DNA from: Tabrizicola flagellatus
GTDB taxonomy: Bacteria > Pseudomonadota > Alphaproteobacteria > Rhodobacterales > Rhodobacteraceae
Assembly: GCF_008271465.1 (NCBI RefSeq)
Contig: NZ_VMDU01000001.1
Location: 310,001-374,000 of the forward strand
Reading direction: 5' to 3'
DNA length: 64,000 bases
Both the position numbers and the translations under genes were made by a program. Positions 1 to 64,000 of the stretch are shown piece by piece (within the stretch, counting starts at the first letter, position 1; each line of letters starts with the position of its first letter). The notes under the pieces were generated by a model. That model saw nothing but the letters and a program-made list of their open reading frames with translations. It was not told the DNA's origin and ran no database searches.

Positions 1-1355
1 GGTCGGTGGACATCGTCGTCGGTACCCATGCGCTTCTGGCGAAGGGGGTGACGTTCAAGAAGCTCGGCCTGCTCATCATCGACGAAGAGCAGCATTTCGG
101 CGTCGTGCACAAGGAACGGCTGAAGGAAATGCGGTCCGAGGTGCATGTGCTGACCCTGACCGCGACGCCGATTCCGCGGACCCTGCAACTGTCGCTGGCC
201 GGGGTGCGGGACCTGTCGATCATCGCCACGCCCCCGGTCGACCGTCTGGCGATCCGCACCTACGTTTCCGAATTCGACACAATCACGATCCGCGAGGCGA
301 TCCTGCGCGAACGCTATCGCGGCGGGCAGACCTTCTATGTCGTCCCCCGCATCGCCGACCTGCCGGAAATCGAGGATTTCCTGAAGACCCATGTGCCGGA
401 AGCCTCCTACGTCATCGCGCACGGGCAACTGGCGGCCGGGGAACTCGACGACCGGATGAACCAGTTCTACGACGGCAAGTACGACGTGCTGCTGGCGACG
501 ACGATTGTTGAAAGCGGTTTGGATATTCCCACGGCCAACACGATGATTGTTCACCGGGCGGACATGTTCGGCCTGTCGCAGCTCTACCAGATCCGGGGAC
601 GGGTCGGGCGGTCCAAGACCCGCGCCTATTGCTACCTGACGACGAAGCCCCGCGCGCCGCTGACGCCGCAGGCGACGAAACGGCTCCGCCTGCTCGGCAG
701 CCTCGACTCGCTGGGGGCGGGGTTCAACCTGGCCTCGCACGACCTGGACCTGCGCGGGGCGGGGAACCTTCTCGGCGAGGAGCAGTCGGGCCACATCCGC
801 GAGGTAGGCTATGAGCTCTACCAGCACATGCTTGAGGAAACGATCGCCAGGATCAAGTCGGGCGAGTTGCAGGGGCTGGCGAACATCGACGACGACTGGT
901 CGCCGCAGCTGAACCTGGGCGTGCCGGTGATGATCCCCGAAAGCTACATCCCCGACCTCGATATCCGGCTGGGGCTGTATCGGCGGCTGTCCTCGCTGAC
1001 CACGAAGGTCGAGCTTGAGGGCTTTGCGGCGGAGCTGATCGACAGGTTCGGGCCGCTGCCGAAAGAGGTCAACACGCTGATGCTGATCGTGCGGATCAAG
1101 GCGATGGCAAAGCGGGCGGGGATCTCGCGGCTGGACGCGGGGCCGAAAGGGGCGACGATCCAGTTCCACAACGACAAGTTCGCCAATCCCGCGGGGCTGG
1201 TGGACTTCCTGAAGGCGCAAGGCGGCGCGGCACGGGTGAACGGCAACCGGATCGTCCTGACCGGCGAGATGAAGACGGAAGCCGACCGGATCAAGGGTGC
1301 CTTCAACATCGCGCGCGATCTGGCCGAAGTGGTTAAGGCGGGGCGGAAGGCCTAG
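1..1355 (+). CDS. mfd: Transcription-repair coupling factor, C-terminal part (5' end outside window)
   Basis: Mfd is an ATP-dependent translocase that removes stalled RNA polymerase at DNA lesions and recruits UvrA. About 450 C-terminal residues are visible; the usual length is about 1150, so the gene starts before the window (the reading frame is open from base 3). Seen in order: the helicase box DEEQHFG, motif TATPIPRTL, the second RecA-like lobe with VVPRIADLPEIEDF and TTIVESGLDIPTANTMIV, and the arginine-finger motif GRVGRS, followed by the C-terminal regulatory domain. The TAG stop overlaps the stop of the convergent MFS gene inside one CTAG. RecG shares the helicase core, but the TIVESGLDIP and GRGAGNLLGEEQ-like segments and the C-terminal domain favour Mfd. 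Confidence 0.96.
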   Translation, partial: SVDIVVGTHALLAKGVTFKKLGLLIIDEEQHFGVVHKERLKEMRSEVHVLTLTATPIPRTLQLSLAGVRDLSIIATPPVDRLAIRTYVSEFDTITIREAILRERYRGGQTFYVVPRIADLPEIEDFLKTHVPEASYVIAHGQLAAGELDDRMNQFYDGKYDVLLATTIVESGLDIPTANTMIVHRADMFGLSQLYQIRGRVGRSKTRAYCYLTTKPRAPLTPQATKRLRLLGSLDSLGAGFNLASHDLDLRGAGNLLGEEQSGHIREVGYELYQHMLEETIARIKSGELQGLANIDDDWSPQLNLGVPVMIPESYIPDLDIRLGLYRRLSSLTTKVELEGFAAELIDRFGPLPKEVNTLMLIVRIKAMAKRAGISRLDAGPKGATIQFHNDKFANPAGLVDFLKAQGGAARVNGNRIVLTGEMKTEADRIKGAFNIARDLAEVVKAGRKA

Positions 1356-2557
1356 TTTCGCGGCTCGCCCAGGGTATTCAGCGACAGGACCAGGTTCAGC
1401 GCCGCAAGCACGGTGACGCCCAGGATCAGCGGCGTCGAGGTGCCGTTGAAGGCAAGGCCGATGGGGATGGCCAGCACCACCGAGCCGACGGTGGCGAGCG
1501 AGGAGATCACGCTGGCGGCGAGGCCGGCGATGTGGCCGACGGGCTCCATCGCAAGTGCGTTGAGGTTGCCCATCGTCAGGCCCATCATTGCGAAAAGCCC
1601 AATGCACCAAAGCATTTGCACGGCGAAGCTGAGGTTGCCGTGCAGAAGGCCGGTGCCGAGGGTGGCCAAGGCCAGCAGCGACAGGACCAGGACCCCGGCA
1701 TAGGTCCGCTGGACGACACGGCGCATGCCGAGGGTCATCACGATGCGCGAGTTCAGAAGGCTGCCGCCCATCGAGGCGACCGCGATCAGGGCGAACCAGA
1801 GCGGGAAGGTCTCGGCCCGGTCGAACTGGCGCTCGAAGATGCCTTGCAGCGAGGACAGGGTCGCGAAGAGGCAGGCGAGGGTGAGGGTCTGGAGAAGCGT
1901 GGAGACCAGGACGATGCGGTGGGTGAAAAGCTCCCTCGTGCCGGTCCAGAGCGTGCCGAGGTGGAGCGGGCGGCGGTTTTCGGGCGGAAGCGTCTCGGGC
2001 TGGCGCAAGCCGAGCCAGAGCATCGAGAGGCCGGCGAAGAGGATGTAGGCCAGGAAGATCGCATGCCAGCCGCCAAGGGCGATGATCCCCTGGCCCATCA
2101 GGGGGGCCAGCGCGGGGACGATGGTGAAGATCATCATGACGAAGGACATGATCCTGGCCATCTCGCGGCCCGAGAAGAGGTCGCGGACCATGGCGATGGC
2201 AACGGTGCGGGGCGCGGCGGCTGCGAGGCCCTGGAGGAGGCGGGCGGCAAGCAGGATTTCCAGGCTGGGGGCGAAATAGCAGGCCAGGGCCGCAAGTGCG
2301 TAGAGGCCGGAGCCGACGAGGATCACCCGCTTGCGTCCGAAGGTGTCGGAGAGGGGGCCGGTGAAGAGGGTGCCGATGCCCATGCCAAGGACGAAGCTGG
2401 TGACGACAAGCTGAGCCGCGTTCGGGGCGTCGGGCGAGAGGGTGGCGGCGATGTCCGGCAGCGCCGGCAGCATCGCGTCGATCGAGATCGCGATGGTGGC
2501 GAACAGCATGGCGACCAGCGCCACGAATTCGGTCTGCGAGGGGCGGGATTGGCTCAC
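1352..2557 (-). CDS. Bcr/CflA-type MFS drug efflux transporter
   Basis: A 401-residue major facilitator with about 12 hydrophobic segments. It carries the MFS motif A in the form GPLSDTFGRKR after the second helix and an N-terminal half typical of the Bcr/CflA subfamily (bicyclomycin/chloramphenicol exporters, proton antiport in the inner membrane). The start is a GTG whose bases overlap the stop of the upstream DsbA-like gene (GTGA), so translation is probably coupled. It is the last gene of a three-gene operon with an AMP-ligase and a thioredoxin-fold protein. The substrate cannot be read from sequence; export of a product of the operon is an inference. Confidence 0.9.
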   Translation of the reverse strand: MSQSRPSQTEFVALVAMLFATIAISIDAMLPALPDIAATLSPDAPNAAQLVVTSFVLGMGIGTLFTGPLSDTFGRKRVILVGSGLYALAALACYFAPSLEILLAARLLQGLAAAAPRTVAIAMVRDLFSGREMARIMSFVMMIFTIVPALAPLMGQGIIALGGWHAIFLAYILFAGLSMLWLGLRQPETLPPENRRPLHLGTLWTGTRELFTHRIVLVSTLLQTLTLACLFATLSSLQGIFERQFDRAETFPLWFALIAVASMGGSLLNSRIVMTLGMRRVVQRTYAGVLVLSLLALATLGTGLLHGNLSFAVQMLWCIGLFAMMGLTMGNLNALAMEPVGHIAGLAASVISSLATVGSVVLAIPIGLAFNGTSTPLILGVTVLAALNLVLSLNTLGEPRN

Positions 2558-3201
2558 TCGGCACGACCCGTCAGTTCTACGATGACCTTGCCCCAGGTCT
2601 CGGTCGGTTGCGCGCCGCTTACGACATAGTGCTGGGCGATCAGGAAGGTCGGCACGGCGGTGACGCCCTTGTGCCGGGCGTCCGCGTCGCGCGCGGCGAT
2701 GTCGTCGGCATCGGCGTCGGATTGGAGGAGCCGCAGGGTCGCCGCGCGGTCCATGCCGTTTTCGCCGGCGATGTCGGCGAGGGTCGGAAGATCGCCGATG
2801 TCACGGCCATCAACCCAGTAGGCGCGCATCAGGGCGGCGACGACGGCGGGCTGGACACCCTCGATCCCGGCCCAGTGGATCAGCCGATGGGCGTTCAGCG
2901 TGTTCGGCATCCGCTGCGGCTTGTCGGGGTCGAGATCGACGCCGGCGGCCCGGGCTACGTCGCGCAGGCGTTCGTGGATCGCATCGACCCGGGCCTTGCC
3001 GCCGAATTTCTGTTCCAGATAGGCGCGCTTCTCGACGCCTTCGACAGGCATGTCAGGGTTCAGCTGGAACGGGTGCCACTGGATTACGAACGGATGTTCG
3101 GGATGCGCGGCAAGCGCACGGTCGAGATTCGCCTTCCCGACATAGCACCAGGGGCAGACCGGGTCGGAGAAGATGTCGAGACGGACGAGGCCGGAGGTCA
3201 T
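2554..3201 (-). CDS. DsbA/FrnE-family thioredoxin-fold oxidoreductase
   Basis: A 215-residue protein starting MTSGLVRLDIFSDPVCPWCY. It has a CPWC active-site motif near residues 17-20 and a late cis-proline segment KGVTAVPTFLI, the hallmarks of the DsbA-like family that includes FrnE and 2-hydroxychromene-2-carboxylate isomerase. There is no signal peptide, so it should act in the cytoplasm. The ATG overlaps the TGA of the upstream ligase gene (ATGA), and its own stop overlaps the start of the MFS gene. The frame stays open far upstream, but that is the shadow of the ligase gene. It may be a disulfide oxidoreductase or a glutathione-dependent isomerase; the operon context does not decide. Confidence 0.9.
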   Translation of the reverse strand: MTSGLVRLDIFSDPVCPWCYVGKANLDRALAAHPEHPFVIQWHPFQLNPDMPVEGVEKRAYLEQKFGGKARVDAIHERLRDVARAAGVDLDPDKPQRMPNTLNAHRLIHWAGIEGVQPAVVAALMRAYWVDGRDIGDLPTLADIAGENGMDRAATLRLLQSDADADDIAARDADARHKGVTAVPTFLIAQHYVVSGAQPTETWGKVIVELTGRAE

Positions 3202-4691
3202 TCGGGTCTCCTGTAGCGGGCGGCAAGGCCCTTGCGGATCAGCTTGCCGGTGGCGGTGCGGGGCAGGGCGTCGAGGCGCTGGTAGTGCCTCGGCTGCTTC
3301 CAGCGGGCAAGGCTCTTTTCGGCGCATTCCCGCAGGGTCGAGAGGGCGATTTCGCAGGGAGCCTCGTAGAACAGCGCCAGGATCGTCGTGCCGGGGGCGG
3401 GTTCGACCTGGGTCGCGGCGCAGGCGGTGAGGGGCAGGCCCTGGAAGGCGGATTCGATCTCGAAGGGCGAGACGCGGAAGCCGCCGGCATTCAGCAGGTC
3501 GTCCCTGCGGCCCAGATGGGTAACGGCGCCGTCCTCGGCCATGGTGGCGACATCGCCCGTGCGGAACCAGGGGCCGGTCGGGGGCGGATGACCGAGGTAG
3601 TGCCGCATCAGGCCGGGATCGGCGGTGGAGACCACCAGTTCCCCGGGCGTCCCGCGCGGAACCGGGCGCCCTGCATCGTCGAGGATCGCGATGTGACGGC
3701 CGGGCTGGGGATAGCCGCTGGCCCCCTCGGGCGCCGGCCGCGCAGGACAGCCGGAGAGGTAGGTCGAGACCTCGGACATCCCGAGCGCCTCGTGCAGGTC
3801 GGTCCCCGTGCGCTCGCGCCACTGGCGGCGCAGGGCGACGGGCAGCGCCTCGCCCGCGGAAAGGCCATGGCGGAGGCAGGGCAGGGGCGGCAGGTCCGCG
3901 CGAAGTATCTGGCGATAGACGCCGGGGACGGCGGCGATGATCGTGGCCCCGGCGCGCGCAAGCAGGTCGGGCAGCGCGGTGACAGAGGTTCCGGCGGCCG
4001 GGATCAGGGCGGTTGCGCCGAGCGTCCAGGGGTCCAGCAGGCCGGTGCCCAGCGTGTAGGTCCAGTTCAGCGCGCCGGCGTGGAGGAGGCGGTCATCCCC
4101 GGTGAGCCCCTCCCAGTGCCGATGCATGCTGGCCCGTGCAAGGATGGCGCGGTGGGCGTGGCTGACGGCCATGGGACTGCCCGAACTGCCGGAGGTGAAG
4201 ACGATGTAGGCCTCGCGTTCGGGGTCGCCGAAATGCAGGTCGGCCGGCGGCAGGCGGGCCCAGGCGGCCAGCTCCGGGATCATGACCGGCGCCGGATGGT
4301 CGGGCAGGGCGATGCCGGGTTCGGCCGCGACCAGGGTCGGCCGGACCAGCGCGGCAAGCCGGGTGATCTCGTCCCGGGTCAGCGCGGACGAGGTCGGTAC
4401 CGGCACAAGCCCGGCCCAGATCGCGCCGAGGTAGAGGATCGGAAAGGCGAGACTGTTGCCGAGGCGCAGGAGGACGCGGTCGCCGGGCAGAAGGCCCCGG
4501 GACAGAAGCGCGCCGGCGGTCCTTTGCGTCAGGTCCAGCAGGTCGGCATAGCTGAGGGTTTCGTCACCTTCGGGGGCGAGGAGGACGAGCGCGGGCTTGT
4601 CCAATTGGCCGGCCCGGGCAAGGACATGGCCCGCCAGGTTGAAGGCCGGCGGGATCGCGGGGAAGGGGCGGGTGTCGATCTCGGACAGCAT
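3198..4691 (-). CDS. AMP-dependent acyl-CoA synthetase/ligase family protein
   Basis: About 497 residues of the ANL (acyl/aryl-CoA ligase) superfamily, which activate a carboxylic acid as acyl-AMP and then as the CoA thioester. Visible motifs: P-loop FTSGSSGSPMAVSHAHRA, A5-like LHEALGMSEVSTY, A7 WFRTGDV, A8 GRRDDLLNAGGFRVSPFEIE and A10 PRTATGKLIRKGL with the catalytic lysine. The P-loop lysine normally found in SGTTGxPK is a methionine here. Overall it resembles benzoate-CoA-ligase-type enzymes. An in-frame TTG at 4697 is a possible alternative start. It is the first gene of the operon with the DsbA-like and MFS genes, and is divergent from the XRE-cupin regulator about 65 bp away, which probably controls it. 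Confidence 0.9.
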   Translation of the reverse strand: MLSEIDTRPFPAIPPAFNLAGHVLARAGQLDKPALVLLAPEGDETLSYADLLDLTQRTAGALLSRGLLPGDRVLLRLGNSLAFPILYLGAIWAGLVPVPTSSALTRDEITRLAALVRPTLVAAEPGIALPDHPAPVMIPELAAWARLPPADLHFGDPEREAYIVFTSGSSGSPMAVSHAHRAILARASMHRHWEGLTGDDRLLHAGALNWTYTLGTGLLDPWTLGATALIPAAGTSVTALPDLLARAGATIIAAVPGVYRQILRADLPPLPCLRHGLSAGEALPVALRRQWRERTGTDLHEALGMSEVSTYLSGCPARPAPEGASGYPQPGRHIAILDDAGRPVPRGTPGELVVSTADPGLMRHYLGHPPPTGPWFRTGDVATMAEDGAVTHLGRRDDLLNAGGFRVSPFEIESAFQGLPLTACAATQVEPAPGTTILALFYEAPCEIALSTLRECAEKSLARWKQPRHYQRLDALPRTATGKLIRKGLAARYRRPE

Positions 4692-4755
4692 CGTCAAGGG
4701 GTAGGGGGCCTGCGTGCCGGTTGCAAGCCGTGGCGGGCTCGACTATCCGGGAGCC

Positions 4756-5379
4756 ATGGCGCTGACCGATCCGAAAAGCATGATCCGTGTCGCCCGCGAG
4801 GCGGGCGGCGAGGCGCATGTCGAGCCGGTGAACCTGGGCGAGCGGGTGCGCGAATTGCGCCGCCAGCGCGGCTGGACGCTGGAAGAGGCGGCGGTGCGGG
4901 CGGGTCTGGCGCGCTCCACGCTGTCGAAGATCGAGAACGGGCAGATGAGCCCGACCTACGAGGCGCTGAAGAAGCTCGCCGGGGGCCTGGCAATCAGCGT
5001 ACCGCAACTCTTCACCCCGCCGTCGAAGCCGCAGGTGATGGGGCGGATGGCGGTGACGAAGGCCGGAGAAGGCCAGGCGCAGGCGACCGTGACCTACGAG
5101 CACGAGCTCATGGCCGGCGGCCTGACGAAGAAGCAGATGCTGCCCTACCGCGCCGTGATCCGGGCGCGGGCGCTCGAGGAATTCGACGGCTGGGTGCGCC
5201 ACGACGGCGAGGAGTTCCTCTATGTCCTGACCGGCGTCATCCGGCTTTACACCGAATTCTACGAACCCGTGGACCTGCGCCGGGGCGACAGCGCCTATTA
5301 CGACGCCGCCATGGGGCACAATGTCGTCAGCCTCTCGGAAGACGACGCGACGATCCTCTGGGTCACCTCGCTGGTCTGA
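4756..5379 (+). CDS. XRE-family regulator with C-terminal cupin domain
   Basis: A 207-residue transcription factor. An HTH_3 domain lies at about residues 27-82 (LGERVRELRRQRGWTLEEAA, then LARSTLSKIENGQMSPTYEAL), followed by a C-terminal cupin domain (about 120-205) with HDGEEFLYVLTG and DSAYYDAAMGHNV. Such XRE-cupin proteins bind a small ligand and usually control a neighbouring catabolic or transport operon. The start ATG at 4756 was chosen over upstream in-frame codons because of the purine-rich CCGGGAGCC before it. It is divergent from the AMP-ligase operon with a short shared promoter region, so that operon is the likely target. The ligand is unknown. Confidence 0.9.
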   Translation: MALTDPKSMIRVAREAGGEAHVEPVNLGERVRELRRQRGWTLEEAAVRAGLARSTLSKIENGQMSPTYEALKKLAGGLAISVPQLFTPPSKPQVMGRMAVTKAGEGQAQATVTYEHELMAGGLTKKQMLPYRAVIRARALEEFDGWVRHDGEEFLYVLTGVIRLYTEFYEPVDLRRGDSAYYDAAMGHNVVSLSEDDATILWVTSLV

Positions 5380-5387
5380 GGGAGCCC

Positions 5388-5410
5388 AGGAATTTTCGTC
5401 GAAAATTCCT
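5388..5410. terminator. Loop-less palindrome between convergent genes, probable bidirectional terminator
   Basis: A perfect 23-base palindrome with 11-base arms (AGGAATTTTCG / CGAAAATTCCT) around a single central T. It begins 9 bases after the XRE-cupin stop and ends 10 bases before the stop of the entericidin-like gene on the other strand. The A/T-rich centre gives a short U-run in both directions. It shares the AATTTTCG/CGAAAATT core with the palindrome at 36309. Confidence 0.6.
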
Positions 5411-5419
5411 GCGCCTGGA

Positions 5420-5533
5420 TCAGAAGATCTCCTGCACCTTGCGGGCGCCGGCCGAGACATCCTCGCCCACGCCGGCAACCGTGTTGCAGCCCGCAAGCGC
5501 CGCCAGCGCGGCCAGAATCAGCAGCTTTTTCAT
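5420..5533 (-). CDS. Entericidin A/B-like small lipoprotein (37 aa)
   Basis: A very short gene, read as M-K-K-L-L then a hydrophobic stretch ILAALAALAGC. The lipobox LAGC is followed by NTVAGVGEDVSAGARKVQEIF, the length and tail pattern of entericidin (EcnA/EcnB) lipopeptides, which are membrane-anchored and linked to a stress-related toxin/antidote pair in Enterobacteria. An AGAGAGAGG ribosome-binding sequence precedes the ATG. It lies 24 bp downstream of the peptide-binding protein gene on the same strand and may be cotranscribed. Only one copy is visible, so an antidote/toxin pair cannot be claimed. Confidence 0.8.
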   Translation of the reverse strand: MKKLLILAALAALAGCNTVAGVGEDVSAGARKVQEIF

Positions 5534-5557
5534 GCTCTTGCCTCTCTCTCGCCTTTC

Positions 5558-7378
5558 CTACCTCGGCTCATGCCACCAGGTGTCGGGCAGGAAGCCCGTC
5601 CAGTCACCGTAAAGCGGAATGCGTTCGGGATACTTCAGATCGGCCGAGAAGGCCAGCCGCGAGCGGTCGGAATACCAGATCGGAATCACATAGCGGCCCG
5701 TGGTCAGCACGCGGTCGAGCGCCCTGGTCGCGGCGGTGAAGTCCTCGGTCGTCGGCGATTTCAGCATGGCCGCGATCATCGCCTCGACCGCCGGAGAGTT
5801 GACGCCCATCCAGTTCCGGGTCCCCGGCTCCGTGACGCCGGCCGCGCCCCAGTAGAGCAGCTGCTCGTTCCCCGGCGACAGCGACAGCGACCGGATGTAA
5901 TGCGTCATGTCGAAGTCGTAGGCGCTGGTCCGCTCCTTGTATTGCGCGTCGTCGATCTTGTTCAGCCTTGCGCTGATCCCCAGGGACTTCAGCGCCTCGA
6001 TATAGACCTCGGCGACCGAGGCCATCTCGTCCTGCCCGGTGACGAGCAGGATCTCGAAGGCGAAGGGCTCGCCGGCCGCGTTCTTCAGGACGCCGTCATC
6101 GCCGACCGTCCATCCCGCCTCTTCCAGAAGCGCGGCCGCGGCGCGGATGTTCTTGCGGTTGGCCTGGCTGCCGTCCGACACCGGCAGCGCATAGCCCTCG
6201 ATCGCGCCGGGCGGCAGGTCGGCCCTGAAGGGTTCCAGCAGTTCAAGCTCGCGCCCCGTGGCCGGCTTGCCCGGCTCCATCCCCAGGAAGGAATTGCCGA
6301 AGTAGGACGGGATCCGCGGCAGAAGCCCGCCGTTCAGGGTCTGGTTGATGAATTCGAAGTTGAAAGCCAGGATCAGCGCCTCGCGCACCCGCCAGTCGGC
6401 AAAGAGCGGACGGCGGGTGTTCATCACGAACCCTTCGATCCCCGAGGGCCGGCCATGCGGGATCTCGGCCTTTACCACATCGCCGGACTGCACGGCAGGG
6501 AAGTCGTAGGATGACAGCCATTTCGAGACATTTGCTTCGCGATAGGCTGAAAGCTGCCCCGCCTTGAACGCCTCGAAGATCGCCTGCGGGTTGGCGTAGT
6601 AGTCATAGCGGATCTCGTCGAAATTCCACTGGCCCCGGTTGAAGGGCAGGTCCTTGCCCCACCAGTCGGGATTGCGCCTGTAGGTGACATGGACGCCCAG
6701 TTCCGACTCCGCCAGCACATAGGGACCCGATCCGATCGGCACCTCCATCGTCGCCTCGGCGAAGTCCTTGCCCTCCCATTGCGCCTTCTTCAGAACCGGT
6801 CGCAGGCCCAGGATCAGCGGCAGTTCGCGGTCCTCGACGTTGAAGGTAAAGCGGACCGACCGTTCCCCGGTCTTCTCCATCGAGGCGATCTTCTTCCACG
6901 CCGCGGCATAGCGCGGGTTGCCCTCGGCGCCGAGCGTCTCCATCGACCACATCACGTCCTCGACCGTGACAGGCGAGCCGTCGGAGAATCGGGCCTCGGG
7001 TCGCAGGGTGAATTCGACGTAGGTGCGACCCTCGTCGGTATCAATCGATTCGGCCAGCAGGCCGTAAAGCGAGAAGGGTTCGTCGTAGTTCCGGCCCATC
7101 AGCGTCTCGACCGTCAGGGCCGAAATGCCGAGCGCCGGGCGGCCCTTGGTGACGAAGGGGTTGAAACTGTCGAAGCTGCCCGCTTCGCCCCAGCGATAGG
7201 TGCCTCCCTTTGGCGCGTCCGGGTTGACCTGCGGCAGGGACACAAAATCCGGGGGAAGTGCGGGGTCGCCATACATAGCTATGCCATGCATGGGTTCCGC
7301 CGTTGCGGTTGCGGCAAGAACTGCCAGTGCCACCGACAGCCCGAACCCGCGCAAACCGGCGCTGCTTTCCCGTCCCAT
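5558..7378 (-). CDS. YejA-like extracellular solute-binding protein (ABC peptide uptake, family 5)
   Basis: A 606-residue periplasmic binding protein. The N-terminus is a signal peptide ending near ATATAEP. The body has the family 5 signature region: GGTYRWGEAGSFDSFNPF, then LAESIDTDEGRTYVEFTLRPEARFSDG and PVTVEDVMWSMETL. The pattern resembles YejA, the binding protein of the YejABEF oligopeptide/microcin C transporter. The expected permease (yejB, yejE) and ATPase (yejF) genes do not flank it, so it is an orphan or works with a distant transporter. The entericidin-like gene follows immediately. Confidence 0.9.
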   Translation of the reverse strand: MGRESSAGLRGFGLSVALAVLAATATAEPMHGIAMYGDPALPPDFVSLPQVNPDAPKGGTYRWGEAGSFDSFNPFVTKGRPALGISALTVETLMGRNYDEPFSLYGLLAESIDTDEGRTYVEFTLRPEARFSDGSPVTVEDVMWSMETLGAEGNPRYAAAWKKIASMEKTGERSVRFTFNVEDRELPLILGLRPVLKKAQWEGKDFAEATMEVPIGSGPYVLAESELGVHVTYRRNPDWWGKDLPFNRGQWNFDEIRYDYYANPQAIFEAFKAGQLSAYREANVSKWLSSYDFPAVQSGDVVKAEIPHGRPSGIEGFVMNTRRPLFADWRVREALILAFNFEFINQTLNGGLLPRIPSYFGNSFLGMEPGKPATGRELELLEPFRADLPPGAIEGYALPVSDGSQANRKNIRAAAALLEEAGWTVGDDGVLKNAAGEPFAFEILLVTGQDEMASVAEVYIEALKSLGISARLNKIDDAQYKERTSAYDFDMTHYIRSLSLSPGNEQLLYWGAAGVTEPGTRNWMGVNSPAVEAMIAAMLKSPTTEDFTAATRALDRVLTTGRYVIPIWYSDRSRLAFSADLKYPERIPLYGDWTGFLPDTWWHEPR

Positions 7379-7452
7379 CCCCCGTCGCTCCCCTATCCTG
7401 CGGTTGTGTGCGGCAAGACTAGGACGGAGATTGAATCAATTCAAACTTTTAG

Positions 7453-7481
7453 CTTGGCCATCGGCGGAGAGGGGACTATAA
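7453..7481 (+). promoter_or_regulatory. Candidate promoter (heat-shock-sigma-like) for the sRNA
   Basis: CTTGGC at 7453-7458 and CTATAA at 7476-7481 are separated by 17 bases. CTTG-type -35 boxes are typical of RpoH-family sigma factors in alphaproteobacteria. A 14-base dyad TTGAAT-CA-ATTCAA (7431-7444) lies just upstream and could be an operator. Transcription would start near 7488, just before the stem-loop and terminator that follow. Confidence 0.45.
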
Positions 7482-7487
7482 AGGCGT

Positions 7488-7565
7488 TACTGCTCGATAG
7501 GTTTCTTGCCTGTATGAAACCTGCCTCAAAGACTGAACGCCGGCCTCGCGCCGGCGTTTTTTTGT
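7488..7565 (+). ncRNA. Candidate small regulatory RNA (about 77 nt)
   Basis: No protein gene ends here, yet a textbook intrinsic terminator is present: stem AACGCCGG-C / G-CCGGCG with a GC-rich loop followed by seven or more T (7536-7565). Upstream is an independent hairpin with 7-bp arms AGGTTTC (7499-7505) and GAAACCT (7516-7522), and a 10-base loop TTGCCTGTAT. Between the two hairpins is the single-stranded stretch GCCTCAAAGACTG. A promoter-like CTTGGC-N17-CTATAA lies at the right distance. Hairpin, linker and terminator with a U-tail is the form of an Hfq-type sRNA. I do not recognise it as a named family. It sits 72 bp upstream of the hydroxybutyrate dehydrogenase gene on the same strand, so attenuation of that gene is the alternative reading. 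Confidence 0.55.
7536..7565 (+). terminator. Strong intrinsic terminator
   Basis: A CGCCGGC stem mirrored by GCGCCGGCG, followed by TTTTTTT. It is the clearest rho-independent terminator in the window and ends the candidate sRNA rather than a protein gene. Confidence 0.85.
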
Positions 7566-7636
7566 CTTTCAGCCGAGACTTCCGTTCATCCGTAAGGCAT
7601 GCAATGCTTTCGCAACTGCAGCATTTGGAGGCGCGG

Positions 7637-8410
7637 ATGATACTTTCGGGCAAGCGGGCGATCATCACCGGGTCGAACTCGGGGATCGGGCTGGGCGTGG
7701 CCGAGGCACTGGCGGCGGCGGGCGCCGAGGTGATTCTCAACAGCTTCACCGACCGGCCCGAGGATCACGATCTCGCGCGCGATCTGGGGGCGCGGCACGG
7801 GGTGGCGGCGCGCTACATTCCGGCCGACATGTCGAAGGGCGCCGAGTGCCGGTCCCTGATCGAGAAGGCCGGCGGCTGCGACATCCTGGTGAACAACGCG
7901 GGCATCCAGTTCGTCTCGCCCATAGACGAGTTCCCGGTCGAGAAATGGGACGCGATCCTGGCGATCAACCTCAGTTCCACCTTCCACACCACGGCGGCGG
8001 CGCTGCCGGGGATGCGGGCCAAGGGCTGGGGGCGGATCGTCAACGTGGCAAGCGCGCACGGCCTGACCGCCAGTCCCTTCAAGTCGGCCTATGTCGCGGC
8101 CAAGCACGGCATCGTCGGCCTGACCAAGACCGTAGCGCTCGAGACGGCGGGGCAGGGGATCACCTGCAATGCGATCTGTCCGGGATACGTCCTGACACCG
8201 TTGGTCGAGGCCCAGATCCCCGAGCAGATGAAGGTGCACAAGATGGACCGCGAGACGGTGATCCGCGAGGTGATGCTGCTGCGCCAGCCCTCGCGCCAGT
8301 TCGCCACGGTCGAACAGATCGGCGGCACGGCAGTCTATCTGTGCAGCCCGGCGGCAGACCAGGTGACGGGGACGACGATCAGCGTCGATGGCGGGTGGAC
8401 GGCGTTGTGA
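7637..8410 (+). CDS. bdhA: D-3-hydroxybutyrate dehydrogenase (SDR family)
   Basis: A 257-residue short-chain dehydrogenase that interconverts 3-hydroxybutyrate and acetoacetate with NAD, a step of PHB breakdown in the cytoplasm. Seen: cofactor motif TGSNSGIG (residues 11-18), NNAG (87-89 region), catalytic Ser139, Tyr152 and Lys156 (YVAAK), and the C-terminal segment SVDGGWTAL. The stretch ASAHGLTASPFKSAYVAAKH and the long loop LVEAQIPEQMKVHKM match characterised hydroxybutyrate dehydrogenases. GGAGG stands 6 bases before the ATG. The patatin gene follows on the same strand after two palindromes. Confidence 0.88.
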   Translation: MILSGKRAIITGSNSGIGLGVAEALAAAGAEVILNSFTDRPEDHDLARDLGARHGVAARYIPADMSKGAECRSLIEKAGGCDILVNNAGIQFVSPIDEFPVEKWDAILAINLSSTFHTTAAALPGMRAKGWGRIVNVASAHGLTASPFKSAYVAAKHGIVGLTKTVALETAGQGITCNAICPGYVLTPLVEAQIPEQMKVHKMDRETVIREVMLLRQPSRQFATVEQIGGTAVYLCSPAADQVTGTTISVDGGWTAL

Positions 8411-8419
8411 CGGGCCAGT

Positions 8420-8433
8420 ATCCTTCGAAGGAT
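8420..8433. repeat. Palindrome ATCCTTCGAAGGAT
   Basis: A 14-base perfect palindrome 10 bases after the dehydrogenase stop. Its core is repeated, longer, in the next palindrome three bases away. Confidence 0.6.
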
Positions 8434-8436
8434 CTT

Positions 8437-8460
8437 GCAAATCCTTTCGAAAGGATTTGC
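8437..8460. repeat. 24-base perfect palindrome (second of a tandem pair)
   Basis: Arms GCAAATCCTTTC and GAAAGGATTTGC meet with no loop. The inner ATCCTTTCGAAAGGAT is a slightly longer version of the first palindrome. The pair fills most of the gap between the dehydrogenase and the patatin gene. It could be a transcription attenuator, an RNA-processing site or a mobile palindrome unit. Confidence 0.65.
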
Positions 8461-8471
8461 GGGGCCCGGAC

Positions 8472-9485
8472 GTGAGGCGGGTCAGCCTGGCCTTGCAGGG
8501 TGGTGGGGCGCATGGCGCGTTCACCTGGGGCGTGCTCGACCGGCTTCTGGAAGAGGAAGAGCTTGAGATCGCCGGCATCTCGGGCACCTCGGCCGGCGCG
8601 CTGAACGGTGCGGCGTTGAAGGCCGGGCTGATCGCCGGCGGCAGGGGAGCGGCGCGCAAGCGGCTTGACCGGCTCTGGACCCATGTCGGCGAGATCGGCG
8701 ATTTCCGCATGCTGCCCTGGATCGCACCCTTCCTGCCCGCGATCCGCTTCTGGCAGACGGCCAGCGCGGCCGTCCTGCCGTTCTCGCCCCAGGGCATCGC
8801 GGCGCAGCTCTATTCGCCCTACGTTTTCGGCTCCACCTGGACCAATCCGCTGGAACCGGCCGTCCGCGACCTCGATTTCACCCAGGTCTGCGCCATGGCG
8901 GGGCCGAAACTGTTCATCAGCGCGACGAACGTTCGGACCGGCAGGATCAGGATCTTCACCGGGCAGGACATCAGCCCCGAGGCGATCCTGGCTTCGGCCT
9001 GCCTGCCTACCGTGTTCCAGACCGTCGAGATCGGCGGCGAGGCCTACTGGGACGGCGGCTATTCCGGAAACCCCGCGCTCTTCCCGCTCTACGAGCCGGA
9101 CCTGCCCGACGACATCATCGTCGTCTCGATAAACCCCTTGCGCCGCGAGGATGTGCCCGAGACCCCGCTCGACATCCAGAACCGGATCAACGAGATCAGT
9201 TTCAACTCCAGCCTGCTTGGCGAGCTGCGCGCAATCAGGTTCGTGCGCCGGCTGATCGAGGAGGGCCGGATGGAGCGCGGGCGGATGAAGGCGGTCAACC
9301 TCCACCTGATCGCCGACGATGACCTGATGAACACGCTCTCGGTCGATTCAAAGCTGGCGCCAACGCCCCGGCTGCTGGCGCGGCTGAAGGAGGCCGGGCG
9401 GGCGGCGGCGGAACGCTTCCTGGCCGAGGGCGGCCCCAAGATCGGCCTCGAGGGCAGCGCCGACCTCAAGGGGCTGCTCGGCTAG
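8472..9485 (+). CDS. Patatin-like phospholipase
   Basis: A 337-residue patatin-domain hydrolase starting at GTG 8472 (VRRVSLALQGGGAHGAF). It has the oxyanion-hole motif GGGAHGAF, the nucleophile elbow GTSAG with Ser40, and the catalytic Asp194 in WDGGYSGNP, a complete Ser-Asp dyad. In PHB-producing alphaproteobacteria such proteins are often annotated near 3-hydroxybutyrate dehydrogenase, but a direct role in PHB is inference. An upstream GTG extension at 8388 would run through the palindromes and is rejected. The stop shares a CTAG with the convergent DUF502 gene. Confidence 0.9.
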   Translation: MRRVSLALQGGGAHGAFTWGVLDRLLEEEELEIAGISGTSAGALNGAALKAGLIAGGRGAARKRLDRLWTHVGEIGDFRMLPWIAPFLPAIRFWQTASAAVLPFSPQGIAAQLYSPYVFGSTWTNPLEPAVRDLDFTQVCAMAGPKLFISATNVRTGRIRIFTGQDISPEAILASACLPTVFQTVEIGGEAYWDGGYSGNPALFPLYEPDLPDDIIVVSINPLRREDVPETPLDIQNRINEISFNSSLLGELRAIRFVRRLIEEGRMERGRMKAVNLHLIADDDLMNTLSVDSKLAPTPRLLARLKEAGRAAAERFLAEGGPKIGLEGSADLKGLLG

Positions 9486-10165
9486 GCCTGAAGATCCTTC
9501 GGCAGCGGGTAGACCAGCCCGCCCGAGACGATCAGCTTGGCCGCATCGTCAACGCCCATGTCCATCACGATCAGGTCCTTGGTCGGCACGAACAGGAGCA
9601 TCCCGCTGGTGAAGGGTGTCAGGCCGACGAAGACGGCCGAAATGTCCGGCCCCATGGCCGCCAGGCGTTCGGCCAGTTCGCCCTTGGGACGGGTGGACAT
9701 GAAGCCGAGCGCCCAGGATCCGGGGCGCGGAAACTCGACGAGGACGACCTTGTCGAAACTCTTTTCCTTCTTGTTGAAGAAGGTCTCGGCCACCTGTTTC
9801 AACGCGCTGTAGATCGAGCGCACGATCGGCATCCGGTCCACCAGATCCTCGCCCGAGCGGATGACGGTCCTGCCGATCAGGCCCTTGGCCAGCCAGCCGA
9901 TGATGATGGTCACGACCAGAAAGACCAGGACGCCGACACCGCGGACCGGGAATTCGTAGTCCGGCCCGAACCAGCGGCCCATCACCGCATCGGGCTGCCA
10001 GTAGGCCGGGATAAGGGGCAGGATCCAGCCGTCGATCCAGCCGATCACGGACCAGACGAAATAGATCGTCAGCCCGATCGGCAGCACCACGACAAGACCC
10101 GTCAGGAAGCTGGCACGCAGACCTGCAAGAAAGCCGCGGCGGTGTGGCGTGGTCGGTTCGGTCAC
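9482..10165 (-). CDS. DUF502 family membrane protein
   Basis: A 227-residue protein with two transmembrane segments near the N-terminus (TGLVVVLPIGLTIYFVWSVI and a second at GVGVLVFLVVTIIIGWLA) and a conserved soluble part with MPIVRSIYSALKQVAETF and FVPTTK-like FVPTKDLIVMDMGVDDA. This matches DUF502, a widespread family of unknown function. It converges with the patatin gene, overlapping by four bases. Confidence 0.9.
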   Translation of the reverse strand: MTEPTTPHRRGFLAGLRASFLTGLVVVLPIGLTIYFVWSVIGWIDGWILPLIPAYWQPDAVMGRWFGPDYEFPVRGVGVLVFLVVTIIIGWLAKGLIGRTVIRSGEDLVDRMPIVRSIYSALKQVAETFFNKKEKSFDKVVLVEFPRPGSWALGFMSTRPKGELAERLAAMGPDISAVFVGLTPFTSGMLLFVPTKDLIVMDMGVDDAAKLIVSGGLVYPLPKDLQA

Positions 10166-10244
10166 GGACGGGTCCCCTTCGCCGCCTATCTAGGGGTTCG
10201 GCCTTGCGCTGCGCAATGGCGCGAACGTCTGCGACATGCGATTT

Positions 10245-11159
10245 TCAGCGCGGCGCGGCCAGTTCCAGTGCAATCGCCGCAGCGAGGCGGGCATTGTTCA
10301 GGACGAGCGCGATGTTGGCGGTCAGGGACCGGCCCTCGGTCAGTTCGAAAATCCGTTGCAGCAGGAAGGGCGTCACCGCCTTGGCGGCGATGCCCTGCGC
10401 CTCGGCCTCGGCCAGGGCCGCCTCGATATGGGGCATGATCTCGGCGCGGGGGATCTCGGCCTCGGCCGGGATCGGGTTGGCGACCAGCTGACCGCCCGGC
10501 AGGCCGAGGCACGCGCGCATCCGGTGCGCGGCGGCGATGTCGGCCGCGCTGTCCATGCGCAGTGGCGCCTTCAGCCCCGAGGCCCGCGACCAGAAGGCGG
10601 GGAAGTCGTCCTGGCCATGGGCAATCACCGGGACACCCAGCGTCTCCAGCACTTCCAGCGTCTTGGGCAGGTCCAGGATCGCCTTCGCCCCGGCCGCGAC
10701 CACGGTAACCGGGGTTTCCGCCAGTTCGCGAAGGTCGGCCGAGATGTCAAAGCTGGTCTCGGCCCCGCGATGGACGCCGCCGATTCCTCCGGTGGCAAAC
10801 ACGCCGATCCCGGCCAGGTGGGCGCAGATCATCGTGGCCGCAACCGTGGTGGCCCCTGTGCCGCCCGTAGCGAGACAGGCCGCAAGATCCGCGCGCGACA
10901 GCTTCGCCACGCCCTGCGCCCGCCCCAGCGCGTCAAGCTCGCTGTCGGTCAGGCCGACATGGATCTGCCGGTCGATGATCGCGATGGTGGCCGGCACCGC
11001 GCCATGGGCACGCACCTCGGCCTCCACCCGCCGTGCCGTTTCCACGTTCTGCGGGAATGGCATGCCGTGGGTGATGATCGTGCTTTCCAGCGCGACAATC
11101 GCGGCCCCATTGGCGCGCGCCTCGGCGACTTCGGGGGATAGGGTCAGGGGCAAAGTCAT
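10245..11159 (-). CDS. psuG: Pseudouridine-5'-phosphate glycosidase
   Basis: A 304-residue enzyme that splits pseudouridine 5'-phosphate into uracil and ribose 5-phosphate. Family hallmarks are ALESTIITHGMPFPQN, LSRADLA, the glycine-rich TGGIGGVHRGAETSFDIS, and AHGQDDFPAFWSRASG. The ATG overlaps the stop of the kinase gene upstream (ATGA), so both are translated together. With the PfkB kinase this gives a complete two-step pseudouridine degradation route; no transporter gene lies beside it. Confidence 0.95.
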   Translation of the reverse strand: MTLPLTLSPEVAEARANGAAIVALESTIITHGMPFPQNVETARRVEAEVRAHGAVPATIAIIDRQIHVGLTDSELDALGRAQGVAKLSRADLAACLATGGTGATTVAATMICAHLAGIGVFATGGIGGVHRGAETSFDISADLRELAETPVTVVAAGAKAILDLPKTLEVLETLGVPVIAHGQDDFPAFWSRASGLKAPLRMDSAADIAAAHRMRACLGLPGGQLVANPIPAEAEIPRAEIMPHIEAALAEAEAQGIAAKAVTPFLLQRIFELTEGRSLTANIALVLNNARLAAAIALELAAPR

Positions 11160-12046
11160 GAGCCGATGTCTCCGGATACATAGATTGCGGCGGCGCGCAG
11201 GGCTTCGTCCAGCGCCTCTTGCCGGGTCGCGCCGCGGCGTTCGGCGACCAGATGCGCGGCCATGAATGTGTCGCCCGCGCCGGTGACCCGCGTCACCAGC
11301 ACCTGCGGCGGCTGGCCCGCGATCACGCCCGCGCCGCGCCGCCCCTCGGCCGCCGGACGCCCGCCGTCCGTCACCAGCACCCGGTTCGCCCCGCGCGCCA
11401 GCAGCGCGCCCGCCGCCTCGGCGGCGCTGGCATGGTCGGTGCGGGCCAGGATGTTGGCCTCTTCGAGGTTCACATAAAGCGTGGCCGAGGGATGCGTCAG
11501 CAGCGGCAGGAGCCGCCCCGCCTTGCCGGGCGAGGCCGGCGCGACCCGCAGGTCGGCCCGCGCGAACAGCGGCGAGGCGGCGATCTCGGCCAGCAGCGCC
11601 TCGGTCAGGTTGCCGTCCAGCGCGATGGGGCCGGGCCAGGGCGCCTCTGCCGAGCCTAGCCGCCCGTCCGCCAGCGGGCGCAGGATCTTTTCGCCTGCGG
11701 CCTCCAGCGAATGGGCGTCGGCAATGGCCGCGATCAGCCCGTTCGCGCCCTCGATGGCCATGTAGCGGTCCGTCGGCAGGTCCTCCGAGCGATAGACCGT
11801 CTCCGTCACCAGCCCCAGCCGGTCGCAGGCCGCCACCAGCTCGTCGCCCTCGGCATCGCGGCCGATGGCGGTGAGCAGGGCAGGCGTCAGGCCGAACCGG
11901 CGCAGCGTCATGGCGATGTTCATCGCCACCCCGCCGGGCAGCCGGGTGATCCGCCCCGGCACGTCCGACCCCAGCCGCATCGCGGTGGGCGAGCGGCCGA
12001 TGACATCCCACAGGACCGAACCGATGCAGAGGATATCCGGTGTCAT
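11156..12046 (-). CDS. psuK: PfkB-family sugar kinase, probable pseudouridine kinase
   Basis: A 296-residue ribokinase-like protein. It opens ILCIGSVLWDVIGRSPTAM, has the N-terminal GGVAMNIAMTLRRFG motif (PfkB signature 1) and the anion-hole motif VTGAGDTFMAAH with the catalytic Asp. Its position directly before psuG with a 4-base overlap indicates that the substrate is pseudouridine, phosphorylated at the 5' position. On sequence alone other nucleoside or sugar substrates cannot be excluded. Confidence 0.88.
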   Translation of the reverse strand: MTPDILCIGSVLWDVIGRSPTAMRLGSDVPGRITRLPGGVAMNIAMTLRRFGLTPALLTAIGRDAEGDELVAACDRLGLVTETVYRSEDLPTDRYMAIEGANGLIAAIADAHSLEAAGEKILRPLADGRLGSAEAPWPGPIALDGNLTEALLAEIAASPLFARADLRVAPASPGKAGRLLPLLTHPSATLYVNLEEANILARTDHASAAEAAGALLARGANRVLVTDGGRPAAEGRRGAGVIAGQPPQVLVTRVTGAGDTFMAAHLVAERRGATRQEALDEALRAAAIYVSGDIGS

Positions 12047-12115
12047 GGCGCCTCAATCGCCGAAAGCCTCCGCCGGTGCAAGGCGTCATCCGGGGCAGGG
12101 GGCAGGGCAGGGGAC

Positions 12116-12144
12116 TTGCATCCGCGCCCGCACCCGTCTATACG
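12116..12144 (+). promoter_or_regulatory. Probable sigma-70 promoter of rpsB-tsf
   Basis: TTGCAT (12116-12121) and TATACG (12139-12144) with a 17-base spacer. Transcription would start near 12151 and leave a leader of about 110 bases before rpsB, which could hold an S2-binding autoregulatory structure as in other bacteria. Confidence 0.6.
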
Positions 12145-12262
12145 GGCGCCACTTCACAGGCGTCGTCGGGGCCGATGCGGGGAGAAATCCCGTGCGGTCC
12201 ACCGGTTGCCCCGCAAGGGGTGAAGACGGCGGCGCCGAGGTTCAAACCGGAAAGGATAAGGC

Positions 12263-13033
12263 ATGGCTCTTCCCGAGTTCACCATGCGTCAGCTGCTGGA
12301 AGCTGGCGTTCACTACGGCCACCAGACCGCGCGCTGGAACCCCCGCATGGGCGAGTTCATCTATGGCGAGCGCAACGGCATCCACATCATCGACCTGACC
12401 CAGACCGTGCCCATGCTGGACGCGGCGCTGAAGGTCGTGCGCGACACCGTGGCCAAGGGCGGCCGCATCCTCTTCGTCGGCACCAAGCGCCAGGCCCAGA
12501 AGCCGATCGCCGAGGCCGCCGAGAAATGCGCGCAGTATTACATGAACCACCGCTGGCTGGGCGGTACGCTGACCAACTGGAAGACCGTCTCGCAGTCGAT
12601 CCAGCGCCTGAAGCACCTGGACGAGGTCCTGGGCGCGGGCGGCGAGGGGCTGACCAAGAAGGAACGCCTCGGCATGGAGCGTGACCAGGCCAAGCTCCAG
12701 GCCAGCCTCGGCGGGATCCGCGAGATGGGCGGCATTCCGGATCTCCTTTTCATCATCGACGTGGGCAAGGAAGACCTGGCCGTGCAGGAGGCCCAGAAGC
12801 TGGGCATCCCGGTCGTGGCGGTGGTCGATACCAACTGCTCGCCCAAGGGCGTGGATTATGTGATCCCCGGCAACGACGATGCGGCCCGCGCCATTGCGCT
12901 CTACTGCGACCTGGTGGCCCGTGCGGCGCTCGACGGCATGTCGGCCCAGATGGGTGCGGCCGGTGTCGATCTCGGCGCGCTCGAGGCCGCTCCGGAAGAG
13001 GAAGCGGTTGCCGAGGCCGAAGCCGAGGCCTGA
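12263..13033 (+). CDS. rpsB: 30S ribosomal protein S2
   Basis: A 256-residue S2 protein. Seen: [22 protein letters not shown] at the N-terminus (the family-defining segment), [37 protein letters not shown] and [17 protein letters not shown]. The acidic C-terminal tail ([12 protein letters not shown]) is typical of alphaproteobacterial S2. Ribosome-binding sequence GGAAAGGATAAGGC precedes the ATG. It is followed by tsf after 74 bp, the usual rpsB-tsf arrangement. Confidence 0.98.
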
Positions 13034-13107
13034 TCGGCCGAACCGTCACATGACTGTCACCCGGCGGGACTACCCGCCGGGGCATGCATTTCCCAAGGAG
13101 TGAACCG

Positions 13108-14016
13108 ATGACTGTCACCGCTCAGATGGTGAAGGAACTGCGCGAATCGACCGGCGCGGGGATGATGGACGCCAAGAAGGCGCTGACCGAGACCAACGGC
13201 GACATGGAAGCCGCGGTGGACTGGCTGCGGACCAAGGGCCTGGCCAAGGCCGCCAAGAAGGCCGACCGCGTGGCGGCCGAGGGCCTGATCGGCGTCGCCG
13301 TCACCGACGGCCGCGGCGTGGCGATCGAGATCAACTCGGAAACCGACTTCGTCGCCAAGAACGAGGACTTCCAGGCCCTCGTCCGCGACGTGGCCAACGT
13401 GGCGCTGACCACCGGCGACTCGGTCGAGGTCGTCAAGGCCGCGCATCTGAACGGCAAGACGGTCGAGACCGTGATCCAGGAAGCCATCGCCCGCATCGGC
13501 GAGAACATGACCTTCCGCCGCCTGCATGTGCTGGAAGGCGACACCGTGGTGTCCTATGTGCACAACGCCGCAGCCGCGGGCATGGGCAAGATCGGCGTCC
13601 TCGTCGCGCTGAAGGGCGACAAGGCCAAGGCGGAAGAGATCGGCAAGCAGTTCGCCATGCATATCGCCGCGACGAACCCGCTGTCGCTCTCCGAGGCTAC
13701 CCTCGACCCGGCCGTGGTGGAGCGCGAGCTTGCCGTGCAGACCGCCAAGGCGCTGGAGGAGAACGCGGCCTCCGCCAAGCCCAAGCCCGAGCAGGTGATC
13801 CACCAGAACATCATCCCGGGCCGGATGAAGAAGTTCCTCGCCGAGAACACGCTTCTGGGCCAGGCCTTCGTGATCAACCCCGACCTGACCGTGGAACAGG
13901 CAGCCAGCGAGGCCGGGGTCGAGATCACCGGCTATGCCCGCGTCGCCGTGGGTGAAGGCATCGAGAAGAAGCAGGAAGACTTTGCCGCCGAAGTGGCCAA
14001 GGCGCTGCAAGGCTGA
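13108..14016 (+). CDS. tsf: Translation elongation factor Ts
   Basis: A 302-residue EF-Ts, the nucleotide exchange factor for EF-Tu. The N-terminal UBA-like part reads [19 protein letters not shown] and is followed by [11 protein letters not shown], both diagnostic; the C-terminal [20 protein letters not shown] closes the family pattern. The start at 13108 has AAGGAG 7 bases before it; an earlier in-frame ATG at 13084 lacks such a site. Cotranscribed with rpsB. Confidence 0.98.
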
Positions 14017-14040
14017 GTCAATCCTGCAAGGACAGGGCAG

Positions 14041-14070
14041 GGGGCCGGCGCATCGTGCCGGCCCCTTGTG
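14041..14070 (+). terminator. Probable terminator of rpsB-tsf
   Basis: GGGGCCGGC (14041-14049) pairs with GCCGGCCCC (14057-14065) over a 7-base loop, 24 bases after the tsf stop, followed by the weak T-run TTGTG. Confidence 0.65.
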
Positions 14071-14101
14071 ATTCCGGCCGGACAGGCACCCGGAAACGAT
14101 C

Positions 14102-14133
14102 TGCGGCGCGGTTCTGGGGAAAACCGCGCCGCA
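14102..14133. repeat. 12-bp perfect hairpin without U-tract
   Basis: TGCGGCGCGGTT (14102-14113) and AACCGCGCCGCA (14122-14133) around an 8-base loop. There is no T-run on either strand. It could serve as a second stop signal for tsf or for the convergent LuxR gene. Confidence 0.5.
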
Positions 14134-14327
14134 TCGGCTTGCCAGCCCCTTGGGGATAGGGGCGATTGATGGCAAGACGGTTGTCGATCTGTACTTTACG
14201 GGGACAAGCCCGCTCGACGGACCATCACCGCAAGTTGAGCCCGAATCCGCACCGTGATCCGCGCCCCGATACCCTTGGGTTTCACATGACCCAACGTCAG
14301 GCGAGTAAGGAAAACCCTACCTTCACC

Positions 14328-15110
14328 TCAGCGGGCAGCCCGCGCGACATCGGCGGCGCGCTGGAAGATCATGTTCAGCAGCGCGGCCTTGGCGACGGCC
14401 TGCGCCGTGGTCTCCACCGCCAGCGCCTCGCGGGCCAGGCGCAGGTGCTTTTCGACCATAGCCGGGCTGACCTCCATCAACAGCGCCACGTCCTGCGTCG
14501 TCTTGCCGTCCGCCACCCATTCCAGTGCCTCGCGCTGGCGCGGGCTGAGTGCGCGATGCCGGGAGAGCTGGGGCAGGTGCACGATTGTGAGATGCATCAT
14601 GTTGGCCACGGCGAGGATTTCCTCGCGGCGCGAAGCAAAGATCGCCTCTACCTCCTGCGGGCCGATACCGGGATCGGCGATCAGGCCCATGGCGCCCTTC
14701 GACCGTGACAGCACCTCGGGAAAGCTGACCGATATCCCGGCAACGATCCCCATCTCGATGTTCTGCCGAACTGCCTCGGCTTCCTGTGGCGACAGCCTGC
14801 CCGCCTCGTAGGCCTCGCGCACCCAGGACCAGGTGCAGATCCCCGAATTGGTCTCGGCCCAGCGGAACACCGGGGTCTTGGCGTAGAACCCGCCCTGGAA
14901 GTAGCGCTTGACGTAGTCTGCGTCGCAGGTGGACAGGAACAGTGCATCGTCCGGATCGCCGATGGTCGTCTGGTGCTTGAAGCGGGTAAAACCGTAGTTG
15001 ACCCGCCCGAAGCCCAAACCGGCGAAATGGGCCGTGGCGAGGTCCCAGGCATCGTCGATCCGCGACGAGGCGGCAATCCGGTTCAGCAGCGGCAGGATGG
15101 TATCAGTCAT
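14328..15110 (-). CDS. LuxR-family regulator with autoinducer-binding domain (solo)
   Basis: A 260-residue regulator. The N-terminal 170 residues fit the autoinducer-binding fold (FKHQTTIGDPDDALFLSTC, YVKRYFQGGFYAKTPVFRWA, AMGLIADPGI). The C-terminal part is a LuxR helix-turn-helix: LSPRQREALEWVADGKTTQDVA then EVSPAMVEKHLRLAREAL. Start at 15110 (MTDTILPLLNRIAAS) chosen over an upstream extension because similar proteins begin here. No luxI synthase lies nearby, so it is a LuxR solo that may sense a signal made elsewhere. Target genes are unknown; the promoter region lies in 15111-15296. Confidence 0.88.
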   Translation of the reverse strand: MTDTILPLLNRIAASSRIDDAWDLATAHFAGLGFGRVNYGFTRFKHQTTIGDPDDALFLSTCDADYVKRYFQGGFYAKTPVFRWAETNSGICTWSWVREAYEAGRLSPQEAEAVRQNIEMGIVAGISVSFPEVLSRSKGAMGLIADPGIGPQEVEAIFASRREEILAVANMMHLTIVHLPQLSRHRALSPRQREALEWVADGKTTQDVALLMEVSPAMVEKHLRLAREALAVETTAQAVAKAALLNMIFQRAADVARAAR

Positions 15111-15296
15111 TGCGGTCGTTCCTTGTCCCTGGGTGCCGCCCGCGATCGCTTGACGCTGCGGCACTGGTGACTTGGACGCCTGATACGGCAGATTTCCTTG
15201 GCTTGTCGAGTGAATGCCCCGTCAGTCCGGCGTCAAATCGACCAAAGGGCCGGTCCGGCCATCGGCCAGGACCTCAGGAGGGGCAGGGGCGCCCCG

Positions 15297-15986
15297 TCAC
15301 CGCAGGCCGGTTTCCGCGGCGGCCCGGATTGCGCGAATGTTGGCGCCATAGGCGGCCGGCGCCTCCGGCGTGCCGCCCTTGAACACCGCCGCGCCGGCCA
15401 CCAGCACGTCGGCCCCGGCCCGCGTGACCAGCGGCGCGGTGGTGGCAGAAATACCGCCATCGACCTCGAGATGCACCGGCCGGTCGCCGATCATCTGCCG
15501 CAGCCTGGCAATCTTGGCCAGCTGGGTCTCGATGAATCCCTGGCCGCCGAAGCCCGGGTTCACCGTCATCACGCAGACCAGCCCGACCAGATCCAGAAGC
15601 TCGGCGACAGCCTCGACCGGAGTGCCAGGGTTAATCGCAACACCCGGTCTTTTTCCCAATGCGGCAATGGCTTGCAGCGTTCTGTGAATGTGGGGGCCGG
15701 CCTCGACATGCACCGTGATGTTGTCGGCACCGGCCTTGGCATAGGCCTCCAGGTAAGGATCGACCGGCGAAATCATGAGATGGACATCCATCACGCCCCG
15801 GATATGCGGGCGCAATGCCGCACACATCGCCGGACCGAATGTCAGGTTCGGGACGAAGTGGCCGTCCATCACGTCCACATGCACCCAGTCAGCGCCTTCC
15901 GCCTCGACGGCGCGACATTCGGCTCCGAAACTGGCGAAATCGGCGGCCAGAATCGAGGGGGCAATCTTGATCGATCGGTCGAACAT
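15297..15986 (-). CDS. rpe: Ribulose-phosphate 3-epimerase
   Basis: A 229-residue TIM-barrel enzyme that interconverts ribulose 5-phosphate and xylulose 5-phosphate (pentose phosphate and Calvin cycles). Signature parts: KIAPSILAADFASFG, HVDVMDGHFVPNLTFGP, MDVHLMI, VMTVNPGFGGQGFI and EVDGGISATTAPL, holding the metal-binding His/Asp residues. The 175-bp region upstream is unusually A/T-rich around 16055-16085 and probably contains its promoter. Confidence 0.97.
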   Translation of the reverse strand: MFDRSIKIAPSILAADFASFGAECRAVEAEGADWVHVDVMDGHFVPNLTFGPAMCAALRPHIRGVMDVHLMISPVDPYLEAYAKAGADNITVHVEAGPHIHRTLQAIAALGKRPGVAINPGTPVEAVAELLDLVGLVCVMTVNPGFGGQGFIETQLAKIARLRQMIGDRPVHLEVDGGISATTAPLVTRAGADVLVAGAAVFKGGTPEAPAAYGANIRAIRAAAETGLR

Positions 15987-16117
15987 CTGTCAGGGCTCCT
16001 TGCGCGTGCCGGCCTCATATCCCGGAGCGCGCAGTCTTTCCAGTATCCGGGGACATTACATAATATTGATTACACGATAATCTGACCAGCCGGTCCGGGC
16101 TCTGCCCCGCAAAAGAA

Positions 16118-16144
16118 AACGGCCCGGTCAGTGACCGGACCGTT
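16118..16144 (-). terminator. Intrinsic terminator of ndk
   Basis: Arms AACGG-C-CCGGTCA and TGACCGG-A-CCGTT (one mismatch) with a one-base loop. Read on the minus strand the hairpin is followed by TTTTCTTTTG. It starts 18 bases after the ndk stop. Confidence 0.85.
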
Positions 16145-16162
16145 CCGCAATGCCGTCCGAAC

Positions 16163-16585
16163 TCAGCCGACGAGTTCGAGGCCCGAGAAGAAGAACGCGA
16201 TCTCGCGCGCGGCCGAAGCTTCGCTGTCCGAGCCGTGGACCGAGTTCTCGCCCTTGGACAGTGCGAATTCCTTGCGGATCGTGCCGTCCGCGGCCTGGGC
16301 CGGATCGGTCGCGCCCATGACCTCGCGGTTCTTCAGGATGGCGTTCTCGCCTTCCAGTACCTGCACCACGACCGGCTCCGAGGCCATGAAGGCGCAGAGC
16401 TCGCCGTAGAACGGGCGTTCCTTGTGCTCGGCATAGAACTGGCCGGCCTGGGCGGGCGTCAGGTGGATGCGCTTCGAGGCGACGACGCGCAGGCCCGCCT
16501 CCTCGAACTTGGCAATGATCTTGCCGGTCAGGTTGCGCTTGGTCGCGTCAGGCTTGATGATCGACAGGGTCCGTTCAATGGCCAT
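16163..16585 (-). CDS. ndk: Nucleoside diphosphate kinase
   Basis: A 140-residue Ndk, the standard length. It equalises NTP/dNTP pools through a phospho-histidine. Seen: [20 protein letters not shown], the substrate loop, and the active-site segment NSVHGSDS with His117. The start is MAIERTL at 16585, preceded by GGAGAG; four extra residues from an upstream in-frame codon are unlikely. A clear terminator follows. Confidence 0.98.
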
Positions 16586-16710
16586 CGGGCTCTCCATGGG
16601 TTGCGGCGCCGGGCGCCGGAATGGGACGCGCGGCTGCTACCATGCCAAAGCCCCGTTGAAAAGGTGCGCCGGCATTGACGCGACGCCCGGCATGAGGCAC
16701 TCCGCACCCC

Positions 16711-18561
16711 ATGCTGAAGATCGAGGACATCACCTACAGCGTCGAGGGTCGCCCGCTGTTCCAGAACGCGAGCGCGACCATCCCGACCGGACACAAGGTC
16801 GGCCTCGTCGGTCGCAACGGCGCGGGCAAGACCACGCTCTTCCGGCTGATCCGGGGCGAACTTGCGCTTGAGGGAGGCACGATCACCCTGCCCCAACGCG
16901 CCCGGATTGGCGGCGTCGCGCAGGAAGTGCCATCGTCCGAGACTTCGCTGTTGGACACGGTGCTGTCCGCCGATACCGAACGCGCCAGTCTGCTGGCCGA
17001 GGCCGAGACCGCTTCCGATCCGCACCGGATCGCCGAGATCCAGGCGCGGCTGGCCGACATTGACGCCTGGTCGGCCGAGGCGCGGGCCTCCAGCATCCTC
17101 AAGGGTCTGGGGTTTGAAGCCGAAGAACAGCTGATGCCCTGCTCGGCCTTCTCGGGTGGCTGGCGGATGCGGGTGGCGCTGGCGGGCGTACTGTTTGCCC
17201 GGCCCGACTACCTGCTTTTGGACGAGCCGACCAACTACCTCGACCTCGAGGGCGCGCTCTGGCTGGAAAGCTATCTGCAGAACTATCCCCACACCGTGCT
17301 CATCATCAGCCACGACCGCGGGCTCTTGAACCGCGCGGTCCAGGGCATCCTGCATCTCGACAATCGCAAGCTCACCTACTGGCAAGGCGGCTACGACCAG
17401 TTCGCCCGCCAGATGGCCGAACGCCGCGCCGTCTTGCAGGCCGAGGCGAAGAAGGTCGAGGCGCGACGGGCCCATCTGCAAAGCTTCGTCGATCGCTTCA
17501 AGGCCAAGGCGTCCAAGGCCGTGCAGGCACAATCCCGCGTGAAGATGCTGGAGAAGCTGACTCCGATCACCGCGCCGGAAGAGGCGAAGAAGGTCGTCTT
17601 CACCTTCCCTGCCCCCGAGGAACTGGCGCCGCCGATCATCAACCTCGACGGAGCGGCAGTGGGCTATGGCGGCCCGCCGGTCCTGCGGCGGCTGAACCTG
17701 CGCATCGACCAGGACGACCGCATCGCCCTGCTTGGCCGGAACGGCGAGGGAAAATCCACGCTTTCCAAGCTCTTGGCGGGCAAACTTCAGCCATCCGAAG
17801 GCAGGATCTCGCGGTCCTCGAAGCTGCGGATCGGCTACTTTGCGCAGCACCAGGTGGACGAATTGCACCTCGACGAGACGCCGCTCCAGCATGTCATGCG
17901 GCTGCGCCCGACCGAGGGGCAGGCGAAGCTGCGCGCTCGGCTTGCGGGGTTCGGCCTGATGGCGGACCAGGCGGAAACGGTGGTCGCCCGTCTCTCTGGT
18001 GGACAGAAGGCGCGATTGTCGCTGCTTCTTGCGACAATCGACGCGCCGCACCTGCTCATTCTGGACGAACCCACCAACCACCTCGACATCGAAAGCCGCG
18101 AGGCATTGGTCGAGGCTTTGACCGAATACCCCGGCGCGGTGATTCTTGTCAGCCATGACATGCACTTACTGGGCCTGGTCGCCGATCGGCTGTGGCTGGT
18201 CAAGGACGGCGCGGTGACGCCATACACCGACGACCTGGAGGCCTACCGGCGTCAGTTGCTCGCCGGCGACGACGAGGTCAAGACAACGACGAAGCCGGTT
18301 GAAAAGGTCAAGAAACCCAGTCGCGATGAGGTGCTGGCGCTGAAGGGCGAAGTGCGCAGGTGCGAGGACAGGCTGACCAAGCTGAACGAGATGCGCGACA
18401 AGCTGGCGGCCAAACTCGCGGACCCGGCGCTTTACCAGGACGCACGCAAGGGCGAGCTCGAGACCTGGAACAGGAAATACGCCGAGGTCATGGAAGCCCT
18501 GGACAGGGCCGAGGCGCTCTGGCTGGTGGCGCAAGAAAACCTCGAAACTGCAATAGCTTAG
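16711..18561 (+). CDS. ABC-F family ATPase (YheS-like)
   Basis: A 616-residue soluble protein with two ABC cassettes and no membrane domain. First cassette: Walker A GRNGAGKTT, signature SGGWRMRVAL, Walker B LLLDEPTNYLDLE. Linker: charged helix with RRAHLQSFVDRFKAKASKA. Second cassette: GRNGEGKST, SGGQKARLSL, LILDEPTNHLDIE. A C-terminal coiled coil (about 540-615) is present. The SGGWRMR signature and RASSILKGLGF stretch match YheS-type ABC-F proteins, which act on the ribosome E site. Its upstream neighbour ndk is divergent. A second ABC-F (Uup type) lies at 42631. Confidence 0.93.
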   Translation: MLKIEDITYSVEGRPLFQNASATIPTGHKVGLVGRNGAGKTTLFRLIRGELALEGGTITLPQRARIGGVAQEVPSSETSLLDTVLSADTERASLLAEAETASDPHRIAEIQARLADIDAWSAEARASSILKGLGFEAEEQLMPCSAFSGGWRMRVALAGVLFARPDYLLLDEPTNYLDLEGALWLESYLQNYPHTVLIISHDRGLLNRAVQGILHLDNRKLTYWQGGYDQFARQMAERRAVLQAEAKKVEARRAHLQSFVDRFKAKASKAVQAQSRVKMLEKLTPITAPEEAKKVVFTFPAPEELAPPIINLDGAAVGYGGPPVLRRLNLRIDQDDRIALLGRNGEGKSTLSKLLAGKLQPSEGRISRSSKLRIGYFAQHQVDELHLDETPLQHVMRLRPTEGQAKLRARLAGFGLMADQAETVVARLSGGQKARLSLLLATIDAPHLLILDEPTNHLDIESREALVEALTEYPGAVILVSHDMHLLGLVADRLWLVKDGAVTPYTDDLEAYRRQLLAGDDEVKTTTKPVEKVKKPSRDEVLALKGEVRRCEDRLTKLNEMRDKLAAKLADPALYQDARKGELETWNRKYAEVMEALDRAEALWLVAQENLETAIA

Positions 18562-18567
18562 AATCGA

Positions 18568-18605
18568 GAACAATTTGTATATACGACTGTATTTACACAT
18601 TGTTC
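18568..18605. promoter_or_regulatory. Operator-like dyad upstream of the DUF2267 gene
   Basis: An A/T-rich patch in GC-rich surroundings. Outer arms GAACAAT (18568-18574) and ATTGTTC (18599-18605) enclose ATATACGACTGTATTTACA (18579-18597). The inner sequence agrees at 16 of 19 positions with 27202-27220, upstream of the TDT transporter gene, and contains a near-perfect ATACG-N2-CGTAT dyad. It probably combines promoter and operator for the downstream gene; the regulator is unknown. Confidence 0.5.
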
Positions 18606-18619
18606 TGAAGTGAGGCACA

Positions 18620-19034
18620 ATGCCGATGCCATGTTCCTGTCGTCAGGCAACGAGCAGATGGCAGGCCTTTCTCGCCATGGCGCGGCAGGCCATGCACCTA
18701 GAGACAGACAACCTGACCTTTCCCGCCGTCCAGGGTGTCTTGCAGGCCTTCCACCGGCGGCTGACCGCACAACAGGCCTTCGACTTCGCGCAGGTCCTGC
18801 CCAGTGTCCTGCGCGCGCTCTTCGTCGCCGACTGGACGGCAGAGGCGACGGCCCTGCGCCCACACCACAGCCTGACGCTGCCGAATTGCGTCTAGGCGAC
18901 GGCCTATGCGCTGCGAAAATCCGTCCTTCGCGCGGATTTCGACAGGTTGCTTGCCCCCCTGTCCCCCCTTCGAGGCCGAATCCTGGTCGCCCCCCGGCAT
19001 CGACCCGGCCACCCTTGGCCCGGGCGTCGTCTGA
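18620..19034 (+). pseudogene. DUF2267 family protein, interrupted by an in-frame stop and a frameshift
   Basis: The first 91 residues (SRWQAFLAMARQAMHLETDN, FHRRLTAQQAFDFAQVLPSV, LRALFVADW, ALRPHHSLT) follow the DUF2267 pattern closely. A TAG at 18893-18895 ends the frame, but the same frame reads on as ATAYALRKSVLRADFDRLLA, which is the expected C-terminal continuation; GAG to TAG would explain this. A second change within the C-rich run near 18955-18965 then moves the plausible reading (FEAESWSPPGIDPATLGPG) to another frame ending at 19034. Either the gene is decaying, the 91-residue product is used as such, or there are sequencing errors. Function of the family is unknown. Confidence 0.7.
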
Positions 19035-19092
19035 GGTTCCGCTTCCCAAAGCGCGGCTTGCCGCCTAGCCTGCGGAAAACCCCGGGGGACAG

Positions 19093-19713
19093 ATGCCGGA
19101 AACCGCTTTCCTGATCACCGCCTTCGCCACGCTATTCGTGGTGATCGACCCGCCGGGCCTCGTGCCCCTGTTCATCGCCCTGACCCGCGGGATGGGGCCG
19201 GAGCGGCGGCGGGCGATGGCGCAACGGGCCTGCATAATCGCGGCCTGCCTTCTGCTCCTGTTCGGACTGGCCGGAGAGGCGATCCTGACCTTCATCGGCA
19301 TCTCGATGCCCGCCTTCCGCATCGCCGGCGGCATCCTGCTGTTCCTGACCGCGCTCGACATGCTGTTCGAACGCCGCACCCAGCGGCGCGAGGGGCAGCA
19401 GGCCGAGCCCGATCATGACCCCTCGGTGTTCCCGCTGGCCACGCCCCTCATCGCGGGTCCCGGCGCCATCGCGACGATGATCCTGCTTGTCGGTCAGGCC
19501 GGGCCGGACTGGAGCGGGACGATCTGGGTGCTTGGACTGCTTATCCTGATGATGGCCGTGACCTATGCCTTCCTTCTCGCCTCGCCGCCGCTGGAACGGA
19601 TGCTCGGTCGGACCGGGGTGATCGTCATCACGCGCCTCCTTGGCATGCTGCTTGCGGCGCTTTCTGTGCAATTCGTGATCGATGGCGTCCGGGGCACCGG
19701 GCTGATCGGCTGA
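19093..19713 (+). CDS. MarC family integral membrane protein
   Basis: A 206-residue protein with six predicted transmembrane segments. Family hallmarks: FVVIDPPGLVPLFIALTRG after the first helix, PAFRIAGGILLFLTALDMLF, and FPLATPLIAGPGAI in the middle. MarC (UPF0056) proteins sit in the inner membrane; their function is not established despite the name, which came from the multiple-antibiotic-resistance locus. The retropepsin-like gene follows 52 bp later on the same strand. Confidence 0.93.
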   Translation: MPETAFLITAFATLFVVIDPPGLVPLFIALTRGMGPERRRAMAQRACIIAACLLLLFGLAGEAILTFIGISMPAFRIAGGILLFLTALDMLFERRTQRREGQQAEPDHDPSVFPLATPLIAGPGAIATMILLVGQAGPDWSGTIWVLGLLILMMAVTYAFLLASPPLERMLGRTGVIVITRLLGMLLAALSVQFVIDGVRGTGLIG

Positions 19714-19765
19714 CCTTTCCAACCGCGCCCCCTGCCCCCATATTCATCGTGAACCGGAGGTGCGG

Positions 19766-20338
19766 ATGGACGGCGAGACACTGGCGCGCGTGGGCTACCT
19801 GGCGCTGATCCTGGTCGCCCTGGGCGGCTGGGTCATCGTCGAGTTTCGCCAGCGGATGGGCCAGGCGCTGCGGATGGCGCTGGCTTGGGGAATGATCTTT
19901 GTGGGCATGATGGCGGGCTACGGGCTGTGGTCGGACATCCGGCAGGACATCATGCCGGTTCAGTCCGTGGTCGACGGCGTGGTCGAGGTGCCGCGATCCG
20001 CGGATGGGCACTACTACCTGACGCTCCGCATCGACGGCACGGCGGTGCCCTTCATGGTGGATACCGGGGCTTCCGGCATGGTTCTGGCGGCGCGGGACGC
20101 CGAGCGGCTGGGTATCGACCCGGACAGTCTGAGCTTCCTCGGTCAGGCCAACACGGCAAACGGGGTGGTGCGGACGGCGCGGGTCACCCTGCAGGACGTG
20201 GAGCTGGGACCGTTCCGCAACGACAGCTTTAGTGCCTTCGTGACCGAGGGCGAGCTTGAGCAGTCGCTTCTGGGGATGGACTATCTCGGCCAGTTCCGGA
20301 TGGAGTTCGCCGGCGGAAAGCTGATCCTGCGGCAGTGA
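19766..20338 (+). CDS. Retropepsin-like aspartic protease (clan AA, TIGR02281 type)
   Basis: A 190-residue membrane-anchored protein. Two N-terminal hydrophobic segments (GYLALILVALGGWVIVEF and ALAWGMIFVGMMAGYGLW) precede a periplasmic domain with the retroviral-type active site FMVDTGASGMVL, Asp99, and the closing LLGMDYLGQFRMEF. It would act as a dimer, each subunit giving one aspartate. The ATG at 19766 has GGAGG immediately upstream; a GTG six bases earlier is less likely. Substrate unknown. Confidence 0.88.
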   Translation: MDGETLARVGYLALILVALGGWVIVEFRQRMGQALRMALAWGMIFVGMMAGYGLWSDIRQDIMPVQSVVDGVVEVPRSADGHYYLTLRIDGTAVPFMVDTGASGMVLAARDAERLGIDPDSLSFLGQANTANGVVRTARVTLQDVELGPFRNDSFSAFVTEGELEQSLLGMDYLGQFRMEFAGGKLILRQ

Positions 20339-20448
20339 GATCGCCCGCTGTCCACGGTGGACATTTTCGCAAAACCTTTTATTAGCAGAACCTTACCAGA
20401 TCCTGTTAACCTTCTGGAAACCAGGGTTCCAATGCCGTCCGAGTGGAT

Positions 20449-22551
20449 CTAGCCCAAGAGGGACTGCACCGTGTTCGTCAGGTCGCCCAACGAGAAGGGT
20501 TTCGGCAGGAAGACCGAGTTCGGCACCCTGGCCTGATCCTCGGCCAGCCCGTCATCGGCATATCCCGACATGAAGATCACCTTCACCCCCGGCCGATCCA
20601 GATGCGCCCGGCGAACCCAGGCCGGACCGTCCATCCCCGGCATGACCACATCGGTCACGAACAGATCGACATGCAGGCTCTTGTCCTCCAGCCGCGCCAG
20701 TGCCTCCTCGGCGCTGGCGGCTTCCAGCACGGTATAGCCGCGCAGGGTCAGCGCCCGGGCGGCGAAGGCGCGGACAGAAGCCTCGTCCTCGACCAGGAGC
20801 ACAACACCCTCGCCCTTGCGCGCCGCCGGTCGGCGCGTCTCGACCGGCTTTTCATTCACCGCTTCGCCGTCATGGGTCGGGAAATACAACGAGAAGGTGG
20901 TGCCCTGCCCCACTTCGGAATCGACGAAGATGAACCCGCCCGACTGCTTCATGATGCCGTAGGCCATCGACAGGCCAAGGCCCGTTCCCTCGCCGATACG
21001 CTTGGTGGTGAAGAAGGGCTCGAAGATCTGCCGCAGCTGGTGTTCGGGGATGCCGATGCCGCGATCCACCACCCGGACCACCGTGTAGTCGCCCGCCGGC
21101 ACCGTGGCACGGTCGCGCTTCAGGTCCTCGGTCAGGGTGACGGGCTCGGTCTCGATGGTGACATCGCCGCCCTCGGGCATCGCGTCCCGGGCATTGACGA
21201 CCAGATTGATCAGCACCTGCTCGATCTGCCGCTTGTCGGCCCAGATCCGGCCCAGGGGACGGTTGCCCTCGCGTCCCCGATGCACCAGCGACAGGTCCAC
21301 CTTCTCAACCATCAGCCGGTTCAGGAGGTGGATCAGGTCGGCCAGCACGTCCTCGAGGTCCAGCACTTCGGGGTTCAGAGTCTGCTTGCGCGAGAAGGCG
21401 AGAAGCTGCCCCACCAGCGAGGCGGCGCGGTTCGCGTTCTGCCGGATCTGTTCCAGGTCGGCGAAATCGTTGTCCTCGCGGCCGTGGCGCAGCAGCAGCA
21501 GGTCGCAATGCCCGGAAATCGCCGTCAGCAGGTTGTTGAAATCATGTGCGATACCGCCCGCAAGTTGCCCGATTGCCTGCATTTTCTGGCTTTGGACGAA
21601 CTGTGCCTCAAGCGTCTTGAGCCGGGTCGCGTCGTTCAGGATCGCCAGGGCGCCCAACCGGCCGCCCTCGACATAGCGGCGCAGCGTGATCTGCAGGAAG
21701 CGTTCCTCCTCGCCGCGCAGGCGCAGCACCTCGGAGCCGCCGGGATGGCGCCCGGCCGTGACATCGGCCAGCCATTCCGAGACCGGCCGGCCGAGACCCT
21801 CGAACAACTCGTGGAACATCGCCGCGCGGGTATCGCCCTTCCAAAGCAGCTCACGCGCCGCCAGGTTGGCCGACCGCATCACGCCGTCGGGACCGAAAGT
21901 CAGGATCGGGACCGGCACCTCCTCGAGATCGGCGCCCACCGTGACGACCGGCGCCGGGTCGCCGGCGGCGGCCTGCGGCAGATCCGACGGCAGCGGCAGA
22001 TCCTCGGCCCGCCAGAAGAAGTGTTCGGCGTCGGCGCGATGCACCAGCAGACGCAAGACGGTCTTGCGTCCCGGCAGGTCCTCCTGCGCCGCGCCCGCGG
22101 CCTCGGCCGCCTTCTGCAGGCGCAGCAGCAGCTCTCCCGGCGCCAGAACCCGGTCGGCGAGTGCCGAATGCAGCCGGTGCACATCCGTGCCGAACCGGGT
22201 TTCGGCCGCCCGGTTGCGCAGGATCACCTGCCCTGCCGCATCGGTCAGGAAACAGGCTGCCGGATCGTCGGCCATCAGGGAGAAGGCCAGGTGACCGCGC
22301 CGGTCGGCCCGGCTCTGCGCCTGCCGGCCCCGGATCAGCAGTCCCAGAGCCAGCCCCAGAAGCACCAACCCCACGAAGGCCGGAAGCAGCGGCCCGTCCC
22401 GCCACAGGATCACCCAGGCCAGGATCAGCCCGGCCCCGATGGCCCCCAGCACCAGACCCGGCCCGGTCTGCTTCGGCCCCAGAACGTCGACAACTGCCAA
22501 TTGACTGCGTGCTCCGAAATACCCAACCCCTCTCCGGGTGCTCATCAACAT
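20449..22551 (-). CDS. cckA: Cell-cycle hybrid histidine kinase CckA
   Basis: A 700-residue membrane histidine kinase that feeds phosphate through ChpT to CtrA. Two N-terminal transmembrane helices (about 31-75) are followed by two PAS-like regions, the HisKA H-box GGIAHDFNNLLTAISG with His336, HATPase motifs NARDAMPEGG, DRGIGIPE and GTGLGLSMAYGI, and a C-terminal receiver with VTDVVMPGMDGP and phospho-acceptor Asp634. This order and the H-box are those of CckA. In Rhodobacteraceae the CckA-ChpT-CtrA relay governs motility and gene-transfer-agent genes rather than being essential. A CtrA-type box overlaps its promoter region. An in-frame ATG at 22545 is the alternative start; no strong ribosome-binding site is seen for either. 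Confidence 0.95.
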   Translation of the reverse strand: MLMSTRRGVGYFGARSQLAVVDVLGPKQTGPGLVLGAIGAGLILAWVILWRDGPLLPAFVGLVLLGLALGLLIRGRQAQSRADRRGHLAFSLMADDPAACFLTDAAGQVILRNRAAETRFGTDVHRLHSALADRVLAPGELLLRLQKAAEAAGAAQEDLPGRKTVLRLLVHRADAEHFFWRAEDLPLPSDLPQAAAGDPAPVVTVGADLEEVPVPILTFGPDGVMRSANLAARELLWKGDTRAAMFHELFEGLGRPVSEWLADVTAGRHPGGSEVLRLRGEEERFLQITLRRYVEGGRLGALAILNDATRLKTLEAQFVQSQKMQAIGQLAGGIAHDFNNLLTAISGHCDLLLLRHGREDNDFADLEQIRQNANRAASLVGQLLAFSRKQTLNPEVLDLEDVLADLIHLLNRLMVEKVDLSLVHRGREGNRPLGRIWADKRQIEQVLINLVVNARDAMPEGGDVTIETEPVTLTEDLKRDRATVPAGDYTVVRVVDRGIGIPEHQLRQIFEPFFTTKRIGEGTGLGLSMAYGIMKQSGGFIFVDSEVGQGTTFSLYFPTHDGEAVNEKPVETRRPAARKGEGVVLLVEDEASVRAFAARALTLRGYTVLEAASAEEALARLEDKSLHVDLFVTDVVMPGMDGPAWVRRAHLDRPGVKVIFMSGYADDGLAEDQARVPNSVFLPKPFSLGDLTNTVQSLLG

Positions 22552-22562
22552 CGCTGCAAGGG

Positions 22563-22577
22563 GTTAAGGCATCATTA
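22563..22577 (-). promoter_or_regulatory. CtrA-type box upstream of cckA
   Basis: TTAA (22563-22566), seven bases, TTAA (22574-22577): an exact match to the full CtrA consensus TTAA-N7-TTAA. It lies 12-26 bases before the cckA start codon, in the 64-bp gap after the rsmB-type gene. Such a position would fit feedback control, most simply repression, of the kinase by the response regulator it activates. Confidence 0.6.
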
Positions 22578-22615
22578 ACCGAGACGGAATGCGCGTCTAG
22601 ATTGCAAAGCGAAAC

Positions 22616-23761
22616 TCATCGTCTCCGAAAGATTGCAAGAAAGAAGCCGTCGCCGCCCTGCATCGGAGTCAGGGTCAGCGCGCGCTCCTCGGCATACTCC
22701 GGGTGACGGGCGAGAAATGCGCGGGCCTGGCCGGAGTTCTCGCGGTCGAGAAGCGAGCAGGTGGCGTAGGCCAGAATCCCCCCTTCGCGGACCATCGGAG
22801 CCAGCCGGTCGAGGATGTCGCGCTGGATTTCCACGGTACGATCAAGCCCTTCTGGCGTGAGGTTCCACTTGCCCTCCGGGTCGCGCCGCCAGCTGCCCGA
22901 GCCCGAACAGGGCGCATCGGCCAGGATCAGGTCGTAGGGGGCCTCGGCCTCGGGCCGATCGGTCAGGGTGACGGCGGCGCCGGCCCGCCGGGCGCGCTCG
23001 GGCAGGTCGGCCATGCGCCGCGGGGTCGCGTCATGGGCAAAAAGTCGCAGCCGCGCCCGGCCCGCCATGGCGAGCGTCTTGCCCCCGCCCCCGGCACAAT
23101 GGTCGAGCACCCGCATCCCGTCCGCCAGCGGCAGCGCATCCACCACCGCCTGGCTGGAGGCGTCCTGCAGTTCGACCAGCCCCTCGCGGTAGGCGGCGCT
23201 GGCCTGCAGCTTGCGCGGATTGGCGGTGACTTCCAGCGCGGTGGGCGAAAGGGGGTGCGGCCGGGTCTCGATCCCCTCGGCGGCCAGCGCGGCCTGCGCG
23301 GCGGGCAGGTCGGCCTTCAGCCGGTTCACCCGCAGGAACACCGGCGCGCGGTGGCGCAGCGCCTCGGCAACAGGGCGGAGGTCGGGGCCGAGGCTGGCCC
23401 TGAGGTCGGGGATCAGCCAGTCGGGCAGGTCCAGCGCCTCGTCCGGGTCGGGCGGGCGGCCGGTCTCGTCCGGAGCGGGCGGCGGCGGGGCATGGCCCTC
23501 GCCCGAAAACAGGGCCTCCTGCCCCGCGGCCCGCATCAGCCCTAGGACCAGGCCACGCCCGGTCAGCCCGCCCCCGCGTGCAGCGGCCGAGCGGCGCTGG
23601 CGGAGCGCGTCGAACACCAGGTCCCGCACCGCCGCCCGGTCGCCCGAGCCGGCATAGCGGCTGGCGCGGCCCCAGTTGGTCAAAGCGCGTTCGGCCGGAT
23701 CGCCGGCGAGGATGCGGTCGAGGATCTCGATGGCCGCCGAGGCGCGCGCGCCAGGGGTCAT
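22616..23761 (-). CDS. RsmB/NOP-family RNA cytosine-5 methyltransferase
   Basis: A 381-residue SAM-dependent methyltransferase. It shows the SAM-binding segment VLDHCAGGGGKTLAMAGR, the motif IV PCSG in ILADAPCSGSGSWRRDPEGKW and the catalytic TC motif in LAYATCSLLDRENS, so both cysteines of the m5C mechanism are present. It is shorter than E. coli RsmB (429 residues) and lacks the complete NusB-like N-terminal domain, so I call the family rather than the exact 16S rRNA position. guaB lies 9 bp upstream on the same strand. Confidence 0.9.
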   Translation of the reverse strand: MTPGARASAAIEILDRILAGDPAERALTNWGRASRYAGSGDRAAVRDLVFDALRQRRSAAARGGGLTGRGLVLGLMRAAGQEALFSGEGHAPPPPAPDETGRPPDPDEALDLPDWLIPDLRASLGPDLRPVAEALRHRAPVFLRVNRLKADLPAAQAALAAEGIETRPHPLSPTALEVTANPRKLQASAAYREGLVELQDASSQAVVDALPLADGMRVLDHCAGGGGKTLAMAGRARLRLFAHDATPRRMADLPERARRAGAAVTLTDRPEAEAPYDLILADAPCSGSGSWRRDPEGKWNLTPEGLDRTVEIQRDILDRLAPMVREGGILAYATCSLLDRENSGQARAFLARHPEYAEERALTLTPMQGGDGFFLAIFRRR

Positions 23762-23770
23762 GATCCGGCC

Positions 23771-25327
<1,557 letters not shown>

Positions 25328-25353
25328 TTACGCCGGGAAACAAGGGATGCCCC

Positions 25354-26049
25354 ATGCGCGTTGCCATCGTCGAGAACACCCGGATCACCCATCACGGCCA
25401 GGTCGGCGTCGCCCTGCACGAGGCGGCGGCGCTGATCGACCTCTACAAGCCCTGGTCGGGCCAGCCCCTGCCGCAGAGCGTCGATGCCGATGCGCTGGTC
25501 GTCTTCGGCGGCGAACAGGCGGCGACCGACGACCATACCCATCCCTACCTGCCCGATCTCGCTCGGCTGATGGCCGACTACACGGCGATGGACCGGCCGG
25601 TCCTTGGCATCTGCCTCGGCTCGCAGCTTCTGGCCCGGGCCTTCGGCGGCGAGAATCACATCGGCACCGCGCCCGAGTTCGGCTGGGTCGATGTCAGCCT
25701 GACCGAGGCCGGTCGTGCCGACCCGGTCCTGTCGGCGGTTCCCGACCGCTTTCCGATCTTCCAGTGGCACTCGGACACCTTCACCCTCCCGCAAGGCGCC
25801 CTGCATCTGGCTGCAAGCCCGGGCGCGCGGAACCAGGCCTTCCGCATCGGCCGCGCGACCTATGGCACACAGTTCCATTTCGAGGCCAGCCGATCGGTCG
25901 TGCGCGACTGGGTGCAGAGTTTCCCCGAGACGATCGAACGCATGCTGCCCGGCTGGGCCGAGCGGCACGACCATGAGGCCGCGACCCGGGGCATCGAGGC
26001 GGATGCGCATGGTCTGGCGCTGGCGCGGGCCTGGGTCGGGTTGATCTAG
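25354..26049 (+). CDS. Class I glutamine amidotransferase-like protein
   Basis: A 231-residue single-domain GATase1. The nucleophile elbow GICLGSQLLA gives Cys87, and THFHFE-like TQFHFEAS provides the His/Glu pair. It has no synthase domain fused or adjacent, so it belongs to the GMP-synthase-like amidotransferase group (COG0518) seen in many bacteria, whose acceptors are mostly unknown. It is divergent from guaB, with 134 bp between, which may be coincidence or a hint at purine metabolism. Its stop shares a CTAG with the convergent TDT gene. Confidence 0.85.
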   Translation: MRVAIVENTRITHHGQVGVALHEAAALIDLYKPWSGQPLPQSVDADALVVFGGEQAATDDHTHPYLPDLARLMADYTAMDRPVLGICLGSQLLARAFGGENHIGTAPEFGWVDVSLTEAGRADPVLSAVPDRFPIFQWHSDTFTLPQGALHLAASPGARNQAFRIGRATYGTQFHFEASRSVVRDWVQSFPETIERMLPGWAERHDHEAATRGIEADAHGLALARAWVGLI

Positions 26050-27047
26050 GCCTCGGCCGCGTTGGTCCGGGCCGCCAGCTGCCCTCCCGGCCACATCTTC
26101 AGCACCCGCCAGGCGATCCAGGGCACCGCCACCAGGGCCAGGGCCAGCAGCCCCTGCCCCGCCAGGCCAAGCGCGCCTCCCTGCCGCATCAGCGCCGTCG
26201 CGGCGGCAGCGAGCGGGAAGGTGAAGGCGGCCCAAAGCGCCGAGAACCCTGACACGGTGATCCAGCGCAGCGCAGCGAACAGGGCCAGGGCCAATGCGAC
26301 GACGGCCCAGCCGAGGAGCGCTGCAAGGCCCTCCAGCCCCAGCAGGCTTGCCGTCGTGGCCATAAGGCTTGCCGGTGCCAGGTGGATCGCCAGCATGGGC
26401 CGCAGCGGCGCCGGCGGACTCTGGCGGACAAGCTGCATCAGGCTCGCCCCCCAGATCCCGAGCGCGACGGGCAGCGTGGTGAACAGAAGGACGCGCGCCA
26501 GCTCTGGCAGGCCCAGCGAAACCGCCGCCGGACCGGCGACGATGACGCCCACGAAGCTCATGTGCCAGCCGGGATTGACCGCGCGCGCCTCGGGCGCAAG
26601 CGACAGCAGCTTGCGCAGCGTCAGAAGGGCGAGCACCGCGTGCAGGGCCAGCATCAGGACCAGAAGCCCGATCGCCAGTCGCGGCGCGAAATTGCCCAGA
26701 AGCCCGGCCGCGACCATGCCGCCCATCGTTCCCGCCGCCAGCGCGCCACGCGATGGCATAACCTTAAGATCATCCGTTATCACGCTGATCCGGCGTGACA
26801 TTTTAAGAATGTATACACAGGCCGCAAAGGCCCACAGGGCCAGGACCAGCCCCGCCGCCAGATCGCCGATCTCGCGCGGAAGCCCCCGGATGTCCAGCCC
26901 CAGGCGCAGCGCGACCACCAGGCCAAGCAGCCCGAGGATCGGCGGAAAGATGGCGGGGGGCGTCCGGGAAAAGGCCGGCAGGCGCCGCGGGGGAAACTCC
27001 GGCGGGGGATAGGGCTTCGGGCGGAAGCGAACGGGTTCCTGGGTCAT
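26046..27047 (-). CDS. TDT/SLAC1-family transporter (tellurite resistance/dicarboxylate type)
   Basis: A 333-residue membrane protein with about ten hydrophobic helices. The N-terminus is proline-rich and cytoplasmic (FRPKPYPPPEFPPRRLP), followed by RTPPAIFPPILGLLGLVVAL, as in TehA-like members of the tellurite-resistance/dicarboxylate transporter family. Substrate not predictable; homologues include anion channels and C4-dicarboxylate exporters. GGAGACC stands before the ATG. An operator-like dyad lies about 155 bp upstream. The gene converges on the amidotransferase gene. Confidence 0.85.
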   Translation of the reverse strand: MTQEPVRFRPKPYPPPEFPPRRLPAFSRTPPAIFPPILGLLGLVVALRLGLDIRGLPREIGDLAAGLVLALWAFAACVYILKMSRRISVITDDLKVMPSRGALAAGTMGGMVAAGLLGNFAPRLAIGLLVLMLALHAVLALLTLRKLLSLAPEARAVNPGWHMSFVGVIVAGPAAVSLGLPELARVLLFTTLPVALGIWGASLMQLVRQSPPAPLRPMLAIHLAPASLMATTASLLGLEGLAALLGWAVVALALALFAALRWITVSGFSALWAAFTFPLAAAATALMRQGGALGLAGQGLLALALVAVPWIAWRVLKMWPGGQLAARTNAAEA

Positions 27048-27201
27048 GCCGGTCTCCTTTGCGCCCGGGAAAACCAGCCATCGCCCCGCCCGTCCAGATG
27101 CCAGAGGGTCGCAGGTCCGACGCGAAACGGGCCGGGCCGCCTCACCCTAGGGCAGAGCCTGCGCGAGACACTGGCCCGGAAATGCCTGTATATGCGGCTA
27201 T

Positions 27202-27220
27202 ATATACGTCCGTATCTACA
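27202..27220. promoter_or_regulatory. Operator-like dyad upstream of the TDT transporter gene
   Basis: ATATACGTCCGTATCTACA contains the perfect inverted repeat ATACG-TC-CGTAT (27204-27215), in a TATA-rich patch (27188-27206) that could be the -10 region on the minus strand. It agrees at 16 of 19 positions with 18579-18597 before the DUF2267 gene, 8.6 kb away. Confidence 0.5.
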
Positions 27221-27265
27221 AGGCCGAATTTCTTTCGCAGTCAATGTCCTGCCCCCCGTTCTTCA

Positions 27266-28060
27266 TCAGATCGCACGGGGATGGAGTCGCGGGAACCAGT
27301 CTTCGCGCAACCGCTCGCCCGGCCGCATGCCGTGGCCGGGAAAGGGTGGCGAGGTCGGACCCGGCCGCTGGACATAGCGCGCATCGTCGCCGACGAGGCG
27401 CAGCGAGAAGGCCCGGCGCCGGGTGGTGGCCAGGTTGCCGCGTGCCCCGTGCAGGGTGCGGAAGTTGAAGGCCACCGCATCGCCCGGCGCCATCTCCCAT
27501 TCCAGGATCCGCATCCCCTCGGCCTCCGGGTCGGGGACCGGCATGTAGTCGTCCTCTCCGGGATAGAAGTTCGTTTCGGCGGCCCAGCGGGTCGGCAGCA
27601 CGTCCTTCTCCCACAGGTGGCTGCCCGCGACGCAGCGCAGCGAGGCCTCCCTCACCGGATCGAGCGGCGACCAGAAGCTGACGGTCTGGCGGCCTTCGAC
27701 AAAATAGTAGGGGCCGTCCGTGTGCCAGGGTGTGGGCTTGGTCGTGCCGGGTTCCTTGACGAGCACGTGGTCGTGGAAGAGCTGCACCGTTTCCGAGCGC
27801 ATCAGCCGCGCCGCCACCTCGGCCGCCTGCGACTGGCGGATGACGGCGGCGAACTCCGGCACCCTGGTCCAGTTGCAGTAGTCGTCGAAGAAATACCCCG
27901 GCTCGCCCGGTTTCAGCGTCGGCATCTGGTTCGTGGGATTGGCCATGTTGCGCGCCACGCCCGCGCGCAACATCTCCACCCAGTCGGCCCAGAGCCCCCG
28001 GATCAGCACGACTCCGTCGCGCTGATAGGCCTCGACCATCTCGTCCGTCACCGTCACCAT
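27266..28060 (-). CDS. Phytanoyl-CoA dioxygenase (PhyH) family protein
   Basis: A 264-residue 2-oxoglutarate/Fe(II)-dependent oxygenase of the PhyH family. The iron-binding facial triad is complete: His113 and Asp115 in PWHTDGPYYF and the distal His204 in FRTLHGARGN; an arginine near 217-219 (TTRRRAFSLR) can bind 2-oxoglutarate. The start at 28060 has GGGGAGGCGCCG before it and is preferred over 28084. It follows the GNAT/FemAB gene by 42 bp, probably in one operon. The substrate is not predictable from sequence. Confidence 0.88.
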   Translation of the reverse strand: MVTVTDEMVEAYQRDGVVLIRGLWADWVEMLRAGVARNMANPTNQMPTLKPGEPGYFFDDYCNWTRVPEFAAVIRQSQAAEVAARLMRSETVQLFHDHVLVKEPGTTKPTPWHTDGPYYFVEGRQTVSFWSPLDPVREASLRCVAGSHLWEKDVLPTRWAAETNFYPGEDDYMPVPDPEAEGMRILEWEMAPGDAVAFNFRTLHGARGNLATTRRRAFSLRLVGDDARYVQRPGPTSPPFPGHGMRPGERLREDWFPRLHPRAI

Positions 28061-28102
28061 CGGCGCCTCCCCGCTTTGCGCCACCCTGCCCCGCCGCCGC
28101 GG

Positions 28103-28909
28103 TCAGGGCAAGACCAGCACCGTCGCGCCCAGCCGGTGCAGCCGCGCCCCCGTCCCCAGCTTGAACCGCGCCAGGCCCGGCGCGCGCTCGGTATCGACCG
28201 AGCCGAGGTCCAGCCAGCGCACGCCTTCTTCGCGCAACGCCTCGGCCGCGCGGGTCAGCATCAGGCCGTGTGCCCCCGCCTTGCGCGCCTCGCCCGAGCC
28301 CCAGCTCAGATGATAGCTGGCCGATGCGCCATGCACCACAAGGCACATCGCAGCCTGAAGCTTGCCACTCTGCCGCCATTCCCACAGCCGCAGGTCCGAT
28401 GGCGGCAGGGCGCGCGTGAAGGCCTCCGGCAGCGCATGATAGCGCCGCTCGGCCCGCTGGAGCGCCTCGGCGCGGATCAGCGCGTCGAGCGTCGCTGTGC
28501 CCCCTTGCCGCACCGCCAGCCCGGCCCTTTCGGCCGCGGCGAGATGGTCGCGCCAGGTCCGCGCCATTCCGGCACGCAGATCCGGCCCCAGCGCCCAGAT
28601 CGCATGGTGCATCGGCGTGACCAGCGGCAGAAGGCCAAAGCCGCGCACGCCTGTCTCGGGAGTGGCAATGGTCAGGCCCGGCCAGCGCGCCAGCCGGCGC
28701 AAGGCACGGCGCCGCTGCGCCATGTCGGCATGCTGGCCCGCCGGGCGGATGCGCGAGATCAGCCGCAACCGCCCGCGTTCCACCATCAGCACCGGCCCGC
28801 CGTCCGCATCGGCCCAACGGACCCGTGCACCGCAAGCCTCCAGCGCCGCCGCATAGGGCGCGCTTTGCTGCAGGGGCAGGAAACCGGCGCATTCTTCGCA
28901 ACTTGCCAT
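28103..28909 (-). CDS. GNAT/FemAB-like acyltransferase
   Basis: A 268-residue protein with a C-terminal GNAT-like fold: LWEWRQSGKLQAAMCLVVHG, SYHLSWGSGEARKAGAHGLM and VRWLDLGSVDTERAPGLARFKLGTGA. The last segment, with a FKLGxG-like end, is typical of FemAB-related acyltransferases. N-terminal half is poorly conserved to my eye. Acceptor unknown. It probably forms an operon with the downstream PhyH gene. Confidence 0.75.
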   Translation of the reverse strand: MASCEECAGFLPLQQSAPYAAALEACGARVRWADADGGPVLMVERGRLRLISRIRPAGQHADMAQRRRALRRLARWPGLTIATPETGVRGFGLLPLVTPMHHAIWALGPDLRAGMARTWRDHLAAAERAGLAVRQGGTATLDALIRAEALQRAERRYHALPEAFTRALPPSDLRLWEWRQSGKLQAAMCLVVHGASASYHLSWGSGEARKAGAHGLMLTRAAEALREEGVRWLDLGSVDTERAPGLARFKLGTGARLHRLGATVLVLP

Positions 28910-28955
28910 GCCGTCTTAATGGAACCGAAAGATTTCCGGGCGGTTAATCCCGACC

Positions 28956-29081
28956 ATGCAACGCATCTCGCTGAAACGCTCTCCCGCCCCGACACCCCGG
29001 CTGACGCTCTGGGTGCCGATCATGATCGCCTGCGCGCTTGGCCTGTTCTGGCTGGGCCTTCTGGCGCTGATCCGGATGTGA
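28956..29081 (+). CDS. Small single-pass membrane protein (41 aa)
   Basis: A short open frame with a basic N-terminus (MQRISLKRSPAPTPR) and one hydrophobic helix (LWVPIMIACALGLFWLGLLA) ending LIRM. The layout, positively charged head then a single helix, is that of genuine small inner-membrane proteins and is not expected from random GC-rich sequence. No convincing Shine-Dalgarno sequence is seen. It is divergent from the GNAT/FemAB gene and 84 bp upstream of the LacI-type regulator gene. Function unknown. Confidence 0.55.
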   Translation: MQRISLKRSPAPTPRLTLWVPIMIACALGLFWLGLLALIRM

Positions 29082-29165
29082 ACCTGGCGCGCTGAATGCT
29101 TTGACGCTTCCCCGACCTGTGGCTAAGGTCGGCTGCGTCCAAACCGCGTTGAGTGCCCTGCCCAG

Positions 29166-30194
29166 ATGAACCTGAAGGATCTTGCCCAGACGCTCGGCCT
29201 GTCGCCGACCACCGTATCGCGCGCGCTGAACGGCTATCCCGAGGTGAACGAGGCAACGCGCGAACGGGTGATCCGGGCGGCCAAGGAACACAACTACCAC
29301 CCGAACGCCCGGGCGATACGGCTGGCGACCGGGCGCGCCATGGCCGTGGGCCACGTCATCGCCATCGCCAACCAGCATGAGATCGTGAACCCGGTCTTTG
29401 CCGACTTCATCGCCGGCGCGGGCGAGACCTACAGCCGCAACGATTATGACATGCTGCTGTCGGTCGTCCCCGACGAGGAGGAGGCGCAGACCTACCGCGC
29501 GATGAAGGTGAAGGGCAATGTGGACGGGGTCATCGTCCACGGCCCGCGCGAGAACGACCCCCGCATCCCGCTTCTGCGCGAGATCGGCCTGCCCTTCGTC
29601 GTCCACGGCCGGGCCACCGGCGCGACCGAGCCCTATTCCTGGCTGGACGTGAACAACCGCCGCGCCATCCAGCAGGCGACCGAATATCTGATCGGTCTCG
29701 GCCACCGGCGGATCGCGCTGGTCAACGGGCTGGAATTCATGGATTTCGCCATCCGCCGCCGCCGCGGCTATCTGGACGCGCTGGCCGCGCACCAGATCGC
29801 GCCCGATCCCGCGCTGATGGCCTCGGGCGAGATGACCGAGCTTGCGGGCTTCCGCGCCGCCCGCGCCATGCTGGCCCTGCCCGATCCGCCCACCGCCTTC
29901 GTCGCGGCCTCGATGCTGTCGGGCATGGGCGTGCGGCGCGCGATCGAGGGGGCGGGTCTGAAACTGGGCCGCGACGTGTCGGTGATCATCTTCGACGATG
30001 AGCTGAGCTACCTGAAGAACGGCGAAGAGCGGCCGATCTTCACCGCCATGCGCTCGTCTGTCCGTCAGGCCGGGCGGCTGGTGGCCGAGATGTTGCTGGC
30101 AAAGATCGCCAATCCCGACGCGCCCGAGGTGGAACGCATGCTCGAGGCCGAACTGGTCGAGGGCATGTCCACCGGGCCGGCACCGCGCGGCTGA
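29166..30194 (+). CDS. LacI-family transcriptional regulator
   Basis: A 342-residue repressor-type protein. HTH and hinge at residues 1-60: MNLKDLAQTLGLSPTTVSRA, LNGYPEVNEATRERVIRAA. The rest is a periplasmic-binding-protein-like sugar domain (FADFIAGAGETYSRNDYDML, HRRIALVNGLEFMDFAIRRR, SVIIFDDELSYLKNG). The glucokinase gene follows 83 bp later on the same strand, suggesting control of sugar use; AglR-type regulators of alpha-glucoside uptake are similar. No sugar ABC transporter genes lie nearby. Confidence 0.93.
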   Translation: MNLKDLAQTLGLSPTTVSRALNGYPEVNEATRERVIRAAKEHNYHPNARAIRLATGRAMAVGHVIAIANQHEIVNPVFADFIAGAGETYSRNDYDMLLSVVPDEEEAQTYRAMKVKGNVDGVIVHGPRENDPRIPLLREIGLPFVVHGRATGATEPYSWLDVNNRRAIQQATEYLIGLGHRRIALVNGLEFMDFAIRRRRGYLDALAAHQIAPDPALMASGEMTELAGFRAARAMLALPDPPTAFVAASMLSGMGVRRAIEGAGLKLGRDVSVIIFDDELSYLKNGEERPIFTAMRSSVRQAGRLVAEMLLAKIANPDAPEVERMLEAELVEGMSTGPAPRG

Positions 30195-30277
30195 CCCATC
30201 CGAACCGCTTTGAAACCTCTGGCGCGACCGGCGGTTTCGCCCTATCACCTGCGCATGCCGAACGACGGACCTGCCCG

Positions 30278-31252
30278 ATGACCCTTTCGATCCTTGCCGA
30301 CATTGGCGGCACCAACACCCGTGTTGCGCTGGCCGAGGGGGCCAGGGTGCGGATCGACTCGATCCGGCGCTATCCGAATGCCGAGTATCAGGCGCGCGGT
30401 CAGGACATCGCCCATGTGCTGCGCGACTATCTCGCCGCCACCGGGGCCACGGTGACCGGCGTCTGCGTCGCCGCCGCCGGGCCGGTGCAGGACGGGGTGG
30501 CGACGATGACCAATCTCGACTGGGTGATGGATGCCGCCAAGCTTTCGGGCGCGACTGGCGCGGCGCGGGTGGCGATCCTGAACGACCTGCAGGCCCAGGG
30601 TCAGGCGCTGGGGCACATCCCGGCCGCCAACCTGCGCAACATCATTCCTGGCCCGGTCAAGACCGGAGCCGCGATGCTGGTCGTCGGCCTCGGCACCGGG
30701 GTCAATGCGGCGCCGGTCCATCCCGGACCGCAGGGCCGCGTGGTGCCGCCTTCGGAATGCGGCCATGTCAACATGCCGGTGCGCAGCGAGGAGGATTTCC
30801 TGCTGGCCCGTTTTGTCGAGGCCCGCCTGAAGGCCGCCGGAGAGGTGCCCCATGCCGGGGTCGAGGAGGTTCTGGCGGGCCGCGGCCTTGCCAATCTGCA
30901 CGCCTTTGCCGCCCATGCCGCGGGCCATCCCTCGGAACTGACCTCGGCCGAGGTACTGGCGGCACTGGACCAGGGTGATCCGGTCGCCACCCATGCGGCG
31001 CGGCTGTATATACACATCCTCGGACAGATGCTGGCCGACCTGGCGCTGATCCACCTGCCCTATGGCGGGATCTACCTGATCGGCGGCATGTCGCGGGCGA
31101 TGACGCCTTGGTTCCAGAGCTTCGGTCTGGAACGCAGCTTCCGCGAGGCGCGGCGGGTGGACCTGTTGCTGAACGACTTCTCGGTAACCGTGGTCGAGGA
31201 CGATTATGCCGCCCTGACCGGCTGCGCCGCCTACCTGAACAATCAGGCGTAA
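30278..31252 (+). CDS. glk: Glucokinase
   Basis: A 324-residue kinase of the bacterial Glk family (not ROK). It phosphorylates glucose with ATP. Phosphate-binding motif ILADIGGTNTRVALAEG, substrate part LNDLQAQGQALGHI, GLGTGVNAAPVHPGPQGRVV, PPSECGHVNMPVRSEEDF with the conserved Glu-Cys-Gly-His, and EEVLAGRGLANLHAF. It follows the LacI-type regulator, which probably controls it. Confidence 0.95.
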   Translation: MTLSILADIGGTNTRVALAEGARVRIDSIRRYPNAEYQARGQDIAHVLRDYLAATGATVTGVCVAAAGPVQDGVATMTNLDWVMDAAKLSGATGAARVAILNDLQAQGQALGHIPAANLRNIIPGPVKTGAAMLVVGLGTGVNAAPVHPGPQGRVVPPSECGHVNMPVRSEEDFLLARFVEARLKAAGEVPHAGVEEVLAGRGLANLHAFAAHAAGHPSELTSAEVLAALDQGDPVATHAARLYIHILGQMLADLALIHLPYGGIYLIGGMSRAMTPWFQSFGLERSFREARRVDLLLNDFSVTVVEDDYAALTGCAAYLNNQA

Positions 31253-31253
31253 G

Positions 31254-31925
31254 TCACCGGATTTCGGTTATTTCCAGCCGATCCTTCAGGAAACGCAGCG
31301 CCACGCCCAGCCCGTCCGGCGCGATGCCGTGGCCGGTGCCCTGCATGACATGGCCGAAGGTCTCGAACCCCGCCGCCACCAGCGCATCGCCCGCCTTGGC
31401 CATGTCGGAAAACGGCACCACCGGATCCTGATCGCCATGGATCAGCAGGACCGGCGGCTTGACCTTTGCCTCGGCCGCCAGCGCCTCGGGGCGGAGCAGC
31501 CGGCCCGAGATCGCGACCACTCCGGCCACGGCCCTGTCGCGGCGCGGGGCGACCTCCAGGCTCATCATCGCGCCCTGGCTGAAGCCGACCAGCGCCATGC
31601 GGTCGGGCGTCAGACCCTCTTCGGCCAGGCGCGCATCAAGAAAGCCGTTCAAGTCCTTGGCCGCGGAGGACAATCCTGCGGCTGCGGCGGCCTCGGACGA
31701 CCCGTCGAGCCAGGGGATCGGGAACCATTGATAGCCGAAGCCGCCCCCCGCGCAGCGCTCTGGCGCGTCCGGGGCGACGAAAGCCGTCTCCGGCAGGTGC
31801 GGCGCCAGGACATCGGCCAGGCCCAGGAGATCCGCGCCATCCGCGCCATAGCCGTGCAGGAACACGACCAGCGAGCGCGCCTGCCCCCGCTCCGCGCCCT
31901 TGCGCCCGAACCGCAACTCCCGCAT
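31254..31925 (-). CDS. Alpha/beta hydrolase, phospholipase/carboxylesterase family
   Basis: A 223-residue esterase of the carboxylesterase/acyl-protein-thioesterase type. Oxyanion region VVFLHGYGADGADLLGLA, nucleophile GFSQGAMMS, acid in HGDQDPVVPF and His in GTGHGIAPDG form a full triad. The ATG shares one base with the TGA of the upstream glycosylase gene (TGATG), so the two are coupled. It converges on glk with a single base between the stops. Confidence 0.9.
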   Translation of the reverse strand: MRELRFGRKGAERGQARSLVVFLHGYGADGADLLGLADVLAPHLPETAFVAPDAPERCAGGGFGYQWFPIPWLDGSSEAAAAAGLSSAAKDLNGFLDARLAEEGLTPDRMALVGFSQGAMMSLEVAPRRDRAVAGVVAISGRLLRPEALAAEAKVKPPVLLIHGDQDPVVPFSDMAKAGDALVAAGFETFGHVMQGTGHGIAPDGLGVALRFLKDRLEITEIR

Positions 31926-32554
31926 CAGATCACCCCTTCCCGTTCCCGTGCCACGCGGTAGTAGGCCCAAAGCACCCGCGCCGCAACCGAGCGCCAGGGC
32001 GACCAGGCCTCGGCCATGACCCGCAGCGCCTTGTCGCTGGGACGCGCTTGCAGGTCGAACAGCATCCGCGCCGCCTCTTGCAGCGCCAGGTCGCCGGGGG
32101 CGAAGACATCGGCCCGCCCCAGCGCGAACATCGCATAGATCTCGGCCGTCCAGACCCCGATCCCCGGCACGGCGACCAGAGTGCGAACGACCTCGGCATC
32201 AGGAACAGCGCGCAAGGCGTTGAAATCTATGCCCGCCTGCGCCAGCGCCCGGCCATAGCGCGCCTTCTGCCGCGACAGGCCCGCGGCGCGCAGCTCTTCG
32301 TCCGAGGCGCGCGCCATCGCCTCGGCCCCGGTCAGCCCCGCGCCTTCCAGCCGCGCCCAGATCGCCCGGGCGCTGGCGACCGAGACCTGCTGGCCGACGA
32401 TCGCCCGCAGCAGGGCCGCGAACCCGTCGGGCTCGCGCCGCAGGGGCAGCGGCCCGACCAGGGGCAGCGCCCGGGCAAAGGCCGGCTCGCGCGCGGCGAG
32501 CCACTCCGCCCCCTCGGCCACGCAGTCGGCTGTCTCGATGATCCGTCCCACCAT
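31925..32554 (-). CDS. DNA-3-methyladenine glycosylase (AlkA-type, HhH-GPD)
   Basis: A 209-residue base-excision glycosylase that removes alkylated purines. It contains LLRAIVGQQVSVASARAIWA, the helix-hairpin-helix VPGIGVWTAEIYAMFALGR and the following ADVFAPGDLALQEA with the catalytic aspartate. It lacks the N-terminal domain of E. coli AlkA and matches the shorter form. Start at 32554 (MVGRIIETADC). The open frame continues far upstream only as the shadow of the MFS gene on the other strand. Confidence 0.92.
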   Translation of the reverse strand: MVGRIIETADCVAEGAEWLAAREPAFARALPLVGPLPLRREPDGFAALLRAIVGQQVSVASARAIWARLEGAGLTGAEAMARASDEELRAAGLSRQKARYGRALAQAGIDFNALRAVPDAEVVRTLVAVPGIGVWTAEIYAMFALGRADVFAPGDLALQEAARMLFDLQARPSDKALRVMAEAWSPWRSVAARVLWAYYRVAREREGVI

Positions 32555-32635
32555 GGCCGCAGCCTTGCATCCGCGGCGGGGCGCCGCAACCCCCGCCCCT
32601 TGCGGAAGACCCGGCCGGGGTCTAGGGCTTGGCGC

Positions 32636-33841
32636 ATGAGCACCGACGCCCTCGCCCGCCGCAATGTCATGGTCCTTGTCGCCGCGCAGGCGGTGCTGGG
32701 TGCGCAACTGCCGATGATCTTCACCATCGCCGGGCTTGCCGGGTCGAGCCTTGCGCCCAACGCCTGCTGGGCGACCCTGCCGGTGACGATGATGGTGATC
32801 GGCTCGATGCTGACCGCGACGCCGCTGTCCATGCTGATGCAGCGCTTCGGCCGGCGGGCCGGGTTCTTCTTCGGCGCGGGCGGCGGGGCGCTCGGGGCGG
32901 CGATCGGCGCCTGGGGCCTTTCCGCCGGCAGTTTCCTTGCCTTCTGCATCGGCGCGCTGATTTCCGGCATCTACATGTCGGCCAACGGCTTCTACCGCTT
33001 TGCCGCGACCGACACGGCTTCGGAAGGCTACCGGCCCAAGGCGATCAGCTGGGTCATGGCGGGGGGACTCCTGTCGGCGGTGGTCGGCCCGCAACTGGTG
33101 AAGGTGACCTCGGATGCGATGGCGGTGACCTTCCTCGGCTCCTATCTCATGGTCATCGCGCTGAACCTGGTCGGCTCGCTCTTGTTCTTCGCGCTGAAGA
33201 TCCCCGCGCCCCCGGCCCCGGCCGCCGGCAGCCCGGAAGGCCGGTCGCGCGGCGAGCTTCTGCGCAATCCGGTGATCCTGGTGGCGATGATCTGCGCCAC
33301 CGTGTCTTACGCGCTGATGAACCTGGTGATGACCTCCTCGCCGCTGGCCGTGGTCGGCTGCGGCTTCGAGACGGGGGATGCGGCGAATGTGGTGACGGCG
33401 CATGTGCTGGCGATGTATGCGCCCTCGTTCTTCACCGGCCATCTGATCGCGCGCTTCGGGACCGAGCGGATCATCGCCGTCGGGCTGACGATCCTTGCGG
33501 CCTCGGGTGCCGTGGCTATGGCCGGGGTGGAGCTGGAGAATTTCTTCGTCGCGCTGATCCTTCTCGGCATCGGCTGGAACTTCGGCTTCATCGGCGCGAC
33601 GACCATGCTGACCAGCGCCCAGCGGCCGGAGGAGCGCGGGCGTCTCCAGGGTCTGAACGACCTGGTGGTGTTCGGGGGCGTGACGCTGGCCTCGTTCTCG
33701 TCGGGCGGGCTGATGAACTGTTCCGGCGGGTCGGTGCAGGCGGGCTGGCAGATGGTCAACCTGGCCATGCTGCCCTTCCTCGTGCTGGCCGGCGGCGCGC
33801 TGATCTGGCTCTGGCTGCGGCCGCAGGAGACGCGCGCCTGA
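32636..33841 (+). CDS. MFS transporter
   Basis: A 401-residue major facilitator with about 12 hydrophobic segments; motif A-like LMQRFGRRAGFFFGAGGGAL follows the second helix and HLIARFGTERIIAVG occurs in the second half. It resembles the generic MFS proteins found beside metabolic genes in Rhodobacteraceae. Substrate unknown. It is divergent from the glycosylase gene and converges on the synthase-like gene. Confidence 0.88.
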   Translation: MSTDALARRNVMVLVAAQAVLGAQLPMIFTIAGLAGSSLAPNACWATLPVTMMVIGSMLTATPLSMLMQRFGRRAGFFFGAGGGALGAAIGAWGLSAGSFLAFCIGALISGIYMSANGFYRFAATDTASEGYRPKAISWVMAGGLLSAVVGPQLVKVTSDAMAVTFLGSYLMVIALNLVGSLLFFALKIPAPPAPAAGSPEGRSRGELLRNPVILVAMICATVSYALMNLVMTSSPLAVVGCGFETGDAANVVTAHVLAMYAPSFFTGHLIARFGTERIIAVGLTILAASGAVAMAGVELENFFVALILLGIGWNFGFIGATTMLTSAQRPEERGRLQGLNDLVVFGGVTLASFSSGGLMNCSGGSVQAGWQMVNLAMLPFLVLAGGALIWLWLRPQETRA

Positions 33842-33920
33842 CCCGCCGCTCTTCGTCGCATTGCATGCGCTCATCGCTCGGTCCCGCGACGAGGCGACGC
33901 AGTCGCACGAGGAGCCGCCC

Positions 33921-34676
33921 TCACCAGCGCCCGGTGACGCCCTGCCGCAGAAGCAGCCAGCGGCGCCGGAAGTCCGAAAGCCCCAGCGATGCGCTTTCCC
34001 CGGCCAGCGCCTGACGCAGCAGACCCTCTGTCTGCCAGCCCGCCAGAAGCGCCGGGGCGACCCCCTTGGGCACCGACCTGCGCGCCTGGCGCGCAACCGT
34101 CAGCCGCTCCAGCCCCAGCCGCGCCAGGTCAGCGGCGCCGACGCCCTCGGGCAAGGGCTGCCGGCCGCGCGCCACAAGCTCGGGCACGGCGCGCAGGTAG
34201 AAGGCCGCCGCCGTGGCCCAGCCATAGGCGCGCACCGCATGTTCCGCCCCCTCCGGCGCCCCGAGCGCCCGGGCCGCGAGCCACATCAGCCCCGCCCCGG
34301 TGTCGTCCAGGTAGGCCGTCAGCCCGGCGATCCCGTCATGCGACTCGTGGTGGATGTCCCAGCGGCGGGCGGCGATCAGGCGGTCCATGACCTCGACCGG
34401 CAGGCCGAAATCCCGGATCAGCGCGTGCAGCGGGCCCGCGACCTCATGCGCGCGGGCAGCCCCCGAGGCCGCATTCTCCACCACGTCGCGCCACCATTGC
34501 AGGCGCATCTCGGCGATCAGCGGCTCCTGCGTCACCCAGGGGGCGCGGGCGACTTCGAGGTTGAAGGCGTAAAGCGGAAGAAGCTGCGCCCGCACCGCGA
34601 CGGGGGCGGCCATCACCGCGAGGAAACGGTCGGGATCGCCCCGCTGCACCAGTCCGGCGCAGGCGTCGAGGCTCAT
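33921..34676 (-). CDS. Squalene/phytoene-synthase-like protein without the first catalytic motif (NDUFAF6-like)
   Basis: A 251-residue protein of the trans-isoprenyl diphosphate synthase head-to-head group (LLPLYAFNLEVARAPWVTQE, MRLQWWRDVVE, LTAYLDDTGAGLMWLAARAL). Where true synthases have an Asp-rich DxxxD after YAF, this has NLEVARAPWV, so magnesium-dependent catalysis is doubtful. The same loss is seen in NDUFAF6/Sicily, the mitochondrial complex I assembly factor, and its alphaproteobacterial relatives, so assembly of a respiratory complex is a reasonable inference. The ATG overlaps the cimA stop (ATGA). Confidence 0.82.
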   Translation of the reverse strand: MSLDACAGLVQRGDPDRFLAVMAAPVAVRAQLLPLYAFNLEVARAPWVTQEPLIAEMRLQWWRDVVENAASGAARAHEVAGPLHALIRDFGLPVEVMDRLIAARRWDIHHESHDGIAGLTAYLDDTGAGLMWLAARALGAPEGAEHAVRAYGWATAAAFYLRAVPELVARGRQPLPEGVGAADLARLGLERLTVARQARRSVPKGVAPALLAGWQTEGLLRQALAGESASLGLSDFRRRWLLLRQGVTGRW

Positions 34677-36349
34677 GCCGCGGCCCCCTGCGGCTGGCCG
34701 AAGTCGCGGATCAGCTTCCACTGGATCGCATCCAGCAGCGCCTCGAAACTGGCGTCGATGATGTTGGCGCTGACCCCCACGGTGGACCAGCGGTGGCCCC
34801 GCCCGTCCTCGCTGTCGATGATGACGCGCGTCACCGCCTCGGTCCCGCCATTGGTGATGCGGACCTTGAAGTCCACCAGCTTCATGTCGTCGATGCAGGC
34901 CTGATAGGGGCCGAGATCCTTCCCCAGCGCCTTGGCCAGCGCGTTCACCGGGCCGCGGTCGCTGCCGGTCTCGTCCATGCTGTCGCTGACCGACATCATC
35001 TTGCGGTCGCCGATCTTGACCACCACCACGGCCTCGGACAGCGAGATCATCCGGTCGTACTTGTTCTTCCGCCGCTCCACCGTCACCCGGTAGCGCTTCA
35101 CCTCGAAGAACTCCGGACACAGGCCCAGCTCGCGCCGGGCGACCAGCTCGAAACTCGCCTGCGCGCCGTCATAGGCATAGCCCTGATCCTCGCGCGCCTT
35201 CACCACCTCGATGATCCGGCCCAGGCGCGGATCCTTCGGATCGACCTCGATCCCGGCCGAGGCGAGCCGCGCGCGCAGGTTCGACAGGCCCGCCTGGTTC
35301 GACATCGGGATCACGCGCTCGTTGCCGACAAGCGCCGGGTCGATGTGTTCGTAGGTCGAGGGATCCTTCAGGATCGCGCTGGCGTGCAGCCCCGCCTTGT
35401 GCGCGAAGGCCGAGGCGCCGACGTAAGGCGCGCTGCGCAGGGGCACACGGTTCAGGATGTCGTCCAGCATGCGGCTGGTCTTCAGAAGGCCCGCCAGCGC
35501 CGCGCGGCTGACGCCTGTCTCGAAGCGGCTGGCATAGGGTTCCTTCAAGAGGAGAGTCGGGATCAGCGTCGTCAGGTTCGCATTGCCGCAGCGTTCGCCC
35601 AGCCCGTTCAGCGTGCCCTGCACCTGCCGCGCCCCGGCCTCGACGGCGGCCAGCGAATTCGCCACCGCATTGCCGGTGTCATCGTGGCAATGGATGCCCA
35701 GCCGGTCGCCGGGGATGCCGGCGGCGATGACCTCGGCCGTCACCCGGCCCACTTCGGCCGGCAGCGTGCCGCCGTTGGTGTCGCACAGCACGATCCAGCG
35801 CGCGCCCACATCCCGCGCTGCCGTCAGGCAGGCCAGCGCATAGGCCGGGTTGGCGCGGTAGCCGTCGAAGAAATGTTCCGCATCGAACAGCGCCTCGCGG
35901 CCCTTCGCCACCAGATGCCGTATCGAGGAGGCGATGGCCTCGAGGTTCTCCTCCAGCGTCACGCCAAGCGCGGTGGTGACGTGAAAGTCATGCGTCTTGC
36001 CGACCAGACAGACCGCCGGGGTGCCGGCGTTCAGGACGGCGGCCAGCACGTCGTCGTTCTCGGCCGACCGGCCCACGCGGCGGGTCATGCCGAAGGCGGT
36101 GAGCGTGGCGCGAGTCTCGGGCGGGGCGGCGAAGAAATCGCTGTCCGTTGGGTTCGCGCCCGGCCAGCCGCCTTCGATGTGGTCCACCCCCAGCGCATCC
36201 AGCGCGCGCGCGATCTGCTGCTTTTCGGCGGTGGAGAACTGCACGCCCTGCGTCTGTTGCCCGTCGCGCAGCGTGGTGTCGTAAAGCCAGAGGCGCTCAC
36301 GTCGGGCCGAAAAATTTTCGGACGAAAATTTTTCTTTCTCTACGGTCAC
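34673..36349 (-). CDS. cimA: (R)-citramalate synthase
   Basis: A 558-residue enzyme that condenses acetyl-CoA and pyruvate to citramalate, the threonine-independent entry to isoleucine. [20 protein letters not shown] holds the metal/substrate residues of the HMGL-like barrel; [20 protein letters not shown] and the C-terminal LeuA allosteric domain (from about 425) follow. The start is GTG 36349, overlapping the cysS stop. Residues 6-14 (EKFSSENFS) are encoded by a 26-base near-perfect palindrome, absent from the conserved part of the family; see finding. No later start codon precedes the conserved core. Confidence 0.95.
36309..36334. repeat. Palindrome inside the 5' coding region of cimA
   Basis: Arms GAAAAATTTTCG (36309-36320) and CGAAAATTTTTC (36323-36334) with a two-base loop, perfect over 12 bp. 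It shares AATTTTCG/CGAAAATT with the palindrome at 5388 but lies in frame within codons 6-14 of cimA instead of after a gene. Confidence 0.75.
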
Positions 36350-37740
36350 TTGATCGCCTCCAGCCTTGCCGCATCGAAGCCGGGGCCGGGCAGCAGCTCG
36401 ACCCCCGCCTTCGACATCCGCACCTCGACCCCCGCCGCGACCAGCGCGGCCTTCAGGGCATCGACGGCGGAAAAATCCTTTGACACCATCGCCTCGGCGC
36501 GGAGCGCGGCCAGCCGTTCGGCCTGTCCCGACAGGTCCACCCGCGGCGCGGCGGCCCAGGCGCCCAGATCCTCGGTAAGAAGGCCCATCAGCTGCGCCGA
36601 GGCCTTCAGCCCCGCCCAGTCCCCCTCGCCCGCCGCGGCATGCAGCGCGGCCAGCGCGCCGGCGGTGTTCAGATCGTCGGCCAGCGCCTCGACCACAGCC
36701 GGCAGGGGCGCGGAGGCCGCAACCGCGGCCGTCGCCCCGCGCCATTTGCGCAGGGTCGCCTCGGCCGCACGCGCCTTGTCGGCCGTCCAGTCCATCGGGC
36801 TGCGGTAATGCGTCATCAGGAAGACGAAGCGGATCACCTCGCCGGGGATGCCCTGGTCCAGGAGGTCGCGCACGGTGAAGAAGTTGCCCAGGGACTTGGA
36901 CATCTTCTTGCCTTCCACCTGCAACATCTCGTTGTGGAGCCAGTAATGCGCGAAGTCGCCGTGCGGATGGGCGCAGGCGGACTGGGCGATCTCGTTCTCG
37001 TGGTGGGGGAATTGCAGGTCGAGGCCCCCGCCGTGGATGTCGAAGGATGCACCCAGAAGCTCATGCGCCATGGCGCTGCATTCGATGTGCCAGCCGGGCC
37101 GACCGCGCCCCCAGGGGCTATCCCAGCCGGGCTCGGCGGCCGAGGACGGTTTCCACAGCACGAAATCCATCGGGTCTTCCTTGAACGGGGCGACCTCGAC
37201 CCGGGCGCCTGCGATCATGTCGTCCACGCTGCGCCCCGACAGCTTGCCGTAGTCCCGGTAGCTGCGGACGCGGAACAGCACATGGCCTTCCACGACATAG
37301 GCATGGCCGGACCGGATCAGCCCCTCGGTCATCGCGATCATCTGGCCGATGTATTCCGTCGCCCGCGGCTCATGCGTCGGACGCAACGCGCCGAGCGCGT
37401 CCATGTCGGCATGATACCAGGCGATGGTCTCCTCGGTCCGCTCGCGGATCAGCTCTTCCAGCGTCCCCGCTGCCCCCGCCTGCTGGCGGCGCAGCGCCTC
37501 GGCGTTGATCTTGTCGTCCACGTCGGTGAAGTTGCGGACATAGGTGACGTGGTCCGCCCCATAGACGTGCCGCAAGAGCCGGTAGAGCGTGTCGAAGACC
37601 ACCACCGGCCGGGCATTGCCCAGATGCGCGCGGTCATAGACCGTGGGGCCGCAGACATACATCCGCACATGGGCCGGGTCGATCGGACGGAAGTCCTCCT
37701 TCCGGCGGGTCTTCGAATTGGTCAGGCGGATCGTCACCAT
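36346..37740 (-). CDS. cysS: Cysteinyl-tRNA synthetase
   Basis: A 464-residue class I synthetase, the normal length. Zinc ligand in [13 protein letters not shown]-type motif AHLGNARP, second zinc region with [11 protein letters not shown] and HHENEIAQS, and KMSKS in [15 protein letters not shown]. The stop overlaps the cimA start (GTGA). A possible 15-codon leader frame ends one base before its ATG. AGGGAC before the start acts as ribosome-binding site. Confidence 0.98.
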
Positions 37741-37741
37741 G

Positions 37742-37789
37742 TCAGTCCCTGTGGCACGCGGGCTTCCCGCGCGGGTCCGGCTTTTTCAT
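37742..37789 (-). CDS. Possible leader peptide upstream of cysS (15 aa)
   Basis: Reads [15 protein letters not shown], then TGA one base before the cysS ATG. It covers the cysS ribosome-binding site and includes a single cysteine codon at position 12. No Shine-Dalgarno sequence is seen before its own ATG. Chance is quite possible; recorded because a Cys-containing leader fused to cysS translation would be a sensible regulator. Confidence 0.25.
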
Positions 37790-37918
37790 CCGAAGGGAAT
37801 GACGAAGCGCCCGCGCGACCGAAGTCAGCGGGTAATGCAGCAGATGCGGATGTTGCGCAACGTCGTCATGGGTGGGACACATACACCCGGGGCCACCGTC
37901 GCGCCAAGGAAAATCGCC

Positions 37919-38272
37919 ATGCAGGACCGCGCCTTCGTGAACCGCTTCTGCGCCACCTTCCCCGGGGCCGAGGTCAGCCAGCCCTTCGGCCCCGACCATG
38001 ATTGTTGGAAGGTCGGCGGCAAGATGTTCGCCATCATCGGCCAGAGGGGCGACGGCGTCTCGGTCAAGACCGACCATGCCGACACCGCGCGTCTGCTGAT
38101 CGAGGCCGGCCGGGCGATCCGCGCGCCCTACCTGCACGCCTCCTGGGCGCGGATCCCGTTCGAGCGCGTGCCGGACGACGAGCTCTGCGAACGCATCGCC
38201 ACCTCCTACGCCCTGATCCGGGCCGGGCTGCCGAAGAAGGTGCAGGCCGCGCTCAGTTCCCCTGGCGGCTGA
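37919..38272 (+). CDS. MmcQ/YjbR family DNA-binding-like protein
   Basis: A 117-residue YjbR-fold protein: FCATFPGAEVSQPFGPDHDCWKV, KMFAIIGQRGDGVSVKTDH, APYLHASWARIPFERVPDDEL and IATSYALIRAGLPKKVQ match the family throughout. AAGGAAAAT precedes the ATG. Members have a CyaY-like fold; function is unclear. Its 3' end overlaps that of the convergent DUF6778 gene by 20 bp. Confidence 0.9.
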   Translation: MQDRAFVNRFCATFPGAEVSQPFGPDHDCWKVGGKMFAIIGQRGDGVSVKTDHADTARLLIEAGRAIRAPYLHASWARIPFERVPDDELCERIATSYALIRAGLPKKVQAALSSPGG

Positions 38273-38867
38273 ACTCGCCCCGGTTGTCGGGGCCGATCGC
38301 CAGCCAGCCGGCCACCGTGGCCGCAACGTGGTTCGAGATCATCGACTTCTGCGTGACCCCCCTGCGCCGCGCCTCGCGCATGCGCTCGCCCGACCAGGCG
38401 GGCGTCTCGGCGCGGATCAGCGTGGCCGGCACCAGCACCTCGCCGGTGCGGGCATCGTTGACCTGGGCGGTGAAGTCGATGTTGTGCACCCCCCAGTCCG
38501 AATTGGACAGTTCCGCCTCGTAGGTCAGGGCGTGGAACCGGGTGACGGTGATGCTGATCACCACGGGCCGCGAGCCGCGCAGGCCCTGCGCCCCGCGCAG
38601 CACCGCCGCCTCCATGATCTTGCCCACCTGGGTGTAACGGTCGCCCATGGGATCCTCGCGCCAGACGATGTCGGCGTTCGGCAGAAGCGTCTTCGCCTCC
38701 GAGACCGTGAGACTGCGCGGCACATCGACCCTCACCTCGGCCAGACGCCAGTTGCGCGTCACCTCGGGGGAAAGCCGCTGATACTCGGTCTTGAACGTGC
38801 CGCCCACACAGGCGGACAGGGCGAATGCGCTGATGCCCAACAGGGCGGCACGGCGGGACAGGAACAT
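38253..38867 (-). CDS. DUF6778-type lipoprotein
   Basis: A 204-residue protein beginning MFLSRRAALLGISAFALSAC: a lipoprotein signal with LSAC lipobox, so it should be anchored in the envelope. The mature part (NWRLAEVRVDVPRSLTVSEA, DIVWREDPMGDRYTQVGKI, NIDFTAQVNDARTGEVL) fits DUF6778, found mainly in Rhodobacterales. GAGAGGCCC precedes this ATG; an ATG 33 bases earlier is less likely. Function unknown. Confidence 0.8.
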   Translation of the reverse strand: MFLSRRAALLGISAFALSACVGGTFKTEYQRLSPEVTRNWRLAEVRVDVPRSLTVSEAKTLLPNADIVWREDPMGDRYTQVGKIMEAAVLRGAQGLRGSRPVVISITVTRFHALTYEAELSNSDWGVHNIDFTAQVNDARTGEVLVPATLIRAETPAWSGERMREARRRGVTQKSMISNHVAATVAGWLAIGPDNRGEFSRQGN

Positions 38868-39021
38868 GATGGGCCTCTCGGATCGTCTGGTATCAGTCAT
38901 GCGACGGATTTCTTAATGTCAGGTAATGGCCGGAAAAAGGAGCCTCTGTGTCGGGAACGCGGTCGCCCCTTGCCGTTTCGGCGGCAAGATGCCCATTTGC
39001 GGGCACAGAGGGAGGGCAGGC

Positions 39022-40434
39022 ATGGATCACGAGGACCTGAGAAACTGGTCGAAACGCGCGGCGGACTGGGCGGCCGACTACCACGCCACCCTGCGCGACC
39101 GCCCGGTGCGCGCGCCGCTGGTCCCCGGCCGGATCGCCCGGCAGCTCCCCCCCACCCCGCCCGAGGCCGCCGAGCCGATGGAGGCGATCTGGGCCGATTT
39201 CGAACGGATCGTGCCCGACGGCATGACCCATTGGCAGCATCCCCGCTTCTTCGCCTATTTCCCAGCCAACGCCGCCCCCGCCTCGATGCTGGCCGAGCAG
39301 CTGGTCAATGCCATGGCCTGCAACGCGCTGATCTGGCAGACCTCGCCGGCCGCCACGGAAGTCGAGCAGGTCATGGTGGACTGGCTGCGCCAGGCCTTGG
39401 GCCTGCCCGAGGGCTTCGTCGGCACGATCCACGATTCGGCGACCAATGCGACGCTTTCGGCGGTGCTGACCATGCGCGAAAAGGCGCTGGGCTGGCGCGG
39501 GCTCGACGAGGGGCTGTCGGGCGCGCCCGTCTTGCGCTTCTACGCCAGCGCCGAGACCCATTCCAGCGTGGACAAGGCGATCCGGGTGGCCGGGATCGGG
39601 CAACGGAACCTGGTCAAGGTCGCGACCGATGCCGACCGGGCGATGACCGGCGCCGCACTTGCGGCGGCCATCGCGGCGGACAGGGTGGCGGGGATGGTCC
39701 CGGCCGGCGTGATCCTCTGCGCCGGAGGCACCAGCATCGGCGCCTTCGACCGGATCGCCGACTGCATCGCCGTGGCGAGGGCCGAGGGCGTGCCGGTCCA
39801 TGTCGATGCCGCCTGGGCGGGATCGGCGATGATCTGCCCCGAGTTCCGTCCTCTCTGGGCCGGGGTCGAGGGGGCGGACTCCATCGTCTTCAACCCGCAC
39901 AAATGGCTGGGGGCGCAGTTCGACTGTTCGGTCCAGTTCCTGAAGGACCCCGGCGCGCAGGTGCGCACCCTGGGCCTGCGCCCGACCTACCTGGAAACGG
40001 CGGGACGCGAGGAGATCGTCAACTTCAACGAATGGACCGTGCCGCTCGGCCGCCGCTTCCGGGCGCTGAAACTGTGGTTCGTCCTGCGCGCCTACGGGCT
40101 CGACGGGCTGCGGGAGCGGATTCGCAACCATGTCCGCTGGGCCGAGGAGGCGCGGAATCGGCTGGCCGCCCTGCCCGGGGTCGAGATCGTGACCGAACCG
40201 CGCCTGTCGCTCTTTTCCTTCGCGCTGGAAACAGATGCAGCCACCGAGGCGCTTTTGCAGCGGATCAACGACGATGGCCGGGTCTATCTGACCCAGTCCC
40301 GCGTCGATGGGCGCTTTGTGATCCGGGTGCAGGTCGGATCGTTTGACTGCCGCGAGGAAGATGTCATGCTCTTGTCAACGACAGTACAAGAAATGCTTGC
40401 ATCATGTTCCTCCGGTCCCTTGCCGTCGCGCTGA
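39022..40434 (+). CDS. Group II PLP-dependent (aromatic amino acid type) decarboxylase
   Basis: A 470-residue enzyme of the aromatic-L-amino-acid decarboxylase family. Seen: THWQHPRFFAYFPANAAPAS, the cofactor-stacking His region AETHSSVDKA, HVDAAWAGSAMICPEFR with the pyridine-binding Asp, and VFNPHKWLGAQFDCS with the PLP lysine at position 294. GGGAGGGCAGG stands before the ATG. Likely makes an amine from Tyr, Trp, Phe or a related amino acid; substrate not decided by sequence. The TPM gene overlaps its last 31 bases. Confidence 0.92.
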   Translation: MDHEDLRNWSKRAADWAADYHATLRDRPVRAPLVPGRIARQLPPTPPEAAEPMEAIWADFERIVPDGMTHWQHPRFFAYFPANAAPASMLAEQLVNAMACNALIWQTSPAATEVEQVMVDWLRQALGLPEGFVGTIHDSATNATLSAVLTMREKALGWRGLDEGLSGAPVLRFYASAETHSSVDKAIRVAGIGQRNLVKVATDADRAMTGAALAAAIAADRVAGMVPAGVILCAGGTSIGAFDRIADCIAVARAEGVPVHVDAAWAGSAMICPEFRPLWAGVEGADSIVFNPHKWLGAQFDCSVQFLKDPGAQVRTLGLRPTYLETAGREEIVNFNEWTVPLGRRFRALKLWFVLRAYGLDGLRERIRNHVRWAEEARNRLAALPGVEIVTEPRLSLFSFALETDAATEALLQRINDDGRVYLTQSRVDGRFVIRVQVGSFDCREEDVMLLSTTVQEMLASCSSGPLPSR

Positions 40435-41291
40435 CGCTTGCCACGTCCGCGCTGGCCCAGTCGATTCCCGATCCGCTCAGCGACACCCTCTCCGACTTCG
40501 CCGATGTGCTGGACGCCACGCAGGAGGGGCGCATCTCGCGGCTTCTGGCTGCCACCCGCGACGAGACCGGGGTGCAGATGGTCGTCGTCACCCTGCCGGG
40601 TCTCGAGGACTACGGCGGCGCGGGCCAGGGGATCGAGGCCTATGCCAAGGCGCTGTTCAACGCCTGGGGGGTCGGCGCGGCCGACCGCAACGACGGAATC
40701 CTGATGCTTCTCGACACTGAACGTCGCGAGGCGCGGATCGCGCTCGGGTCCGGCTACGATCCGGTCTATGACGGCCGGGCGGCGCGGGTCCTGTCCACCG
40801 CCGTCCTTCCCGCCCTGCAGGCAGGCAACTACGCCGAGGGGATAGAGGCCGGCATCGTCTCGGCCCGCGACCGGCTGGTGGTGCCTTTCCGGTCCGGTCA
40901 GAAGGTCTCGCTGACCGACGGATTCGCCGACGAGGGCAGCTCGGGCCTGCCGACGGCGCTCCTCGGCTTCGGCGCGGTGGCCGCGGTCGCCGGCTTCGGC
41001 ATCTGGCGCCAGCGCCGCGCGCGCGTCACCTGCCCCCGCTGCGGCGCGGCCACACTGGAGCGCCGGCGCGAGACCATCGAACCCCCGACGCGCAGCGAAC
41101 CCGGGGTCGGCATGCAGCACCTGACCTGCTCGGCCTGCGGTTTCATCGACCGCAAGTCCTATCCGATCCGCTGGAACAGCAGCGAGGCCAGGCGCGACCG
41201 CGAGGACCGCCGGGGCGGCGGGGGGAACGGCGGCGGCGGAGGCTTCGGCGGCGGCCGGTCCTCGGGCGGAGGCGCAACAGGAAAATGGTAA
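40404..41291 (+). CDS. TPM domain protein (YgcG/Psb32-like) with zinc ribbon and Gly-rich tail
   Basis: A 295-residue envelope protein. Signal peptide to about residue 19 (TSALAQS); TPM domain at about 22-155 (LSDFADVLDATQEGRISRLL, NDGILMLLDTERREARIALG, GYDPVYDG); one transmembrane helix near 180-200; a zinc ribbon CPRC...CSAC at about 210-250; then the low-complexity RRGGGGNGGGGGFGGG tail typical of YgcG relatives. Role probably in membrane-complex maintenance; not established in bacteria. Confidence 0.88.
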   Translation: MFLRSLAVALTLATSALAQSIPDPLSDTLSDFADVLDATQEGRISRLLAATRDETGVQMVVVTLPGLEDYGGAGQGIEAYAKALFNAWGVGAADRNDGILMLLDTERREARIALGSGYDPVYDGRAARVLSTAVLPALQAGNYAEGIEAGIVSARDRLVVPFRSGQKVSLTDGFADEGSSGLPTALLGFGAVAAVAGFGIWRQRRARVTCPRCGAATLERRRETIEPPTRSEPGVGMQHLTCSACGFIDRKSYPIRWNSSEARRDREDRRGGGGNGGGGGFGGGRSSGGGATGKW

Positions 41292-41293
41292 GT

Positions 41294-41760
41294 ATGGCAA
41301 TGACCTGCGGGGCGTTCCTCGCTCTTGCTGCCGGGCTGCCCGCCCTGGCGCAAAGCCCGCTGGACCGGATCTTCCCGGTGCCGGCAGTTGCTATGACCGG
41401 ACTTACGAAAAGACCCACCTTGCCGCCCATCCCGCGCAGCGCGTGACCGCGATTTCGGTCAGCCCCGCGCCCGGCTTTGCCGATCCCGCACTCGGCCTGC
41501 ACCTGACGCTCCGGCTCCGCGGCGTGCCTGGCGGCGATTTCGAGGCCTATGCCGCCTGCGAGAACGAGGCCGGGCATCTCTATTGCAGCATGGAGGGCGA
41601 CGCGGGCGGGTTCCAGATCGACCCTGTGAAGGGCGGCGCGATCCTTCTGACGGTGTCGAGTCTCGGCATGACCTTCGAGAACGACGCGGGCTTTGCGACG
41701 CTGGAGCGAAACGCGGGCGACGACCGGTCGTTCCTCCTGCGGCCCGCCGCCTGTCGCTAG
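41294..41760 (+). pseudogene. Small secreted protein gene with a frameshift
   Basis: Starts MAMTCGAFLALAAGLPALAQ (signal peptide) and SPLDRIFPV, then runs into a stop at 41444-41446 in the first frame. In another frame the text continues sensibly as GSCYDRTYEKTHLAAHPAQR, VTAISVSPAPGFADPALGLH, then EAYAACENEAGHLYCSMEGD, to a TAG at 41758-41760. Loss of one G in the CCCGG run near 41374-41378 would explain it (restoring IFPGAGSCYD). Intact length would be about 155 residues with a paired-cysteine pattern. Either a real inactivation or a sequencing error. Follows the TPM gene directly. Confidence 0.65.
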
Positions 41761-41775
41761 GCGGCAACCGCCAAG

Positions 41776-41804
41776 CCGCGGCGCGGGGGGAAGCCGCGCC
41801 GCGG
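41776..41804. terminator. GC-rich hairpin between convergent genes
   Basis: CCGCGGCGCGG (41776-41786) and CCGCGCCGCGG (41794-41804), perfect over 11 bp with a 7-base loop. It lies 15 bases after the stop of the frameshifted gene and 19 bases after the stop of the barrel gene on the other strand, the position of a bidirectional terminator, but lacks a U-tract. The arm GCGGCGCGG is shared with the hairpin at 14102. Confidence 0.55.
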
Positions 41805-41823
41805 GGGTCTCAGGCGGGAGGCG

Positions 41824-42423
41824 TCAGAAGCGCAGCCCGACCTTGGCCTTCAGGGTGGTCGCACCCACATCGACGCCCGTGCCGTCGTAGTTGTCGAACT
41901 TGTGCTCCAGAAGCTCGCCGCCGACGGTCCAGCGGTCGTTGACCGCGTAGTCGAAGCCGACACCGTAGAGGTAGCCCGTGTCCTTCAGGTCCACGCCGCC
42001 GACGCTGGCCGTGGCCTGCGCCGCGCCGACTGTCCCGTAGACCAGGCTGTTGCCGATCTCGTAGCCGGCCGAGAGTTTCAGGGCCAGCACGTCGTCCAGC
42101 TTGTCGCCCGCGGCTGCGCCCAGGTCGATGTCGGCCTTGTCATAGGTCAGCTCGGTCGCCGCCACCCAGTTGCCCAGGTCCCAGCGATAACCGGCGTGGA
42201 TGCCGCCCAGCCAGCCGTAGCCGTCAAGGCCCGCACCGCTCGAATCCACGTCGCCATAACCCAGTTGCGCACCGACATAGGCGCCCGACCAGTCACGGCC
42301 CGGGGCGACAATTGGGGCGGGCGCAGGGGCGATGGCCGGCTCTTCTGCAACCACGGTCGGGCCGCCGGCAAAGGCCGGGACGGTCAGCGCGGCGGTGGCC
42401 AGCAATGCTGCGATAGCTTTCAT
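41824..42423 (-). CDS. Outer membrane beta-barrel protein
   Basis: A 199-residue porin-like small barrel. Signal peptide ends at AFAGG; then a Pro/Ala stretch (VVAEEPAIAPAPAPIVAP) and a barrel of alternating strands starting DWSGAYVGAQLGYG and ending TTLKAKVGLRF with the C-terminal Phe needed for BAM recognition. GGAGA precedes the ATG. It belongs to the Omp25/opacity-like family. A paralogue with the same N-terminal signature (GGPTVVAE, DWSGxYVG) is at 61424. Confidence 0.9.
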   Translation of the reverse strand: MKAIAALLATAALTVPAFAGGPTVVAEEPAIAPAPAPIVAPGRDWSGAYVGAQLGYGDVDSSGAGLDGYGWLGGIHAGYRWDLGNWVAATELTYDKADIDLGAAAGDKLDDVLALKLSAGYEIGNSLVYGTVGAAQATASVGGVDLKDTGYLYGVGFDYAVNDRWTVGGELLEHKFDNYDGTGVDVGATTLKAKVGLRF

Positions 42424-42630
42424 TTCTGTCTCCTTGTTCTGGCCCTGTGCGGACGCCGCGCCTGAGCGCGCATCCCTTGGGGCTGTGACAGGGAATGGGG
42501 TCTTGCAGGCCCCGGCGCAATGCCTGCTCACGCGCGCTTGATGGGCCGTGTGCGGCACCGGCGGGGAAGTGCCGAGGGCACGCGCGCCTTTCGGCCAGGC
42601 CTTGCCGTCTTCCCCGGCGTCAGGCGGCGG

Positions 42631-44442
42631 TCAAGCCCGCTCGGCCAGATCCAGCCACTCGGCCTCCGCCGCCTCCAGCGCCGCCTGCCGCTCGGCCAGC
42701 GCCTCGGTCGCCTTGCGGAACTTGACCGGCTCGCGACTGAAGAGATCGGGATCGGCCAGCAGGTCGGAAAGCTTTGCGATCTCGGCCTCCAGCCGCGCGA
42801 TCAGGTCCGGCAGGTCGTCCAGCCGCTTGCGCTCGGTGAAGGACAGGCCACCGGCCTTTGCCGCCGGCGCGGCCTTCGCGGCCACCGGGGCGGCAGCGGC
42901 GCGTGCGGCAGGCCTGGCCGCCGGCTCGGCCGGGGCGGGGCGCTGCGCGGCATAGTCCGACCAGCCGCCGGGATAGACCGTCGCCCTGCCCTCCCCCTCC
43001 ATCGCCACGGTCGCGGTCGCCACCCGGTCGATGAAATCGCGGTCGTGGCTGACCAGAAGCACGGTGCCGTCGTAGTCGCCGAGGATGTCCTGCAGCAGAT
43101 CCAGCGTTTCCACGTCCAGATCGTTGGTCGGTTCGTCCAGGATCAAAAGGTTCGAGGGCTGCGCCATCAGCTTGGCCAGGAGAAGCCGCGCCCGCTCTCC
43201 GCCCGAAAGACTGCGCACCGGGGCGCGGGCCTGGCGTTCGTCGAACAGGAAATCCTTCAGATACCCCACCACATGCCGCGGCGTGCCCCGCACCATCACC
43301 TGATCCGAGGCGCCCGAGACCCGCATCAGCGGATCGACCGTCAGGTTGTCCCAGAGGCTTGCGTCCAGGTCCAGCCGCGTCCGCGTCTGGTCGAAGACCG
43401 CGATCTCCAGGTTGGTGCCGAGCGTCACAGTCCCCGCATCCGGTTGAACTTCGCCGATCAACATCTTGAGAAGGGTGGTCTTTCCCACCCCGTTCGGCCC
43501 GACGAAAGCCACCCGGTCGCCGCGCAGGACGCGCAGGTCGAAGTCCTTCACGATGACCTTGCCGCCGTAGGACTTGGTCAGCCCCCGCGCCTCGATCACC
43601 CTTTTGCCCGAGGTCGGCCCCGAGGCCAGCTCCAGCGCCGCCGTCCCCTGCCGCCGGATCTGCGCCGCCCGGTCGGCGCGCAGCTGCTGGAGCGCGCGCA
43701 CCCGCCCCATGTTCCGCTTGCGCCGGGCGCTGATGCCTTCCACCGCCCATTTCGCCTCGGCCTTGATCTTGCGGTCAAGCTTGTGGCGGGCCTCGTCCTC
43801 TTCTGCCCAGACCTGCTCGCGCCAGTCCTCGAACCCCTCGAAGCCCGCCTCGCGCCGGCGCACCTCGCCCCGGTCGATCCAGAGCGTCGCCTTCGACAGG
43901 GCGCGCAGGAAGGCGCGGTCGTGGGAGATGAGCACGAAGGCCGCCCGGGTCTCGCGCAACTCGGCCTCCAGCCACTCGATCGCCTGGATGTCGAGGTGGT
44001 TCGTGGGTTCGTCCAGCAGCATCAGCTCGGGCGCCTCCGCCAGAAGCTTGGCCAGGGCCGCCCGCCGCCGTTCCCCGCCACTGGCGGTGGCGACCGGGGT
44101 CGAGGGGTCGAACTTCAGCCCCTCGGCCACCACCGACAGCCGATATTCCTGCCCCTCGGGCAGGCCCGAGGCCGCGAACTCGCCCAGCGTGGCAAACCGC
44201 GACAGGTCGGGCTCCTGCTCCATGTAGCCCACGGTCACGCCGGGGGGCACCGTGCGGGTGCCGCGGTCGGGTTCGACGAGCCCCGCCATCACCTTCATCA
44301 GCGTGGACTTGCCCGAGCCGTTCCGCCCGACCAGCGCGATGCGGTCGCCGGGCTGGACGGTCAGCGACAGATCGTCGAAAACGGGGTTGCCGCCGAAGGT
44401 CAGCGAGATGCCGGAAAGTTGCAGAAGGGGTGCGCGTGCCAT
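42631..44442 (-). CDS. uup: ABC-F family ATPase, Uup type
   Basis: A 603-residue double-ABC protein without membrane segments. First cassette: GRNGSGKST, ASGGERRRAALA, LMLLDEPTNHLDI. Linker: KIKAEAKWAVEGISARRKRN. Second: GPNGVGKTT, LSGGERARLLLA, LLILDEPTNDLDVE. After an Ala/Pro spacer a C-terminal coiled coil (SFTERKRLDDLPDLIARLEA) matches the Uup DNA/ribosome-binding tail. Linked to ribosome quality and transposon excision phenotypes in E. coli. Divergent from the CoA-transferase gene. Confidence 0.93.
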   Translation of the reverse strand: MARAPLLQLSGISLTFGGNPVFDDLSLTVQPGDRIALVGRNGSGKSTLMKVMAGLVEPDRGTRTVPPGVTVGYMEQEPDLSRFATLGEFAASGLPEGQEYRLSVVAEGLKFDPSTPVATASGGERRRAALAKLLAEAPELMLLDEPTNHLDIQAIEWLEAELRETRAAFVLISHDRAFLRALSKATLWIDRGEVRRREAGFEGFEDWREQVWAEEDEARHKLDRKIKAEAKWAVEGISARRKRNMGRVRALQQLRADRAAQIRRQGTAALELASGPTSGKRVIEARGLTKSYGGKVIVKDFDLRVLRGDRVAFVGPNGVGKTTLLKMLIGEVQPDAGTVTLGTNLEIAVFDQTRTRLDLDASLWDNLTVDPLMRVSGASDQVMVRGTPRHVVGYLKDFLFDERQARAPVRSLSGGERARLLLAKLMAQPSNLLILDEPTNDLDVETLDLLQDILGDYDGTVLLVSHDRDFIDRVATATVAMEGEGRATVYPGGWSDYAAQRPAPAEPAARPAARAAAAPVAAKAAPAAKAGGLSFTERKRLDDLPDLIARLEAEIAKLSDLLADPDLFSREPVKFRKATEALAERQAALEAAEAEWLDLAERA

Positions 44443-44523
44443 GCGCGCGAGGTAGAGAGGGAATTGACCGGCGTCAACGTATCGTCGCGCAGGACATGCA
44501 AGCTGGCGGCAAAGGAGACCTTC

Positions 44524-45681
44524 ATGGCCCCCCTCGACGGCATCCTCATCCTCGACCTGACACATGTGCTGGCGGGTCCCTTCTGCACCCAGTCGCTTCA
44601 GGACCTTGGGGCCAGGGTCATCAAGGTCGAACGTCCCGGCACCGGCGACGACACCCGCGCCTTCCCGCCCTTCGTGGCCGGCGAAAGCGCCTATTTCGCC
44701 ACGCTGAACGCGGGCAAGCAGTCGATCGCGCTGGACCTGAAGGCCGAAGCCGACCGGGCGATCTTCGAGAGGTTGCTCGCACGGGCCGATGTGCTGGTTG
44801 AGAATTACCGCCCCGGCGTGATGGCGCGGCTGGGCTACGGCTGGGACATGCTGCACGCCCGCCACCCCCGGCTGATCTATGCCGCCGTCTCGGGCTTCGG
44901 CCAGACCGGGCCGGATGCGCAGAAGCCGGCCTATGACATGGTGGTGCAGGCGCGCGGCGGGGTGATGTCGATCACCGGCGAAAGCGGCGGTCCGCCGGTG
45001 CGGGTGGGTGCAAGCATCGGCGACATCGTGGCGGGGATGTATCTGGCGCAGGGCATCCTTGCCGCGCTGTTCCAGCGGCAAAGGACCGGCGAGGGTGCCT
45101 TCGTCGACGTGGCCATGCTGGATGCGCAGCTTGCGATCCAGGAACATGCGCTGGCCATCGCCTCGGCGACCGGCGTCGCGCCGGGGCCGACCGGGGCGCG
45201 GCATCCGACCATCACCCCCTTCTCGACCTTCCGGGCCGCCGACGGTTTTGTCGTCATCGCCGCCGGCAACGATGCGATGTTCGTCCGGCTCTGCGCCGTC
45301 CTCGGGCTCGACATCGCGTCCGACCCGCGCTTTGCCACCAATGCCGCGCGCTGCGAGAACCACGCGCTCCTGAAGCGGCTGATAGAGACGGTCACCCTGG
45401 GCCAGCCGGTTGCGCACTGGCTGGCGCTGCTGGACGCCGCCGGCCTGCCGACGGCCCGGGTGCAGGACATGCTGGAGGTGATGGCCGACCCGCAGCTCCG
45501 CGCGCGGAACATGATCCTGCCCGTGACGCCGCATCCGGGCGGGCCGGCCTTCACCGCGCCGGGGAACCCGATCAAGCTGTCCACCCTGCCCGAACCGGCC
45601 GTCCTGCCCCCGGCGCCACGGCTGGATGGCGACCGGGCGGCGATCCTGGCCTGGCTGGACGAAACGCAGGATCCCGCCTGA
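44524..45681 (+). CDS. CaiB/BaiF family CoA-transferase
   Basis: A 385-residue class III CoA-transferase. Opening GILILDLTHVLAGPFCTQSL, then ARVIKVERPGTGDDTR, NAGKQSIALDLK, VSGFGQTGP and the catalytic Asp in VDVAMLDAQLAIQEH. These enzymes move CoA between organic acids; the substrate (formyl, carnitine, succinyl or other) cannot be read here. AAAGGAGACC precedes the ATG. Followed by the cupin gene 109 bp later. Confidence 0.92.
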   Translation: MAPLDGILILDLTHVLAGPFCTQSLQDLGARVIKVERPGTGDDTRAFPPFVAGESAYFATLNAGKQSIALDLKAEADRAIFERLLARADVLVENYRPGVMARLGYGWDMLHARHPRLIYAAVSGFGQTGPDAQKPAYDMVVQARGGVMSITGESGGPPVRVGASIGDIVAGMYLAQGILAALFQRQRTGEGAFVDVAMLDAQLAIQEHALAIASATGVAPGPTGARHPTITPFSTFRAADGFVVIAAGNDAMFVRLCAVLGLDIASDPRFATNAARCENHALLKRLIETVTLGQPVAHWLALLDAAGLPTARVQDMLEVMADPQLRARNMILPVTPHPGGPAFTAPGNPIKLSTLPEPAVLPPAPRLDGDRAAILAWLDETQDPA

Positions 45682-45790
45682 CCGGACCGCGCCAGAGGAC
45701 CCGTGCCGGATTGTTCCTCTGCTGTGCCGTTTCCGGACATTGCGCCGGCAGCCGGGCGGACTACAACAGCGTCGAACAGCGAGGGACATC

Positions 45791-46183
45791 GTGACCCGGG
45801 TCACGCGCATCGATTCAGCCACCCTGCCGGACGAGCGCTGGGATGACCCGGCGCGCGGGACGATCCGCTTTCGCACCCTGATCTCGGCGCCTGACACCGA
45901 GACGACCGGGATCGTCTGCGGCGTCGCCATGCTGGCGCCGGGAGAGACCTTCGCCCTGCATTCCCACCCCGGACCCGAAGTCTATTTCGGGCTCGAGGGC
46001 GAAGGCGAGGTGACGATCGACGGTCGTCAGCACCGGCTCGCCCCGGGCGTGGCGCTTTACATCCCGGGGGGCGCGGTGCATGGCGTGCCCCTGGCGACCG
46101 CCCACCTGCGCTGGTTCTACACCTTCGCCGCCGACAGTTTCGCCGACATCCGCTATCGTTTCCTGCATGAGACTCCCGAATGA
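45791..46183 (+). CDS. Cupin domain protein
   Basis: A 130-residue single cupin. Both cupin motifs are present: HSHPGPEVYFGLEGEGEVTI and the second half LYIPGGAVHGVPL, with three His and one Glu for metal binding. The start is GTG 45791 after GAGGGAC. Its stop overlaps the start of the ASKHA gene (ATGA), so the two are translationally coupled, which is the best clue to its role. Confidence 0.85.
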   Translation: MTRVTRIDSATLPDERWDDPARGTIRFRTLISAPDTETTGIVCGVAMLAPGETFALHSHPGPEVYFGLEGEGEVTIDGRQHRLAPGVALYIPGGAVHGVPLATAHLRWFYTFAADSFADIRYRFLHETPE

Positions 46184-48219
46184 CCGATGACGCCCTCGTG
46201 ATCTTCACCCCCTCGGGCAAGCGGGGGCGCTTTCCGCTTGGCACGCCTGTCCTGACCGCCGCGCGGCAGCTGGGGGTGGATCTCGATTCCGTCTGCGGCG
46301 GGCGCGGCATCTGTTCCAAGTGCCAGATCACCCCCGGCTATGGCGAATTCCCCAAGCACGGGGTGACGGTGGCCGAGGACGCGCTCTCCGAGTGGAACGC
46401 GGTCGAGGACCGCTACAAGCGCATCCGCGGGCTGATCGACGGGCGGCGGCTGGGCTGCCAGGCCAGGGTCATGGGCGATGTCGTGATCGACGTGCCGCCC
46501 GAAAGCCAGGTCCACAAGCAGGTCATCCGGAAATCGGCGACCGAGCGCGCCATGGTCATGGACCCCGCCACCCGCGCCGTCTATGTCGAGGTCGCCGAGC
46601 CCGACATGCATGAACCGACCGGCGACCTCGAACGCCTCGCCCGCGCGCTGAAGGACCAGTGGCAGGTGGACCGGATCGAGGCCGACCTGACCGTCCTGCG
46701 CCGACTGCAACCCGTGCTGCGCAAGGGCGAGTGGAAGGTCACGGCGGTCCTGCACAAGGGCAACCACGACGCCGCGACGCGGGTTCTGGACATCTTCCCC
46801 GGCTTCCACGAGGGCCCGCTTCTGGGCCTGGCCGTGGATCTCGGCTCCACCACTATCGCCGCGCATCTCTGCGACCTGACGGACGGGCGCGTGCTGGCCT
46901 CTTCCGGCCTGATGAACCCGCAGATCCGCTTCGGCGAGGATCTGATGAGCCGCGTCAGCTATGCCATGATGAACCCCGGCGGCGATGTCGAGATGACGAA
47001 GGCCGTGCGCGAGGCGATCGACGCGCTGGCAAGGGCCATCGCCGGGGAAGCGGGCGTCGAACCGTCGGCGATCTACGAGATGGTCGTGGTCTGCAACCCG
47101 GTGATGCACCACCTGTTCCTCGGCGTCGATCCGGTGGAACTGGGCCAGGCCCCCTTCGCGCTGGCGACCTCCGGGTCGCTCAGCCTCGATGCCCGCGATC
47201 TGGACCTGGCCAGCCTGAACCACAGCGCCCGCGTCTATGTGCTGCCCTGCATCGCCGGTCATGTCGGCGCTGATTGCGCGGCGGTGGCATTGTCCGAAGA
47301 GCCGAACAAATCGAAGGACATGGTGCTGATTGTTGACGTGGGCACCAATGCCGAGATCCTTCTGGGCAACGAGAAACGGGTGCTCGCCTGTTCCTCGCCC
47401 ACGGGCCCGGCCTTCGAGGGGGCGCAGATATCCTCGGGCCAGCGCGCCGCGCCGGGCGCCATCGAGCGGGTGGAGATCGACCCGGTCACCAAGGAACCCC
47501 GCTTCCGCGTCATCGGCTCGGACCTCTGGTCGGACGATCCAGGTTTCCCGGCCGCCATCGCCACGACCGGCGTCACCGGCATCTGCGGCTCGGGCATCAT
47601 CGAGGCCGTGGCCGAGATGCGCATGGCCGGTATCATCGACGCGGGCGGGCTGATCGGTGGGCCGGAGCAGACCGGCACCCCGCGCTGCGAGCCGCACGGG
47701 CGCACCTTCTCCTACCTCCTCCATGACGGCAGCGCCGAGGGCGGGCCGCGGATCAGCGTGACGCAGGGCGACATCCGGGCGATCCAGCTGGCCAAGTCGG
47801 CGCTCTACGCCGGCGCGCGGCTGCTGATGGACGAGATGGGCGTGGACCATGTGGACCGCGTGACGCTCGCCGGCGCCTTCGGGGCGCATATCAGCCCGAA
47901 ACACGCGATGGTTCTGGGGATGATCCCGGACGTGCCGCTGGAGAAGGTCGTCAGCGCCGGCAACGCCGCGGGCACCGGCGCGCGCATCGCGCTCTGCAAC
48001 GTCGCGGCCCGCGACCAGATCGAGGCCACCGTCCAGCAGATCCACAAGGTCGAAACCGCGATCGAGCCGCGCTTCCAGGAGCATTTCGTCAACGCGAACG
48101 CCATCCCGCATGCGGTCGATCCGTTTCCGAATCTGCAACAGATCGTCGCTTTGCCGGATGTCAGCTACAATCCGAAAACCGGCGGGGACGAGGGCGGGCG
48201 TCGCCGCCGCCGGGGCTAG
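46180..48219 (+). CDS. RACo-like corrinoid-activating ATPase with 2Fe-2S domain (ASKHA, DUF4445)
   Basis: A 679-residue protein. N-terminal ferredoxin domain (1-100) with Cys ligands in VCGGRGICSKCQ and a later GCQA; a middle domain; then an ASKHA ATPase-like part from about 210 (LGLAVDLGSTTIAAHLCDLT, VLIVDVGTNAEILLGN, GICGSGIIEAVAEM, LAGAFGAHIS). Such proteins reduce the inactive Co(II) corrinoid of methyltransferase systems. In related bacteria they sit with corrinoid protein and methyltransferase genes (for example for glycine betaine or methylamines); none is visible here, only the coupled cupin gene. Confidence 0.9.
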   Translation: MTDDALVIFTPSGKRGRFPLGTPVLTAARQLGVDLDSVCGGRGICSKCQITPGYGEFPKHGVTVAEDALSEWNAVEDRYKRIRGLIDGRRLGCQARVMGDVVIDVPPESQVHKQVIRKSATERAMVMDPATRAVYVEVAEPDMHEPTGDLERLARALKDQWQVDRIEADLTVLRRLQPVLRKGEWKVTAVLHKGNHDAATRVLDIFPGFHEGPLLGLAVDLGSTTIAAHLCDLTDGRVLASSGLMNPQIRFGEDLMSRVSYAMMNPGGDVEMTKAVREAIDALARAIAGEAGVEPSAIYEMVVVCNPVMHHLFLGVDPVELGQAPFALATSGSLSLDARDLDLASLNHSARVYVLPCIAGHVGADCAAVALSEEPNKSKDMVLIVDVGTNAEILLGNEKRVLACSSPTGPAFEGAQISSGQRAAPGAIERVEIDPVTKEPRFRVIGSDLWSDDPGFPAAIATTGVTGICGSGIIEAVAEMRMAGIIDAGGLIGGPEQTGTPRCEPHGRTFSYLLHDGSAEGGPRISVTQGDIRAIQLAKSALYAGARLLMDEMGVDHVDRVTLAGAFGAHISPKHAMVLGMIPDVPLEKVVSAGNAAGTGARIALCNVAARDQIEATVQQIHKVETAIEPRFQEHFVNANAIPHAVDPFPNLQQIVALPDVSYNPKTGGDEGGRRRRRG

Positions 48220-48324
48220 GCCGCTACGCGCCCTGTCTCGGAACGGCGTGATTTCCGTGGCCAACCGGCCCCCCCGGTCGCGCAAAGGCTTGCGGGCAGG
48301 GGATAAATCCGTAACGTCTGCCGC

Positions 48325-48858
48325 ATGGAAGATCCCGTCGCCCAGCTGATAGCGCGTTGCGCCGCCGCCGACCGGGCGGCCTTCCGGACGCTTTACCGCG
48401 ACACCTCGGCGAAACTCATGGGCGTGCTGCTTCGTATGTTGAAGGAACGCGCCGAGGCGGAGGATGCCTTGCAGGAAGTCTATACCCGTGTCTGGCTTCG
48501 CGCCGCCCGCTTCGATCCGGCGAAGGGGCGCGGCATGACCTGGCTGATCGCCATCGCCCGCAACCTCGCCATCGACCGCCTGCGCGCCCGGCCCGAGGCC
48601 GCCTCGGACGAGGGCCTCGACACGGTGCAGGACGCCACGCCCCGGGCCGAGACCAGGCTGATCGCGAAGGGCGAGGCCCGGCGGATGGCCGACTGCTTCG
48701 AGACGCTGGAGCCGGACCGGGCGCAGGCGGTACGCGGGGCCTACCTGGAAGGGATGTCCTACCACGACCTCGCCGCGCGCCACGGCGTGCCGCTGAACAC
48801 GATGCGCACCTGGCTCCGCCGCAGCCTCCTCAAGCTGAAGGAGTGCCTCGACGCATGA
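48325..48858 (+). CDS. ECF-type RNA polymerase sigma factor (SigK-like)
   Basis: A 177-residue sigma-70 family factor with only regions 2 and 4. Region 2: AAFRTLYRDTSAKLMGVLLR, AEAEDALQEVYTRVWLRAAR, GRGMTWLIAIARNLAIDRLR. Region 4: AVRGAYLEGMSYHDLAARHG, VPLNTMRTWLRRSLLKLKEC. Its stop overlaps the start of the next gene (ATGA), an RskA-type anti-sigma factor, as usual for ECF pairs. It would drive its own operon and probably the fasciclin gene. Confidence 0.93.
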   Translation: MEDPVAQLIARCAAADRAAFRTLYRDTSAKLMGVLLRMLKERAEAEDALQEVYTRVWLRAARFDPAKGRGMTWLIAIARNLAIDRLRARPEAASDEGLDTVQDATPRAETRLIAKGEARRMADCFETLEPDRAQAVRGAYLEGMSYHDLAARHGVPLNTMRTWLRRSLLKLKECLDA

Positions 48859-49520
48859 CCGACGCGCCGCTCACCCCCGAGGAAGCCGATGACGCGCTCG
48901 CCGCCGAATATGTGCTGGGCGTGCTGGATCTTGCCGAACGCGCCGAGGCCGAGGCGCGGATCCGGCGCGATCCGGGCTTTGCGGCGCGTGTCGGCGACTG
49001 GGAGGCGCGGATGGCGGGCCTCAACGACGATTTCGCCGAGGCCCCTGCCCCGGACCTGATGCCGAAGATCGAGGCGCGGCTCTTCCCGCAGGCCCCTGCC
49101 CCGGCGCGCCAGGGCCGGGGCTTCAGTTTCGGCTGGTTCGCAGGCGCCGCGCTGGCCGCGGTCCTGGTGCTGGCCACCGTGGCGACCCTCGCCCCGCCCC
49201 GTCCCGAGCCCGTGGCCACGTTGGCCACCGCCGACCGCCGCCTTTCCTACCAGATCACCCATTTCGGCGGCACGCTCCAGGTGGCCCGCGTGGCCGGCGT
49301 TCCCGCCGTGCCGGGCCAGGTGCACCAGCTCTGGATCATCGCGCCGGGGGCAAGCCCGGTCTCGCTCGGCCTTCTGGAAGACAAGCCCCTCGTCATCGAC
49401 TACCCGGTCCCGCCGCCCGGCTTCATCTTCGCCGTCTCGATCGAGCCCGAGGGGGGCTCGCCCACCGGCCTGCCGACCGGCCCGGTGATCCTGACCGCCA
49501 CCGTGGGCGAGACCACCTGA
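48855..49520 (+). CDS. Anti-sigma factor, RskA type
   Basis: A 221-residue membrane protein. The cytoplasmic N-terminus (LAAEYVLGVLDLAERAEAEA, DPGFAARVGDWEARMAGL) is an anti-sigma domain; one transmembrane helix (FAGAALAAVLVLATVATLA) follows at about 98-116; the periplasmic C-terminus is RskA-like (VHQLWIIAPGASPVSLGLLE, FAVSIEPEGGSPTGLPTGP). No zinc-binding HxxxCxxC is seen, so it is not of the ChrR type. It should hold the upstream sigma factor inactive at the membrane until a signal triggers proteolysis. Confidence 0.92.
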   Translation: MTDAPLTPEEADDALAAEYVLGVLDLAERAEAEARIRRDPGFAARVGDWEARMAGLNDDFAEAPAPDLMPKIEARLFPQAPAPARQGRGFSFGWFAGAALAAVLVLATVATLAPPRPEPVATLATADRRLSYQITHFGGTLQVARVAGVPAVPGQVHQLWIIAPGASPVSLGLLEDKPLVIDYPVPPPGFIFAVSIEPEGGSPTGLPTGPVILTATVGETT

Positions 49521-49632
49521 TCACGAAGGCGTGAGCCCGCGCAGCCGCTGAAACTTCGCCGGAAAGCCTTCGTTCCTTCGGGTGCGAGGCGGGAATGACC
49601 CCGCTCCTCCGAACCCCGAAGGGAGATGCACC

Positions 49633-50178
49633 ATGAAGGCACTGAAACTCGGCACCGCGATCCTGGCCCTGACCTCCGGCCTCGCGCTGGCCGGCAACCC
49701 GATGGTCGGCGGCGCGCCGATGTTCGAGGACAAGAACATCGTCGAGAACGCGGTGAACTCGGCCGACCACACCACGCTCGTCGCCGCCGTCAAGGCCGCG
49801 GGCCTGGTCGAGACGCTGTCCGGCCCCGGCCCCTTCACCGTCTTTGCCCCCACGAACGAGGCTTTCGCCAAGCTGCCGGCGGGCACGGTGGAAACCCTGC
49901 TCAAGCCGGAGAACAAGGACCAGCTGACCAAGATCCTGACCTGCCACGTCGTCGCGGCCGACGCCATGTCGGATGCGATCATGAAGATGGTCGATGACGA
50001 CAAGGGCGCGCATCCGGTCAAGACCGTGGGCGGCTGCGAGTTCACCGCGATGTACAAGGACGGCGTGGTGATGATCAAGGACGGCCAGGGCAACGTGGCC
50101 AATGTCACCATCGCCGATGTCAAGCAGTCGAACGGCGTGATCCATGTGATCGACACGGTGCTCCTGCCGGCGATGTGA
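49633..50178 (+). CDS. Secreted fasciclin-domain protein
   Basis: A 181-residue protein with a signal peptide ending near LALAGN and one fasciclin (FAS1) domain: NIVENAVNSADHTTLVAAVK, GPFTVFAPTNEAFAKLP, DQLTKILTCHVV, and VIHVIDTVLLP at the end. Follows the sigma/anti-sigma pair, matching the association of SigK-RskA with the fasciclin proteins MPT70/MPT83 in mycobacteria. GAAGGGAGATG contains the ribosome-binding site. Role in adhesion or stress is inference. Confidence 0.94.
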   Translation: MKALKLGTAILALTSGLALAGNPMVGGAPMFEDKNIVENAVNSADHTTLVAAVKAAGLVETLSGPGPFTVFAPTNEAFAKLPAGTVETLLKPENKDQLTKILTCHVVAADAMSDAIMKMVDDDKGAHPVKTVGGCEFTAMYKDGVVMIKDGQGNVANVTIADVKQSNGVIHVIDTVLLPAM

Positions 50179-50282
50179 TCGCGCCGGCCGCTCCCTGCCG
50201 CGCGGGTCACTACGCCGGCAGGGTCAAGCGGGGTGTCCATCGGCGGCTCCTGTCCCCTTGCTGTCCGATGGGCGCCCCGTCC

Positions 50283-50314
50283 GGGCCTTCGCCTCCCCGC
50301 GAAGGCCCGTTTTC
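50283..50314 (+). terminator. Intrinsic terminator after the fasciclin gene
   Basis: GGGCCTTCGC (50283-50292) and GCGAAGGCCC (50299-50308) over a 6-base loop, followed by GTTTTC. Lies about 105 bases after the fasciclin stop. Confidence 0.75.
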
Positions 50315-50392
50315 GCATGCGCGTCCCGGTTGACCTACGGCGGTCCGCTGACCTAGGCTTTCGCCAATTTCATCACCTGCCGGAGCCCATTC

Positions 50393-52060
50393 ATGCCCCT
50401 TGCCCGCCTGGTCCGACTGCTGACCCTTGCCGCCCCCTTCCTTGCCGCGCCCGCCCTGGCCCAGGACCGCTCGATCATCGTGCTGGACGCCTCGGGCTCC
50501 ATGTGGGGCCAGATCGACGGCCGGCCCAAGCTGGAAATCGCGCGCGAGGCGCTGGGGGCGGTCCTGTCCGAGATGCCGGCCGAGGCGGAGCTTGGCCTGA
50601 TGGCCTATGGCCACCGCGAAAAGGGATCCTGCGAGGACATCGAACTGGTCGTCCCCCCCGGTCCCGGCACCGCGCAGGCGATCACCGATGCCGCCAAGGC
50701 AATGAAATTCCTCGGCAAGACCCCGCTTACCGAATCCGTCCGCCGCGCCGCGGCCGAGTTGCGCTCGACCGAGGCGAAGGCGACCGTGATCCTGATCACC
50801 GACGGGATCGAGACCTGCGAGGCCGACCCCTGCGCTCTGGGCGCGGAACTCGAAGCCTCGGGCGTCGATTTCACCGCCCATGTCGTGGGCTTCGGCCTGA
50901 CCGCCGAGGAAGGCGCGACCGTCGCCTGCCTGGCCGAGAACACCGGCGGGCGCTACATCGAGGCCAAGGATGCCGGCAGCCTGGTCCAGGCGCTGAAGAC
51001 CACGGTGGCGGTCGCCGAACCCGAGCCGCAGCCCGCGCCGGAACCGCCCCCGCCGCCCGCCGCCCTGGCCGAGAACGTCGATCCGGTGCTCCATCTCGTC
51101 GAGGGCGGACCCGAACCTGACGAAAAGCTCGCAAGCGATGCCGTTTTCGACTTCTTCGCCATCGCGCCCGACGGGACCGTGGCGACCGAAGCGGCGACAA
51201 CGATCTATGGCCGCTCGAAGGGTGCCCTGCCTGCCGGGCGCTATCAGATGCGCACGACGCTGCACGAGGTTGTCGTAACGCAGGAGGTGGAGATCGGCCC
51301 GGCCAGCGACCTGTCGCAACCCGTCGCGGTGCTGGACGCGGGTATCCTGAACCTGACCCTGCGCCCCGCGCCGGGCGCCGACCCCGACCCGGACGCCTAC
51401 TGGGAAATCCGGGGGCCGGAGGATGTGTCCGACTACGGCTACCAGCGCGCCTTCCGCGTCTTTCCGGCCGGCGAATACGGGCTGAACGCCCGGCTCGGCC
51501 CGGCCGAGATCAGCCAGTCGGTGGTGATCGAAGCGGGCAAGACCTCCGACCTAGACCTGGTGATCGGCGTCGGCCTCGCCGCCGTGGAGGCGACCTATAC
51601 CGAGGGGATGAAGGTCGAGGGCGGCGACCATTTCGTCGAGATCCTCGAGGCGAAGAAGGCCATCGACGGCAGTCGCAAGTCCTTGGGCTACGGCTATGGC
51701 GCGGGGCTGACCTTCGATCTGCCGGCCGGCGATTACGTCGCCGCGGTGACGCTCGGTGCCGCGAAGGCCGAGGTGCCGTTCTCGGTCAAGGTGGGCGAGC
51801 GGACCGACATCATCGTGCCGCTGAACGCGGGCGTCGCGGCCTTCACCTCACCGGGCGACGAGTTCATCGAGGTCCTCGCGGGCAAAGCCGACATCAACGG
51901 CAACCGCGCTTCGCTGGCCTACGGCTACGGCCCGGCCTTCCAGACCACCCTGCCGGAGGGGGACTACCTGGTGGTCATCAGCAAGGGCGACAAGCGGGCA
52001 GAAACTCCGCTTGCCGTCAAGGCGGGCGAGCGGAGCGAACTGGCGCTGACCCTGCCGTAG
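50393..52060 (+). CDS. Secreted von Willebrand factor A domain protein
   Basis: A 555-residue protein. Signal peptide ends near APALAQ; the VWA domain at about 26-200 begins SIIVLDASGSMWGQIDGRPK with an intact MIDAS (DASGS), and has LITDGIETCEADPC. The C-terminal 350 residues hold repeated beta-rich modules; two of them are alike (RKSLGYGYGAGLTFDLPAGD and RASLAYGYGPAFQTTLPEGD). Probably periplasmic or surface-located, with metal-dependent protein binding. Function unknown. Confidence 0.9.
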   Translation: MPLARLVRLLTLAAPFLAAPALAQDRSIIVLDASGSMWGQIDGRPKLEIAREALGAVLSEMPAEAELGLMAYGHREKGSCEDIELVVPPGPGTAQAITDAAKAMKFLGKTPLTESVRRAAAELRSTEAKATVILITDGIETCEADPCALGAELEASGVDFTAHVVGFGLTAEEGATVACLAENTGGRYIEAKDAGSLVQALKTTVAVAEPEPQPAPEPPPPPAALAENVDPVLHLVEGGPEPDEKLASDAVFDFFAIAPDGTVATEAATTIYGRSKGALPAGRYQMRTTLHEVVVTQEVEIGPASDLSQPVAVLDAGILNLTLRPAPGADPDPDAYWEIRGPEDVSDYGYQRAFRVFPAGEYGLNARLGPAEISQSVVIEAGKTSDLDLVIGVGLAAVEATYTEGMKVEGGDHFVEILEAKKAIDGSRKSLGYGYGAGLTFDLPAGDYVAAVTLGAAKAEVPFSVKVGERTDIIVPLNAGVAAFTSPGDEFIEVLAGKADINGNRASLAYGYGPAFQTTLPEGDYLVVISKGDKRAETPLAVKAGERSELALTLP

Positions 52061-52072
52061 ACGCAAAAGGAA

Positions 52073-52095
52073 AAGGCCGCCTCGCGGGCGGCCTT
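52073..52095 (-). terminator. Terminator between the VWA and DUF4167 genes
   Basis: AAGGCCGCC (52073-52081) and GGCGGCCTT (52087-52095) with a 5-base loop. Read on the minus strand a T-rich tail TTTTCCTTTTGC follows, so it ends the DUF4167 transcript and may stop the convergent one too. Confidence 0.8.
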
Positions 52096-52105
52096 CGGTT
52101 CCGGT

Positions 52106-52777
52106 CTATTCCGCGGCTTCCTGCGGCGGTTCGCCGTCCGGCTTGCTCTCGCCCCGGGGCTTGCGCGGGCCGCGCGGCCGCCGCGCGGGACGGTCCTCCG
52201 GGGCCCGGGTCTCGGCACCGGCGGGCTCGGCCGTGCCGCGCAGGTCCGCGGCGGATTCCGGCGTCTCGATCAACCCGGTCTCGTCGGCCGTGCCGAGGTC
52301 GATCACGTCGGCGATCACCGGCTGCTCCTCGGACCCGAGGTCGCGCTCGGCGCGGAAGTCGCGGTTGAACTCGCGCCGCTCGCCCCGGTCGGGCCGATCG
52401 CTGCGCTCGCCGCGATCCTGGCGCTCGGGACGGTCGCCGCGCGGCTGGTTCTGCTGGCCGCCGCCGTTGCCGTTCTGCTGGGCGCCGTTCTGCTGATACT
52501 GCTGCTGGCGCGCCTCCTGTTCGGCGGCCAGTTCCTTCATCGCCTCGGCCAGCATCCGCGTGTAGTGCTCGGCGTGCTGCAGGAAGTTCTCGGCCGATAC
52601 GCGGTCGTTCGACAGCTGCGCGTCGCGAGCAAGCATCTGGTATTTCTCGATGATCTGCTGCGGCGTGCCACGCACCTTGCCTTCGGGACCCGAGCTGTCG
52701 AAGACCCGGTTGACGATGTTGCCGAGACTGCGCGGGCGGTTCTGGTTGGAACGCGAGCGTTTCTTGGAGGAGCGCAT
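52106..52777 (-). CDS. DUF4167 domain protein
   Basis: A 223-residue protein. The conserved N-terminal 80 residues (KKRSRSNQNRPRSLGNIVNR, GTPQQIIEKYQMLARDAQLS, SAENFLQHAEHYTRML) define DUF4167. The rest is low-complexity, first Gln/Asn-rich, then Arg/Asp/Glu-rich (PERQDRGERSDRPDRGERRE), then Pro/Ala/Arg. The basic head suggests RNA or nucleic acid binding. The prfA-prmC-DUF4167 order is conserved among alphaproteobacteria, pointing to a link with translation. Confidence 0.92.
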   Translation of the reverse strand: MRSSKKRSRSNQNRPRSLGNIVNRVFDSSGPEGKVRGTPQQIIEKYQMLARDAQLSNDRVSAENFLQHAEHYTRMLAEAMKELAAEQEARQQQYQQNGAQQNGNGGGQQNQPRGDRPERQDRGERSDRPDRGERREFNRDFRAERDLGSEEQPVIADVIDLGTADETGLIETPESAADLRGTAEPAGAETRAPEDRPARRPRGPRKPRGESKPDGEPPQEAAE

Positions 52778-52958
52778 CTTGTCCTTTTGATGGCTTTGGC
52801 CCGCGACCGCCGCCCGCCACGGGCAGCCTGAATGAAGTCAGCAAGGCCGGCATTGCGCTTTGGGCAGGTGCGATCCCGCCCGAAGCTGGAGTTCAGTAAT
52901 CACAGGTCCCGCCGGCTGACAAGCGCAAATCGTGCAGACAATCCGTTTTCGGGCGGGA

Positions 52959-53816
52959 TCAGGCGTAACCGCAACGGTCCGCCGCGCCGGGTTTCGCCGC
53001 CGCAACCACGCGGTCCCGGCCGTCCAGATCGGGCAGGATGCGGATGTCCTCCAGCCCCGCCGCAGCGAACAGCGCGGCCACCGCCTGCCCCTGGGTCGGC
53101 CCGATCTCGACCAGAAGCCGCCCTCCCGGCATCAGCCGCGCCGCCGCGCCCCGCGCGATGGCGCGATAGGCGTCCAGCCCGTCGCCGCCGGGGGTCAGCG
53201 CCTGGTGCGGCTCCCAGTCGCGCACCTCGGGGTCGAGCGAGGACATTTCATCGGCCGCGATGTAGGGAGGGTTCGACACGATCAGGTCGAAGCTGCCGGA
53301 AACGCCGGTGAACCAGTCCGAGCGCAGGAAGCGGGCGCGCCCCTCCAGCCCGAGGTTGCGTGAATTTTCCCGCGCAACCTCAAGCGCAGCCTCGGAAATG
53401 TCCACACCTGTTCCCTGCGCGACCGGCATTCCCTTCAGGCAGGACAGCAGGATGCAGCCGGTCCCGGTGCCAAGGTCCAGCAGCTTGACGAAGGGCCGCG
53501 ACAGGGCCTCGGCGACCAGGATCTCGGTCTCGGGGCGCGGGTCCAGCGTGTCGCGGGTGACGCGGAACGGCAGGCCCCAGAACAGCCGCGTGCCGGTGAT
53601 CTGCGCCACCGGCTGGCGCGAGACGCGCGCGGCCAGCGCCTCCTCGTATGCCCGCGCCTGCGGCGCGCTCATCTCGTCGGGCAGGTGCAGCGTCAGCCGG
53701 TCGGGGGCGATCCCCAGCGCATGGGCAAGCAGGAGCCGCGCGTCGCGGGCGGCCCCGTCGATCCCCGCCGCCGCCAGCCGCGGCACCGCCAGCCGCAGCG
53801 CCTCGGCGCCTGTCAC
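52959..53816 (-). CDS. prmC: Release factor glutamine N5-methyltransferase
   Basis: A 285-residue PrmC/HemK, which methylates the GGQ glutamine of release factors. SAM-binding [20 protein letters not shown] and the catalytic [11 protein letters not shown] are present; the N-terminal helical domain ends with [11 protein letters not shown]. The start overlaps the prfA stop (ATGA), so enzyme and substrate are co-translated. Confidence 0.97.
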
Positions 53817-54868
53817 GCCTCCATCTCCGCCAGACGTTCGGCCTGGTCATGGGCCACCAGCGCGTCGATCACCTCGGTCAGGTCGCCCGCCATGATCTGC
53901 GGCAGGGCGTAGAGCGTCAGGTTGATCCGGTGGTCGGTCATCCGGCCTTGCGGGAAGTTGTAGGTGCGGATCCGTTCGCTGCGGTCACCCGAGCCCACCT
54001 GGGCCTTCCGGTCGGCCGAGCGTTCGGCATGCAGCCGTTCGCGTTCCGCCTCATAAAGCCGCGAGCGCAGGACCTGCATCGCGATCTCGCGGTTGCGGTG
54101 CTGCGACTTTTCCGACGAGGTAACGACGATCCCGGTCGGGATATGGGTGATCCGCACCGCCGAGTCGGTGGTGTTCACATGCTGCCCGCCCGCGCCCGAA
54201 GACCGCATCGTGTCGATGCGGATGTCGCTGGCGGGGATGTCGATGTCCACCTCTTCCGCTTCGGGCAGGACGGCGACGGTCGCGGCCGAAGTGTGGATGC
54301 GCCCGCCGGCCTCGGTTTCCGGGACGCGCTGCACGCGATGGACGCCGGATTCGTATTTCAGCCGGGCAAAGACCCCCTCGCCCGAGACCAGGGCCACCAG
54401 TTCCTTCAGCCCGCCGAGGTCGCTGGCCTGTTCCTCCAGCACCTCCCAGCGCCAGCCCATGCGTTCGGCATAGCGTTGATACATCCGCGCAAGGTCGGCC
54501 GCGAACAGCGCCGCCTCCTCGCCGCCGGTGCCGGGGCGGATCTCGATGATCGCCGGTCGGGCATCGGCCGCATCCTTCGGCAGCAGCGCCAGCCGCAGCG
54601 CCTGTTCCATCTCGGGGATGCGCGCCTTGAGCCGGGGGAGTTCCTCCTCGGCCAGCGCCTTCATCTCGGGGTCGGCGAGCATCGCCTCGGCCTCGGCCAG
54701 ATCGTCCAGCGACTGGCGATAGGCGCGGATGTCGGCGACCACGGGTTTCAGGTCGGTGTACTCGCGGCTGATCCGGGCGATCTCGGCCGGAGGGGCGCCC
54801 GCATTCAGCTGCGCTTCGAGGAACTCGAAACGCTCGACGATCTGGGCGAGTTTGTCCAAGGGAACCAT
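53813..54868 (-). CDS. prfA: Peptide chain release factor 1
   Basis: A 351-residue RF1 that reads UAA and UAG. The tripeptide anticodon region lies in [20 protein letters not shown] (P-x-T), and the peptidyl-hydrolysis motif is [20 protein letters not shown]. Followed directly by prmC. Note that this genome uses TAG stops in several genes here, which RF1 serves. Confidence 0.98.
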
Positions 54869-54910
54869 GCGCGCGGTTTGGCGCGGAAGCCCGGGGTGGT
54901 CAAGGGGTGG

Positions 54911-55774
54911 TCAGGCCGGAGATCGCCCGTAATGCTCGATGATCCGCCGCCGCAGCCCGCCAAGCGCGCGGTCGGTCCAGAACAGCCGCCGCCCCTTGCG
55001 ATCGACGACAGTGGCACCTTCGGGCAGCGCCGCCAGATCCTCGCCCTTCAGCCGGACCCCCGGAAAGGTCACCGCGATCAGCCCCGCGCGGCGGCGGCGG
55101 ATCCAGGGCAGACTTGCTCGCAGATGCACCAGCCAGCGCCAGGGCTGCATGTATTCGGTGGGAAACTTCACCGCCAGCCGCAGGGGAACCGCCCGCATCA
55201 CCGGCTGCGCCGCCCAGGAGATGAAGCGTTCGTCGGCCCGCAGTGGCTTGAAGTCCCTTGCATCGGGCCGACTGGCAAGTTCGCGGAACCGCGCGGCGAT
55301 ATAGGCCGTGTGTGCCGGGTGATAGACGACGATCGAGGAATTGCCGCGGGCATAGCGCCGCTGCCCGGTCACGCGATAGAGCCAGCGGGCAAAGGCCCCG
55401 AAGGGCAGGATCGCGCTTTGCAGGATGGCCACCGTCTGCGGTGTCTCCATGATGTCCAGCAGCCGCGAGAGGTCTCCCAGGACCATCGTGTCGAGATCGA
55501 GATAGATCGCCGGCAGGTCGTCCGGCACCACGCCGGGCTCGAACAGGCACAGCTTCGCCTGGCAGCCAGAGCCGCGAAACTCGGGCGCAAGGAACCACTC
55601 CGGGATGGGACGCAATTCGATGGCGGGGTCCAGCCCCTCGCGCGGGCGGTCCGACAAGAGGACGAACCGCGCCGGCCCCCGCGACTGGGCGCGGATCGAG
55701 GCGACCAGACGGTTGATCTCGGATACCGGGTAGCGGTCACCCCAGGCGATCAGAACGCATTGCCAGCTTGTCAT
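54911..55774 (-). CDS. Glycosyltransferase-like protein
   Basis: A 287-residue protein starting MTSWQCVLIAWGDRYPVSEI. It contains a DxD-type motif in LPAIYLDLDTMVLGDLSRLL and a second part RGNSSIVVYHPAHTAYIAAR, consistent with a nucleotide-sugar-dependent glycosyltransferase of GT8-like form. I cannot name donor or acceptor. It lies 42 bp upstream of prfA on the same strand. Confidence 0.7.
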   Translation of the reverse strand: MTSWQCVLIAWGDRYPVSEINRLVASIRAQSRGPARFVLLSDRPREGLDPAIELRPIPEWFLAPEFRGSGCQAKLCLFEPGVVPDDLPAIYLDLDTMVLGDLSRLLDIMETPQTVAILQSAILPFGAFARWLYRVTGQRRYARGNSSIVVYHPAHTAYIAARFRELASRPDARDFKPLRADERFISWAAQPVMRAVPLRLAVKFPTEYMQPWRWLVHLRASLPWIRRRRAGLIAVTFPGVRLKGEDLAALPEGATVVDRKGRRLFWTDRALGGLRRRIIEHYGRSPA

Positions 55775-55859
55775 CGCAACCTGCCGAAAGGACGGGGACA
55801 CGGCAGCAGGACAGCCCCGCGCCGGTCTCCCTTGGCATGGCCGCGCCGCCTCTGCAAGC

Positions 55860-56306
55860 TCAGCCCGCGCCTTCGGCGGCCAGAAGCGCGGCCTGCCAGT
55901 CTTCCAGCCGCTTCGCGTTCACCCCCCAGTCATAGGATCCGAACCGCTGACGGGCAAAGAGGCAGAGGCCCCGGTCGGGCAGGATCTGCGCCGTGGTGAA
56001 ATCGGGAAAACCGACAAGCCGCGACCGCGTCACCCAGGTGACACGGCCTTCGCCCACAGATCCGGCAATCCGTTCCGTCCGCGGCGTGGCGCGCGCTATG
56101 GCTTCCAGCCGCGCCAGCGTCCCGGCCGGATCGCCCGCCTGTTGGTCCGGCGCCAGACAGACAAGCACCCCCCCGTCCGGCGAAAAGCCCGGCGCCCCCA
56201 GGTCCGCATGCCAGCGGGCCGGATCGACGGGCGCAAGGCGGACCCAGACCGCCCCCGCAACCAGGGCCGCCAGGGCGAGAAGAACGATCCAGCCGGTCAT
56301 CCGCAT
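55860..56306 (-). CDS. DUF1499 family protein
   Basis: A 148-residue protein with an N-terminal membrane anchor (GWIVLLALAALVAGAVWVRL) and the DUF1499 C-terminus: TWVTRSRLVGFPDFTTAQIL, then LFARQRFGSYDWGVNAKRLE. It starts three bases after the agmatinase stop, so it is in that operon. Function of the family is unknown. Confidence 0.85.
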   Translation of the reverse strand: MRMTGWIVLLALAALVAGAVWVRLAPVDPARWHADLGAPGFSPDGGVLVCLAPDQQAGDPAGTLARLEAIARATPRTERIAGSVGEGRVTWVTRSRLVGFPDFTTAQILPDRGLCLFARQRFGSYDWGVNAKRLEDWQAALLAAEGAG

Positions 56307-56309
56307 CGC

Positions 56310-57275
56310 CTACCTCTGGGTCCGCGCCCAGTGGTAGAGGCAGATCAGCTCGTAGGCGACATGCGCCCCCGCGATCGCCGTCGCCCCGGTCGTGTCATAG
56401 GGCGGCGAGACCTCTACGATGTCACCGCCGACGAGGTTGATCCCGGCCAGATCCCGCAGCATCGCCGCCGCCTGCCAGCTGGCCAGCCCGCCCCAGACCG
56501 GCGTCCCGGTGCCCGGCGCGAAGGCCGGGTCCAGCGCATCGATGTCGAAGGTCAGGTAGCAGGGCTTGTCCCCGACGATGTCCTTCACCATGGCGACGAC
56601 ACGTTCCACCCCCCACTCGTGCGCCTCGCGCGCCGTGATGACGTTGACGCCCAGGTAGTCCTCGGTCGTGGTGCGGATGCCGATCTGGACCGAGCGTTTC
56701 GGGTCCACCGCGCCCGCCTTCACCGCCTTGTAGAGCATGGTGCCATGGTCGATCCGCGCGGGATTGTCGTCGGGCCAGAGGTCGGAATGGGCGTCGAAGT
56801 GGATCACGCCGAGGGGGCCGAACTTTTCCGCATAGGCCTTCAGGATCGGCCAGGTGATGTAATGGTCGCCCCCGAGGGTGACCGTCCCCGCCCCGGCCTT
56901 CAGGATGGTGCGGATGTGGTTGGTCAGCGTTTCGGGAAACTCCGGCACATTGGCATAGTCGAAAGCCACGTCGCCGTAGTCGATGATGGCCATCTCTTCC
57001 AGGGGGTTGGTCCCCCAGCCGGGCGGCGGGTCGTAGGGCATCAGGCAGGATGCCTCGCGGATCGCGCGGGGACCGAAGCGGGTGCCGGAGCGGTGGCTGA
57101 CCGCCTGGTCGAAGGGCACGCCGGTGATGGCGAGGTCCACGCCGGTCAGGTCCTTCGTGTATGTCCGGCGCAGGAAGGATGTCGCGCCGCCGAAGGCGTT
57201 TTCAAAGGCATAACCCCGCTGCGTGGGGCGGGTGAACGCAGTATCGACCTGCGTCTTGGCGTCTTCCAGGGCCAT
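56310..57275 (-). CDS. speB: Agmatinase / ureohydrolase
   Basis: A 321-residue arginase-family enzyme with the full set of manganese motifs: GGDHYITWP, HFDAHSDLWPD and FDIDALDPAFAPGTGTPV. The length and context favour agmatinase or a guanidino-acid hydrolase (urea plus putrescine or an amino acid). An in-frame start 36 bases upstream (57311) is possible. The upstream aminotransferase gene on the same strand could use the amine product. Confidence 0.9.
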   Translation of the reverse strand: MALEDAKTQVDTAFTRPTQRGYAFENAFGGATSFLRRTYTKDLTGVDLAITGVPFDQAVSHRSGTRFGPRAIREASCLMPYDPPPGWGTNPLEEMAIIDYGDVAFDYANVPEFPETLTNHIRTILKAGAGTVTLGGDHYITWPILKAYAEKFGPLGVIHFDAHSDLWPDDNPARIDHGTMLYKAVKAGAVDPKRSVQIGIRTTTEDYLGVNVITAREAHEWGVERVVAMVKDIVGDKPCYLTFDIDALDPAFAPGTGTPVWGGLASWQAAAMLRDLAGINLVGGDIVEVSPPYDTTGATAIAGAHVAYELICLYHWARTQR

Positions 57276-57387
57276 GGTGATGATCTCGGGTCTTGCGGCG
57301 CAGTCGTTCAACGGAGACGCGCGGATCCGGGAAGGGCAGGAAACCCCTGCCCTGCCGTCAAGTCAAGCACCTCGACCGGGCGGTCCG

Positions 57388-57409
57388 GCGATTTCTACGA
57401 AGAAATCGC
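57388..57409. repeat. First of three tandem mini-hairpins
   Basis: GCGATTTCT and AGAAATCGC, 9-bp perfect stem with loop ACGA. Lies in the gap between the aminotransferase and agmatinase genes. Confidence 0.7.
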
Positions 57410-57410
57410 A

Positions 57411-57432
57411 CCGGAGCCTTCAAAGGCTCCGG
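57411..57432. repeat. Second of three tandem mini-hairpins
   Basis: CCGGAGCCTT and AAGGCTCCGG, 10-bp perfect stem with a two-base loop, one base after the first. Confidence 0.75.
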
Positions 57433-57433
57433 T

Positions 57434-57455
57434 CCGGAGTTTTGGAAAACTCCGG
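57434..57455. repeat. Third of three tandem mini-hairpins
   Basis: CCGGAGTTTT and AAAACTCCGG, 10-bp perfect stem with a two-base loop, one base after the second and 5 bases from the aminotransferase stop. It shares the outer CCGGAG with the second hairpin but has a different inner arm. Confidence 0.75.
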
Positions 57456-57460
57456 CGCGC

Positions 57461-58867
57461 TCAGCCCAGCCGGAAGCCCTCGCGCACCAGTTCGTCCGTG
57501 ACCTGGCGGATGGCGCGCTCCAGCGTCTCGGCGACGAAGTCGATCTGGGCCTCGCTGATCACCAGGGGCGGCGACATCACGTTCAGATGCCCCATCGGTC
57601 GCACCAGAAGGCCCATCGCCTCGGCCGCGTTCGAGATGCGCTTCGACTCGTTCGCCGCCTCGGGCAGCACCGCCTTGGTCGCCTTGTCGGCCACGCTTTC
57701 CACGCACAGCATCAGCCGCCGCCCGCGCACGTCGCCGATCAGCGGCAGGTCGGCCAGCGCCGCCATCCGCGCCTCGAAATAGCGGCCCACCTTGTCCGCC
57801 TGCGCCATCAGGCCTTCGCGTTCCATGATCTCGATGTTCTTCAGCCCGGCGGCACAGGACACCGGATGGCCGGAATAGGTGAACCCCGCGGTGAACCAGC
57901 GGCTGCCGTCCGCCGCCATGGCGTCCCACATCCGGTCGCTGACGATCAGCGCGCCCAGTGGCACATAGCCCGAGGTCAGCCCCTTGGCCGTGCAGATCAT
58001 GTCGGGCTGCACGCCGAAGACCTCCCACGAGGCGAACCAGTGGCCAAGCCGCCCGAAGGAGGTAACCACCTCGTCGGCGATGAACAGGATGTCGTGACGC
58101 CGGCAGATGTCCCACATCCGCTTGAGATACCCGTCGGGCGGCACGATCACGCCACCCGAGGCCTGGATCGGTTCGGCGATGAAGCCGCCGATCCGGTCAG
58201 CCCCGACCCGGTCGATCAGCGCCTCGAACTCGGCTACCAGCCAGTCGCAGAACTCCGCCTCTGTCATGCCCTCGGGCCGGCGGTAGGGGTTCGGGACCGA
58301 AAGGTGATGGATCCCGTCCTCCTTGTAGCGGAATTCCGGCACCCGGTCACCCGGCCGCTTGCCCACCGACTGCGCGAGGTAGGTGGAGCCGTGATAGCTG
58401 TAGTCCCGCGCGACGATGTCGGTCTTGCCGGGGCGCCCCATGCAGGTCTGGTAATAGGCCACCGCCCGCACCGCCGTATCGACCGCGGTCGAGCCGCCCG
58501 TGGTGAACATCACCCGGTTCAGATCCCCCGGTGCCAGCTCGGCCAGCTTCGCCGCCAGCCGGGCCGAAGGGTCGTTCGTCACATCGACGAAGGTATTGGT
58601 GAAGGCCAGCCGCTCGGCCTGCTCGGCGATGGCCTGCGCCATCTCCTTCCGCCCCAGCCCGATGTTGGTGCACCACAGCCCCCCCACCGCGTCCAGATAG
58701 CGCCGCCCGTCCGCATCCCACAGGTAACAGCCCTCGCCCCGCGTGATGACCAGCGAGCCCTCTCGCTCGAAGGGTCCGAAATTCGTCCAGGGATGCAGAA
58801 CGTGGGCCCGGTCCATTTCCCAGAGATCGTGCGGGGTGGGCCGTGCCAGGGCCAGTTGGGCGGTCAT
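57461..58867 (-). CDS. Class III aminotransferase (omega-amino acid/putrescine type)
   Basis: A 468-residue PLP enzyme. Seen: YLDAVGGLWCTNIGLGRKEM, the substrate region FTNTFVDVTNDPSARLA, VMFTTGGSTAVDTAVRAVAY, FIAEPIQASGGVIVPPDGYL, ADEVVTSFGRLG and the PLP lysine 295 in CTAKGLTSGYVPLGA. This pattern fits putrescine/GABA/beta-alanine--pyruvate aminotransferases. With agmatinase downstream it suggests arginine or polyamine breakdown. A TTTGATCAAA palindrome lies 56 bases upstream of the start. Confidence 0.92.
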   Translation of the reverse strand: MTAQLALARPTPHDLWEMDRAHVLHPWTNFGPFEREGSLVITRGEGCYLWDADGRRYLDAVGGLWCTNIGLGRKEMAQAIAEQAERLAFTNTFVDVTNDPSARLAAKLAELAPGDLNRVMFTTGGSTAVDTAVRAVAYYQTCMGRPGKTDIVARDYSYHGSTYLAQSVGKRPGDRVPEFRYKEDGIHHLSVPNPYRRPEGMTEAEFCDWLVAEFEALIDRVGADRIGGFIAEPIQASGGVIVPPDGYLKRMWDICRRHDILFIADEVVTSFGRLGHWFASWEVFGVQPDMICTAKGLTSGYVPLGALIVSDRMWDAMAADGSRWFTAGFTYSGHPVSCAAGLKNIEIMEREGLMAQADKVGRYFEARMAALADLPLIGDVRGRRLMLCVESVADKATKAVLPEAANESKRISNAAEAMGLLVRPMGHLNVMSPPLVISEAQIDFVAETLERAIRQVTDELVREGFRLG

Positions 58868-58922
58868 GTCGGGGATCCTTTCCAGTGAATGATACGAATG
58901 GATAACAGCCCGAGCCTAGCAC

Positions 58923-58932
58923 TTTGATCAAA
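58923..58932. promoter_or_regulatory. Operator-like palindrome TTTGATCAAA before the aminotransferase gene
   Basis: A perfect 10-base palindrome in the context ACTTTGATCAAAATCCGGCC. The same core with the same flanks (ACTTTGATCAAATCC...ATCCGGCC) stands before the M20 hydrolase gene at 61188. Candidate binding site of a shared regulator. Confidence 0.55.
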
Positions 58933-59127
58933 ATCCGGCCAGTCCCTGCGCTGACCCAAAGGTTGGGGTGGGGCAAGATATGGTGTCCAAAGGTTGATCC
59001 GGCCCCATTAGGACTATCGGCCGGGCGCTGGACCCGCGGCCCGGCGATTCGCGCGCCTGCCTTTCGCGAACAACCCCGGAAAGGCTGGCGGAGGCATCCC
59101 TCTGCCGGAGCGCAGAGCCGCAGAGGA

Positions 59128-59550
59128 TCAGAACACCTTCTGTTTCGCCTTCGAGATGGTGAACCCGTGCCCTTCGGCATTGGTGCAGGTCATTCCGGTC
59201 CGCGCCGAGACGCACGAGATCCCGCCGAGGCTGACCGCCTCGCCATAGGGAAGCACTCCGTTCGAAGGGTCGCCCACCGCGTCCGAGACGCAGGCCAGAT
59301 AACCCTTGCCGCGATCGTCCACCGCGAAGGAAGAACCCCAGTCGAACTCGCAATCCGCCGGGGCCCGCGTGTAGCTTGGGGTCAATTGTGCCAGGTCGCA
59401 GCGCACCGAGGCGCCGCCCGACCAGCGATAAAGCCCGCACTGGATGTTACCCGTCGGCGACTGGAAGCCGAGATAGTCCTCGGCCCGGCCCGGGGCTGCT
59501 AGGGTCGCGGCGGAAAGCAGGCACGCGGCGAAAAGGCTGGACAGCTTCAC
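59128..59550 (-). CDS. DUF6636 family secreted protein
   Basis: A 140-residue protein with a signal peptide (SLFAACLLSAATLAAPGRA). The mature part has the DUF6636 pattern FQSPTGNIQCGLYRWSG, VRCDLAQL, a central CEFDWGSSFAVDDRGKGYLA, and GISCVSARTGMTCTNAEGHG, with six or more cysteines that probably form disulfides in the periplasm. Function unknown. Confidence 0.85.
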   Translation of the reverse strand: MKLSSLFAACLLSAATLAAPGRAEDYLGFQSPTGNIQCGLYRWSGGASVRCDLAQLTPSYTRAPADCEFDWGSSFAVDDRGKGYLACVSDAVGDPSNGVLPYGEAVSLGGISCVSARTGMTCTNAEGHGFTISKAKQKVF

Positions 59551-59618
59551 GGCAATCTTCCTTCCTGTGACTTGCGGGCCGGCTGCGGCCCCTGCGAATG
59601 TCCCCAGAAGGCGCCGGG

Positions 59619-60008
59619 ATGAGCCACTTCGTCAAGCCCGCTCTGGCCTATGCGCTGCCGGTCTTCGCGCTGGCCTTCTGCCTTGGCGCGCTGCGCGTGA
59701 CGCTCGTCGAGCCTCGCATCGGACCGCTGGCCGCCGTCGCGCTCGAGGTGCCGGTCGTCCTCGCCCTCTCCTGGCTGGTCGCCGGAGCCGTCCTGCGCCG
59801 CTGGCCGCAGGACTGGCCCCGCAGGCTCGCCATGGGCGCGCTGGCCTTCCTGGTGCTGATGGCCCTGGAACTGGCAACGGCGCTGAGCTTCGGCCAGTCC
59901 GCCGCCGGCTTCCTTGCCGCGATGGCCACCCCGGCCGGTCTGCTGGGCCTGGCGGGACAGGTGGGTTTCGGCCTGATCCCGGCGCTGCGGCCTCAGCCGA
60001 GCGGCTGA
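59619..60008 (+). CDS. Small membrane protein of unknown function
   Basis: A 129-residue protein with about four hydrophobic segments (ALAYALPVFALAFCLGAL, AAVALEVPVVLALSWLVAGA, LAMGALAFLVLMALELATAL, TPAGLLGLAGQVGFGLIPAL). I recognise no family. Its 3' end overlaps that of the convergent M20 gene by 16 bp. Divergent from the DUF6636 gene. Confidence 0.7.
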   Translation: MSHFVKPALAYALPVFALAFCLGALRVTLVEPRIGPLAAVALEVPVVLALSWLVAGAVLRRWPQDWPRRLAMGALAFLVLMALELATALSFGQSAAGFLAAMATPAGLLGLAGQVGFGLIPALRPQPSG

Positions 60009-61156
60009 GCCCGTTCGACCAGTCGGGCGAAGAAGCTCGCCCCGATGGGCGCGGCCTCGTCGTTGAAGTCGTAGGCCGGATGGTGCAGCCCCGCCCCCGG
60101 ACCGGTGCCCAGGAACAGATAGGCCCCGGGTCGCGCTTCGAGCATGTAGCTGAAATCCTCCGACCCCATCTCGCGGCTTGCGCGCGCATCGACCGCCTCG
60201 GCGCCCGAAACCTCGCGCGCGACCTCGGCGGCGAACTCGGCCTGGTCCTCGTGGTTGATCGTCGCCGGGTAGCCCCAATCGTAGCTGATCTCGGCCTTGA
60301 CGCCATAGGCGGCCGCATGGCCCTCGACGATCTCGAAGAACCGCTTCTTCAAGAGCGCCCGCACGTCCGGCTTGAAGCAGCGGATCGTGGCGGCGAACAT
60401 GCCGTCCTCGGGGATGATGTTCGAGGCCGAGCCGGTGTGGATCATCGTGACCGAGATCACCGCCTCGTCGAGCGCATGGACGTTGCGCGGGATGATCGTC
60501 TGCACCGCCTGCACCATGCCGACGATGGCAACCACCGGATCGACGCATTCGTGCGGCGTGGCGCCATGCCCGCCCCGCCCCGTGACCTTGACCACGGCCG
60601 TATCGACGCTGGCCATCAGGGGGCCGGGCGTCGTCTGGAAATGGCCGAAGGGAATGTTCGGCGCGTTGTGGATGCCATAGACCTGCCCGATCCCGAACCG
60701 GTCCATGATGCCCTCCTGCACCATGACCTGCCCGCCGCCGCCGTCCTCTTCCGCCGGCTGGAAGATCAGCGCCACGGTCCCGGCGAAGTTCCGCGTCTCG
60801 GCCAGATACTTCGCCGCGCCCAACAGCATCGTCACATGCCCGTCATGGCCGCAGGCATGCATCTTGCCCTTCTCGACGCTCGCGTAGGGCGCACCGGTGA
60901 GTTCCTCGATCGGCAGCGCGTCCATGTCGGCCCGCAGCCCGATCACCGGCCCGGGCGCCCTGCCCCGGATCAGCGCCACGATCCCCGTCTGGGCGATCCC
61001 CTCGTGGATCTCGTCCACCCCGATCTCGCGCAGCCTTTCCGCGATCCATGCGGCCGTATTGTGACAGGCGAAGGCCAGTTCCGGATGCTGGTGCAGATGG
61101 CGCCGCCACACCTTCATTTCCTCGGCATAAGAGGCGATGCGGTTCAGAACGGGCAT
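59993..61156 (-). CDS. M20-family amidohydrolase (hippurate hydrolase/aminoacylase type)
   Basis: A 387-residue zinc/manganese hydrolase. Metal ligands appear in KMHACGHDGHVTMLLGAAKY, FQPAEEDGGGGQVMVQEG and MGSEDFSYMLEARPGA; the dimerisation domain has GRGGHGATPHECVDPV. It removes an acyl group from an N-acylated amino acid or related amide. Preceded by TTTGATCAAA at 61188, as is the aminotransferase gene, so both may be in one regulon. Confidence 0.93.
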   Translation of the reverse strand: MPVLNRIASYAEEMKVWRRHLHQHPELAFACHNTAAWIAERLREIGVDEIHEGIAQTGIVALIRGRAPGPVIGLRADMDALPIEELTGAPYASVEKGKMHACGHDGHVTMLLGAAKYLAETRNFAGTVALIFQPAEEDGGGGQVMVQEGIMDRFGIGQVYGIHNAPNIPFGHFQTTPGPLMASVDTAVVKVTGRGGHGATPHECVDPVVAIVGMVQAVQTIIPRNVHALDEAVISVTMIHTGSASNIIPEDGMFAATIRCFKPDVRALLKKRFFEIVEGHAAAYGVKAEISYDWGYPATINHEDQAEFAAEVAREVSGAEAVDARASREMGSEDFSYMLEARPGAYLFLGTGPGAGLHHPAYDFNDEAAPIGASFFARLVERAQPLG

Positions 61157-61187
61157 GGCGTCGGGTCCTTCGGGGTCTACGGCAAAC

Positions 61188-61197
61188 TTTGATCAAA
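61188..61197. promoter_or_regulatory. Operator-like palindrome TTTGATCAAA before the M20 hydrolase gene
   Basis: The same 10-base palindrome as at 58923, 32 bases upstream of the start codon, again with AC before it and ATCCGGCC a few bases after it. Confidence 0.55.
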
Positions 61198-61423
61198 TCC
61201 GAAATCCGGCCCGACTGCAATGCACCTTCCCGCGATGCATGGATCGTGGAGGATAGGGAGAACCTGCCTTGCCGCGGCTTGCGTCGAAATCAGCCCTTCG
61301 AACACGGTGTTGCACGGCAGCACCGTCTCGGGTCGGGGCGAATCGGGTGATGCTTTTGGCAACGCTTACATGCGGGGAGGATGGTAAGCTTGACCGAAAG
61401 TCCTTCCATCTGGAGAGCGGACA

Positions 61424-62050
61424 ATGAGAAAGATTGCGCTTGTGGCGACCATGGCAATCCTGGGATCCCCAGTATTTGCCGGTGGCCCGACCGTTGTCGC
61501 CGAAGATCCGGTGCCTGCCGTCGCGCCCGCCCCGGCCGCGGCGCATGATTGGTCCGGGCCCTATGTCGGCCTTGCCTACGGACGGGCATCGGGTGACTTC
61601 ACATACAGCGATACGCAGTTTTTCGACATGGAGTCCGGCACCGTGCGGTCGGTGTTCGCCGGCTACCTGATGCAGCGCGGTACACTGGTCTATGGCGGCG
61701 AACTGGCCTTCTCGAAGGGCTCGGACATCACCACCGTCGGCTTCCCGCTGGAGTATATCGACAGCTCCCTCGATCTGAAGGGAAAGGTGGGCCTTGCCGC
61801 GAACCGGGCGCTGTTCTACGGCGTGCTCGGTTTCTCCAAGGTGGGCTACAACTTCGACATCGACCCCACGCTCAACTATGACGCGACCGGCTTGGGCTAC
61901 GGCATCGGCATGGATTATGCTGTCTCCAACCGGATCACGCTCGGCCTCGAATACATGAACCGCAAGACCAGTGGCGACGTGCCTACGACCGCGTTCTCGT
62001 CGGACCTCAACATGAATTCCCTCTCGCTCCGCGTGGGCCTCAACTTCTGA
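61424..62050 (+). CDS. Outer membrane beta-barrel protein (paralogue of 41824)
   Basis: A 208-residue small barrel with signal peptide ending VFAGG, a Pro/Ala linker (VPAVAPAPAAA), barrel opening HDWSGPYVGLAYGRASGDFT and a final NSLSLRVGLNF ending in Phe. GGAGAG precedes the ATG. The N-terminal GGPTVVAE and DWSG-YVG segments match the protein at 41824 closely, while the barrel strands differ. Confidence 0.9.
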   Translation: MRKIALVATMAILGSPVFAGGPTVVAEDPVPAVAPAPAAAHDWSGPYVGLAYGRASGDFTYSDTQFFDMESGTVRSVFAGYLMQRGTLVYGGELAFSKGSDITTVGFPLEYIDSSLDLKGKVGLAANRALFYGVLGFSKVGYNFDIDPTLNYDATGLGYGIGMDYAVSNRITLGLEYMNRKTSGDVPTTAFSSDLNMNSLSLRVGLNF

Positions 62051-62114
62051 CCCGCCCACCTGGCGGGCGTGACTCCGCCCGCGAAATCCCTAGACTGCGC
62101 CCGCACATCGTTCC

Positions 62115-62939
62115 GTGCGCAGGCATTACGTGACCACCGACACCCTCCCCCCTTCCGGCATCGACCGCCTCCTCGCCATCATGGCCCGCCTGCGCGACCC
62201 CGCCACGGGCTGCCCCTGGGACATCGAGCAGACCTTCGCCACCATCGCCCCCTACACGCTGGAAGAGGCCCACGAGGTCGCCGATGCCATCGAGCGCCAG
62301 GCCTGGGACGAGCTGCGCGGCGAACTGGGCGACCTCCTGTTCCAGGTGGTCTATCACGCGCAGATGGCCGCCGAGGCCGGGCATTTCGCGTTTGACGACG
62401 TGGTGGCCGCGATCTCGGACAAGATGATCGCCCGCCACCCGCATGTCTTCGGCTCCGAAAGCCGCGACAAGACCGCCGAACAGCAGACCCGCGACTGGGA
62501 GGCGCAGAAGGCCCGCGAACGCGGGACCGCCCGCACGCTGGACGGCATCGCCACCGCGCTGCCCGCGCTCACCCGCGCGTTGAAACTGCAGAACCGCGCC
62601 GCCCGCGTCGGCTTCGACTGGCCCTCGACCGCCGAGGTGCTGGACAAGCTGGTCGAGGAGGCCCGCGAGGTGGTCGAGGCCCGCGACCGCCTTTCCCACG
62701 ACGCCCTGACCGAGGAAATCGGCGATCTCCTCTTCGTCATGGCCAACCTCGCCCGCCACCTGAAGGTGGACCCAGAGGCCGCCCTGCGCGCCGCCAACGC
62801 CAAGTTCACCCGCCGCTTCGCCCGGATCGAGGACTGGCTGGCCGAAACCGGCCGCAGCCCCTCCGACAGCGATCTGGCCGAGATGGACGCGCTGTGGAAC
62901 CGGGCCAAGGCCGAGGACAAGGCGCGACGCGGCGCCTGA
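62115..62939 (+). CDS. mazG: Nucleoside triphosphate pyrophosphohydrolase MazG
   Basis: A 274-residue two-domain MazG, which hydrolyses (d)NTPs to monophosphate and pyrophosphate. Both halves have the EExxE/ExxD helices: TLEEAHEVADAIER with ELGDLLFQVV, and VEEAREVVEARD with EIGDLLFVMANL. CPWDIEQTF at the N-terminus is diagnostic. Start uncertain: GTG 62115 or GTG 62130. Confidence 0.95.
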   Translation: MRRHYVTTDTLPPSGIDRLLAIMARLRDPATGCPWDIEQTFATIAPYTLEEAHEVADAIERQAWDELRGELGDLLFQVVYHAQMAAEAGHFAFDDVVAAISDKMIARHPHVFGSESRDKTAEQQTRDWEAQKARERGTARTLDGIATALPALTRALKLQNRAARVGFDWPSTAEVLDKLVEEAREVVEARDRLSHDALTEEIGDLLFVMANLARHLKVDPEAALRAANAKFTRRFARIEDWLAETGRSPSDSDLAEMDALWNRAKAEDKARRGA

Positions 62940-63035
62940 CCGCGCCGAGAATTGCCTACAAAATCACTCAGCCTCTTGACCCAAGTAAAAGAGTCGGATT
63001 TAACCGCCGCCATAAACCGACAAAAGGACTCAACC

Positions 63036-64000
63036 ATGTTCCGCCTTTCCACCCTTGCGCTTCTCGCCTGCTCCACCCCCCTTCTGGCGCAGGAGGTCAA
63101 CGTCTATTCCCACCGCCAGCCGGAACTGATCCAGCCGCTCGTCGATGCCTTCACCGCCGAGACCGGGATCGCGGTCAACGTGGCCTTCGTGGACAAGGGC
63201 ATGGCCGAGCGGCTCCAGGCCGAGGGCGACCGCTCACCCGCCGACCTGGTGCTGACGGTGGACATCGCCCGCCTGATCCAGATCGTCGAGGCCGGCGTGA
63301 CCCAGCCGGTGCAGTCCGAGGTGCTGGAGGCCAACATCCCCGAAGCCCTGCGCGATCCGAACGATCACTGGTTCGGCCTGACCGCCCGTGCCCGCATCGT
63401 CTATGCCGCGAAGGACCGCGTGGACCCGGCCGAGATCACCACCTACGAGGATCTCGCCTCCGAGAAATGGAAGGGCCGGATCTGCTCGCGCTCGGGGCTG
63501 AACGACTACAACATCGCGCTGCTGGGCGCCTACATCGTCCATCACGGCGAAGAGGCGGCGACGAAATGGGCCGAAGGACTGAAGGCCAACCTCGCCCGCA
63601 AGCCCGATGGCGGCGACCGTGACCAGGTCAAGGCCATTGCCGCCGGCGAATGCGACATCGCCATCGGCAATACCTACTACATCGGCCAGATGCTCGCCGA
63701 CCCCGAACAGCGCGCGGCGGCCGAGGCGGTGAACGTCACCTTCCCGACCTTCGAGAACGGCGGGGCGCACCTGAACATCTCGGGCGTGGCCATGACCAAG
63801 TCCGCCCCGAACAAGGAGAACGCGCTGAAGTTCATGGAATGGCTCTCGGGCGACGAGGCGCAGCGGATCTATGCCGAAACCAACAACGAATACCCGGTGA
63901 AACCCGGCGTGGCGCGGTCGGCGGTGGTCGCCTCCTGGGGCGAATTCACCGCGGACCCGACGCCCTTGGCCGAGATCGCCAAGGCCCGCGCGGCGGCCCT
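63036..64000 (+). CDS. Ferric-iron ABC transporter substrate-binding protein (3' end outside window)
   Basis: At least 321 residues of an FbpA/FutA-type periplasmic binding protein. Signal peptide ends at TPLLAQE; mature start VNVYSHRQPELIQPLVDAFT, then NIALLGAYIVHHGEEAATKW, GECDIAIGNTYYIGQMLADP with the paired tyrosines that bind iron, and FMEWLSGDEAQRIYAETNNE. Usual length is about 335-340, so only the last few residues are missing. The promoter region 62971-63004 has TTGACC and an imperfect CTCTT-N11-AAGAG dyad; iron control is plausible but not shown. Confidence 0.93.
   Translation, partial: MFRLSTLALLACSTPLLAQEVNVYSHRQPELIQPLVDAFTAETGIAVNVAFVDKGMAERLQAEGDRSPADLVLTVDIARLIQIVEAGVTQPVQSEVLEANIPEALRDPNDHWFGLTARARIVYAAKDRVDPAEITTYEDLASEKWKGRICSRSGLNDYNIALLGAYIVHHGEEAATKWAEGLKANLARKPDGGDRDQVKAIAAGECDIAIGNTYYIGQMLADPEQRAAAEAVNVTFPTFENGGAHLNISGVAMTKSAPNKENALKFMEWLSGDEAQRIYAETNNEYPVKPGVARSAVVASWGEFTADPTPLAEIAKARAAA

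Follow-up and report, generated by a model that had tools for sequence, protein, structure and literature searches.

What are the three abutting hairpins between a class-III aminotransferase gene and an agmatinase gene of Tabrizicola flagellatus: a structure peculiar to this locus, or one member of a family that recurs at gene ends? Within the window (the whole stretch of 64,000 nucleotides that was analysed), the array comprises stem A (57388..57409; 9 bp, loop ACGA), stem B (57410..57433; 11 bp, loop CA), and stem C (57434..57455; 10 bp, loop GG), all three being listed without a strand. In an alignment of 74 copies (see below), the consensus of stem A is CGATTTCTTCGAAGAAATCG with one variable outer pair, that of stem B is CCGGAGCCTTYRAAGGCTCCGG, and that of stem C is about CCGGARTTTTCGAAAAYTCCGG. 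The flanking genes are both on the minus strand (aminotransferase, 57461..58867; PF00202, NF005447; agmatinase, downstream of the array, 56310..57275; PF00491, NF002564; start assigned with our own codon-usage gene caller), and the order along their transcription is the aminotransferase stop, stem C, stem B, stem A, and agmatinase. Between the edge of stem C and the aminotransferase stop (minus strand, TCA at 57461) lie 5 nt, and 112 nt separate the array from the called agmatinase start. The initial annotation had described three adjoining perfect stems between these genes, which we confirmed at 57388-57455 together with the loop sizes of 4, 2 and 2 and the distance of 5 bases from the aminotransferase stop. 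The stem lengths given there (9, 10 and 10 bp) hold for A and C, but stem B has an additional A-T pair and is 11 bp long; the bases taken for single-base spacers belong to this 11th pair, and the stems adjoin without spacers.

The region of the array folds with -53.4 kcal/mol (z -5.5), and none of 200 shuffled sequences was equally low. The total number of stems in the window is not unusual (32 of at least 8 bp; 19-35 in 10 Markov windows), but the adjoining of three stems is: the window contains 9 stems of at least 9 bp with loops of 4 or fewer (mean 3.4 and maximum 9 in 100 Markov windows), three of which adjoin, and adjoining stems of this kind were found in none of the 100 Markov windows. 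In the single-sequence fold, an outer helix closed the three hairpins into a cloverleaf; this was rejected, as the flanks of 140 copies pair no better than shuffled ones (mean 3.31 vs 3.45). A search of Rfam over 57000-57900 gave no family at the gathering score (two matches with 18.3 and 11.5 bits, vs 45 each).

The array is a dispersed, non-coding palindromic element of the genus Tabrizicola, of which the window holds one copy. With a 74-nt query (57386..57459, plus strand, on which the stems run A-B-C), BLAST found 11 near-full array copies of about 70 nt in the own 3.6-Mb genome, each with a match of at least 66 nt, so the search for similar arrays elsewhere in the genome, suggested in the initial annotation, was positive. 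A single-hairpin fragment of the array lies at C8:51620, a twelfth place was found at C3:284844 by pattern search (the match being the A-B junction), and a variant with an altered middle stem lies at another gene end (L310); array copies are present in both orientations. Of the earlier proposal of tandem copies of a mobile palindromic unit, the mobile palindromic part stands; the dispersed unit, however, is the whole three-stem array, not one stem tripled. Among 61 genomes, array matches were present in 29 (29/32 of the genus, 0/5 from other genera of the family, and 0/24 more distant), where the number of matches is not a copy number (15 candidates at most were scored per genome). The strict pattern has 0 to 37 places per genome of the genus, and it matched at least 115 stretches in a large named collection, in which the record titles among the matches listed were Tabrizicola, Rhodobacter sp., Xinfangfangia, Pseudogemmobacter, Gemmobacter, Fuscovulum, Pseudorhodobacter, and others. 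Two pattern matches (L094, L114) stand under the titles Peptococcaceae bacterium 1109 and Exiguobacterium profundum SSD5; these titles do not fit, and the assemblies may be mislabelled or contaminated. A family-wide spread was rejected, since the strict pattern was found in 3 of 295 genomes (2 of 294 genera) drawn across Rhodobacteraceae; likewise, a plasmid- or phage-borne array was rejected, with no match in the plasmid or phage collection at E 0.001. In the titles and the beginnings of abstracts listed, mostly outside subscription journals, no description of these elements was found; PMC13155455 is a general survey of hairpins and cruciforms.

Pairing was analysed with 74 of 151 distinct copies (70 picked for diversity and 4 own copies). 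In this alignment, the unit consists of A, B and C with a few variable bases between them, and 94.7% of the pair cells are paired. Both sides had changed in 10 of the 31 pairs (mean 5.6, sd 0.8 in 500 shuffles, none as high); when the partner columns were slid by 1-3, the pairing fell to 34.5-61.2% and the doubly changed pairs numbered 2-6. Paired changes are most numerous in stem C; the pair 59-70, for example, is GC in 32 copies, AU in 31, CG in 8, UA in 2, and unpaired in 1 (73/74 paired). Most copies of relatives were found via a pattern fixing one arm of A and one of B, with stem C and the outer pairs free, and the near-invariance of A and B is thus partly built in. At orthologous sites, 1242 pair cells were unchanged, 86 were doubly changed and still paired, 55 were broken on one side, 24 had turned to G-U, and 2 were broken on both sides; the cells in these analyses count sequences or ordered pairs of genomes rather than independent events, and those at orthologous sites include pairs of elements from different families when at least 60% alike. 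The doubly changed cells appear to exceed what independent mutation would give; the paired changes could also stem from copy replacement, amplification of subfamilies, or template switches within the palindromes.

The copies lie at gene ends. Placement was determined for the 151 distinct copies with genes called by a simple codon-usage gene caller, the copies of relatives being possibly orthologous and hence not independent. Gene gaps contained 139 of them, 4 were within called genes, and 8 were at the edges of the stretches, which leaves 139 of 143 classifiable copies in gaps when the edge copies are excluded. These gaps were convergent in 61 cases, co-directional in 75, and divergent in 3, for which uniform placement over intergenic bases expects 14%, 60% and 26%, respectively, although this null does not remove insertions near promoters, and such removal alone would enrich convergent gaps. 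The nearest stop was within 10 nt in 100 of 136 array copies (9.9% under the uniform null), with a median distance of 5 nt (null median, 86), and the mean position in co-directional gaps was 22% of the gap from the stop (50% if uniform). The orientation along transcription is balanced (A-B-C, 39; C-B-A, 36), and the lack of a preference is expected of a strand-symmetric device. Five or more T within the 9 nt after the array were found in 2 of 197 transcribed directions.

The array belongs to a wider palindromic set with the related cores CCTTCGAAGG, TTTTCGAAAA and TTTCTTCGAAGAAA. Further palindromes at gene ends came to light in 464 kb sampled from the own genome (the window and 20 stretches). 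A two-stem element, such as CAAATTCCTTCGAAGGAATTTG followed by CAAATCTTTTCGAAAAGATTTG with many paired variants (for example, L211:6109-6157 and the G001 sites L287-L306), reuses the cores of B and C with different outer arms, as judged by eye, and is present in 29 of the 32 genomes of the genus. All 49 copies placed were intergenic (23 convergent, 25 co-directional, 1 divergent), and 32 of 48 lay within 10 nt of a stop. With up to 2 mismatches allowed, a long single palindrome, CAAGAATTTTCG-N-CGAAAATTCTTG, occurs 31 times in the own genome, has paired variants, and is absent from 16 of the 32 genomes of the genus; every genome (32/32) has at least one of the three-stem, two-stem, and long-palindrome elements. 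One copy of the long palindrome lies in the window itself at 5387-5411 (CAGGAATTTTCG-T-CGAAAATTCCTG); the called stops of two convergent genes are 7 and 8 nt away. Competition between families was rejected, the counts of three-stem and two-stem elements not being significantly correlated (rho -0.19, p 0.31, 32 genomes). A further hairpin repeat, about CCCCTCCCCAC..GGGGGAGGGG, recurs in gene gaps (L198:11344, L208:15928, L210:6003, L212:2369, L212:12450, and L216:7569), and a longer repeat with CTCGTCGATGACTTCGTCACTCCTCG lies at the G000 gene ends L328 and L334, where relatives have the two-stem element; a similar one is found in L308.

The occupants of orthologous gene ends turn over between species. 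The slot of the window's own array was compared in 30 genomes with the aminotransferase gene. Six of them (G000, G001, G011, G012, G017 and G019) carry a three-stem array, always in the order C-B-A along the gene and, in two of the six, with one stem imperfect; G004 and G021 have a two-stem remnant, and G016 has a decayed copy. The other 21 lack an array, among them G026, the aminotransferase protein of which is 95% identical. In G017, GGAACC/GGTTCC replaces GGAGCC/GGCTCC in stem B, which is a paired change. No other palindrome family of the set was seen in this slot in the 21 array-less genomes. Directly after the aminotransferase stop and before a TTGACA-like box, 9 of these 21 have a TTTGATCAAA palindrome (L166, L173, L176, L180, L183, L184, L186, L192 and L193), found in 0 of the 9 genomes with an array, remnant or decayed copy there; this palindrome could be an operator whose place the array has taken.

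The gene ends of the own copies were compared by eye in G026, G021, G001 and G022 (30 of 39 matches), with L007 left out and G026 at L003 not counted (the location of the orthologue was unreliable). The array is present in G001, G021 and G022 at L003, where the four genomes have three versions of stem C, all perfectly paired; in G022 at L009, where G001 has a two-stem element and G026 worn palindromes; in G001 at L011, where G022 has an unrelated hairpin and G026 other sequence; and, slightly worn, in G022 at L004, where G021 has a two-stem element, G001 a different palindrome pair, and G026 a decayed copy. At L005, G001 and G021 have a two-stem element abutting the same preceding hairpin, G026 another palindrome pair, and G022 none; at L006, two-stem elements lie between matching flanks in G021 and, from another set, in G001. 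At L002, G026 has a decayed copy, G001 another repeat, and G021 and G022 other sequence; other sequence was also found in G001 and G021 at L008, and L010 is empty in G021. Of 15 two-stem sites of G001, 12 carry a two-stem element in G021 too (in some cases worn), 2 carry a different palindrome row there, and 1 is empty. In G000, the same 15 sites are occupied by a two-stem element in 3 cases, by a three-stem array or long palindrome in 3, by another repeat in 3, by an unrelated hairpin in 2, and by a decayed palindrome in 1, with nothing evident at the remaining 3. When 219 own gene ends that leave 50 nt of room were examined, 23% had a perfect stem of at least 8 bp within 70 nt. Hairpins are thus common at gene ends anyway, so that unrelated hairpins as occupants are weak evidence; a related palindrome row that has taken over the same position carries more weight.

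Insertion is polymorphic as well. A clean case is a two-stem element of G001 inside an ATGA gene overlap (L293) that is intact in G021 and G000; on either side of the insert lies a direct repeat, the two copies of which agree at 15 of 16 nt, with 14 extra nt. The 16-nt near-duplication at L293 leaves an ATG ahead of the downstream gene. Such a repeat was seen at this one site only, and a target-site duplication was not apparent at the L010 site.

The reading that we favour, holding it with evenly divided confidence, is that the array is a mobile, REP-like cassette of hairpins which would cap mRNA 3' ends whichever strand is transcribed. The comparisons show the dispersal, the placement, the paired changes, the insertion polymorphism and the turnover of occupants; the RNA-level function, the trimming, any termination, and the mechanism of movement are predictions from the sequence. 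Bacterial transcripts can be trimmed back to stem-loops. Passages of a paper on E. coli 3' ends (PMC7815308) contained no support for such trimming. The palindromic elements insert, or are kept, immediately after stop codons, and between species one kind of palindrome can take the place of another at a gene end. As each stem is palindromic, the same row of hairpins forms in RNA transcribed from either strand. Parsimony would put the function at the RNA level. Transcripts would run past the stop and be ended further on by Rho or other means; however transcription ends, the stable hairpins would stop 3'-to-5' exonucleases and fix the eventual 3' end, the transcripts being protected by the hairpins or trimmed back to them. 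An element between convergent genes would do this for the transcripts of both. Placement and pairing fit the putative mRNA-stabilising or processing array that the initial annotation had offered among its possibilities. The decayed copies of G026 at L002 and L004 and the orthologous ends that are empty count against the cap reading. A bolder reading, which we regard as doubtful, is that the gene ends of the genus are slots for interchangeable mobile hairpin cassettes, the families of which would be swapped, and the transcript ends of the genome thereby renewed, without a dedicated transposase, for example by template switching or by recombination through shared TTCGAA-centred cores. The 21 of 30 genomes with no array at the own slot lower both the cap reading and this interchangeable-slot reading.

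The same 21 genomes raise the main rival, namely that the element is selfish (REP- or MITE-like), does nothing for the host, is moved by some enzyme, and is tolerated at gene ends, where it would survive because it does least harm after stops and away from promoters; we consider this tentatively possible. It would account for the insertion polymorphism with the 15-of-16-nt direct repeat around the insert, the existence of decayed copies, the range from 0 to 37 strict-pattern places per genome, and the near absence of copies from divergent gaps. However, the copies seem to lie closer to the nearest stop (median 5 nt) than promoter avoidance alone would predict, the pairing is largely maintained at orthologous sites, another palindrome row occupies the same spot in several cases, and Y1_Tnp (RAYT) exceeded the cut-off in 0 of the 32 genomes of the genus (2 sub-threshold).

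A true intrinsic terminator, in which the GC-rich stem B would be the hairpin and the T-rich 5' arm of A (or C) the U-tract, is improbable. A terminator scan did call stem B on the minus strand with the tail GCGATTTCTT (1 found vs 0.2, sd 0.6, in shuffles), but the T-run begins some bases past stem B and inside a hairpin of its own, and C-B-A should dominate along transcription if this arm mattered, but C-B-A was counted 36 times and A-B-C 39 times. With five or more T following the whole array in 2 of 197 9-mers, and with the one scan match using the arm of stem A as its tail, the stacked terminator of the initial annotation, in the intrinsic sense, is weak. A device at the DNA level, i.e. 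a cruciform or a site for a protein (gyrase, nucleoid, or condensin-like) whose location at gene ends would reflect the build-up of supercoils between convergent genes, would agree with the palindromes, the strand symmetry and the enrichment in convergent gaps; we hold it to be quite unlikely, since it is odd for a sequence-specific site that the sequence of stem C varies while its pairing persists and that different palindrome families occupy the same gene end.

If the cap reading is true, mobile palindromes serve a bacterial genus as replaceable ends of its mRNAs, and the long-standing question of whether REP-like repeats are parasites or part of the transcript machinery could be tested in comparisons of one gene end across species. 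Genetic engineering would also gain strand-symmetric 3'-end elements that have no U-tract, and annotators would be warned that such arrays are members of a family rather than unique structures.

Among known systems, the array resembles intrinsic terminators in being stable hairpins right behind stops and between convergent genes, and differs from them in that it generally has no U-tract after it, has homologous dispersed copies, and has several hairpins in a row. According to its title, a 1987 study of a related bacterium, cited in PMC8625941, reportedly found that deleting hairpins between genes alters mRNA stability; our array likewise lies between genes, but is a dispersed family, unlike those hairpins of a single locus, and its role here is predicted. 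MITEs are small, non-coding, and insertion-polymorphic elements with terminal inverted repeats and a partner transposase. The array is also small, non-coding, and insertion-polymorphic; unlike MITEs, it has no inverted repeat common to both ends (the ends, stem A vs stem C, differ in the 74-copy alignment as judged by eye), no partner transposase was identified, and a duplication was seen at one site only. RAYT-driven REP/REPIN sequences were rejected, as PF01797 (Y1_Tnp) had 0 matches in the own genome; over the genus, 0 of 32 genomes exceeded the cut-off (2 sub-threshold matches, E about 5e-4 to 7e-4), and 5 of 14 control genomes were positive. No conserved GTAG/CGTC tag was seen by eye in columns 1-5 or 76-80 of the 74-copy alignment (4-5 nt of flank). 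The array hence does not pass as a RAYT-borne REP (transposase, tag), a MITE (inverted ends), or an intrinsic terminator (U-tract). For REPs, roles in supercoiling, transcription termination, and mRNA stabilisation have been hypothesised, and those with the CGTC tag are said to have no dedicated transposase, in the passages drawn on from PMC3733652; the words Rhodobacter, Paracoccus and alphaproteobacteria are absent from its main text. Like the GTAG/CGTC REPs as those passages describe them, the array is short, dispersed, extragenic, and palindromic, and unlike them it has no such tag visible and no RAYT over the cut-off in 32 genomes, consists of three fixed and different palindromes per unit, lies at a median of 5 nt from the nearest stop, and has 0-37 strict-pattern places per genome. 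Being dispersed, extragenic, palindromic, and present in many copies, the array is a REP-like repeat in the broad sense.
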